35,084 nt of DNA from an uncultured bacterium (GTDB lineage: Bacteria; Armatimonadota; HRBIN16). Shown one piece after another: positions 1 to 35,084 of this stretch. Within the stretch, counting starts at the first letter, position 1, and every line of letters begins with the position of its first letter. Below the pieces are notes generated by a model. It was not told the origin of the DNA. It saw only the letters and a program-made list of their open reading frames with translations, and did not search any database. Location: the NCBI GenBank assembly GCA_938027655.1, contig CALJAP010000009.1, positions 1 through 35,084 on the forward strand, in the 5' to 3' direction. The position numbers and the translations under genes were made by a program.

Positions 1-584
1 ATCGGGTGCTGCGAGAGGCGGGCATCGCTCAACCGCCGGCTGAGGTAGCCGATGTGATGCGTCAGTCCGTCCTGCTGCTCGATCACGCCGTGCGGTCGAG
101 GCACCAAACCTTGGCCCATGCCTTTCAGCCACTCTTGGGTCGGTTCGATGAGTATGCGCATCGCCTTCTGCAAAAACACCTCAAATCCTTCATACCGACG
201 GATACAGAGGCATCTCTCGCCTTCTTCAACCCCAACCTGGATCATCTGCCCGCTCGCGAGCGGTCGCTATTCGACAAATATCAACGTTATCTGCGAGATA
301 ACCTAGTGTTTGGTCGCTTCATCCAGCGACTGGGAACGTTGCTCTTTTGCCTCGAATATGCCCAGCGGGATGTGCGAAACATCCCCGGCATTTGGCAAAC
401 CGTTAGTGAGCAGTTCTCGGCACCGCGCTTCAGTCAACTGTGTAACATGCTGCGGCAGGTCAACGAATTCCGCAACACGCGCGTCGCCCATGTCGAGACG
501 CCGCTCACCGACGAACAAGAGGCATGGGACGCCATGCGCTTGTGGCTGCAGAGTCTGAACAAGATGGTAGAGGCGTCTAGATAG
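1..584 (+). CDS. 3' part of a protein with a HEPN-like C-terminal motif
   Basis: The frame is open to the left edge and the first possible start is a GTG at position 6 with no ribosome binding site, so the gene almost certainly begins outside the window. About 192 residues remain, all apparently helical and soluble. Near the C-terminus the sequence NEFRNTRVAH contains R-N-x4-H (R156 and H162, counting from the GTG), which matches the RX4-6H motif of HEPN-superfamily ribonucleases, including the polar residue directly after the arginine. Similar C-terminal segments occur in large defence or helicase-type proteins, but nothing here shows which protein the missing part belongs to. It converges with the GT2 gene ending at 671. 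The HEPN assignment rests on one motif plus its helical setting; function is otherwise unknown. Confidence 0.55.
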   Translation, partial: RVLREAGIAQPPAEVADVMRQSVLLLDHAVRSRHQTLAHAFQPLLGRFDEYAHRLLQKHLKSFIPTDTEASLAFFNPNLDHLPARERSLFDKYQRYLRDNLVFGRFIQRLGTLLFCLEYAQRDVRNIPGIWQTVSEQFSAPRFSQLCNMLRQVNEFRNTRVAHVETPLTDEQEAWDAMRLWLQSLNKMVEASR

Positions 585-670
585 CATGGGTGAATTTCCA
601 AACGAAGAGAGAGCAACCGGCAAAGCTTGAAGACCAGATAAAAGACCACTATCAGCGCACGCGCCCCCTG

Positions 671-1348
671 CTACTTATTCCTCAACCGAAACAACCGTCT
701 CGCCTGAGAAGGGGCACGCCCGTCCAGCAGGATGCGCGCGATATCGGCATACATGCGCAGGCGAGCCACCGTGCCGCGCAGTCGCCCCAGCTTCTCCTCC
801 TTCATCGGATGGGTGACGCCATACAGCGCCACATACTGCACCCGCCACCGCTGGCGCACCGCCCAGCGGGTGATTTGCGTCTCCACGCCAAAGCGGGCAA
901 ACTGCACATTGGGCACCTCTAAGAACAGCTCCCGCCGGATAGCCCGCTGACCGCTCACGAAGGGAAACAGCTTCTGCGCGAGGTCGGTAGCACGTCTGCC
1001 GCCACGAAACACCCCAAGCGTCATATCGGCGTCGCCACAGCGTACCGGCTCCACAAGGCTATCCACGTGCTTAGGGGTTAGTCCAATCAGGTCCGCGTCC
1101 AGAAACACAATCACCGGCGACTCGGTATGGCACGCGCCGACGTGCATCGCTCCCCCCTTGCCGAGATTGTGAGGAAGCTGTAGCGCGCGCACCCCGTCGA
1201 AGCGGCGAGCCACCTCGTAAGTGCCGTCCAGAGAACCATCGCTGACCACCACGATGTCGTCCACCAGCGACGCCGCGCGCACCGCCTCCAGCACTCGGGG
1301 CAGCCGTGTCTCCTCGTTATAGGCGGGGATGATAGCGGTAACTCTCAT
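671..1348 (-). CDS. GT2 family glycosyltransferase
   Basis: A 225-residue GT-A fold enzyme. It opens with the nucleotide-sugar binding strand (VTAIIPAYNEE, residues 3-13), then the SDGSLDGT loop (36-43) and the metal-binding DAD (84-86 in FLDADL). This is the layout of inverting family 2 glycosyltransferases that move a sugar from a UDP or GDP donor. There is no clear membrane segment, so it is probably cytosolic or peripheral; acceptor and donor cannot be read from the sequence. Its ATG overlaps the stop of the upstream M48 gene by four bases (ATGA), implying translational coupling and membership in the minus-strand operon that starts near 4761 or 3554. It is the last gene of that run and converges on the gene ending at 584. 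Confidence 0.85.
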   Translation of the reverse strand: MRVTAIIPAYNEETRLPRVLEAVRAASLVDDIVVVSDGSLDGTYEVARRFDGVRALQLPHNLGKGGAMHVGACHTESPVIVFLDADLIGLTPKHVDSLVEPVRCGDADMTLGVFRGGRRATDLAQKLFPFVSGQRAIRRELFLEVPNVQFARFGVETQITRWAVRQRWRVQYVALYGVTHPMKEEKLGRLRGTVARLRMYADIARILLDGRAPSQARRLFRLRNK

Positions 1349-2121
1349 TGCCCCGGCGCCGCGCTCGGAGATTGTCGTTGGGGCAACTGGGCAATCAGCT
1401 TCTTCGCCCGCAGGATGCGGTTCTCGGTCAGCGGGTGGGTGCGCAAGTTCGCCAGCAGTCCCTTCATGGGGCTTTTCTCCAGCTTCTGCAGCTTCTCGAA
1501 GAAGCGCACCAGCCCTTCCGGGTCGTAACCGGCGGCATGGGTGTACAGGATGCCTCGACGGTCGGCATCATACTCGTCGTCGCGGCTGTATTGTAGCATC
1601 ACCAGCGAGGTCGCAATGCTTGCCACCTTCTGCGCGCTCCCCTTCGTGCCCAGCGAGATGGCGATGTCTGCCAGAATGCTGCTGGAAATCTGTTTCGCCG
1701 CGTGATGCGCTACGATGTGCCCTACCTCGTGCGCAAGTACCGCCGCCAGCATGTCCTTGTCGTCGCCAATCTGCTCCATCAACCCGCGAAAAACGTACAC
1801 CGGTCCGCCAGGTAGGGAGATGGCGTTGACCTCTTTGGTATCCAATACCTTGAAGGTGAAGGGGAAATCCGGGGCGCGCTTTCCCTCCGTCTGGCGCATT
1901 CCCTCCAGTATGCGCTGTCCGATTTCCTGCACCAGCGCCACCCGCTCGGGGTTGGTATCCAGCTTGTACTCTTTCTCAATCGCCGCCGAGCCCTCTTTGC
2001 CGATTTGAATCTCGTCCTGCTTACTCAACAGGTTCGTGCCGCGACAGCCCAATAGCGAGAGCAGCGCCGACACAACGAGAAAAAGCAACCCGATGCGCCC
2101 GAACCATATTGTGCGTGTCAT
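1345..2121 (-). CDS. M48-family metalloprotease, predicted lipoprotein
   Basis: 258 residues. The N-terminus is a hydrophobic signal ending in a lipobox (LLGC, Cys26), so the protein should be a lipoprotein facing the periplasm or cell exterior. The zinc protease signature HEVGH is at residues 131-135 and the likely third ligand is Glu183 in DDEYDADRRG. The family (BepA/LoiP/YcaL type) degrades or refolds misassembled envelope proteins. Cofactor and fold follow from family knowledge; the physiological substrate is unknown. It has four-base overlaps on both sides: its ATG with the stop of the coiled-coil gene, and its TGA with the start of the GT2 gene. The four products are therefore probably made together, possibly for envelope biogenesis. 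A C-terminal proline/serine-rich tail of about ten residues looks unstructured. Confidence 0.9.
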   Translation of the reverse strand: MTRTIWFGRIGLLFLVVSALLSLLGCRGTNLLSKQDEIQIGKEGSAAIEKEYKLDTNPERVALVQEIGQRILEGMRQTEGKRAPDFPFTFKVLDTKEVNAISLPGGPVYVFRGLMEQIGDDKDMLAAVLAHEVGHIVAHHAAKQISSSILADIAISLGTKGSAQKVASIATSLVMLQYSRDDEYDADRRGILYTHAAGYDPEGLVRFFEKLQKLEKSPMKGLLANLRTHPLTENRILRAKKLIAQLPQRQSPSAAPGQ

Positions 2122-2486
2122 GGCGTTTTCTCCTGTTTGCCTGACCAGAAGCGCGCCAGCTCCTTGCGTGCGCTCTCCATCATCTGTTGCAACTGCTGAA
2201 GGGTATGCTGGGTATCGCCGTTTCGATGAGCAACTTCCGCAAGCGCCTTGCTGCCTTGCTCCAGCTCCCTCTTCGCCTCATCCAGCTTCCCTGCGCTCAT
2301 CAGCTGCACAGCACGCTGGAGATGCTGCTTCGCCTCGGCGATGCCTGCCGGTTCCATACCCTTTTGCTGGCTGGCAAGCTTCACCTGCATCTGCTCCACC
2401 TGCTGGCGAAGTTCCCGCAGCTGTTGCGTATTATACACTACTCCCGCACACGCCGCCACCGCCAGCAGGAACGTGATAAACCGCAT
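2118..2486 (-). CDS. small membrane-anchored coiled-coil protein
   Basis: 122 residues, not recognised as a named family. One hydrophobic segment (about residues 3-18) could be a membrane anchor or signal. The rest is charged, rich in Q, E, K and L, and predicted to form long helices (coiled coil about 20-45, and TPR-like helical pairs about 50-115, where the sequence LMSAGKLDEAKRELEQGSKA resembles a TPR unit). Its start follows immediately after the stop of the acyltransferase gene (2487) and its own stop overlaps the M48 start by four bases. Such a protein could act as a scaffold or partner for the protease, but that is inference from position only. Confidence 0.75.
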   Translation of the reverse strand: MRFITFLLAVAACAGVVYNTQQLRELRQQVEQMQVKLASQQKGMEPAGIAEAKQHLQRAVQLMSAGKLDEAKRELEQGSKALAEVAHRNGDTQHTLQQLQQMMESARKELARFWSGKQEKTP

Positions 2487-3554
2487 CTACGATGCCCCCT
2501 TCCCGTGTAAACGCGCCTGTAGCCACCACCAGAAACGGGTTTCCCAGTCTACCCGTCTGCGCCATGCCCAAGCCAGTGCACCTCGCGCAGAGCACGCTCG
2601 CCGATGCCACTGGATGCGTGGCTTCCACCGATACTTGTACGGCTCGTCGCCGCGCAAGAAGTCGAACGCCACACAGCCCTCCTCTATCGCCCGGCGGATG
2701 GCGTAGGCGGTCAGCACCGTACCCATACTGTAGCGAGCCAGCGCGGGGTCAAAACCCCCCAGATAGTAATACGCACGCCGCCCAAAGTGAAATACGTATA
2801 GCACCGCCCGAACCACTCCGCCCGCCCACAGCGTGTGAAGGCGTAACCAGTCATTCTGCAAAGCACACTGCGCCCATTCGCGATGGAACTGGCGCACACG
2901 CGGATGAAAGAACCCGCCGGGCAGCATCCGCTGTCGCCACCGGCGCGTGTGCAGGTCGAACAACGCCTCCAGCACGGCTGGCAGCTCCTCTGGATGGGCG
3001 GTATCCAAACGCACCTCACCCAAATCCCGTTGCATCTGCCTCTGGGCATAGCCGATGTTGAAGCGCGTCTTCTTACTTAAAGACCCCCAGTAGGCATCCC
3101 ACGTTTCGGGCAACACCACGTACGGACACTTCTCTTGCCCCACTACGTGCCAGCCTCGCGCCTCCGCAGCCCGAGCCATCCACGAGCCGTCTGCCATCTG
3201 GTGCAGGTCGGCACAACACCGGCTTTCCAGCCACTCCGCCACCCGCTCGGCAACCGTTCGTTCATATTCAGGCGCCGCGATGATGCCCAGCCTGTCCGAA
3301 ATGCCCGTGCCCATCCAGCGCAGCACTTTACCCATACCTGTCCAGCCAGCATACAACGGGGCAACACCTGCCGTCTCACCGCCTTCTTGCACGCACAGCA
3401 CCTGTGCCCTTTTGCCCTTGCCAAAGTGCTTCCACCACAGGCTCGCCCATTCCCACGTCTGAAAAGGCGAAACCTGCGGGTTTACCGACTGCAGCTCGCG
3501 CCACACGGAGCACAGACCCTGCTCCCAATCCTCACCAGCAACGACGACTCGAAT
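2487..3554 (-). CDS. FemAB/BioF2-like acyltransferase (GNAT fold), probable ATT start
   Basis: A protein of about 355 residues of the Acetyltransf_6 (BioF2-like/FemAB) group. Marks are an N-terminal SPFQTWEW segment, a central SLSKKTRFNIGYAQRQM segment, and a late YYLGGFDPALARYSMGTVL followed by FDFLRGDEPYKYRW, which is typical of this group. Members transfer acyl or aminoacyl groups in exopolysaccharide, lipid or peptidoglycan-related pathways. The first ordinary start in the frame is a GTG at 3506 with no good ribosome binding site, but the coding pattern continues upstream (residues VVVAGEDWEQGLCSVW), as in relatives that have about 15 more residues. An ATT at 3552-3554 sits five bases after GAGGAGGAGG, a very strong Shine-Dalgarno site, and I chose it. 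No ATG, GTG or TTG lies between 3506 and the in-frame stop at 3606. It heads the coupled block with the coiled-coil, M48 and GT2 genes. Confidence 0.8.
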   Translation of the reverse strand: MRVVVAGEDWEQGLCSVWRELQSVNPQVSPFQTWEWASLWWKHFGKGKRAQVLCVQEGGETAGVAPLYAGWTGMGKVLRWMGTGISDRLGIIAAPEYERTVAERVAEWLESRCCADLHQMADGSWMARAAEARGWHVVGQEKCPYVVLPETWDAYWGSLSKKTRFNIGYAQRQMQRDLGEVRLDTAHPEELPAVLEALFDLHTRRWRQRMLPGGFFHPRVRQFHREWAQCALQNDWLRLHTLWAGGVVRAVLYVFHFGRRAYYYLGGFDPALARYSMGTVLTAYAIRRAIEEGCVAFDFLRGDEPYKYRWKPRIQWHRRACSARGALAWAWRRRVDWETRFWWWLQARLHGKGAS

Positions 3555-3618
3555 GCCCGCCTCCTCCTCTTGCCGACTGATTATAACCTGCCACTGGGCA
3601 GGGCGTCAACCATATTGT

Positions 3619-3897
3619 TCATACCCCCGTGCGCAGCAGAAGGTAAAGCGACACCATCAACCACACCCCACCCACAAAACCCATTACCAGCCCCGCAATG
3701 CCCAGCGCGTCCAGGCGTGTCGCTGTGCCCGTCATCCCCAGCGCATATCCCAGCAATACCGTCACACCCGACGCGACTACCTGCCTCTGGTACCGCTTGC
3801 GCTGGGGATGTTCGATCACATAACCGCATTGCGGACACGGCTGCGTGGGGTCACTGACCTCTGCCGCACATTTTGGACAACGTATGTTTTGATCCAT
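3619..3897 (-). CDS. zinc-ribbon protein with two membrane segments
   Basis: 92 residues. The N-terminus carries two CxxC knuckles (Cys7/Cys10 and Cys21/Cys24) forming a short zinc ribbon of the kind found at the head of many small membrane proteins. Two hydrophobic helices follow (about residues 40-60 and 66-88). The ATG is preceded by AGAGGA at a normal distance. It lies between the sugar-isomerase gene and the acyltransferase on the same strand, 57 and 64 bases from them, so it is probably co-transcribed. Function unknown; the ribbon may bind a partner protein or nucleic acid on the cytosolic face. Confidence 0.75.
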   Translation of the reverse strand: MDQNIRCPKCAAEVSDPTQPCPQCGYVIEHPQRKRYQRQVVASGVTVLLGYALGMTGTATRLDALGIAGLVMGFVGGVWLMVSLYLLLRTGV

Positions 3898-3954
3898 AGC
3901 GTCCTCTCAGGCTTGCTACCTGCCCGCTCTTGACGGGCCACCGAACTTGGCATC

Positions 3955-4761
3955 TTAATACCTTTCCAAAAACTCGCGCCCCTGCCGTAAAGACTCTACC
4001 ACATCCTGCCCGCTTTCGTCTTCCACCGCATACCACCCGTCGTAACCAATGGACTTCAGCAGAGCGATATACTGGTCCCAGGGCACCGCCCCTTGCCCGA
4101 CGGTGGGTCTGCCCGTTTCGGGATGGCGGTCTTTGGCGTGCGTATGCACGATGTATGGGGCAAGCTCGCGCACACCCTCCAGTACACCATACCACAGCAT
4201 GTTCGCCGGGTCATAGTTTACCCTCAGCGCAGGGCTGCCGATGTCCTCGATAAACCGCCTCAACGCGGGCGCAGGCTCCATGCCCGTCTCGATGCAGAAG
4301 ATACCGCCTATCCTCTCGGCGTGTTTGGCTATCTGTTCTACCGCGCCGCGAATAATCGGGTAGATAGGGTCGCTCTTGTGCTCGGGGATAACGCCCGGGT
4401 GCGTCGTGACAATTGGCGAGCCCATATCGACTGCCAGTTCGATACACCGTTGCGTCTTTGCGATGCGTTCCTCGATGCCCTCTGCCTCATCGAATCCGCC
4501 AAAGCGCGTGGGACCGGACATTTGCGCACAGAATCCGCTGATTTGCAACCCGAACGATTCTACCCGCCTGCGCCACTCGGCACGCTGCGCGCCCTGGCAG
4601 TTGTCGGGGTCCAGCACACAGGGTCCGTAGCTGGCAACGTTCCACAGCTGCACGCCCTGAAAACCCAGCTCCGCCGCCGTCTGCAGAGCGTTCATCAGCC
4701 TCTCCTCCGTCTCCCCTGCCGACAGCGACCACAGCGCAACCCCAATCTTCAATGAACCCAT
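3955..4761 (-). CDS. sugar phosphate isomerase/epimerase family protein (xylose isomerase-like TIM barrel)
   Basis: 268 residues with the AP_endonuc_2 / xylose isomerase-like TIM-barrel pattern. The expected metal ligands can be placed: Glu158 (FCIETG), Asp184 (VNYDPANM), His208 (VHTHAKD) and Glu247 (AVEDES). Members isomerise or epimerise keto-sugars, inositols or related compounds, and the exact substrate cannot be read from the sequence. The ATG follows AGGAGCAGGAGA, a good ribosome binding site. The gene is divergent from the GT-C gene starting at 4879, so the 117 bases between them should hold promoters for both. It is the first gene of the minus-strand run down to 671. Confidence 0.85.
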   Translation of the reverse strand: MGSLKIGVALWSLSAGETEERLMNALQTAAELGFQGVQLWNVASYGPCVLDPDNCQGAQRAEWRRRVESFGLQISGFCAQMSGPTRFGGFDEAEGIEERIAKTQRCIELAVDMGSPIVTTHPGVIPEHKSDPIYPIIRGAVEQIAKHAERIGGIFCIETGMEPAPALRRFIEDIGSPALRVNYDPANMLWYGVLEGVRELAPYIVHTHAKDRHPETGRPTVGQGAVPWDQYIALLKSIGYDGWYAVEDESGQDVVESLRQGREFLERY

Positions 4762-4878
4762 TCTCCTGCTCCTCGCTGGTAAAGTGGTACGGATACAGTT
4801 TCACACAGGGCAAAGAAGTTCCTGTTTGGCAGGATTCTCCACCGACCGATGGGGAAAAGAACTGCGTCAGGGAATCAC

Positions 4879-6477
4879 ATGGGCAAGCAGCAAGCGACAC
4901 AGAGTGTATCGCAACAGATGCTTCACCATCCTGTACCCGCTGGCGCGTGGTGGGTGCTGGTGATTGCGTTGAGCATTCAAATTGCCTTCATCCAGAAACC
5001 CTTTCATGTGGACGATACGGTGGTACTGCACATCGCCCGGCAGGTGCTGCAAAACCCGCTCAATCCGCTGTCCGGCGAGCTGGACTGGGACGGCGCGGTA
5101 AAACCCACCTTCCACGTCACCACCAATCCCCCACTGCTCAGCTGCTATCTCGCCCTGTGGATGCTCGCTGGCGGAGAGCGCGAGTGGGTAATGCATACCG
5201 CGATGCTGGTGTGGCAGGTTCTGCTCTGGTGGGGTGTGCTGCTGCTGGCGCAACGTTTTGAGGTCAATGAGACCCTTGCCACTGCGCTGGTGATGCTCAA
5301 CCCGGCAACGGTGGTCTCACCCAACCTGATGCGCGACGTGCCGATGGTCGCCCTGTGGACATTGGGCACAGCATGGTTCCTGCTGGGTAGCGACACCGGA
5401 GATGGCAAACGGATGGGCTGCGGTGCGCTGCTGACCGGTTGTGCCGCGCTGATGAAGTACTCGGGCTTGGGAGCGGTGGTGTTGCTGGGAGCGTACGTGC
5501 TGCTGCAGAGACGCCCTCGACATCTGTGGTGGGGGGGGCTGGCACTGCTGCCTTTCGCCCTGTGGTGCGTGCAGAACCTGTTGGTGCACGGACAGCTGCA
5601 CTTCTGGGCAACCATGCAGCGTTCGGATATCAGCACTCCTCTTAGCGACCGACTATGGGGCACGCTGGCAGGACTGGGCGGAGTGTGGCTGTTTTGGCTC
5701 TGGGCGGGCATCATCTGCAGACGGTGGAAGGTGCTTGTGCTCGCGCTGATAGTCGCACTGGCTGTCGGCTGGTGGCGATGGCAGCGGTTCGTGCCTGCGG
5801 GGGATGCGGAAGCCGCCTTCTGGAGCGCGGCGGGAACGTTCCTGCTACTCTTGACCCTCTTGCGCGTGTGGGAAGCGTGGCGAGAGCAGGCTTTTACTGT
5901 GCTGTGGACGGCGTGGGTGCTCCTCGCGATTGGTATCGGCGCGCCCTTCGCCGCAGCGAGGCATCTCCTGCCCGCCATTCCGCCGCTGGTGTTGCTGTGG
6001 CTCCCTGAAGCACAGTGGCGCTGCGGCAAACGGCTGACCCTTTCGGCGATAGCAGCGCTACAAGCTGCCTTCGGCATCTATGCTGGCTGGTGCGACATGC
6101 AGATAGCGGACGTTTACCGACGCGGAGCGCAGTTGCTGGCGAAAGAACAGGGTGCGCAGGCGTTTGTGGGACACTGGGGATGGATGTATTACGCTCAGCG
6201 TGCTGGGTTGCAACAGGTCAGTGTGAATCGTCTGCCTCCTGAGGGGAGCCTGATAGCAGTACCCACCATCGGCGGGGATGCTGCCGTACCTCCCGCGCTC
6301 GTACCGCGTCTGGGATACGAGGACAGCATAGAGATGACCGCACCAGCGTATCTGGCGACCCTGCCGCCGAAGGCGGGCTTCTACGCCTCGCTCAGAGGGT
6401 CACCGCCCTTCCGATGGCTACCTGGCGGCTACCGCGAGCAGTTTGACCTTTTCCGGGTGGAGGCGAAGCCACGATGA
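4879..6477 (+). CDS. GT-C glycosyltransferase, GT39/ArnT-like polytopic membrane protein
   Basis: About 532 residues and roughly ten hydrophobic segments. The first periplasmic loop holds the acidic HVDDT motif soon after the first membrane helix, as in PMT/ArnT-type GT-C enzymes that use polyprenyl-phosphate-linked sugars. The LNPATVVSPNLMRDVPM segment is also typical of this group. The C-terminal 130 residues look soluble and extracytoplasmic. Two ATGs are possible: 4849 and 4879. The second has AGGGA five bases upstream and gives a shorter N-tail, so I prefer it. The stop overlaps the start of the next GT2 gene by four bases. That partner is DPM1/ArnC-like, so this enzyme likely receives its lipid-linked donor directly from it. 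The acceptor (protein, lipid or glycan) is unknown. Confidence 0.85.
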   Translation: MGKQQATQSVSQQMLHHPVPAGAWWVLVIALSIQIAFIQKPFHVDDTVVLHIARQVLQNPLNPLSGELDWDGAVKPTFHVTTNPPLLSCYLALWMLAGGEREWVMHTAMLVWQVLLWWGVLLLAQRFEVNETLATALVMLNPATVVSPNLMRDVPMVALWTLGTAWFLLGSDTGDGKRMGCGALLTGCAALMKYSGLGAVVLLGAYVLLQRRPRHLWWGGLALLPFALWCVQNLLVHGQLHFWATMQRSDISTPLSDRLWGTLAGLGGVWLFWLWAGIICRRWKVLVLALIVALAVGWWRWQRFVPAGDAEAAFWSAAGTFLLLLTLLRVWEAWREQAFTVLWTAWVLLAIGIGAPFAAARHLLPAIPPLVLLWLPEAQWRCGKRLTLSAIAALQAAFGIYAGWCDMQIADVYRRGAQLLAKEQGAQAFVGHWGWMYYAQRAGLQQVSVNRLPPEGSLIAVPTIGGDAAVPPALVPRLGYEDSIEMTAPAYLATLPPKAGFYASLRGSPPFRWLPGGYREQFDLFRVEAKPR

Positions 6478-7337
6478 GCGTGCCGCACGTGAGCGTCATC
6501 GTGCCCATGTACAACGAGGAGGCGAACCTCCCCGAACTGCACGCGCGCCTCACGAAGGTGCTGACTGGCATGGACGTCGCCAGCGAAATCGTCTATGTGG
6601 ACGACGGCAGCACCGACGGCACGCCGGAGCAACTGGAGACGCTACTACAACAGCCCCAACCGGTGTGCGTCCGCGCGGTGCGACTGCCTCGCAGGCGAGG
6701 GAAGACCGCTGCACTGTCCGCCGGTTTCGCCATCGCACGGGGAAATATCCTAGTGACCACAGACGCCGACCTGCAGGAGCCTCCCGAAGTGTTGCCCATG
6801 CTGGTCTCGCGCGTGCAGTCTGGCGAGGCGCATCTGGTGGTGGCGTGGCGACAGCAGCGGCAGGATACCCTCTTTCGTGTACTTGCCTCGCGTCTGTTCA
6901 ACGCCACCCTGCGCTGGCTGAGCGGTCTCTCCCTGCATGATGTGAACTGCGGAACCAAAGCGATGAAGCGCGAAGTGGCGGAGAATCTGGAAGGGTGGAT
7001 GGTCTCTGATATGCACCGCTACCTGCCGATCCTGGCGGCGCGAATGGGATACCGTGTCACCGAATCGCCGGTTCCTCACGTGGTGCGTCGTCGCGGGCGC
7101 AGCCGTTTTGGAGCTGGTCGTTACCTCCGGGCGATGGTGGACCTGTTTCCTGTCTCGCTGATGTGGTGGCGCGGATGGCAAGTGTGGCTGACACTGGTGG
7201 CAGTGTCCGCCTGGCTGACGGCGATGCATCGCCCACTCGGCTGGCTCGGTCTGGCGATGGCGATGGCATGGGCAGGGGGCGCGCTGGCACTTTGGTGGCA
7301 CGGCAGAGGCTTTAGTCGTCGCTACCAAGCACGGTAA
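6474..7337 (+). CDS. DPM1/ArnC-like GT2 glycosyltransferase with C-terminal membrane helices; 3' end rebuilt
   Basis: 287 residues. The GT-A domain shows VSVIVPMYNEE (6-16), VDDGSTDG (42-49), the TTDADLQEP metal site (95-103), and NCGTKAMKRE plus HVVRRRGRSRFG, which are typical of polyprenyl-phosphate mannosyl/glucosyl transferases. Two membrane helices follow. It probably makes the lipid-linked sugar used by the GT-C enzyme whose stop overlaps its ATG (ATGA). The last helix (GWLGLAMAMAWAGGAL) is encoded by 49 bases that occur again, unchanged, at 8035-8083 beyond a toxin-antitoxin operon. The final residues FSRRYQAR are read from the antisense strand of the antitoxin gene (26-base convergent overlap), so the original C-terminus seems to have been displaced. 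Confidence 0.88.
   Translation: MSVPHVSVIVPMYNEEANLPELHARLTKVLTGMDVASEIVYVDDGSTDGTPEQLETLLQQPQPVCVRAVRLPRRRGKTAALSAGFAIARGNILVTTDADLQEPPEVLPMLVSRVQSGEAHLVVAWRQQRQDTLFRVLASRLFNATLRWLSGLSLHDVNCGTKAMKREVAENLEGWMVSDMHRYLPILAARMGYRVTESPVPHVVRRRGRSRFGAGRYLRAMVDLFPVSLMWWRGWQVWLTLVAVSAWLTAMHRPLGWLGLAMAMAWAGGALALWWHGRGFSRRYQAR
7239..7287 (+). repeat. 49-bp direct repeat, left copy (inside GT2 gene)
   Basis: These 49 bases are identical to 8035-8083. They encode the last membrane helix of the GT2 enzyme. Similarity decays on both sides (about two thirds identity for some 15 bases to the right). The repeats bracket the toxin-antitoxin operon. Confidence 0.95.
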
Positions 7338-7623
7338 CCCCCACTACCTCACGCACCGCTTGCGGGTTGCGCGAAGCTATCTCTAGTAAAATGCGTGCTG
7401 CTCCTCTGGGGCGCCGCCTGCCCTGTTCCCAATTCCGCAGAGTAGAGGTACTGATACCCATCATGGCGGCAAAGCGGGATTGAGATAGTCCGAATCGCTG
7501 GCGTATCGCTTTGATGTCCAGCGGTTGCCATTCAAAAGTTCGCGAGGGAGTTTTTTGCCCGCGCAAGACGGCTCCGCCTTCGCGAACGCTGTGCACCAGC
7601 TCCTCAAACAGATTTTGATTCAT
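7312..7623 (-). CDS. HTH antitoxin of a HigBA/NadS-type TA pair
   Basis: 103 residues. The C-terminal half holds an XRE-type helix-turn-helix (LSQSRFAAMMGISTSTLRNW followed by EQGRRRP, about residues 47-73), as in HigA/NadS antitoxins that bind and neutralise a RelE-fold toxin and repress their own promoter. The N-terminal 40 residues would be the toxin-contacting part. Its ATG overlaps the toxin stop by four bases, in the toxin-first order usual for higBA. The 3' end overlaps the 3' end of the GT2 gene by 26 bases on the opposite strand. An 11-base palindrome in the promoter spacer (7974-7984) is a plausible operator. Confidence 0.85.
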   Translation of the reverse strand: MNQNLFEELVHSVREGGAVLRGQKTPSRTFEWQPLDIKAIRQRFGLSQSRFAAMMGISTSTLRNWEQGRRRPRGAARILLEIASRNPQAVREVVGVTVLGSDD

Positions 7624-7937
7624 GGATATTCCTCCTCCACAATACGACGCAGGATGTGAATTTGCTCTTGAGACAGATTGTCTCGTTCATTTTTTCGGAA
7701 GATAAACAACATGAGAATAGTATCCTGATCCACTGCCCAGAAGTATATCACGCGCACGCCGCCTCTTTTTCCCGAGTACGAGGTACTCCATCGCAGTTTC
7801 CGTAGCCCGCCGCTACCCGGTATGAGCTTCCCCAAATCTGGTCGCACGATGAGAGCTTCTTGCAAGCGACGGTACTGCTCGTCACTCAATATCTCGACCA
7901 CACGCTTTGTGAAAATGGTCGTTTCTACAAACTTCAC
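7620..7937 (-). CDS. RelE/HigB-type toxin
   Basis: About 105 residues with the RelE/ParE superfamily core: LRKLRWS, then GKRGGVRVIYFW, then ILMLFIFRKNERDNLS. Toxins of this family (HigB2-like) cut mRNA on the ribosome when the antitoxin is degraded. I chose the GTG at 7935-7937 because it follows ACAGG by five bases and gives the family's usual length and N-terminus (KFVETTIFTKRV). A longer frame reaches 7988 but would run into the promoter. It is the first gene of a two-gene operon with the antitoxin and has its own near-consensus promoter at 7967-7995. Confidence 0.85.
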   Translation of the reverse strand: MKFVETTIFTKRVVEILSDEQYRRLQEALIVRPDLGKLIPGSGGLRKLRWSTSYSGKRGGVRVIYFWAVDQDTILMLFIFRKNERDNLSQEQIHILRRIVEEEYP

Positions 7938-7966
7938 AACAACCTGTCCCCACCATTCATGCCTAC

Positions 7967-7995
7967 AGTATACGCCAATGGCGCACACTTTTCAA
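7967..7995 (-). promoter_or_regulatory. sigma70-type promoter of the TA operon
   Basis: On the minus strand TTGAAA (7990-7995) and TATACT (7967-7972) are separated by 17 bases, which is close to the housekeeping consensus. Transcription would start about 20-25 bases upstream of the toxin GTG. Confidence 0.75.
7974..7984. promoter_or_regulatory. candidate antitoxin operator
   Basis: The palindrome CGCCA-A-TGGCG lies entirely in the spacer between the -35 and -10 boxes of the TA promoter, the usual place for an autoregulating HigA-type repressor to bind. Inferred from position and symmetry only. Confidence 0.45.
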
Positions 7996-8026
7996 TACCC
8001 GCTACGGCAGCTACCGTCGCAGAGCG

Positions 8027-8139
8027 GACCCCTTGGCTGGCTCGGTCTGGCGATGGCGATGGCATGGGCAGGGGGCGCGCTGGTACTCTGGATGAGGCGT
8101 CAGCGTGCGTCCAGTAGTGCAGTGAAGATTCACGCTTGA
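8027..8139 (+). pseudogene. duplicated 3' fragment of a GT2 gene
   Basis: In one frame this reads DPLGWLGLAMAMAWAGGA, then LVLWMRRQR and a 12-residue tail to a TGA at 8137-8139. That is the last membrane helix of the GT2 enzyme ending at 7337, with a more natural basic cytosolic tail. No start or catalytic domain is attached: upstream lies only the TA promoter. It is either the original end of the GT2 gene cut off by the TA cassette, or the last remnant of a paralogous GT2 gene. Not expected to be expressed. Confidence 0.75.
8035..8083 (+). repeat. 49-bp direct repeat, right copy
   Basis: Exact match to 7239-7287, 796 bases further on, in the same orientation. The segment between contains the complete TA operon and its promoter. 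Confidence 0.95.
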
Positions 8140-8182
8140 CCATTAACGCACAAGAATCGCCCCGCAGCAAGGAGTGACGTAT

Positions 8183-8218
8183 CTTACCGGCGAATCCTCA
8201 CCACAGGAGGTCGGTAAG
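8183..8218 (+). promoter_or_regulatory. hairpin covering the glycoside hydrolase ribosome binding site
   Basis: CTTACCG (8183-8189) pairs perfectly with CGGTAAG (8212-8218), and inside it CCTC (8196-8199) pairs with GAGG (8207-8210). The inner right arm is part of the AGGAGG Shine-Dalgarno sequence (8205-8210), and the fold ends one base before the ATG at 8220. Such a fold could lower or regulate translation. Confidence 0.5.
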
Positions 8219-8219
8219 G

Positions 8220-10529
8220 ATGAAGCTGTTCCTGAGGAGCGTACTCGGCATGATAACACTGATAACGGCGGTCTCGGCGGCGCCGCGAGGCGTGCCCGAA
8301 CCGGTAGTGCCCCTGCCCTTTGGGGTGAACATCCATTTCACGCAGGCACCCGAACGCGAGCTGAACCTGCTGGCGGACGGCGGCTTCCGCTTCGTGCGAA
8401 TGGACTTCACCTGGAGCGAGATAGAGAAGCAAAAAGGCGTGTACGACTTCTCCCAATACGATGTGTTGGTGCGCGATATGACCGCGCGCGGTATCCGCAT
8501 CCTGTTCATTCTCGACTACGGCAACCCCCTCTATGACGAGGGCAAGGCGCCCTATACCGACGAAGGCAGAGCCGCCTTCGCCCGTTTCGCGGAGGCAGGG
8601 GTCAAACGCTACGCAGGCAAAGGCATCCTGTGGGAAATCTGGAACGAACCCAATATTTTCTTCTGGCAGCCCAAACCCAACGTGGAGGACTACGCGAAAC
8701 TGGCGCACCTGGTTATCGATACCATCCGGCGCGTTGCGCCCGGCGAGTTTATCGTGGCGCCCGCTTCGTCAGGCTTTCCTTGGGACTTTATGGAGACGCT
8801 GGGACAGCGTGGCGTGCTGGCGAAACTGGACGCGGTGACCGTACATCCCTACCGCCCTCATTTTCCCGAAACCGCCGACGGCGACTACCGGCGACTGCGA
8901 CTGCTGCTCGACCGATATAGCCCGCGTAAACACCTGCCTATTCTGTCGGGAGAGTGGGGCTATTCGGACGTCTGGGCGGGAATGGACATGCAAAAGCAGG
9001 CGCGCTACCTGCCTCGGCAGTGGCTGAGCAACCTCGCCAATGATGTTTTCCTCAGTATCTGGTACGACTGGAAGAACGACGGCGAAGACCCCAAAGAGCC
9101 GGAGCACCACTTTGGCACGGTGTACCACGACCTGCGCCCCAAACCCGCCTACATCGCCGCCAAAACGCTCACCAGCACACTGAACGGCTATCGCTATCTG
9201 CGGCGCGTCGCCCTGCCTAATCCCAACGACTATCTGCTCCTGTTCCGCAAGGGCGAGGCTCTCGCGCTGGCAGCGTGGACAACGGGTGACCCTCATCCCA
9301 TCACGCTCAGCCTGCCGCGCGGTACGGTGCAGGCAGTGGACAACATGGGCAAGGCACGTAGCATGAACGTCACGGGCGCACCGTTCGTGGTAGACCTCTC
9401 ACAAGAGCCGCAGTATCTGCTATTGCCACCACACGCCGACCTGAGCCTGCTCGGAGCGTGGTCTCCCGCGCGGCAGATACTGACCGTACGCGCAGGACGA
9501 TCGCAGAATATCCCCGTCAACGTGCAGAACCCCACAGGACGAACCTTGAACGTTACTCTGCGGGCGCGACACGGCGAACAGATGCTGGCACAAGTACGGG
9601 TTCGCCTCAGACCCCACGAACAGCGCACGGTGAACGTGCCCGTCAAGGTGGAGGAACGGGGCGGTGAAAGCGTGCGCGTCACGCTGGAATGGGAGACGGG
9701 GCAACCCAATCTCCTCCAAACCGCCACCGTCTGGCTATGCGTATCTAATGTGCTGAACGTCCACACGCTCCCACCTGTCAAACGGCAGGTGATGGTGGTT
9801 ATCGAGAATCTCGGCGAGGAGGCTCTGCAGGCGAAGGTCCGGGTTCAGGCGGGCAGTTTGCAGGGCAGTGCTCCATTGAACCTCGCGAAGGGACAGCGCG
9901 AGGCAACGGTCAGCGTGCAGATGCCCGAACCACTGCCTCCTGACGTGCGCCTCACCGCGCAGATAGTGGACGACAGGGGAGTGACGTTGGCACGTTCCGG
10001 CGAGACGCGCTGGGTGTTACTCGACGCCGTCCGCACCGAGGCGACAGGCTGGCGGGCGTGGCTGGACGGTGATGCGAAGGTGGAAGGGAAAGCAGAGGTG
10101 GGTATCGCTGAAGCCCCCGAACCTACCCCGCTGGGCGTGCGTACCGCGGCGCGGCTGGACTACCGCTTTGCGAAGGGGTGGCGGTTTGCCTGCGTCAACC
10201 TGCCCCAACCGCTTATACCCATCGAGGGCAAGCCCAAAGCAGTGGGGATGTGGGTATACGGCGACGGGAGCGGTAACATGCTACGCTGCCGCATCACCGA
10301 CAACACCGGACAGACTTTCCAGCCCGATTATGGACCCATCACGTGGAAAGGCTGGCGCTTCGTCACCATGCGCCTGGACGGCGGATTCCCCGGCTTCTGG
10401 GGCGGGGCAAACGATGGGGTAGTGCATTACCCCATCCGCTGGGATGCGGTGGTGCTGGTGGACTCCAACCAGCAGAGCGTGGATAAAGACTGGAGTATCT
10501 ATATAACGGGAATAGCCCTGCAGTACTGA
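8220..10529 (+). CDS. secreted clan GH-A glycoside hydrolase with C-terminal beta domains
   Basis: 769 residues. A signal peptide (about 1-20, cleaved near VSA-AP) is followed by a TIM barrel of the cellulase/GH39/PslG type. The acid/base is Glu143 in the strand-4 motif WEIWNEPN and the likely nucleophile is Glu245 in LSGEWGYS. After the barrel (about residue 370) come a small beta domain, an NEW3/Ig-like region (about 410-620) and a C-terminal jelly-roll that resembles carbohydrate-binding modules (about 625-769, with paired Trp and Tyr residues). Substrate cannot be fixed; beta-linked polysaccharide or exopolysaccharide is likely. It starts at an ATG nine bases after AGGAGG, in a hairpin. 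It has no operon partner: the fragment upstream is a GT2 remnant and the one downstream an RHS remnant. Confidence 0.85.
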   Translation: MKLFLRSVLGMITLITAVSAAPRGVPEPVVPLPFGVNIHFTQAPERELNLLADGGFRFVRMDFTWSEIEKQKGVYDFSQYDVLVRDMTARGIRILFILDYGNPLYDEGKAPYTDEGRAAFARFAEAGVKRYAGKGILWEIWNEPNIFFWQPKPNVEDYAKLAHLVIDTIRRVAPGEFIVAPASSGFPWDFMETLGQRGVLAKLDAVTVHPYRPHFPETADGDYRRLRLLLDRYSPRKHLPILSGEWGYSDVWAGMDMQKQARYLPRQWLSNLANDVFLSIWYDWKNDGEDPKEPEHHFGTVYHDLRPKPAYIAAKTLTSTLNGYRYLRRVALPNPNDYLLLFRKGEALALAAWTTGDPHPITLSLPRGTVQAVDNMGKARSMNVTGAPFVVDLSQEPQYLLLPPHADLSLLGAWSPARQILTVRAGRSQNIPVNVQNPTGRTLNVTLRARHGEQMLAQVRVRLRPHEQRTVNVPVKVEERGGESVRVTLEWETGQPNLLQTATVWLCVSNVLNVHTLPPVKRQVMVVIENLGEEALQAKVRVQAGSLQGSAPLNLAKGQREATVSVQMPEPLPPDVRLTAQIVDDRGVTLARSGETRWVLLDAVRTEATGWRAWLDGDAKVEGKAEVGIAEAPEPTPLGVRTAARLDYRFAKGWRFACVNLPQPLIPIEGKPKAVGMWVYGDGSGNMLRCRITDNTGQTFQPDYGPITWKGWRFVTMRLDGGFPGFWGGANDGVVHYPIRWDAVVLVDSNQQSVDKDWSIYITGIALQY

Positions 10530-10576
10530 CGCCGATCTGGTGTGCCCAATGCACCCTGCTATTTGGCGACTGTAGA

Positions 10577-10939
10577 TGGCTGAGTATCCCGTTCGTCTAC
10601 GACGGCGACACGCTGTTTGGGGAAGCCGACCTGGACGGCTATCGCGCGGTCTACATCTGGGGCTTGCTGGGCCCAATTGCCCGCGTCGACTTGCGCTCGC
10701 CTGCCGGTACGCGGTATGATGTGATTGATGGTCTGGGTCACACCCGTTTGCTCCTTGACAGTTGGGGCAGCATCACCGACCGCTATAGCTACGACGCCTG
10801 GGGCAACTCGATAGAGCAGGTGGGCAACTCTTTCAACCCCTTCCGCTGGAACGCGGCGGCGGGGTATGAGTGGACGCCTGCGACGGGTCTTTATCATGTG
10901 GGCGCACGGGAGTACGACCCACGCACAGCCCGGTGGCTA
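10577..10939 (+). pseudogene. RHS/YD-repeat core fragment
   Basis: This frame reads PFVYDGDTLFGEADLDG, then IDGLGHTRLLLDSWGSITDR with YSYDAWGN, then GLYHVGAREYDPRTARWL. This is the conserved end of RHS repeat proteins, the part that forms the closing strands of the shell before the variable C-terminal toxin. The frame has no plausible start (it opens inside the 3' end of the glycoside hydrolase), no preceding YD repeats, and stops at 11000-11002 after running into the antisense of the next gene. The typical follow-on (RDP-type motif) is missing. It is thus a remnant of a much larger gene, cut at both ends. Confidence 0.75.
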
Positions 10940-10965
10940 CCGCTTGAGATGGAGGATGAGACCAT

Positions 10966-13287
10966 CTATTCCTCTCGCACCAGCCACACCTCCGCCACCT
11001 GACAGCCGCGCCCTTCGACCAGCTCCCACTTCAGCCGCAGCACACCGCCGCGCGTCGCCTCCGGTGGAATGGCGAACTCCATGACCGACGGCGGTTGCGT
11101 GCCTCTTAACGCACCGTGTATCTCTATCGACTCGTTCGCCACCAGGCGCATCACCGCGCGGAACCGCCCGTTATACACCACCCGCAGGCGGTAGCGCGCA
11201 TGCGGGTCCAGCCCGGTATATAGCATCTCCAGAGGCGTACCGTACAGCGTGGATGCCTGACTGCCCCACGATAGGCGGTAGCCCGGTGCCATCGCGCCAA
11301 ACTCGTCCTGTGCAGAGCGCAGAAAACCGGGGTCCTTCGCCCAGCCTTCCCCGCGTACCAGATGTGGCTCGGCATCGGGATTGCCCAGGTCGTCATAGAA
11401 ACCACCCGGTCCGGGGTCTGTCCACCGCGCGATCCGAACCAGCGCCCGCGCCTGCTGTTCAACAGGCAACTGCATGGCTTTCTCACTCTCCGCCAGCAGC
11501 CACAAGCGGTTATTGAGCGGTTCGTCCATCGTGTCCAGCACTGCACCGCGCTCCGGCCCGTCCGCATGATAGCGCGACACGCTCATCTGCATCCCGATAC
11601 TCTTCCACAGCGCCTCGCCCAGAGCCAGTAGCTCCCGCCGCATCGTCTCGATGTCAGAGGTGGTGCGCACTTCGCTGAGGATAGCCCTCGCTTCGTCTAC
11701 CGCCCGGCGTGCCCCCAGACGCTCCGCCTGCTCCAGAACCTTCAGCGCGTCCTGTTCCTGCTTGCTCTCCCCCTCCAGACGTGCCTGCACGAACAGGTCG
11801 TAGAGCGCACGAAAGTACGCCATCTGCAAACGCCAGTTGTTCTGACCTTCCTTACCCAGCGCATGCCAGAGGTGCTTCCACAACCCCAGCGTCAGGCGTG
11901 GGCGTGGGTTGCCCAGAAGCGCACCCTGCCAGTTCCGCTCCAGGGCAAGCAGTCCTTCCGCAATGTCCTCCGCGAACTCGGAAGAGATGTACGCCCGCCC
12001 GTACTCTATCAACACATTGCGCACCGCACAGCGTGGGTCCCACAACCTCGCCGACCATATCGCCTTGTTCACGTCATCGTTAACACCCTCCGAATAGGTG
12101 ATACAGCCGTCGGAGAGGTTCATGAACAGGTTGTGAATGTGCGCCTGCGCCATCGGGCGGGGGTTAATCGGCTCGCGGTTGAGGGTCAGCGCAAACGCTA
12201 TGTCCCACTCCGGTACAGGATACTGGCAACGCACGCAGTGGGTAATGTCCGGATAACGACGCAGTTTGTAGCGAGCGGGTACCATCTCGCGCACACGCTC
12301 CATCCGGTCGCGTACCCAGGGACCATACACGACGCCGGTCAGCCAGTCCGGCTGTTGCTCGCGCAGGAAGCGATAAAAAGCGTCCATCCGCTCGCGGCTG
12401 AAGCCCTGTGGAGAGAGCCACAACCCGGCGCGAGGATGCACCCGGCGTAGTTCCTCCGCCATCTTCTCCAGCAGGGGAAACAGCTCCTCCGGAGGCATGT
12501 CGCCCGGGTCACCCCCCGGCACGAACACGTGGTCCAGACGTGACATGGACTCGAACAGCCGTCGCCTGTCTGCCACCATTCTGGGAATGTCTGCCGGTTG
12601 ACCAGATGGCGCGTCGGTATTGGGCAGCCAAATCCACACGTCCAGGTCGTAATCGTCCAGCAGAGAGGATAGCCGGACGTTCATCTCCCACGGCGACAGG
12701 GGCATGATGGCGGTGCGTGGCGCATCGGGTCTCAGTGCCGGAATCAACTCGATACTGTTCGCTCCGAACAGCAGCAGGTCGCGGATGTACTGCTCATACT
12801 GCGCCACGTTCCAGGCGTCGTACGTGTTCGGCATGCTGCGATAGCCTAGCTGATGCCCCCGGATAGGGAAGCGGGCGGATGTGGAAACCAACCTGCCCGG
12901 CGAGCGGTTGGGCAACCAGGCACGTCCTCTCTCGGTATGCAGCCAGCGCAGCAATTGCCCCACAGCAAACAGCGCGGCGCGTCCGCAGTTGCCCACCAGC
13001 CACAGGCGTGGCACACGCGGCGCAGGCAGTTCCAGATACAGCGTGTAGCCCTCGGCGGAATCGGCGGGCGGTTCTGCCTGCCGTGGTACAGGCAGCCCGG
13101 CGGGTACGCGCTGTGGGTGCGCAATCACTATCGTCGGCGCGCCTTCGCGAGGCGTTTCGCCTATCTGCCACGTCAGACCGGCGCGCCTCTTCACCTCATC
13201 GCGCAGCAACTGCGCCGCCTTTCGCTCCGCGCGGTGTGCCGCACTGCCTGCGCTCAAAATAACAGCGCGCGAGAAGTCATGGTTCAT
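10966..13287 (-). CDS. glycosidase-like protein (GH67/GH20-type N-domain and TIM barrel), catalytic class unclear
   Basis: About 773 residues. The first 130 residues resemble the zincin-like domain that precedes the barrel in alpha-glucuronidases and hexosaminidases (ILSAGSAAHRAERKAAQLL, then TIVIAHP). A barrel follows from about 140 (PIRGHQLGYRSMPNTYDAW, then LFGANSIELIP) with GGDPGDMPPEEL at 258-269 where relatives place a catalytic loop. The C-terminal third is helical, then a beta domain (about 640-773). I see no signal peptide with the chosen start (ATG 13287, after GGGGGTGG); a longer frame to 13458 exists but its N-terminus looks non-coding. The usual acid residue after the barrel aspartate is not obvious, so the activity is uncertain. 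It is divergent from the GT-C-like gene at 13386. Confidence 0.7.
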   Translation of the reverse strand: MNHDFSRAVILSAGSAAHRAERKAAQLLRDEVKRRAGLTWQIGETPREGAPTIVIAHPQRVPAGLPVPRQAEPPADSAEGYTLYLELPAPRVPRLWLVGNCGRAALFAVGQLLRWLHTERGRAWLPNRSPGRLVSTSARFPIRGHQLGYRSMPNTYDAWNVAQYEQYIRDLLLFGANSIELIPALRPDAPRTAIMPLSPWEMNVRLSSLLDDYDLDVWIWLPNTDAPSGQPADIPRMVADRRRLFESMSRLDHVFVPGGDPGDMPPEELFPLLEKMAEELRRVHPRAGLWLSPQGFSRERMDAFYRFLREQQPDWLTGVVYGPWVRDRMERVREMVPARYKLRRYPDITHCVRCQYPVPEWDIAFALTLNREPINPRPMAQAHIHNLFMNLSDGCITYSEGVNDDVNKAIWSARLWDPRCAVRNVLIEYGRAYISSEFAEDIAEGLLALERNWQGALLGNPRPRLTLGLWKHLWHALGKEGQNNWRLQMAYFRALYDLFVQARLEGESKQEQDALKVLEQAERLGARRAVDEARAILSEVRTTSDIETMRRELLALGEALWKSIGMQMSVSRYHADGPERGAVLDTMDEPLNNRLWLLAESEKAMQLPVEQQARALVRIARWTDPGPGGFYDDLGNPDAEPHLVRGEGWAKDPGFLRSAQDEFGAMAPGYRLSWGSQASTLYGTPLEMLYTGLDPHARYRLRVVYNGRFRAVMRLVANESIEIHGALRGTQPPSVMEFAIPPEATRGGVLRLKWELVEGRGCQVAEVWLVREE

Positions 13288-13356
13288 CGTGTCCACCCCC
13301 TGTGCTCCGTTTCGCCAGAACAGCCACTTGTCCTCTGTGGCGTGAAGCAGGAGAAC

Positions 13357-13389
13357 ATGGTTACACTGGCTAATCCATGCAGTGCATGA
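13357..13389 (+). CDS. possible 10-codon leader ORF
   Basis: AGGAG is followed by AAC and an ATG at 13357, encoding MVTLANPCSA and stopping at TGA 13387-13389. That stop overlaps the ATG at 13386 of the large membrane protein (ATGA), whose own starts lack a ribosome binding site. The arrangement fits translational coupling through a leader peptide, but an ORF this short can arise by chance. Confidence 0.35.
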   Translation: MVTLANPCSA

Positions 13390-15050
13390 AGGGAGCACCA
13401 CAGGCGTTGGACAATCGCATAGCCTCCGAGCGACTCGCCGACCGCAAAGCGTGGACACTGATTCTTGTCGTCGTGTTGTTCACGCTGCTCCCCTATCTCT
13501 TTGGGGCATGGCTGTCGCTTGGGCGCAAGTACTTCTGGATAAACCACAACATCGACGACAACTGTGTGTACCTCGCGTGGATTCGGCAGGCATGGGAGGG
13601 GCACTTCTTCTTTGAGAACCGCTTTACCACCGACCCCCAACCCCGTCTTTCCACGAACCTCTTCTTCTGGACAATCGGCACAATAGCCCGCTGGACAGGG
13701 CTACCGGTGCTACTGCTTTTCCACCTGGCGCGGATGGGGCTGGGCGTCGTGTGGCTGTGGACGTTCTGGCTGCTAACTAAGCGACTCCTGCCGGAGGGCG
13801 CGCGAATGCCTGCGCTGTGGCTGGCGTGTGTCTCGGCTGGGCTGGGGTGGCTGTTCTGGCGGAATGCAGGCATCAACGCGCCCATCGACGTGTGGCAGGT
13901 GGAGGCATTTACTTTCCTGTCGCTGTATCTCAATCCGTTGTTCGTGGTGGGCACGCTGTTGATGACCGCCTGTACCCGCGACCTGTGGTGGGCAATGCAG
14001 GAAAGACGCTGGCGATTCGCCATGCGAGCAGGCGCGTGGGCGTTACTGCTGGGTAACATCCACTCCTACGACGTGATACAGGTGGCGGCGGCATGGCTGG
14101 CGTTTCTGGTGGTCAGCGACATCATCCACAAGCGTATCGACCGACAGCGATGGCTGATGGCGCTGACGGCAGGAGGCATCGGCTTGCCAACGGTAGCCTA
14201 CCAGTACTGGCTGTACCGCGTCGACCCCATTTTCCGCCACCGCGCCGACGTGCCCACCTCTGCGCCTCCGTTATGGCACGTGCTGGTGGGGTATGCGCCT
14301 CTGCTGGTGCTCGCGCTGATTGCGGTGGTTATCATCGTCCGCGAGCGACGACACCGCGAAGAACCGTTCCTGTTCCTGCTCTGCTGGGCAGCGGCGGGCA
14401 TCGGCTTGCAGTACCTGCCGCGAATCTTTGCAACGGTGGGCGTGCACCTGCCCATGAACTTTGAGCGCAAGATGATTATGGGCGCACACCTGCCGCTATG
14501 CGCTCTGGCAGGATGGGCACTGTGGCTACTGGTGCGCCACCTGCCTGCACGACGCGCCCTGCTTGTCACTGCGCTGGTCATTGCGTCTACCACGCCGAGC
14601 AACATCCGGTGGCTGATCCGCGACGGGCAGAACCTCATCCGAAACATGGCGAATACCGGCATGCACCGCGTCTACATGCAGCCGGAGGAATGGGAAGCCA
14701 TCCAGTGGCTGGCGAACAACACTAGCCCTGAAGAGGCGGTACTGGCTTTCCCCTCCTTCGCGGTGTTCATCCCCCCGTTTGCGGGCAACCGGGTATATGC
14801 AGGGCACTGGGGCGAGACCCCGCAGTTTGCCCAACGATTGCGCGAAACCCTGCGCTTTCTGGACGCCCGTCGTGGCGATGCGGAACGATATGAACTGCTG
14901 CGCCGGGCGAGGGTGAAATATATTGTCACCTTCTCCCCCGAGATGGAAGGGTGGTTTGGCGTTCCCCTGCGCGACTTCGTTGCTCAGCCGCTACAGGGCA
15001 CGGAAGTGGTCTTCCAGAACCAGATGGTGGTGATACTGAAGCTCCTTTGA
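13386..15050 (+). CDS. polytopic GT-C-like membrane protein
   Basis: About 554 residues and ten or more hydrophobic helices. The first extracytoplasmic loop contains HNIDDNCVYLAWIRQAWEGH, with acidic residues shortly after helix 1 as in GT-C transferases, and then FFENRFTTDPQPRLS. The C-terminal 120 residues are soluble and look extracytoplasmic (EEWEAIQWLANNTSPEEAV, then VYAGHWGETPQ), a layout seen in bacterial mannosyl/arabinosyl transferase relatives. No family name can be given with confidence. Starts at 13377 and 13386 are both in frame; the second overlaps a small leader ORF that has a good ribosome binding site. The DUF1800 gene follows 55 bases downstream. Confidence 0.75.
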   Translation: MKGAPQALDNRIASERLADRKAWTLILVVVLFTLLPYLFGAWLSLGRKYFWINHNIDDNCVYLAWIRQAWEGHFFFENRFTTDPQPRLSTNLFFWTIGTIARWTGLPVLLLFHLARMGLGVVWLWTFWLLTKRLLPEGARMPALWLACVSAGLGWLFWRNAGINAPIDVWQVEAFTFLSLYLNPLFVVGTLLMTACTRDLWWAMQERRWRFAMRAGAWALLLGNIHSYDVIQVAAAWLAFLVVSDIIHKRIDRQRWLMALTAGGIGLPTVAYQYWLYRVDPIFRHRADVPTSAPPLWHVLVGYAPLLVLALIAVVIIVRERRHREEPFLFLLCWAAAGIGLQYLPRIFATVGVHLPMNFERKMIMGAHLPLCALAGWALWLLVRHLPARRALLVTALVIASTTPSNIRWLIRDGQNLIRNMANTGMHRVYMQPEEWEAIQWLANNTSPEEAVLAFPSFAVFIPPFAGNRVYAGHWGETPQFAQRLRETLRFLDARRGDAERYELLRRARVKYIVTFSPEMEGWFGVPLRDFVAQPLQGTEVVFQNQMVVILKLL

Positions 15051-15105
15051 ACCTTCTCCCACTCTTTGCGTCTGAAAATGTACCGGAACGAGAAGGTGCT
15101 TACCG

Positions 15106-16458
15106 ATGACCGAACGCGAACGTATCGCTCACCTGCTGCGACGCGCAGCACTCGGCGCCAGTAAAGGCGAGGTGGACTATTACCTGCGCCTCGGCTATCG
15201 CGGCGCGGTAGAAGCACTGCTGGATTACGAGAAAATACCTGAAGACTATTCCGACCTGCTCCGGCGTTTGCAGGGCGACTCACCGCAGCTGCGCCCGCCC
15301 CATGCCAAAATGTGGTGGATTGCTCGTCTGTTAACCACACGACGCCCGCTGCAGGAGCGGATGGTGCTCTTCTGGCATAACCACTTTGCCACCTCCGCTT
15401 CCAAGGTGCCCCGTGCGGAGCTGATGATACGGCAAAACGAAACCTTCCGCCGCCTCGCGCTGGGCAGTTTCCGCGAGATGCTGCTGGCAGTATCGCGCGA
15501 CCCAGCAATGCTGCTGTGGCTGGATAATCACCTGAACCGCAAAGGCAAGCCCAACGAGAACTACGCCCGCGAACTGCTGGAACTGTTCACTATGGGCATC
15601 GGCAACTACACCGAGCAGGACGTAAAAGAAGCCGCGCGAGCCTTTACCGGATGGACCTTGCGCCCGCGCGTGGGGTTCCAGTTCGTACCCGCTCAGCACG
15701 ACGACGGCGAGAAGGTGTTCCTCGGACACCAGGGCAACTTCGACGGCACAGACATCATCGACATCCTGGTCAAACACCCCAAGACGGCGGAGTACATCTG
15801 CACCAAACTGTTCCGCTTCTTCGCATACGACAACCCTGAGCCGGCGGTGATACGCGCCCTCACCAAAACCTACTTCGACAGCGGCTACCATATCGGCGCG
15901 GTCGTGAAGCAGATACTGCTCTCCGAAGCGTTCCTTTCGCCTCGCGCCGTGCGCACCATGGTGAAGTCTCCGATGGACTTCGTGGTAGGAACGCTCCGGT
16001 GCCTGGGCGTCGGGCAGTGGCTGCTTACTGCGTTACAGGCGGAAACATTGCCCCAACCTGTTCTGGCGATACTGCGCTTCGCAGACCAGTCCATGCAGCG
16101 CATGGAAATGAGCCTGTTCTACCCACCGTCGGTGAAGGGCTGGGATTGGGGCATGGCGTGGATAAATTCCGCCACCATGACCGAGCGCATCCGATTTGCC
16201 GACGCGCTGGCGAACCCGCGAACGCTGGGACGAGGGATGGTGGCTTTGCTCAGCAACCCCGCCTCTGTTCCAGCCGATGTGGACGACGAGCAACTGCTGA
16301 AACGGCTCTGTGAGGTGCTGGACGCCAGCCTATCCGTCCAATCAGGGCAGAACATCCTGAAGATAGTGCAAACAAAAGCGGGCACTACCGACCGCTCAGC
16401 CAGAGTTCCAGCGATGCTTCGTCTTGTCTGCGCCAGTGCGGAGTACCAGTTTATGTGA
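15106..16458 (+). CDS. DUF1800 family protein
   Basis: 450 residues with the whole DUF1800 pattern: HLLRRAALGASKGEVD near the N-terminus, then MVLFWHNHFATSASKV, LLWLDNHLNRKGKPNENYAR with ELLELFTMGIGNYTE, and EAARAFTGWTL. The family is widespread in Planctomycetes, Armatimonadetes and Bacteroidetes and is nearly always beside a DUF1501 gene; its biochemical role is not established. No signal peptide is visible. The ATG follows AGAAGGTG at a normal distance. The DUF1501 gene begins 12 bases after the stop, so the two are surely co-translated from one message. Confidence 0.93.
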   Translation: MTERERIAHLLRRAALGASKGEVDYYLRLGYRGAVEALLDYEKIPEDYSDLLRRLQGDSPQLRPPHAKMWWIARLLTTRRPLQERMVLFWHNHFATSASKVPRAELMIRQNETFRRLALGSFREMLLAVSRDPAMLLWLDNHLNRKGKPNENYARELLELFTMGIGNYTEQDVKEAARAFTGWTLRPRVGFQFVPAQHDDGEKVFLGHQGNFDGTDIIDILVKHPKTAEYICTKLFRFFAYDNPEPAVIRALTKTYFDSGYHIGAVVKQILLSEAFLSPRAVRTMVKSPMDFVVGTLRCLGVGQWLLTALQAETLPQPVLAILRFADQSMQRMEMSLFYPPSVKGWDWGMAWINSATMTERIRFADALANPRTLGRGMVALLSNPASVPADVDDEQLLKRLCEVLDASLSVQSGQNILKIVQTKAGTTDRSARVPAMLRLVCASAEYQFM

Positions 16459-16470
16459 TGGAGGTGTGAG

Positions 16471-17706
16471 ATGAATCCCAAACTATCACGACGTGACCTG
16501 TTGCGCCATGGCGCCACCTTTATCGCCGTGGGGATTGCCGCGCCCGGCTGGCTGGCGCGATTGGCAACCGCCGATGCACAAATGAGCCGTAAGGGACAGC
16601 GTGCCCCCAATGACCGCATTCTGGTGGTAGTGCAGCTAAGCGGCGGTAACGACGGCTTGAACACCGTTATCCCCTACACCGAAACGCTGTACAGGCAGAT
16701 GCGCCCTGCGCTGGCGATACCTGAAAGCGAGGTGGTACCGCTGAACGAGCGCATCGGATTGCACCCTGCCTTCGCGAAGGTCAAGTCGCTAATAGACGCG
16801 GGGCAGTTCGCCATCATTCAGGGGGTAGGCTACCCCAACCCCAACCGCTCGCACTTCCGCTCGATGGAAATCTGGCAAACCGCCAATCCCGACCGGGTGG
16901 AGGGCACAGGTTGGCTGGGCAGATATCTGGACACCCTGCCCGAATCGGCGCGGAACCCGCTCATCGGTATCACGCTCGGGCGCGAGAACCCCGTGGCGAT
17001 GAACGGACAGAAGGTCTCCGTGCCCTGCGTAGCGAGCCTGGAGGACTTTAAATCGCTGGCGGGCGAGCAGGCGGAGGCGTTGCGCGCGGTATATGCCGTT
17101 CAGGGGCAGAAGACCGCCCCTGTGCGCACCGCCACACTAAAAGCACTGGACGCAGCGGAGATGATTCGAGCGAAACTCGGGCAGTACCGTTCGGCTGTGG
17201 AATACCCCCGTACGCCCTTCGCGCAGGCTCTACAACAGATAGCGCAACTGGTCGCTGCGAACACGGGCACGCGCGTCTTCTACTGCTCTACCGGAGGCTT
17301 TGACACTCACGCCCAGCAGGCGCGCACCCACGCCACCCTGCTACAGAACGTCGCGGAAGGGCTCTCCGCTTTCTGGGCAGACCTTCAGGCGATGGGCAAG
17401 GCGGACAAGGTGCTGGTACTGGCGTTTTCGGAGTTCGGCAGAAGGGTGGCGGAGAACGGTAGCGCGGGAACCGACCACGGCGCAGCCGCTCCGATGTTCG
17501 CTATCGGCAAAAAGGTACAGGCAGGGCTTCTGGGTGAGCATCCCCCTTTGAATGACCTGCAAGACGGCGACCTGCGCTATCATATCGACTTCCGCTCGGT
17601 GTATGCGGCGGTACTGGAAGACTGGTTGGACGCCGACTCCCAGGCGGTGCTCGGAGGCAAGTTCGCCAAGATGTCGCTTATCTTATCCCCAGCAACGTCG
17701 CCGTGA
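16471..17706 (+). CDS. DUF1501 family protein with Tat-like signal
   Basis: 411 residues. The N-terminus SRRDLLRHGATFIAVG is a twin-arginine-type export signal. The body has the DUF1501 marks, which belong to the alkaline-phosphatase-like fold: LSGGNDGLNTVIP, then GGFDTHAQQ, and FSEFGRRVAENGSAGTDHG near the C-terminus, where the last motif holds candidate metal ligands. The family's substrate is unknown (a sulfatase- or phosphatase-like role is inferred from the fold). GGAGGTG precedes the ATG. The partner DUF1800 gene lies 12 bases upstream. Its last 29 bases overlap, convergently, the end of the AEC transporter gene. Confidence 0.93.
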   Translation: MNPKLSRRDLLRHGATFIAVGIAAPGWLARLATADAQMSRKGQRAPNDRILVVVQLSGGNDGLNTVIPYTETLYRQMRPALAIPESEVVPLNERIGLHPAFAKVKSLIDAGQFAIIQGVGYPNPNRSHFRSMEIWQTANPDRVEGTGWLGRYLDTLPESARNPLIGITLGRENPVAMNGQKVSVPCVASLEDFKSLAGEQAEALRAVYAVQGQKTAPVRTATLKALDAAEMIRAKLGQYRSAVEYPRTPFAQALQQIAQLVAANTGTRVFYCSTGGFDTHAQQARTHATLLQNVAEGLSAFWADLQAMGKADKVLVLAFSEFGRRVAENGSAGTDHGAAAPMFAIGKKVQAGLLGEHPPLNDLQDGDLRYHIDFRSVYAAVLEDWLDADSQAVLGGKFAKMSLILSPATSP

Positions 17707-18628
17707 CGGGAAGCACGACAAGCGTGAGCAGAGTGCCTATCACAATCACCAGCGTTGCCAGCGTATGGTCACAGCCGTAGCGTGCAGTGATAACAGCATT
17801 AATCATTGCACTGGGCATGGCAGATTCTATCACCGCCACCAGCCGGGCGACACCCTGTACCCCTGCCCACCCGGTCGCCAGCCACATCAACCAGGGAAAC
17901 ACCGCCATCTTCGTCACCAGAATAAGCACCATCGGCAGGTAGTAGTGATTCGCCCGCAGGTGTGCCGGCTCCAGCATCAGCCCCAGCGATAACAGCACCA
18001 GCGGAACCGTCGCGCCTGCCACCAGCTGCGCCGCCTGGGAGATAAACGACGGCACAGGCACCTGCAGAGCGTTGATTAACAGCGTGCCGATGAGTACCAC
18101 AAAGGTAGGGGTCGTAAAGAAGCTCAGCATCTCGCGCCAATCGAGTGCATACCGCGACGCAAGGTGATTGTTCCTGTTGCCGTAGTGCATAGCCACTGCT
18201 ATCCCAACGGTGAACACGGGCAGCGCCATACTGAACTGGTCGTACACCACTGCAGCCGCCATCGCCCCTTCGGTCCTGCCGAAAATCGCCTGCACCACAG
18301 GATAGCCCAGAAAGCCCGTGTTGCCGAACACTGCCGTCAGCAGAAAGGTTCCGGTAACTGGGCGAGGGAAGCGAAGCAGATAAGCGGGTACCCACAGCAA
18401 CACCATCACCAGCACCTGCAGCATGGCGAACAGCCACGCCGCATGTACCATGTCCGCCGTCACCCGCTGACGGTAAAGGGCATGAAAAACGAAAGCGGGC
18501 AGGGTGACATCCAGAATCAGACGGTTAATCACACTGATGTCGGTGTCTCGCAGGATACCCCGCCGCTTCAGCAGATAGCCGGTGAACAGCACCAGAAACA
18601 GCGACAACACCACCCGAAAGACGTTCAA
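17678..18628 (-). CDS. AEC family transporter
   Basis: 316 residues and about ten membrane helices in the auxin-efflux-carrier pattern: LLKRRGILRDTDISVINRL after helix 1, GYPVVQAIFG in the fourth helix and LFTGYLLKRRG near the start. The family exports or moves small carboxylates or amino acids; the substrate is not identifiable here. The start is a TTG at 18628, four bases after the CTP synthase stop, and the GGAGGAAG that serves it lies inside the end of that gene. It is therefore translated as the second gene of a pyrG operon. It converges with the DUF1501 gene (29-base overlap). Confidence 0.9.
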   Translation of the reverse strand: MNVFRVVLSLFLVLFTGYLLKRRGILRDTDISVINRLILDVTLPAFVFHALYRQRVTADMVHAAWLFAMLQVLVMVLLWVPAYLLRFPRPVTGTFLLTAVFGNTGFLGYPVVQAIFGRTEGAMAAAVVYDQFSMALPVFTVGIAVAMHYGNRNNHLASRYALDWREMLSFFTTPTFVVLIGTLLINALQVPVPSFISQAAQLVAGATVPLVLLSLGLMLEPAHLRANHYYLPMVLILVTKMAVFPWLMWLATGWAGVQGVARLVAVIESAMPSAMINAVITARYGCDHTLATLVIVIGTLLTLVVLPVTATLLGIR

Positions 18629-18632
18629 TTAT

Positions 18633-20444
<1,812 letters not shown>

Positions 20445-20466
20445 GAGAGAACAACCTCGCTGGGAG

Positions 20467-20604
20467 GGATGCGCTCCGTCGCATCCGAAAACCTTCCATC
20501 CCTCTGGAGGGCGAGGCTCCTGCCGAGCCATACGAAGTCCCCCCCCTGCTGACCTCCCCCGTAGACGGGGGGAGGAAAGGCTCCCTCCCCGCGAGCGGGG
20601 AGGG
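20467..20604. repeat. cluster of five hairpins, likely REP-like intergenic repeats
   Basis: Five short palindromes follow each other: GGATGCG/CGCATCC (20467-20486), CCCTC/GAGGG (20500-20511), GGCTC/GAGCC (20515-20529), CCTCCCCCGT paired with ACGGGGGGAGG with one bulge (20553-20575), and CCCTCCCCG/CGGGGAGGG (20583-20604). The last is followed by GCTGGGGTGG, a tail that resembles the one after the hairpin at 22905-22929. The cluster fills most of the gap between pyrG and the small gene ending at 20641. No coding potential is seen. Confidence 0.7.
20509..20529 (+). repeat. 21-bp dispersed repeat, copy 1
   Basis: The 21-base sequence GGGCGAGGCTCCTGCCGAGC+C recurs in the opposite orientation at 30036-30056 with one substitution. 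Both copies are intergenic and next to strong hairpins. Confidence 0.8.
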
Positions 20605-20640
20605 CTGGGGTGGCTGTCAAGGATACAAAACAGAGGTCAA

Positions 20641-21036
20641 TCAGTAATACTCTGCCGGGCTCGGTTGAGCAACCAGTATCAGCAAGGTGTAGAAAACCAG
20701 CGCACCTGCCAGATAGAGCGCAAATACCACCGAAGCCGGTAGACGGGGGAACCGAATCGGTACCACCTCTACGGTCGTATTATCCGTGGAGACGGCTGTA
20801 CCTGTTGCCACCGGCAGGTTGCGGAGCTCTGGTGACAGAAGACTATCATCCCCGCTCGCTGTTGTGGGCGGATTCGTACGCGACTCATCTGCTGACGCTC
20901 CCCAGCTGCTCACAAACGCGACCAGAGGATGATGCGTCACAAGGTCCTCAATGACAATAGCCCTGGCAGGCAACGCAAGAACCAGCGTTCCCAGCAGAAT
21001 AACTGCCCAGAGTGCCCCGACTTTCCCCCTCATCAT
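20641..21036 (-). CDS. small protein with signal peptide and C-terminal membrane helix
   Basis: 131 residues, not recognised. A signal peptide (about 1-26, ending near PARA) is followed by about 75 residues rich in S, T, D and N, and then a hydrophobic helix at about 103-123 (VVFALYLAGALVFYTLLILV). It should sit in the membrane with an extracytoplasmic, probably disordered, middle. The first of two adjacent ATGs (21036) lies seven bases after GGAGG. A near-consensus promoter is at 21093-21121. It is followed by the hairpin cluster and then pyrG on the same strand, but the gap of 286 bases and pyrG's own promoter argue for separate transcription. Confidence 0.7.
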   Translation of the reverse strand: MMRGKVGALWAVILLGTLVLALPARAIVIEDLVTHHPLVAFVSSWGASADESRTNPPTTASGDDSLLSPELRNLPVATGTAVSTDNTTVEVVPIRFPRLPASVVFALYLAGALVFYTLLILVAQPSPAEYY

Positions 21037-21092
21037 CGCACCGCCTCCGAAGATTTTGACGGTATACCTACAAACCCTGTATTACCAGGTGT

Positions 21093-21121
21093 ATGATACC
21101 TCAAACGCACAAATTTTGCAA
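21093..21121 (-). promoter_or_regulatory. sigma70-type promoter of the small anchored protein
   Basis: TTGCAA (21116-21121) and TATCAT (21093-21098) on the minus strand with a 17-base spacer, about 55 bases upstream of the ATG. Confidence 0.65.
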
Positions 21122-21167
21122 GCGAAAATGGGGAGCAGTTCGTATCTGCCCCCAAATCATGCCAACA

Positions 21168-21926
21168 TCAAGCGCGGCGCCGCTTCATACCCAACAGCGC
21201 AAGCACCCCTCCTGCCAGCGCAACCACACTCGCCGGTTCGGGCACAACGTGGATGGCGAAGTTGTCAATCCATACCACATCTGCTCCCGTTCCCGACGCA
21301 GCGTCGTGGCTCAGCAGGATACCCCAGCCAGTGAGCGTCGTGATACCGGTGATCGGGATGCCGTTGTCTACCATCACACCGTTGTACCAGGAGTACGCCT
21401 TCATCTGGTTGAAGTCCCAGACCATCTTGAGGGTGGCGTACTGGTCAAACACGGTGGGGGTAGAGCCTGCACCGGGAGCCCAGCCAAAGGGATGGGTGTG
21501 CTGGGATATGTCCCACTGAATGCCGTACGTGGGGTCGCCGTTGTCGATCCAGTACCACCACAGGTTCTGCTTTTGCGTCGGACCGGCGCGGTAGATGTCG
21601 AAGGTAACGATGACCACTTTCCACCCTGCCGCCAGTGGGTCGGGGATGTCGCGGAACATCAACGACTGGTCACCTTGACGGTCGCCCACCTCCAGCCGCA
21701 CTGCCTGTTGACCAAGCACCGGTTCAGGAGCTTTGACCACACGCGACCAGTCCCCGAAGGTGCCGCTTGGTGTACCCACCCAGCCGTCCTGTCCGTCTAG
21801 AACGCCCAGGCTAAACGTGGGCGATTCGAACCCGTTCGAGTCATACCACACCAGCTGGGCGTGCACCGTCCCTGCTCCCAGCACGATAGTCGCGACTGCC
21901 GCGAGAATCCAGCGATGAACCTTCAT
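21168..21926 (-). CDS. PEP-CTERM sorting-domain protein
   Basis: 252 residues. A signal peptide (about 1-23, ending VHA-QL) is followed by a beta-rich domain of about 200 residues with many Trp residues and Gly turns, resembling a concanavalin-like or laminin-G lectin fold. The C-terminus VVPEPASVVALAGGVLALLG plus MKRRRA is a textbook PEP-CTERM signal: PEP motif, hydrophobic helix, basic tail. Such proteins are cut by an exosortase and attached to, or released from, the outer surface. No exosortase is in the window. The ATG at 21926 follows AAGGAGGG by seven bases, so the longer open frame to 22196 is not used. A strong promoter is at 21969-21997. Confidence 0.93.
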   Translation of the reverse strand: MKVHRWILAAVATIVLGAGTVHAQLVWYDSNGFESPTFSLGVLDGQDGWVGTPSGTFGDWSRVVKAPEPVLGQQAVRLEVGDRQGDQSLMFRDIPDPLAAGWKVVIVTFDIYRAGPTQKQNLWWYWIDNGDPTYGIQWDISQHTHPFGWAPGAGSTPTVFDQYATLKMVWDFNQMKAYSWYNGVMVDNGIPITGITTLTGWGILLSHDAASGTGADVVWIDNFAIHVVPEPASVVALAGGVLALLGMKRRRA

Positions 21927-21968
21927 TGTGCTGCCCTCCTTTCGTGGCATCGCACAGGATACACTCTC

Positions 21969-21997
21969 AGTATAAATGCTTGTGCCAAAAAGTGCAA
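21969..21997 (-). promoter_or_regulatory. strong sigma70-type promoter of the PEP-CTERM gene
   Basis: TTGCAC (21992-21997), 17 bases, TATACT (21969-21974) on the minus strand. The leader would be about 35 bases and contains AAGGAGGG. Confidence 0.75.
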
Positions 21998-22104
21998 CAG
22001 GTAGTCGTACGGGGTTTTGACTTTTCTGGAGAACCACGATGGAATAGGGATAGTTTGCCAGAAAGGAGAAGGGTACTTGCGTTGCATATGTTCCTGCGCC
22101 TCGG

Positions 22105-22371
22105 GTGGGGTATCGCGGCTTGCTGTCTTCCGGGCTGCTCTCCCAGATTTGGGCTGGCGGAACGCCAAAACCGATACTGCTGCTTGCTGGCGACATCGAT
22201 GGCGATAACGAGGTGACCCCCTTTGACTTCGGCAGGCTGGTGTCGGCGTTCGGCAGCTTTGCGGGCGAAGAACGCTATGATATCGACGCCGACCTGGACG
22301 GCGATGGCGAAATCACCCTGTGGGACCTCGGCTGGCTGGTGAACCACTTCGGGATGATAGGCGACGAGTGA
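22105..22371 (+). pseudogene. orphan dockerin type I module
   Basis: The frame ends with a typical dockerin: DIDGDNEVTPFDFGRLVSAF, a short linker, then DADLDGDGEITLWDLGWLV and NHFGMIGDE. Each half has the calcium-loop pattern DxDGDxxVT/IT followed by a helix. Dockerins normally close large secreted proteins, but here only about 30 residues precede it and they do not look like a clean signal peptide in any frame. The GTG at 22105 is a formal start without a ribosome binding site; AAGGAG at 22063-22068 serves no start in this frame. I read it as the surviving 3' end of a larger gene. The 500-base gap from 21927 to 22433 otherwise holds only the PEP-CTERM promoter. Confidence 0.65.
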
Positions 22372-22387
22372 GCATAGCTGCTCTCCC

Positions 22388-22417
22388 TTGTTTCCAGAGC
22401 AGCGTGCATGGTATGAT
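22388..22417 (+). promoter_or_regulatory. possible promoter of the HEPN-MNT chimera
   Basis: TTGTTT (22388-22393), 18 bases, TATGAT (22412-22417). The message would begin about ten bases upstream of the ATG at 22434. The -35 box is weak. Confidence 0.4.
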
Positions 22418-22433
22418 AGGCAGGGTGTCGAAA

Positions 22434-22874
22434 ATGTCGCGAGTCGCTGAGGAATGGCTAGAGCAGGCTGAGTACGACCTGGAGACAGCAGAGCACATGT
22501 TGTCTACAGGACGCTACATGGCTAAAACAGCACCCTCCGTTGAACGCATCATCCACAGATATAGGGAACAGCTCATCCAACTAGGCATTCGCCCTCAGAA
22601 AATCGTGCTATTTGGTTCCTACGCCGAGGGCACTGCGGACGAATGGAGCGATGTAGACCTCCTCGTCATCTCCCCAGATTTTGAGGGAATGGAAATGCTC
22701 CAGCGTCTGGAAGCACTCGGCATCGCAGCAGCTCGCATCTGGGAGCCAGTGGAAGCGCTTGGATATACCCCCGAAGAGGTCAGCCATACAGAAACTGCTA
22801 CTTTCCTATACGAGGTTTTGCATACCGGCATCGTGATATGGGAGGAGGAAAAAGGGACGGTCAGTTTAACCTGA
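22434..22874 (+). CDS. chimeric ORF: first helix of a HEPN protein fused to an MNT nucleotidyltransferase
   Basis: 146 residues. Residues 1-28 (SRVAEEWLEQAEYDLETAEH plus MLSTGRY) are the standard opening of small HEPN proteins, which normally continue for about 100 residues more with a conserved histidine-containing core. Here the frame passes straight to an internal Met29 (ATG 22518), from which a whole minimal nucleotidyltransferase runs: KIVLFGSYAEGTADEWSDVD is the GSx10Dx[DE] catalytic motif. In HEPN/MNT modules these are two adjacent genes, where MNT neutralises the HEPN ribonuclease, in some systems by adding AMP. The simplest reading is an in-frame deletion of the HEPN gene's body, leaving a fused frame. 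The MNT part could also be made alone from 22518 (AGGA six bases upstream). An intact pair is at 29067-29998. Confidence 0.7.
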   Translation: MSRVAEEWLEQAEYDLETAEHMLSTGRYMAKTAPSVERIIHRYREQLIQLGIRPQKIVLFGSYAEGTADEWSDVDLLVISPDFEGMEMLQRLEALGIAAARIWEPVEALGYTPEEVSHTETATFLYEVLHTGIVIWEEEKGTVSLT

Positions 22875-22904
22875 CTCCTTGCTCCCCCTCCAAGCGAGGA
22901 AATG

Positions 22905-22929
22905 CCCCCTCTCCCGGTGGGAGAGGGGG
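22905..22929. terminator. perfect 11-bp hairpin between the chimera and ppdK
   Basis: CCCCCTCTCCC (22905-22915) pairs with GGGAGAGGGGG (22919-22929) around a GGT loop. It lies 14 bases beyond the ppdK stop and 30 beyond the chimera stop. No U-run follows on either strand, so it is either a bidirectional stabiliser or a member of the same repeat family as 20583-20604, with which it shares the GGGGTG-rich tail. Confidence 0.5.
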
Positions 22930-22942
22930 TTGGGGGTGAGGT

Positions 22943-25621
22943 CTACTTGTCCACTGTCACCGCGACCTTGTCCTTAATCGCTACCTGCGCAGCCGCGAGG
23001 CGGGCAATCGGCACGCGGAACGGCGAGCACGACACGTAGTCCAGCCCGACCTCGTGGCAGAACTCAATGGACGACGGCTCGCCGCCGTGCTCCCCGCAGA
23101 TGCCCAGCTTGATGGTGGGGTTCACCTTGCGGGCGTCCTCCACGCACATCCGCATCAGCTTGCCCACGCCGTTGCGGTCTAGTTTCTCGAACGGGTTAGC
23201 AGGCAGGATGTCCATCTCCACGTACTTCTGCAGGAACTTGCCCTCTGCGTCGTCACGGCTGATGCCGAAGGTGGTCTGCGTGAGGTCGTTCGTGCCGAAG
23301 GAGAAGAACTCGGCGTGCTGGGCGATTTCGTCGGCAGTCAGAGCCGCGCGAGGGATTTCAATCATGGTGCCGAACTTGTAGTCGACGTCCTCACCAGTCT
23401 CCTCCACCACCGCCTTCGCCACCGCTTCGAGCTTCTCCCGTACGAACACCAGCTCGTGCACGTCGCCCACCAGCGGGATCATAATCTCGGGATGCACGTC
23501 AATACCGCGTCGCTTCACTGCCACCGCTGCCTGCAGGATGGCGCGCACCTGCATCTCCACGATCTCGGGGAAGAGGATGGAGAGACGACATCCGCGCAAG
23601 CCCAGCATCGGGTTGAACTCGCGCATGCCCTCAATCGCCTCCAGCAGGTGTTCCTTCTCGGCAAGCAGACCCTCCAGCGCCTTGCCACCCAGTGCCTTCA
23701 CCGCCTGGCGCAGCTCGGTCACCTCGCGCAGAGTCTGCTCGTAGCTGGGCAAGAACTCATGGAGCGGCGGGTCGATGAGGCGGATAGTCACAGGGCGACC
23801 CTCCATCACCTCGAAGATGCCCTCGAAGTCCTTCTGCTGAACGGGCAGGAGCTTATCCAGCGCAGCGCGTCGCTGCTCTTCGGTGCGTGCCAGAATCATA
23901 TCTTGCACTACCGGCAGACGGTCTTGCTCGAAAAACATGTGCTCGGTCCGGCACAGGCCGATACCCTCCGCGCCGAACTCCACCGCCTGCTTGGCATCGC
24001 GCGGATTGTCGGCGTTGGTGCGCACACCCAGCTTGCGACGCTCGTCCGCCCAATCCAGCAGCTCGTGCAGCTCGTCGGTGAACATGGCTTCCACCAGCGG
24101 CGCCTGTCCGAGAATGACCTCGCCGGTAGAGCCGTTGATGGAAATCCAGTCGCCCTCCTTCACGGTGACGCCGTTGGTGGTGAACTCGCGCTTGTTGAGG
24201 TCGATGGAAATCGCCTCGCAACCCGCCACGCAGGGGATGCCGAACCCGCGTGCCACCACCGCCGCGTGGCTGGTCATGCCACCGCGTGCAGTCAACACAC
24301 CCTTCGACGCCAGCATGCCGTGAATGTCGTCTGGGGTGGTTTCGGGACGTACCAGGATGACCGGCTCGCCCTGTCCACGCTCGGCAGCAGTATCGGCATC
24401 GAAAACCGCCTTCCCGACCGCCGCGCCCGGCGAAGCCGCCAGCCCCTTCGCGATAACGTCCACCTTCGCCTTGGGGTCAATCTGCGGGTGCAACAGCTGG
24501 TCGATATCGCTTGGCTTCACGCGCAGGATGGCTTCATCTTTGCTGATGAGCCCCTCCTTTGCCATATCCACCGCGATTTTGACCGCCGCCAGCGAAGTGC
24601 GCTTGCCCACACGACACTGCAGGATGAACAGGCGGTTCTTCTCGACGGTGAACTCGATGTCCATCATGTCGCGGTAGTGGTTCTCCAGCAGCTTGGCAAT
24701 CTCGTCAAACTGCCGGTAGATTTCGGGGTTGATGGACATCAGCTCGTCAAGGTGCATGGGGGTGCGGATACCCGCCACCACGTCCTCGCCCTGCGCGTTG
24801 ACCAGATACTCACCGTACAGCGTCTTCTCACCGGTTGCCGGGTCGCGGGTGAACGCGACGCCGGTGCCCGAGTCGTCCCCCATGTTGCCGAACACCATCG
24901 TCTGCACGTTGACGGCGGTGCCCAGGTCCCAGGGAATGCCTTCACGCTCGCGATACACCTGAGCGCGCGGGTTGTTCCACGACTTGAAGACCGCCTCGAT
25001 AGCTAGCTGCAGCTGCTCGAAGGGGTCCATCGGGAAGTCCCTGCCGGTCTCCTCCTTCACCAGCGCGAGGTAGTCCTGACACATCTGCTGGAGAGCATCG
25101 GCGGGCACTTCAGTGTCCAGCGTCACGCCCAGCTTCTGCTTATACTCGTCCAGAATCTGCTCGAACTTGTGCCGCTCCACACCCAGCACGATGTCCGAGA
25201 ACATCATGATAAACCGGCGGTAGGCATCGTAAGCAAAGCGAGGGTTATTCGATTGCTTAATCAAGCCCTCCACCGTCTGGGCGTTCAGTCCGAGGTTGAG
25301 AATGGTGTCCATCATGCCGGGCATCGAGAACTTCGCGCCCGACCGCACCGACACCAGCAGGGGGTTCGCCGGGTCGCCGAAGTGGCGCCCCATCCGCCTT
25401 TCTACCTCCGCCATCGCAGCGCGCACTTCGTCCATCAAGCCATCAGGAAACTTGCCGCCGCTGCGCAGGTACTCCATACATACTTCGGTGGTAATCGTGA
25501 ATCCCGGAGGAACCGGCAGACCAATGTTGGTCATTTCCGCAAGGTTTGCACCCTTGCCGCCCAGAAGGTCGCGCATCTGGGCGTTTCCTTCCTCGAAGAG
25601 GTACACACGCTTATTCGCCAT
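22943..25621 (-). CDS. ppdK: pyruvate, phosphate dikinase
   Basis: 892 residues, full length. It interconverts pyruvate + ATP + Pi and phosphoenolpyruvate + AMP + PPi, serving gluconeogenesis or PPi-linked glycolysis in the cytosol. The N-terminal nucleotide-binding domain is clear (LLGGKGANLAEMTNIGLPVP, 19-38; VSVRSGAKFSMPGMMDTILN, 90-109). The swivelling phosphohistidine domain has His452 in GGMTSHAAVVARGFGIPC. The C-terminal PEP barrel has GEHGGEPSSIEFC and the proton-donor Cys865 in SCSPFRVP. The segment LQCRVGKRT has Cys where most relatives have Thr. I start at ATG 25621 (MANKRVYLFEEG), which matches the family; the open frame extends 20 codons further but those residues are not conserved-looking. 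A promoter is at 25703-25730. It appears monocistronic. Confidence 0.97.
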   Translation of the reverse strand: MANKRVYLFEEGNAQMRDLLGGKGANLAEMTNIGLPVPPGFTITTEVCMEYLRSGGKFPDGLMDEVRAAMAEVERRMGRHFGDPANPLLVSVRSGAKFSMPGMMDTILNLGLNAQTVEGLIKQSNNPRFAYDAYRRFIMMFSDIVLGVERHKFEQILDEYKQKLGVTLDTEVPADALQQMCQDYLALVKEETGRDFPMDPFEQLQLAIEAVFKSWNNPRAQVYREREGIPWDLGTAVNVQTMVFGNMGDDSGTGVAFTRDPATGEKTLYGEYLVNAQGEDVVAGIRTPMHLDELMSINPEIYRQFDEIAKLLENHYRDMMDIEFTVEKNRLFILQCRVGKRTSLAAVKIAVDMAKEGLISKDEAILRVKPSDIDQLLHPQIDPKAKVDVIAKGLAASPGAAVGKAVFDADTAAERGQGEPVILVRPETTPDDIHGMLASKGVLTARGGMTSHAAVVARGFGIPCVAGCEAISIDLNKREFTTNGVTVKEGDWISINGSTGEVILGQAPLVEAMFTDELHELLDWADERRKLGVRTNADNPRDAKQAVEFGAEGIGLCRTEHMFFEQDRLPVVQDMILARTEEQRRAALDKLLPVQQKDFEGIFEVMEGRPVTIRLIDPPLHEFLPSYEQTLREVTELRQAVKALGGKALEGLLAEKEHLLEAIEGMREFNPMLGLRGCRLSILFPEIVEMQVRAILQAAVAVKRRGIDVHPEIMIPLVGDVHELVFVREKLEAVAKAVVEETGEDVDYKFGTMIEIPRAALTADEIAQHAEFFSFGTNDLTQTTFGISRDDAEGKFLQKYVEMDILPANPFEKLDRNGVGKLMRMCVEDARKVNPTIKLGICGEHGGEPSSIEFCHEVGLDYVSCSPFRVPIARLAAAQVAIKDKVAVTVDK

Positions 25622-25702
25622 ATCCTTCCACCCATCACCTAGAGTTTTGCCTTCGCCTGTCAGCGAAAGGGAGCGGAGCAAAGTAGCACACCGCCCCTAT
25701 AT

Positions 25703-25730
25703 AAGATAACACATTTTTGACAAAGGTCAA
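25703..25730 (-). promoter_or_regulatory. probable ppdK promoter
   Basis: TTGACC (25725-25730), 16 bases, TATCTT (25703-25708) on the minus strand, within an A/T-rich stretch that stands out from the GC-rich surroundings. The leader would be about 75 bases. Confidence 0.6.
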
Positions 25731-25776
25731 GTAGTAATGAAACGTTTGCAATATAATACGCAATTCAACGGCTCGC

Positions 25777-26598
25777 TTACCCCTTTAGCGCGCCCGCCAC
25801 CATCGTCTCGTGAATGCGGTCACGGAACAGCCAATACACGAACAGCACCGGCAACATCACAATGACCAAGCCCGCAAACAGCGCTCCCCAGTCGCTCTGG
25901 TACTGCTCGACCATCAGCAAGTTCGCGATGCCCAGAGGTAGGGTGCGCCGTTCGTCGCTGGTCATAATCACCAGCGCGAGAGGATACTCGTTCCACAAAC
26001 CAATGGCGTTGAACACGCCCACCACGATGATGCCCGGTTTTGCCAGAGGTAGCATCACCTTCCAGAACGCCCGCGCATGCCCGCAGCCGTCTATCAGAGC
26101 CGCTTCCAGCATCTCCTGAGGCAGGGTCTGGAAGAAACCCGTCAGCACGAACACGGTGAAGGGTAGCGAATACGCCACGTACACCAGCGTCAAGCCGTGC
26201 AGGGTATCTAGCATCTGCAGACGCGCCAGCAAGAAAAACAGCGGCACGATGGTAAGGAACAGAGGAAACATCATTCCACCCAAAAACGCGCCAAACAACC
26301 ACTTCGCGCCGCGGAAGGGGTAACGCGCAAAGATATACGCCGCCATCGCTCCTATCGGCAGCAGTATCGCCAGCGTCGCCAGCGTCACAAGCAAGCTGTT
26401 CATGAAATAGCGAGCAATACCCGCTTCCTGCCACGCCCTCGCAAAGTTTTCCCATTGCAGGGTGTGCGGCAAACCCCACGGCGAGGTAAATATCTCTGCC
26501 CCTGTCTTGAACGCCGTCACCAGCACCCACAGCAGGGGCACCACCACCGAGAGCGCAAACACCCACAGCCCCCCCGCAACCAGTACGCGACGTATCAT
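25777..26598 (-). CDS. carbohydrate ABC transporter permease, MalG type
   Basis: 273 residues and six membrane helices. The cytosolic loop EAALIDGCGHARAFWKVMLP with LAKPGI (about 180-205) is the EAA motif through which binding-protein-dependent permeases contact the ATPase. Length and helix layout match MalG/NgcG/LacG partners of family 1 sugar importers. Its ATG overlaps the stop of the MalF-type permease gene by four bases. It is the last gene of the importer operon; no ATPase gene follows, so a shared MsiK/MalK-like ATPase elsewhere in the genome must power it. Confidence 0.93.
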   Translation of the reverse strand: MIRRVLVAGGLWVFALSVVVPLLWVLVTAFKTGAEIFTSPWGLPHTLQWENFARAWQEAGIARYFMNSLLVTLATLAILLPIGAMAAYIFARYPFRGAKWLFGAFLGGMMFPLFLTIVPLFFLLARLQMLDTLHGLTLVYVAYSLPFTVFVLTGFFQTLPQEMLEAALIDGCGHARAFWKVMLPLAKPGIIVVGVFNAIGLWNEYPLALVIMTSDERRTLPLGIANLLMVEQYQSDWGALFAGLVIVMLPVLFVYWLFRDRIHETMVAGALKG

Positions 26599-27482
26599 GC
26601 CTTGCCCTCCTGCGGATTGTGGCGGAACAGCGCGAGAATCGCCCCGCTAAGCGCCATCACCAGCACGAAGTTCACCACCGCCAGCGCGGTCGCATAGCCA
26701 AACTCGCTATGTTTGAACGCCTGCTCGTAAAGATAGGTCAGCATCACTTCGGTAGCGCGGTCGGGACCGCCCTGCGTCATCAGAAACACCAGCGAGAAGA
26801 TGTTCATCGTGCCTATCGCCATGTACACCAGCGCAATGCGCAGCACCGCCCACAACAGTGGCAAGGTCACATAGCGCAGACGGGTTAACCCCATAGCCCC
26901 GTCCAGCGTGGCGGCTTCTATCACATCGGGCGGAATAGTGCGCAGGGCTGCGGCAAAGAGCATGATGTAAAACCCCAGCGCGTGCCACACATGCGCCACG
27001 CCGATGGATGCCAGCGCGGTTGGCTTCTCGCCCAGCCAGGCAATCGCCCACCTCTCCAGTCCAACCGCTTTCAGCGCAGCATTCAGTATCCCAAAAGAAG
27101 GGTTGAGGATAAACATCCACAGGATGGCTACCACCACCAGCGAGATAACCTGCGGAAACAGGTACACCGAGCGCAGCAACCTCGCGGCGCGACTATCGCT
27201 TCCGATCGCATGTGCCAGAGCCAGCGAAACCACCAGAATCGCCGTGCTCGTGCCGACGAAAAGGAGCAGGTTGTGCCGCAGAGCCATCCACACAATGGGG
27301 TCGGCAAAAAGATGGCGAAAGTTCTCCAACCCGATGAAGGTGCGATTGGCGGAGATACCTCGCCACCGGTACAACGAAAAGGCAAACGCCTGTACCACCG
27401 GCATCACCACAAACACCGCGTATAGCGTGGTCGCCGGCAGAAGAAACCCCGTGATGAATGCCGCTCGCGCTCGCGGTGTCAT
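26595..27482 (-). CDS. carbohydrate ABC transporter permease, MalF type
   Basis: 295 residues and six membrane helices. EAATLDGAMGLTRLRYVTLP (about 204-223) is the EAA loop. The N-terminus with FLLPATTLYAVFVVMPVVQA and SLYRWRGI is usual for the short UgpA/LacF group, without MalF's long periplasmic insert. It forms the channel with the MalG-type partner. Four-base overlaps link it to the solute-binding protein gene upstream and to the other permease downstream. Confidence 0.93.
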   Translation of the reverse strand: MTPRARAAFITGFLLPATTLYAVFVVMPVVQAFAFSLYRWRGISANRTFIGLENFRHLFADPIVWMALRHNLLLFVGTSTAILVVSLALAHAIGSDSRAARLLRSVYLFPQVISLVVVAILWMFILNPSFGILNAALKAVGLERWAIAWLGEKPTALASIGVAHVWHALGFYIMLFAAALRTIPPDVIEAATLDGAMGLTRLRYVTLPLLWAVLRIALVYMAIGTMNIFSLVFLMTQGGPDRATEVMLTYLYEQAFKHSEFGYATALAVVNFVLVMALSGAILALFRHNPQEGKA

Positions 27483-28813
27483 CGCGCCTTTCCGCGGGTG
27501 TAGGTATGTTTGGGAATGTTCTTATCCTGTCGGGTGGCTTCGGCAGCCTGCTCCAGCCGCTCTACGAACTGTTGCGGCGTGATGTCGCCTGCCAGCAGAG
27601 CAGCGGTAGCGTCTTCCACCGCTTTGCCCAGCTTGGGATACCACTGCCGATACTCCACAGACCACACTGTCTTCGCGTTGCGGAATACGTCTACCGGCTC
27701 TTTCAAGTGCTCGGGGAAGTTTGCTGCGTCGCTGCCCCGAATGGACATCAGCGTGCCTTTCGCCTCTACAAACTGTTTCGCTTTCTCTAAGGAGGTCATA
27801 TATTTGTAGAAGTCAATCGCCACATCGCGGTTCTTGCCTTTGGTGGGAACCATCCACGGTTCGATGCCGATGCCAACAGCGGTGGGGTCGCCCTTGCCGT
27901 CGTCCAGTATCGGGGGAAGCATAAAACCCATGCGAAAGCCCTTCGGCATCACGTTGCGCATCTCGGAATGGAGCCACGTACCACAAGGTATCATCGCCGC
28001 GCGCCCAGAGAGGAACTCCATCTGTGCCCCCGTATGGTCCATGCCGTTCGCGCCCTCCTGGAAGTAGCCTCGTCGACGCAGTTCGTCCATCATCTGCGCC
28101 GCCTTCAAGAAAGCAGGCGACTTCCACGCGCCGGGCACTAGGTTCTGTGCGTTGTCGAACGCCTCGATGCCCCCTGCACTGATAGCCCAGGGGATGAGGA
28201 AACCACTCACTGCATAGGCGGGATAGATACCCTGATAGGTTATGGGAGCGATGCCTTTGGCTTTAATCTTCTCGCACAGCTCCAGCAGCTCGCTCCACGT
28301 GCGCGGCGGCTTCCAGCCGTTCTGCTCGAACATCTCCTTGTTGTACCACCACCCCAACATACTGAAAAAGTAGGGAAGCATGTAGGTCTTGCCCTGATAC
28401 TGACACAGCTCCAACAAGGACGGCTCAAAGGTGTCGCGCCATTTGCCTTCCGCTTTGCCGTAAGGTGGCGAGTCCAGATACTCATCCAGTGGAATGACCT
28501 GCCCCTCGTATACCAGCGCCCAGTGGTCCATGCCCCAGCCGGGGTAGGTGAGGTCGGGCGGATTGCCCGCCACAAAGCGCGGGCGTAACTGCTCCCACAC
28601 GCGCGGGTTGCCCCACACCTTGATTTTCACGCCGGGGTGCGACTGTTCATACTCACGTGCCGCCTGCTCAAAGAAGTCGATGCCGTAGCCTCCTTTGAAG
28701 CAGGCAACCTCCAGCTCCTTCGAGGCAGTAGATGGCTGTCTACCGCAAGAGACCACCGCAACAACAGCCAGTGCAGCAGATGTCACGAGCAACGCGTATG
28801 TCGTTCGCTTCAT
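27479..28813 (-). CDS. family 1 extracellular sugar-binding lipoprotein
   Basis: 444 residues. A signal with lipobox VVSC (Cys23) anchors it to the membrane. The body is a family 1 solute-binding protein: EQAAREYEQSHPGVKIKVWG (about 49-68), then YPGWGMDHWALVYEGQVIPL and MLPYFFSMLGWWYNKEMFEQ. The WGMDH segment resembles NgcE-type amino-sugar/oligosaccharide binders, but ligand assignment from this alone is weak. Its stop overlaps the permease start by four bases. The 253-base gap upstream holds the structured element at 28931-28976. GGGGGATAGAGAG precedes the ATG. Confidence 0.92.
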   Translation of the reverse strand: MKRTTYALLVTSAALAVVAVVSCGRQPSTASKELEVACFKGGYGIDFFEQAAREYEQSHPGVKIKVWGNPRVWEQLRPRFVAGNPPDLTYPGWGMDHWALVYEGQVIPLDEYLDSPPYGKAEGKWRDTFEPSLLELCQYQGKTYMLPYFFSMLGWWYNKEMFEQNGWKPPRTWSELLELCEKIKAKGIAPITYQGIYPAYAVSGFLIPWAISAGGIEAFDNAQNLVPGAWKSPAFLKAAQMMDELRRRGYFQEGANGMDHTGAQMEFLSGRAAMIPCGTWLHSEMRNVMPKGFRMGFMLPPILDDGKGDPTAVGIGIEPWMVPTKGKNRDVAIDFYKYMTSLEKAKQFVEAKGTLMSIRGSDAANFPEHLKEPVDVFRNAKTVWSVEYRQWYPKLGKAVEDATAALLAGDITPQQFVERLEQAAEATRQDKNIPKHTYTRGKAR

Positions 28814-28930
28814 CTCTCTATCCCCCTATGGCGAATCCAGCCTGTTTCAGAGCGGCAGGAAGCACCCTCCCTTCGATCTGCTTTTACAGCTTCGCCAGAG
28901 ACAACACGTGTTCCTGCAGTGACGACGGAA

Positions 28931-28976
28931 CGCCTCCCGCAAGAGCGGATGCTCACCGGCGCAAGCCGATGAGGCG
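28931..28976 (-). repeat. compact multi-helix inverted-repeat element upstream of the sugar ABC operon
   Basis: CGCCTC (28931-28936) pairs with GAGGCG (28971-28976). Enclosed are CCGC-AAGA-GCGG (28937-28948) and CGGC-GCAA-GCCG (28957-28968), the latter a GNRA tetraloop on the plus strand. Together these make a three-way junction. An alternative fold extends the second arm (CTCA/TGAG) to nine pairs with one mismatch. It lies about 120 bases upstream of the solute-binding protein ATG and 90 beyond the HEPN stop. It may be a structured leader RNA, an attenuator, or a REP-like repeat; strand of action is not certain. Nothing else is visible in the gap 28814-29066. Confidence 0.5.
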
Positions 28977-29066
28977 AACTTTGGGGTGGAGTGTGGTATA
29001 TGTCGCCAGCACCCTCGCTACAGTACCAGCGAACCGAAGGGGAGATTTTCGTCCTCTACTATTCCT

Positions 29067-29489
29067 CTACGATTGCTCGTCTATCAAATGACGACAAACT
29101 TCCAGAACGAATCCTGCCCTTTCCAGCGCATCCCGCGCGTCGTGCTCGAAGTATAGCTCTTCCGGCGGCAGGTTGAGCACCTCATCCCCATAGAAACTGC
29201 GCTCGCGCTCCGCACTCAGCGAGCGCGAGATTGAAGCCAGTCGGGGAATGTGCCCGGCAAAACTCGCGGGGAAGCGGTGGCTCTGCTGTCTGAGCACAGC
29301 ACCAACGTCATGAAGGCGTGGCACATCAACCCCAGCCCACCATAATGCTGCTTTCAGCGCAAGTTCAACCACCTCCTGAGAGCGGCGCACTACCAGGTTC
29401 CATGCCCCTCGCTCGCAGAGAAGTTGAGCCTCTTCCAGTATCCGCTGCGCTCTCTGCAGGTTAGCACGCGCAGCCGTATGGTTGTTCAC
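29067..29489 (-). CDS. HEPN domain protein of a HEPN/MNT pair
   Basis: 140 residues, all helical. ANLQRAQRILEEAQLLCERG, then VVRRSQEVVELALKAALWW, then ERSFYGDEVLNLPPEEL and ARDALERAGFVLEVCRHL match small HEPN proteins (PF05168 group). In HEPN/MNT modules such proteins are the ribonuclease toxin or a degenerate partner. The RX4-6H catalytic motif is not clearly present, so activity is uncertain. It begins with a GTG that overlaps the stop of the nucleotidyltransferase gene (GTGA) and is thus the second gene of the pair. Confidence 0.85.
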   Translation of the reverse strand: MNNHTAARANLQRAQRILEEAQLLCERGAWNLVVRRSQEVVELALKAALWWAGVDVPRLHDVGAVLRQQSHRFPASFAGHIPRLASISRSLSAERERSFYGDEVLNLPPEELYFEHDARDALERAGFVLEVCRHLIDEQS

Positions 29490-29998
29490 AGCTCTATCAC
29501 CTCCCCAGGGTGAAAGTCAGGCTTCAGGTCCCAGTAGCGCACCTTGCCGAGCCTCTTTCGCTGAGCACCCAGCGCCTGTAATCGTTCCCTGAGACGCCGC
29601 AGGATGCTTGCGAAAAAGTCGCCGCGGTCATACAGTAAGAGCGCATCCTCCGTCATGTCGAGGTAAGGTGGTATAGTGTGTTGCGCCTCCGCTTCGGTCT
29701 TCAGTATCTCGGAGAAGTCCGAATAGCACCCTTGCTCCCACAGTGCACCAAGTTCCGGTTGAATGCGCGTGCGTACCGGCTCCAGCACCTCGTACCTTCG
29801 GAAAATCCCTTCGGGTAATTCGCGACAGATAATGAGCAAGTCGATGTCGGAACCAGGCGAGCCTTCTCCGCGCGCCACAGAACCGTAGAGGACGACGGAA
29901 GTGAGGTTTTCGCCCAGCACCTCCTCCGCAATCTCCGCGTACCGTTGCGCCAGAGAGCATAGAATCCGGTTGATGTCGGTTAATATCTGCTCACGCAT
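29486..29998 (-). CDS. MNT-type nucleotidyltransferase of a HEPN/MNT pair
   Basis: 170 residues. The catalytic motif VVLYGSVARGEGSPGSDIDL (about 35-54) with GS and DxD is intact. The 100-residue C-terminal part is helical with acidic and aromatic patches, and ends in WDLKPDFHPGEVIEL. In characterised HEPN/MNT systems the nucleotidyltransferase is the antitoxin, either by binding or by adding AMP to the HEPN partner. It is translationally coupled to the HEPN gene downstream. The ATG has only a weak ribosome binding site. A divergent relative of the MNT part of the chimera at 22434-22874. Confidence 0.87.
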   Translation of the reverse strand: MREQILTDINRILCSLAQRYAEIAEEVLGENLTSVVLYGSVARGEGSPGSDIDLLIICRELPEGIFRRYEVLEPVRTRIQPELGALWEQGCYSDFSEILKTEAEAQHTIPPYLDMTEDALLLYDRGDFFASILRRLRERLQALGAQRKRLGKVRYWDLKPDFHPGEVIEL

Positions 29999-30035
29999 TG
30001 CGGTTCACTCTGACGTCCGCCACCGGGTGGTTCAC

Positions 30036-30056
30036 GGCTCGGTAGGAGCCTCGCCC
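30036..30056 (-). repeat. 21-bp dispersed repeat, copy 2
   Basis: Reverse complement of 20509-20529 with one substitution (T for C at 30043). It lies between the MNT gene start and the hairpin at 30068-30101. Confidence 0.8.
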
Positions 30057-30067
30057 CCAAAACTTCG

Positions 30068-30101
30068 TATGGAGGGTCACGATGGAGCGTGACCCTCCAT
30101 A
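30068..30101 (-). terminator. strong inverted repeat after the lipoprotein gene
   Basis: A 14-base arm (30068-30081, TATGGAGGGTCACG) is perfectly complementary to 30088-30101, with a six-base loop. It begins 13 bases beyond the stop of the lipoprotein gene and is followed on the minus strand by AGTTTTGG, so it probably ends transcription of the protease-lipoprotein operon. The U-run is poor. Confidence 0.6.
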
Positions 30102-30113
30102 TATTCTGCACCA

Positions 30114-30506
30114 CTAGAACGGCGAAGCGGGGGGTGGCACACGAATCTCGGCGGAAACCGCCTCGTTGCCGCCCCTGTCCACCGCTTTCACTTGCAGGCG
30201 AACGATGCTGGCGGGCAGGGTCGCCTGATACTGCTCGGTGCCGGGTATCTGCTGCATGGTAACCGGAGTGGGCGTAGGGTCTACCCCAACCGCCAGAACG
30301 GTCACCGATGCCACACCCGTACCCACATCGAACGCCTGCACCTGCACCAGCACGCGGTTCGTGCCCGCCTCACGGGTGACCGCTGGCGTGCCGATGACCG
30401 GTGGCGTGGGGTCAAAGGGCAACCCCTTCTCCGCTCCACCACAACCTGCCAGCAGCGCCGTCGCCATCCATCCCAGCGCGGTCAGTGCGGTTCTCGTTCT
30501 CTTCAT
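30114..30506 (-). CDS. small lipoprotein with Ig-like beta domain
   Basis: 130 residues. The signal ends in lipobox LLAGC, and the rest is a single beta sandwich of Ig/Big type (PPVIGTPAVTREAGTNRVLV, then VQAFDVGTGVASVTV and VRLQVKAVDRGGNEAV), resembling the domains that describe changes in Ig-like or cadherin-type repeats. I chose ATG 30506 because AGGAGG lies seven bases upstream; an in-frame start at 30524 would overlap the protease stop by four bases. It is the second gene of an operon with the giant subtilase. Possible role: a surface partner or anchor for the protease. That is inference. Confidence 0.75.
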   Translation of the reverse strand: MKRTRTALTALGWMATALLAGCGGAEKGLPFDPTPPVIGTPAVTREAGTNRVLVQVQAFDVGTGVASVTVLAVGVDPTPTPVTMQQIPGTEQYQATLPASIVRLQVKAVDRGGNEAVSAEIRVPPPASPF

Positions 30507-30520
30507 CGTGCCACCTCCTC

Positions 30521-33500
30521 TCACCGTGTCAACGTGATGGGTACCATGCTGCGAACTACCTGCCCGTCCGCGCTGATCGCCTTCACTTCCACCATGTAGC
30601 TGCCAGCGGGCAGGGCGATGCCGTTCGCATCACGCCCATCCCACGTGATTTGCTGAATGCCAGCCGACCGCGAAGCACCGCTCGTCAGCCTGCGCACCGG
30701 TTTGCCTGCGGAGAGGATATTTACCTCCACCTGTGCGCTGGTACTCAAGTTGAACGAGATGGTGTAGCGCCCACTGGTGCTCCGTCCGCCGCTTATCCGC
30801 ACCTGCGACAGGCGCAGCAGACCGCTCTGCGGAGTCATCTCGATGCGGAAGCGGTACACACCACCCTGTCGGCTCACCGCGAAGGTGTGTGAGCTGGTAG
30901 TGCGCAGGAAACGACGCTCGCCGGTTTGCAGGTCCACCAGCACGGGGTTCGCGGTGCGAGGCGCCTGGTGCATCCCCTGCCAGTACAGCGTGGCAGTGCC
31001 ATCGTTGCCTGCGGGGATGCGCACTTCCACCTCCCACGGCATGCTGGCACGGCTGTCCGCACGCACATCCACCGCCAACGGCTGACCGTGCTGTAACAGA
31101 ACCACTTTCGGCGCGGGAGCAGAAGATGGCGGGTCCGGTGGCAACTCGATGGCGATGTTCTCGCCAGCGTTCGCACCAAATACCGCCTCCGCACTGCCAG
31201 AGCTGGACTGTACCAGCAAGCGCACCGACCAGGCTTTGCCGTTCTCCGACGCAGCGCGTGTGGCGTTCGGGATGATGCCGTCAGACGGCTTCAGCAACAG
31301 TTCGCATTCCTCGTGAGCGTACACCCAGTAGCCTCGCCACGGCTCGATGCTGTTCACCGTGCCGGGTATCAGCAACGGGTCATACACCAGCACATAGCGA
31401 CCGGTTGCCGGGTTCGCACCGTCCTGCAGCCAGCCCCATGCATGGTCTTCTATCCATCCCAGCTGCCGCGCCTGACGCAGGGTCACCTCTTCGCCCTGCC
31501 GTCGCACCTTGATGGTGTTCACGTCCCAGACAACCGGGTCCGCGGAGGTGCTGGCGATGAAGTTCCAGCCGCGCCTCAGCGCAATCGGGAACGAAATCGG
31601 CAGTTCGTTGCCCGCAATGCTGAGAGGAGCCGGCTGTGCCGCGCTATACCAGTACCCCACACCGATGAGCAGAGCATCACCTGCATCCGTGTACGACTGG
31701 GTGTTCGCATCCCATACCTTCATGGGCACGCCTGCGATACCCATAGCCTGCTTGCTGGCGTCCGGCAATGCCAGGTTCACCGCAAACGTGCCAACACCCA
31801 GTAGCCTTGCGGGCACTTTGGCGGACACCTTGAAGGAGCGCGAGCCAGCGTTACTCCACTGCTGACCGTCGTTGGCGTACGCCTCCAGCTGGTAAGTGCC
31901 CGCGCTGAGCGCATTGCCTGCCGGCACACGGAACACTGCCTCCTCACCACTGGCGTAGCTGGGTTTGCTCCAGCCGGCGGTGCTCACCGTCTGGTCATAC
32001 ACCGCTACCTGCTGTCCACCCTTTGAGAGCACCAGCTTGTAGCGCAGGCCGTCAGACAGGTCGGCGTCGGTAGAGCGCAGGCGGAACTCGGGGGTAGGCG
32101 ACGTGACTGCAGAGGCAGCAGGGGTAATGACCTCAGGCGCTTCAGGAGCCTGGTCCACGGTGAAGCTACGCTCCCAGCTGCCGTTGCCCCATTGCCTGCC
32201 GTCGGTGGCAAATGCCTGCCACTGGTACGCGCCCGTTGCCAGCGACGCGCCTGCCGGTACGGTAAACACCGCTTCCTCGCCACTGGCGTAGCTGGATTTG
32301 CTCCAGCCGGTGGCATCCACGCTCTGGTCAAAGGTCGCCACCACCTGTGCTGCCTGCTTCACCACGATTTTGTACTGCAGGCTGTCGCCGTTGGCGTCGG
32401 TGGCGCGCAGGCGGAAAGTGGGCGTATGGGATACGAAACTCCCTCCCGCTGGCTCCAGCAGGTCAGGAGCGGATGGCGCGGAGTTCACGACAATCGTTCG
32501 GCTTTCGCTGCCGTCGCTCCACTGCTTGCCGTCGTACACCAACGCCTGCCACTGGTAGGTGCCCGGGTTCAATGCACGGTTAGACGGCACGGTCAGCGTA
32601 GCATCCTCATCGCTGGCGTAGGCGGGCTTGCTCCAGCCGGTGGCATCTATGGTCTGGTCGAAGGTGGCAACGGTGGTGCCGTTGCGGGTGAAGATGATTT
32701 TGTATTTCAGGGTGTCGGATGCGTCGGCATCGGTAGCGCGTACCGTCAACGTGGGCGTACCCAACACGATAGCGTTCGCCTCTGGACTGACCAGCACCGG
32801 CGCATTGGGCATCCGGTTGACTGTCATCCTGCGTTTGTCGCTGCCCTCGCTCCACCTGATGCCGTCGTAGGCGAACGCCTGCCAGGACAACACGCCCGTC
32901 GGTAGCGCGCGCGAGGCAGGAACCGTCAGCACCGCCTCCTCACCGCTGGCGTAGTCGGGCTTGCTCCAGCCGGTGGTGTCGGTAGTCTGGTCGAACACCT
33001 CTATCTGCTGGTCTCCCTGATAGATAACCACCTTGTACTTCATCCTGGCACCGGGCGAAGAGGTCGCCTTCATGCGGAAGGTAGGCGTCGGCGAGACGAT
33101 GGCGTTTGCCGCCGGCTGTAACAGCACCGGAACGGGCGAGATGAACTCGTAAACCGCCAGCAGGTTGTAGTCCGCATCCATCGTCAGGGTGATGGTGCGA
33201 TTGGTGGAGAAGTCTACCCCGTTGCGCACCCACTTAATAAACACGTTATCGTTGGGTGCAGTGGCGGGAGCGGTCAATGTCACCTGCACACCGCCATCGT
33301 ACACGCGGGTAAACGGCGTGGAGCCGTCACCCCGTCCGTTGATATCGCTCGGGGTTACCGTGATGGCAACGCCGCTGTCCGGGTCGGTGGAGCTTACCTG
33401 CAGGGTATGAGTCACCGCGCCGGTTACAATCATCGAGTACGCCTGCCTGCCAGCCGGGCGCAGGATACCCTTATGGGTGACGGTGATAGTGTATACGCCC

Positions 33501-35084
33501 GCCTGCGGGGCAGGGACAACCACCTGCTCCACGTTGTCCACCACGTTATCGCCTGTGGTAGCGGGAGCGGCGGGGTTCGCCGGGTTCAGCACCCAGGGCA
33601 TATAGGTGGTGGTACCGTTGGTCACGCGCAGGTCCAGGTCGTTTACCAGCATCCGGTCTGGTGGGTCTAGAGAAACAGGAGGCGGCGTGCCCGGCGGGTC
33701 CGTCCAGACGATGGTGACCTTCAACGGCTGAGTTCCATCCGAAATCACGCGCACGGTATGCGTTTCGCCGGTGCGCAGCACCCGCTCCTGAATCGCGTAC
33801 GGGTTCTTGACGCTCTGCGAGATAACCTCTGCAGCCGTTTTGGCGTTCAGGATACCCCAGCCGAACATGTAGTCGGGACCGTCGGCAGGTCCACACTCGT
33901 CGGCGGTGTGGATTGCCAGCGCCTTGAGGGTGGCAGAACGCATATTCGCACCAGCATGCGTCTGCCGATAGTGCTGGATGAGCAATCCCAGCGCGCCGGC
34001 AACGCTCGGCGAAGCCATGGAGGTGCCATCGTACGTATCGTATCCGCCGATAACGCTGGAGTACACCCCTACTCCGATGCCTACCACATCCGGCTTAATA
34101 CGTCCGTCGTCGGTGGGTCCCCAACCGCTGAAGTCGCTCATGCGCACGCTCCCCGGGCCGGCGTAACCACCCGGTATGGGGTAGACCGCGCCGACGATAA
34201 TGGTGTTTTTACTGGTGGCTCCTACTGGCGTTGTATCAAAGCCTGTAGCACCACCGTCGATATCATGCGTGTCGGTATACACCCGTCCATCCGTGTGGTA
34301 ATGCTGCACTGGCTGCGTAGCTGGCCCCTCCCCTCGATCATTGCCAAGAGCCACACAGATGGTGTAATAGGGGGCGTTGTAAGCGACTTCATCCCATGCG
34401 CGGTCCCAGTCGCCGTAGTAGCCAAACTTCCAGTCCTCACGCTGGCTAATAGTGGTATCTCCCATCCACATGAAATCCCCCACCCATCCGGCTGCGGGAC
34501 CGTAAGAGTGGTTGGAAATGAGCAAGCCTGCTGTAGCAGCATCCGCCATCTCTGCCACATCATTGACCCAATCCCAACTATCCAGAGTGGCGGCAAAAGC
34601 CATTCCTTTGGCAAGGGGGTTTACTCCTGCCGCTGCCATGATACCGCCGACGTGCGTTGCGTGGTCATCTGCTTCCGAACCATCGCGAATGCGCAAGCGC
34701 CCCCGGAACTCGGGGTGACCGGCATCGACGGAGCCAGCATCCCACACGCCCAGCGTGACGCCTGCGCCCGTGAGGTTCAGTCCGGTAGAACCGCCGGGCC
34801 ACAGCTCATCCACGCTGAGTGAATCGGCGGCTTCCAACCCTTTGGTGATAACGTAGACAGGCACCCCGTTGCGCACTGCCATGATCTCCAGGATCGTGCC
34901 GTTGGGGAGTTTGCGACGCACCGGCAGACCATGCTGCTTTGCCCACTCTTCTGCCTGCCGCTTTTCGACGGTAGCTCGTAAAGAGGCACGTGCCGCCAGC
35001 GAGGTGAGCGCGGGTACGTTGGTCTCCTCTTGTGCCCGGGACAACGGCGCGAAGAGCAACGTTACCCACAACAACCAGAGAACA
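30521..35084 (-). CDS. very large secreted subtilase with Ig-like repeats and FlgD-like C-terminus, 5' partial
   Basis: At least 1,517 residues; the signal peptide (LLFAPLSRA-Q) is cut by the window edge and the true start lies outside. The peptidase S8 domain has Asp112 (GVWDAG), His138 (DDHATHVGG), Asn245 (LGNDRG) and Ser352 (DGTSMASPSVAG), all intact. After a jelly-roll domain (about 425-555) and a TxxxDxGxxI-type beta module (about 555-645) come four repeats of about 110 residues with TGWSK-x-YAS-x-E-x-A, each an Ig/Fn3-like fold. A W/Y-rich module follows (about 1090-1270), and the final 80 residues are a FlgD-like Ig domain (ITWDGRDANGIALPAGSYMV) of the kind used for type IX or similar surface sorting. 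It degrades extracellular protein; target unknown. A lipoprotein gene follows directly. Confidence 0.93.
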   Translation of the reverse strand, partial: VLWLLWVTLLFAPLSRAQEETNVPALTSLAARASLRATVEKRQAEEWAKQHGLPVRRKLPNGTILEIMAVRNGVPVYVITKGLEAADSLSVDELWPGGSTGLNLTGAGVTLGVWDAGSVDAGHPEFRGRLRIRDGSEADDHATHVGGIMAAAGVNPLAKGMAFAATLDSWDWVNDVAEMADAATAGLLISNHSYGPAAGWVGDFMWMGDTTISQREDWKFGYYGDWDRAWDEVAYNAPYYTICVALGNDRGEGPATQPVQHYHTDGRVYTDTHDIDGGATGFDTTPVGATSKNTIIVGAVYPIPGGYAGPGSVRMSDFSGWGPTDDGRIKPDVVGIGVGVYSSVIGGYDTYDGTSMASPSVAGALGLLIQHYRQTHAGANMRSATLKALAIHTADECGPADGPDYMFGWGILNAKTAAEVISQSVKNPYAIQERVLRTGETHTVRVISDGTQPLKVTIVWTDPPGTPPPVSLDPPDRMLVNDLDLRVTNGTTTYMPWVLNPANPAAPATTGDNVVDNVEQVVVPAPQAGVYTITVTHKGILRPAGRQAYSMIVTGAVTHTLQVSSTDPDSGVAITVTPSDINGRGDGSTPFTRVYDGGVQVTLTAPATAPNDNVFIKWVRNGVDFSTNRTITLTMDADYNLLAVYEFISPVPVLLQPAANAIVSPTPTFRMKATSSPGARMKYKVVIYQGDQQIEVFDQTTDTTGWSKPDYASGEEAVLTVPASRALPTGVLSWQAFAYDGIRWSEGSDKRRMTVNRMPNAPVLVSPEANAIVLGTPTLTVRATDADASDTLKYKIIFTRNGTTVATFDQTIDATGWSKPAYASDEDATLTVPSNRALNPGTYQWQALVYDGKQWSDGSESRTIVVNSAPSAPDLLEPAGGSFVSHTPTFRLRATDANGDSLQYKIVVKQAAQVVATFDQSVDATGWSKSSYASGEEAVFTVPAGASLATGAYQWQAFATDGRQWGNGSWERSFTVDQAPEAPEVITPAASAVTSPTPEFRLRSTDADLSDGLRYKLVLSKGGQQVAVYDQTVSTAGWSKPSYASGEEAVFRVPAGNALSAGTYQLEAYANDGQQWSNAGSRSFKVSAKVPARLLGVGTFAVNLALPDASKQAMGIAGVPMKVWDANTQSYTDAGDALLIGVGYWYSAAQPAPLSIAGNELPISFPIALRRGWNFIASTSADPVVWDVNTIKVRRQGEEVTLRQARQLGWIEDHAWGWLQDGANPATGRYVLVYDPLLIPGTVNSIEPWRGYWVYAHEECELLLKPSDGIIPNATRAASENGKAWSVRLLVQSSSGSAEAVFGANAGENIAIELPPDPPSSAPAPKVVLLQHGQPLAVDVRADSRASMPWEVEVRIPAGNDGTATLYWQGMHQAPRTANPVLVDLQTGERRFLRTTSSHTFAVSRQGGVYRFRIEMTPQSGLLRLSQVRISGGRSTSGRYTISFNLSTSAQVEVNILSAGKPVRRLTSGASRSAGIQQITWDGRDANGIALPAGSYMVEVKAISADGQVVRSMVPITLTR
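31830..33130 (-). repeat. four tandem ~330-bp repeats inside the subtilase gene
   Basis: The string TGGCGTAG starts at 31951, 32284, 32614 and 32947, giving periods of 333, 330 and 333 bases. Each marks the start of the TGWSKPxYAS block. DNA around these blocks is strongly conserved (more than the flanks), suggesting recent duplication or exchange between repeats. Confidence 0.85.

Follow-up and report, generated by a model that had tools for sequence, protein, structure and literature searches.

In class I HEPN/MNT modules, MntA transfers AMP to a tyrosine of HepT, and class II pairs are described as lacking the RNase motif and as still needing validation as toxin-antitoxin systems (both points from the accessible part of PMC7641770). 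The same distinction between the two classes is repeated in the accessible part of a 2024 Legionella paper (PMC11586414). Orphan antitoxins are common in Klebsiella, where an anti-addiction role has been proposed for them (PMC7192599, available sections), and complete HEPN-MNT fusions are also known (PMC3710099, in the portion available). As for a chimera between a truncated HEPN and an MNT, none is named in the titles or abstract openings of the literature searched.

We analyzed a stretch of 35,084 nucleotides, hereafter the window, from an uncultured bacterium of the Armatimonadota (HRBIN16; assembly GCA_938027655.1, contig CALJAP010000009.1). In the following, G000 designates the genome of the window, the other G numbers the genomes of its relatives in the phylum and the L numbers the surveyed loci. 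The original prediction described, at 22434-22874, a HEPN head running in frame into an intact MNT (minimal nucleotidyltransferase) domain, and its coordinates, its reading frame and both of its parts were confirmed. Translation of the plus strand gave an ORF of 146 residues with no internal stop. Its first segment, at 22434-22517 (+), consists of the start codon and the first 28 codons of a former HEPN gene, and this 28-residue head by itself matched the Pfam HEPN family PF05168 (25.2 bits, E 2e-5, profile positions 1-24 of 117, for a cut-off of 22 bits). The second segment, at 22518-22874 (+), is a complete MNT domain that begins at its own ancestral start codon and whose frame is open; in a profile search, residues 43-85 matched NTP_transf_2 (PF01909) at 44.3 bits. 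The GSX10DXD nucleotidyltransferase motif (GSYAEGTADEWSDVD) is intact at 22614-22658 (+), corresponding to residues 61-75, and the G, S, D and D of this motif do not vary across an alignment of 10 sequences. The structure predicted with 10 sequences in the alignment has an MNT fold with one long extra helix in front (mean pLDDT 85.6), and a weak hinge (residues 26-31, pLDDT <50) is located exactly at the junction. The best solved structural matches of the predicted fold were 2rff, 7bxo and 8xeo, which are nucleotidyltransferases and MNT antitoxins. Upstream of the ORF, a -10-like hexamer, TATGAT, is found at 22412-22417 (+), 16 nt before the HEPN start codon. This hexamer is aligned in G004, G002 and G008, and the upstream DNA is common to the window, G004 and G002. 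A consensus promoter scan found no promoter on the plus strand here; we infer a -10 element from conservation alone.

Among the described systems, class II HEPN/MNT pairs (COG2250/COG1708) are the kind from which the head and the MNT derive. The ORF possesses a PF01909 MNT with its GSX10DXD intact, and the HEPNs of the related genomes G002 and G009 are devoid of RX4HXY, as reported for class II in the accessible part of PMC7641770. However, the focal HEPN body is deleted and the locus is hence not a pair: of a complete adjoining PF05168 HEPN, it retains only positions 3-31 of 128 (L087), with no other HEPN sequence at the locus. The class I, type VII system HepT/MntA (Shewanella SO_3166/SO_3165) shares with the focal MNT its motif and its predicted fold (PDB 7bxo, 6m6u), but the focal protein reached 36.6 bits on the NCBIfam MntA model, below the cut-off of 60, and is accompanied by no HepT with RX4HXY. 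Complete HEPN-MNT fusions (PMC3710099, Table 1, in the portion available; also L156, L157 and L227) likewise hold both domains in a single frame. In those fusions the HEPN is whole, in contrast to the 28 HEPN residues, the first helix alone, of the focal ORF. Finally, as in the Klebsiella orphan antitoxins of PMC7192599 (available sections), an antitoxin is kept without a working toxin: the ORF of the antitoxin, a role presumed from its family, is intact and the cognate toxin gene is absent or broken. The focal antitoxin differs in that the first helix of its lost toxin is fused to it in one frame.

Intact relatives of both genes allowed the origin of the ORF to be traced. Two genomes of the same genus, G002 and G009, carry intact pairs of the focal subfamily in the order HEPN then MNT, with a whole PF05168 HEPN before the MNT (72.2 bits in G002 and 81.2 bits in G009), and in both the two genes overlap in different frames. 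The HEPN start is separated from the MNT start by 359 nt in G002 and G009 and by 358 nt in G004, compared to 84 nt in the window. An alignment to the intact pairs, as advised with the original prediction, shows that the 275 nt present in G002/G009 and lacking in the window follow HEPN codon 28 and extend up to the start codon of the MNT, with the deletion junction at 22517-22518 (+). The proposed in-frame deletion of the toxin body was thus correct for the deletion of the body but not for its being in frame, since 275 is not a multiple of three and the MNT was shifted into the HEPN frame. That the product would be antitoxin-only, as also proposed, is supported by the existence of these same-subfamily intact HEPN-MNT pairs in two genomes of the genus. 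The head derives from the own partner of this MNT, given that its residues 4-28 are identical at 20 of 25 positions to the HEPN relic adjoining the closest MNT relative (G004), that the window MNT is 70% identical to the G004 MNT and that the upstream DNA is common. At the DNA level, positions 22401-22520 (head and upstream region) and 22519-22780 (MNT) each align at 74% to neighbouring blocks of one G004 locus, where approximately 270 nt lie between the two blocks. Because both parts align to neighbouring blocks of a single locus, the joining of the HEPN head and the MNT is not due to chance. As an observation in its own right, the presence of intact, broken and deleted versions within one genus shows a single deletion step unusually clearly.

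Taken together, the ORF is very probably the remnant of a mobile class II HEPN-MNT pair (PF05168 + PF01909) of which the toxin was deleted and the orphan antitoxin left. By comparison with the intact relatives, a 275-nt deletion removed HEPN codon 29 through to the MNT start while sparing the -10-like element as well as the start and first helix of the HEPN, and the MNT, which normally overlaps the HEPN end in the other frame, now follows the HEPN head in the same frame. Translation may now be driven by the HEPN start region and yield an MNT of 146 residues that has gained a helix at its N-terminus, and this product would keep its nucleotidyltransferase site and have lost its cognate substrate, leaving an orphan antitoxin. 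A promoter, a start and an active site are plausibly still in place for this orphan MNT. The orphan would be either slowly decaying or at most an antidote versus related modules circulating in the genus, because no close HEPN relative was found in this genome. The closest HEPN of the window's genome to the G002 HEPN is 31% identical and adjoins its own MNT (L086), and no partner for the orphan MNT appears evident in this genome.

How far such a remnant is still alive has then to be weighed. It may be a dead pseudogene, neither expressed nor selected and merely uneroded so far, which we consider a real possibility although a doubtful one. The remnant lies in a segment of approximately 500 bp (22401-22905) that is extra by comparison with the corresponding site of G004 (contig 4); there, a dockerin-ended gene is followed by approximately 60 bp and then by the end of the PPDK gene. 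In the window, the ORF at 22943-25681 is what we take to be this PPDK (pyruvate phosphate dikinase). The dockerin end of a larger gene is found at 22105-22371 (+; PF00404, 28.9 bits), and the body of this gene, approximately 2 kb in G004, is missing here. In the sister species G003 (91-93% DNA identity), the region corresponding to window positions 22031-22900 is absent, including the dockerin end, and 6 bp separate the flanks. As the dockerin gene is present in relatives, the region was probably lost in G003, so its absence there is no sign of a recent gain of the fusion in the window. With the dockerin body lost here and the whole region lost in G003, the neighbourhood seems deletion-prone, which fits plain decay. 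Decay is also suggested by the G008 MNT, likewise without its HEPN, which differs from that of G002 by 10 nonsynonymous and 9 synonymous changes, one of which lies beside the active site (DIDL to DIDP, next to the DXD motif); the G008 genome gave no match to the focal HEPN. A dead gene would nevertheless have to be reconciled with a fully open frame, an intact motif and no visible acceleration in the window. Indeed, pN to G002 was 0.287 for the window MNT and 0.306 for the G004 MNT, and the former does not visibly evolve faster than the latter; synonymous sites between G000 and G004 were saturated (pS 0.77).

A different fate would be that of an active antidote-only (anti-addiction) gene guarding against related HEPN-MNT modules that move within the genus, which we regard as rather unlikely. 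Six of the 10 genus genomes carry the focal MNT or a remnant of it, with at least four distinct sites involved, and Klebsiella offers a precedent in orphan antitoxins with confirmed inhibitory activity and a proposed anti-addiction role (PMC7192599, available sections). However, class II pairs are still to be validated as toxin-antitoxin systems (PMC7641770, accessible part). The original prediction pointed to one possible target, an intact pair 6 kb away, composed of a HEPN gene at 29067-29489 (-; PF05168, 68 bits) and an MNT gene at 29486-29998 (-; PF01909, 37 bits). Its neutralization by the focal product found no support, as this pair belongs to another subfamily: its MNT matches the focal MNT at 38% over 61 residues, and its HEPN has no significant similarity (E 12) to the G002 HEPN of the focal subfamily.

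The open frame, intact motif and conserved start region would also be expected of a functional minimal fusion, in which the HEPN helix would have been retained because it serves a new regulator encoded by one gene, perhaps by holding the MNT dimer or a new substrate; we judge this improbable. According to the original prediction, repeated occurrence of the junction with conserved spacing would speak for such a fusion and a single case for deletion. When the fusion was used as a query against 291 genomes of the phylum (E 1e-12 or better), 13 genomes matched, and the head and the MNT were jointly covered only in the window's own match. Similarly, the only one of the 73 HEPN loci of the genus with head and MNT in one frame is that of the window. 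The form seen in the window is thus a single case (1 of 291 genomes) and by that reasoning a deletion, yet shorter head relics exist in G008 (clear) and in G039 (probable), with a spacing that is not conserved. The flanks of G008 and G002 are 90% identical. In G008, approximately 12 relic HEPN codons come after TATGAT and run straight into the start codon of the MNT, and the HEPN has lost its own start codon.

In G039 (L014), the MNT probably begins with a peptide derived from a HEPN head of approximately 14 codons, its N-terminus matching one HEPN head of the focal type at 7 of 11 residues. The surveyed loci comprise 13,681 distinct start-codon peptides, of which three scored 7 (L014, another MNT start and an unrelated start), one, a HEPN, scored 8, and three, the templates themselves, scored 11. 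As another MNT start also scores 7, an MNT start can evidently match by chance. On a 14-position HEPN head profile, L014 obtained -8.1, a value reached by 255 of 1124 N-termini that brings no support, whereas its score of 10.4 on the first 6 profile positions, reached by 26 of 1124 N-termini with the HEPN genes left in the set, supports a head origin. A Pfam search of L014 found no HEPN; a HEPN-tail frame (KLIAWIRED) just upstream of the MNT start speaks for the head origin. At all three head-MNT junctions (window, G008 and the probable one of G039), the relic is in the MNT frame, a result expected 1 in 27 times if frames were random and one that favors a working fusion. Against this, the heads differ in length (28, approximately 12 and approximately 14 codons), the missing HEPN start codon of G008 indicates that the relic need not be translated, and the hinge at the window's junction is predicted with low confidence.

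An assembly or chimera artefact is very improbable: the genome is a draft of 219 contigs, but a single cognate pair is the source of both parts and of the upstream DNA, and the parts are joined at a coding-meaningful point, mid-contig and between syntenic flanks. That the head could simply be the usual N-terminus of this MNT subfamily, an outcome against which the original prediction was to be checked, has practically no chance and was ruled out, as the MNT of G002, G004 and G009 starts at a homologous codon (ATG/GTG) and the head lies in the separate frame of an upstream HEPN gene. As regards a phage or viral origin, this was also rejected, a viral-contig scan having given 4 pattern matches and no relative.

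The focal gene is an ordinary relic, a toxin deletion that left an orphan antitoxin with a toxin stump, and its interest comes from the recurrent HEPN loss around this locus and from the test material that the focal family offers for class II pairs (the intact pairs of G002 and G009 and the orphan MNT). In G004, the MNT frame is whole and the HEPN is interrupted by a stop immediately behind its start codon and by a later frameshift. In G008 the HEPN deletion ends at the MNT start, and in G019 the HEPN is frameshifted and the MNT whole. Loss of the HEPN body is recurrent in the subfamily, and in G004, G008 and G019 the HEPN losses are independent, with the MNT kept open. At the site occupied in G002, G001 retains no more of the MNT than its C-terminal half. 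A census covered every PF05168 locus of the genus set (73 loci in 10 genomes), and lesions of both genes were scored symmetrically. Both genes were whole at 55 loci, the HEPN was broken and the MNT whole at 10 (among them L125, which has lost part of its DXD motif), and the HEPN was broken with the MNT broken or absent at 6. The HEPN was whole at two loci with the MNT broken (L123) or absent (L092). The corresponding asymmetry in a two-sided binomial test gave p 0.012 for 10 to 1 and p 0.039 for 10 to 2.

Another 93 loci, taken from 18 further genomes after the idea was formed and classed by eye from the table at approximately 80% profile coverage and not blind, gave 5 loci with the HEPN broken and the MNT whole (L162, L177, L185, L187 and L207) to 1 of the reverse kind (L228), which is not significant alone (p 0.22). 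Dropped from this count were L184 and L217 (ambiguous), contig-edge loci, weak HEPN matches, loci with a broken HEPN and no whole MNT, and long ORFs (L154 and L238, for instance); L175, L183, L192 and L213, with a whole HEPN and no MNT, were left out as possibly another HEPN kind. Both sets combined gave 15 to 2 (p 0.002), or 15 to 7 (p 0.13) when these four loci and L092 are counted as MNT losses. The asymmetry is no more than suggestive; it leans towards the HEPN being the partner that does harm in class II pairs and that has to be lost first. The HEPN would go first because an earlier loss of the MNT would leave the harmful partner uncontrolled, and natural lesions that spare the MNT are in this respect indirect genetic evidence for the HEPN having to go first. 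This bears on two questions about class II pairs, whose HEPN is without the RNase motif of class I: whether they act as toxin-antitoxin systems, and which partner harms, points that PMC7641770 (accessible part) presents as awaiting tests. In the broadest form, class II modules would repeatedly shed their HEPN with the MNT still translated, the deletions often ending at the MNT start and leaving a short in-frame head. We hold this general scheme to be unlikely; if true, it would make the HEPN the harmful class II partner and the antidote-only MNT a selected, anti-addiction state.

Several further observations were made in the surveyed loci. Many of the stops, frameshifts and truncations in HEPN genes appear to lie near profile positions 45-60, about where helix 2 ends (L084, L090, L093, L101, L114, L127, L150, L162, L187 and L217). 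In L113 and L128, which come from two genomes and have opposite gene orders, the HEPN frameshift is at almost the same profile position (approximately 79). The whole PF05168 HEPNs of L175, L183, L192 and L213 have no MNT detected nearby and may work with a different partner; two of them, L175 and L192, belong to a single genus. In other genera of the phylum, one frame can encode both a complete HEPN and a complete MNT domain (L155, L156, L157, L189, L222, L227 and L236). Among the 150 MNT matches listed for the genus genomes, 84 have no PF05168 HEPN within 500 nt, PF05168 being the only HEPN family searched.

Two other features of the window deserve mention. The dockerin unit of approximately 180 bp, present at 22105-22371 as the stump of a larger gene, has >100 matches across the 10 genus genomes. 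In addition, a 63-nt direct repeat (94%) at 7233-7295 and 8029-8091 flanks a RelE-like/HTH gene pair at 7312-7988 (-). The ORF whose 3' end holds these repeats is presumably glycosyltransferase-like, and the position of the gene pair at this 3' end looks as if a toxin-antitoxin insertion had duplicated the end of the gene.
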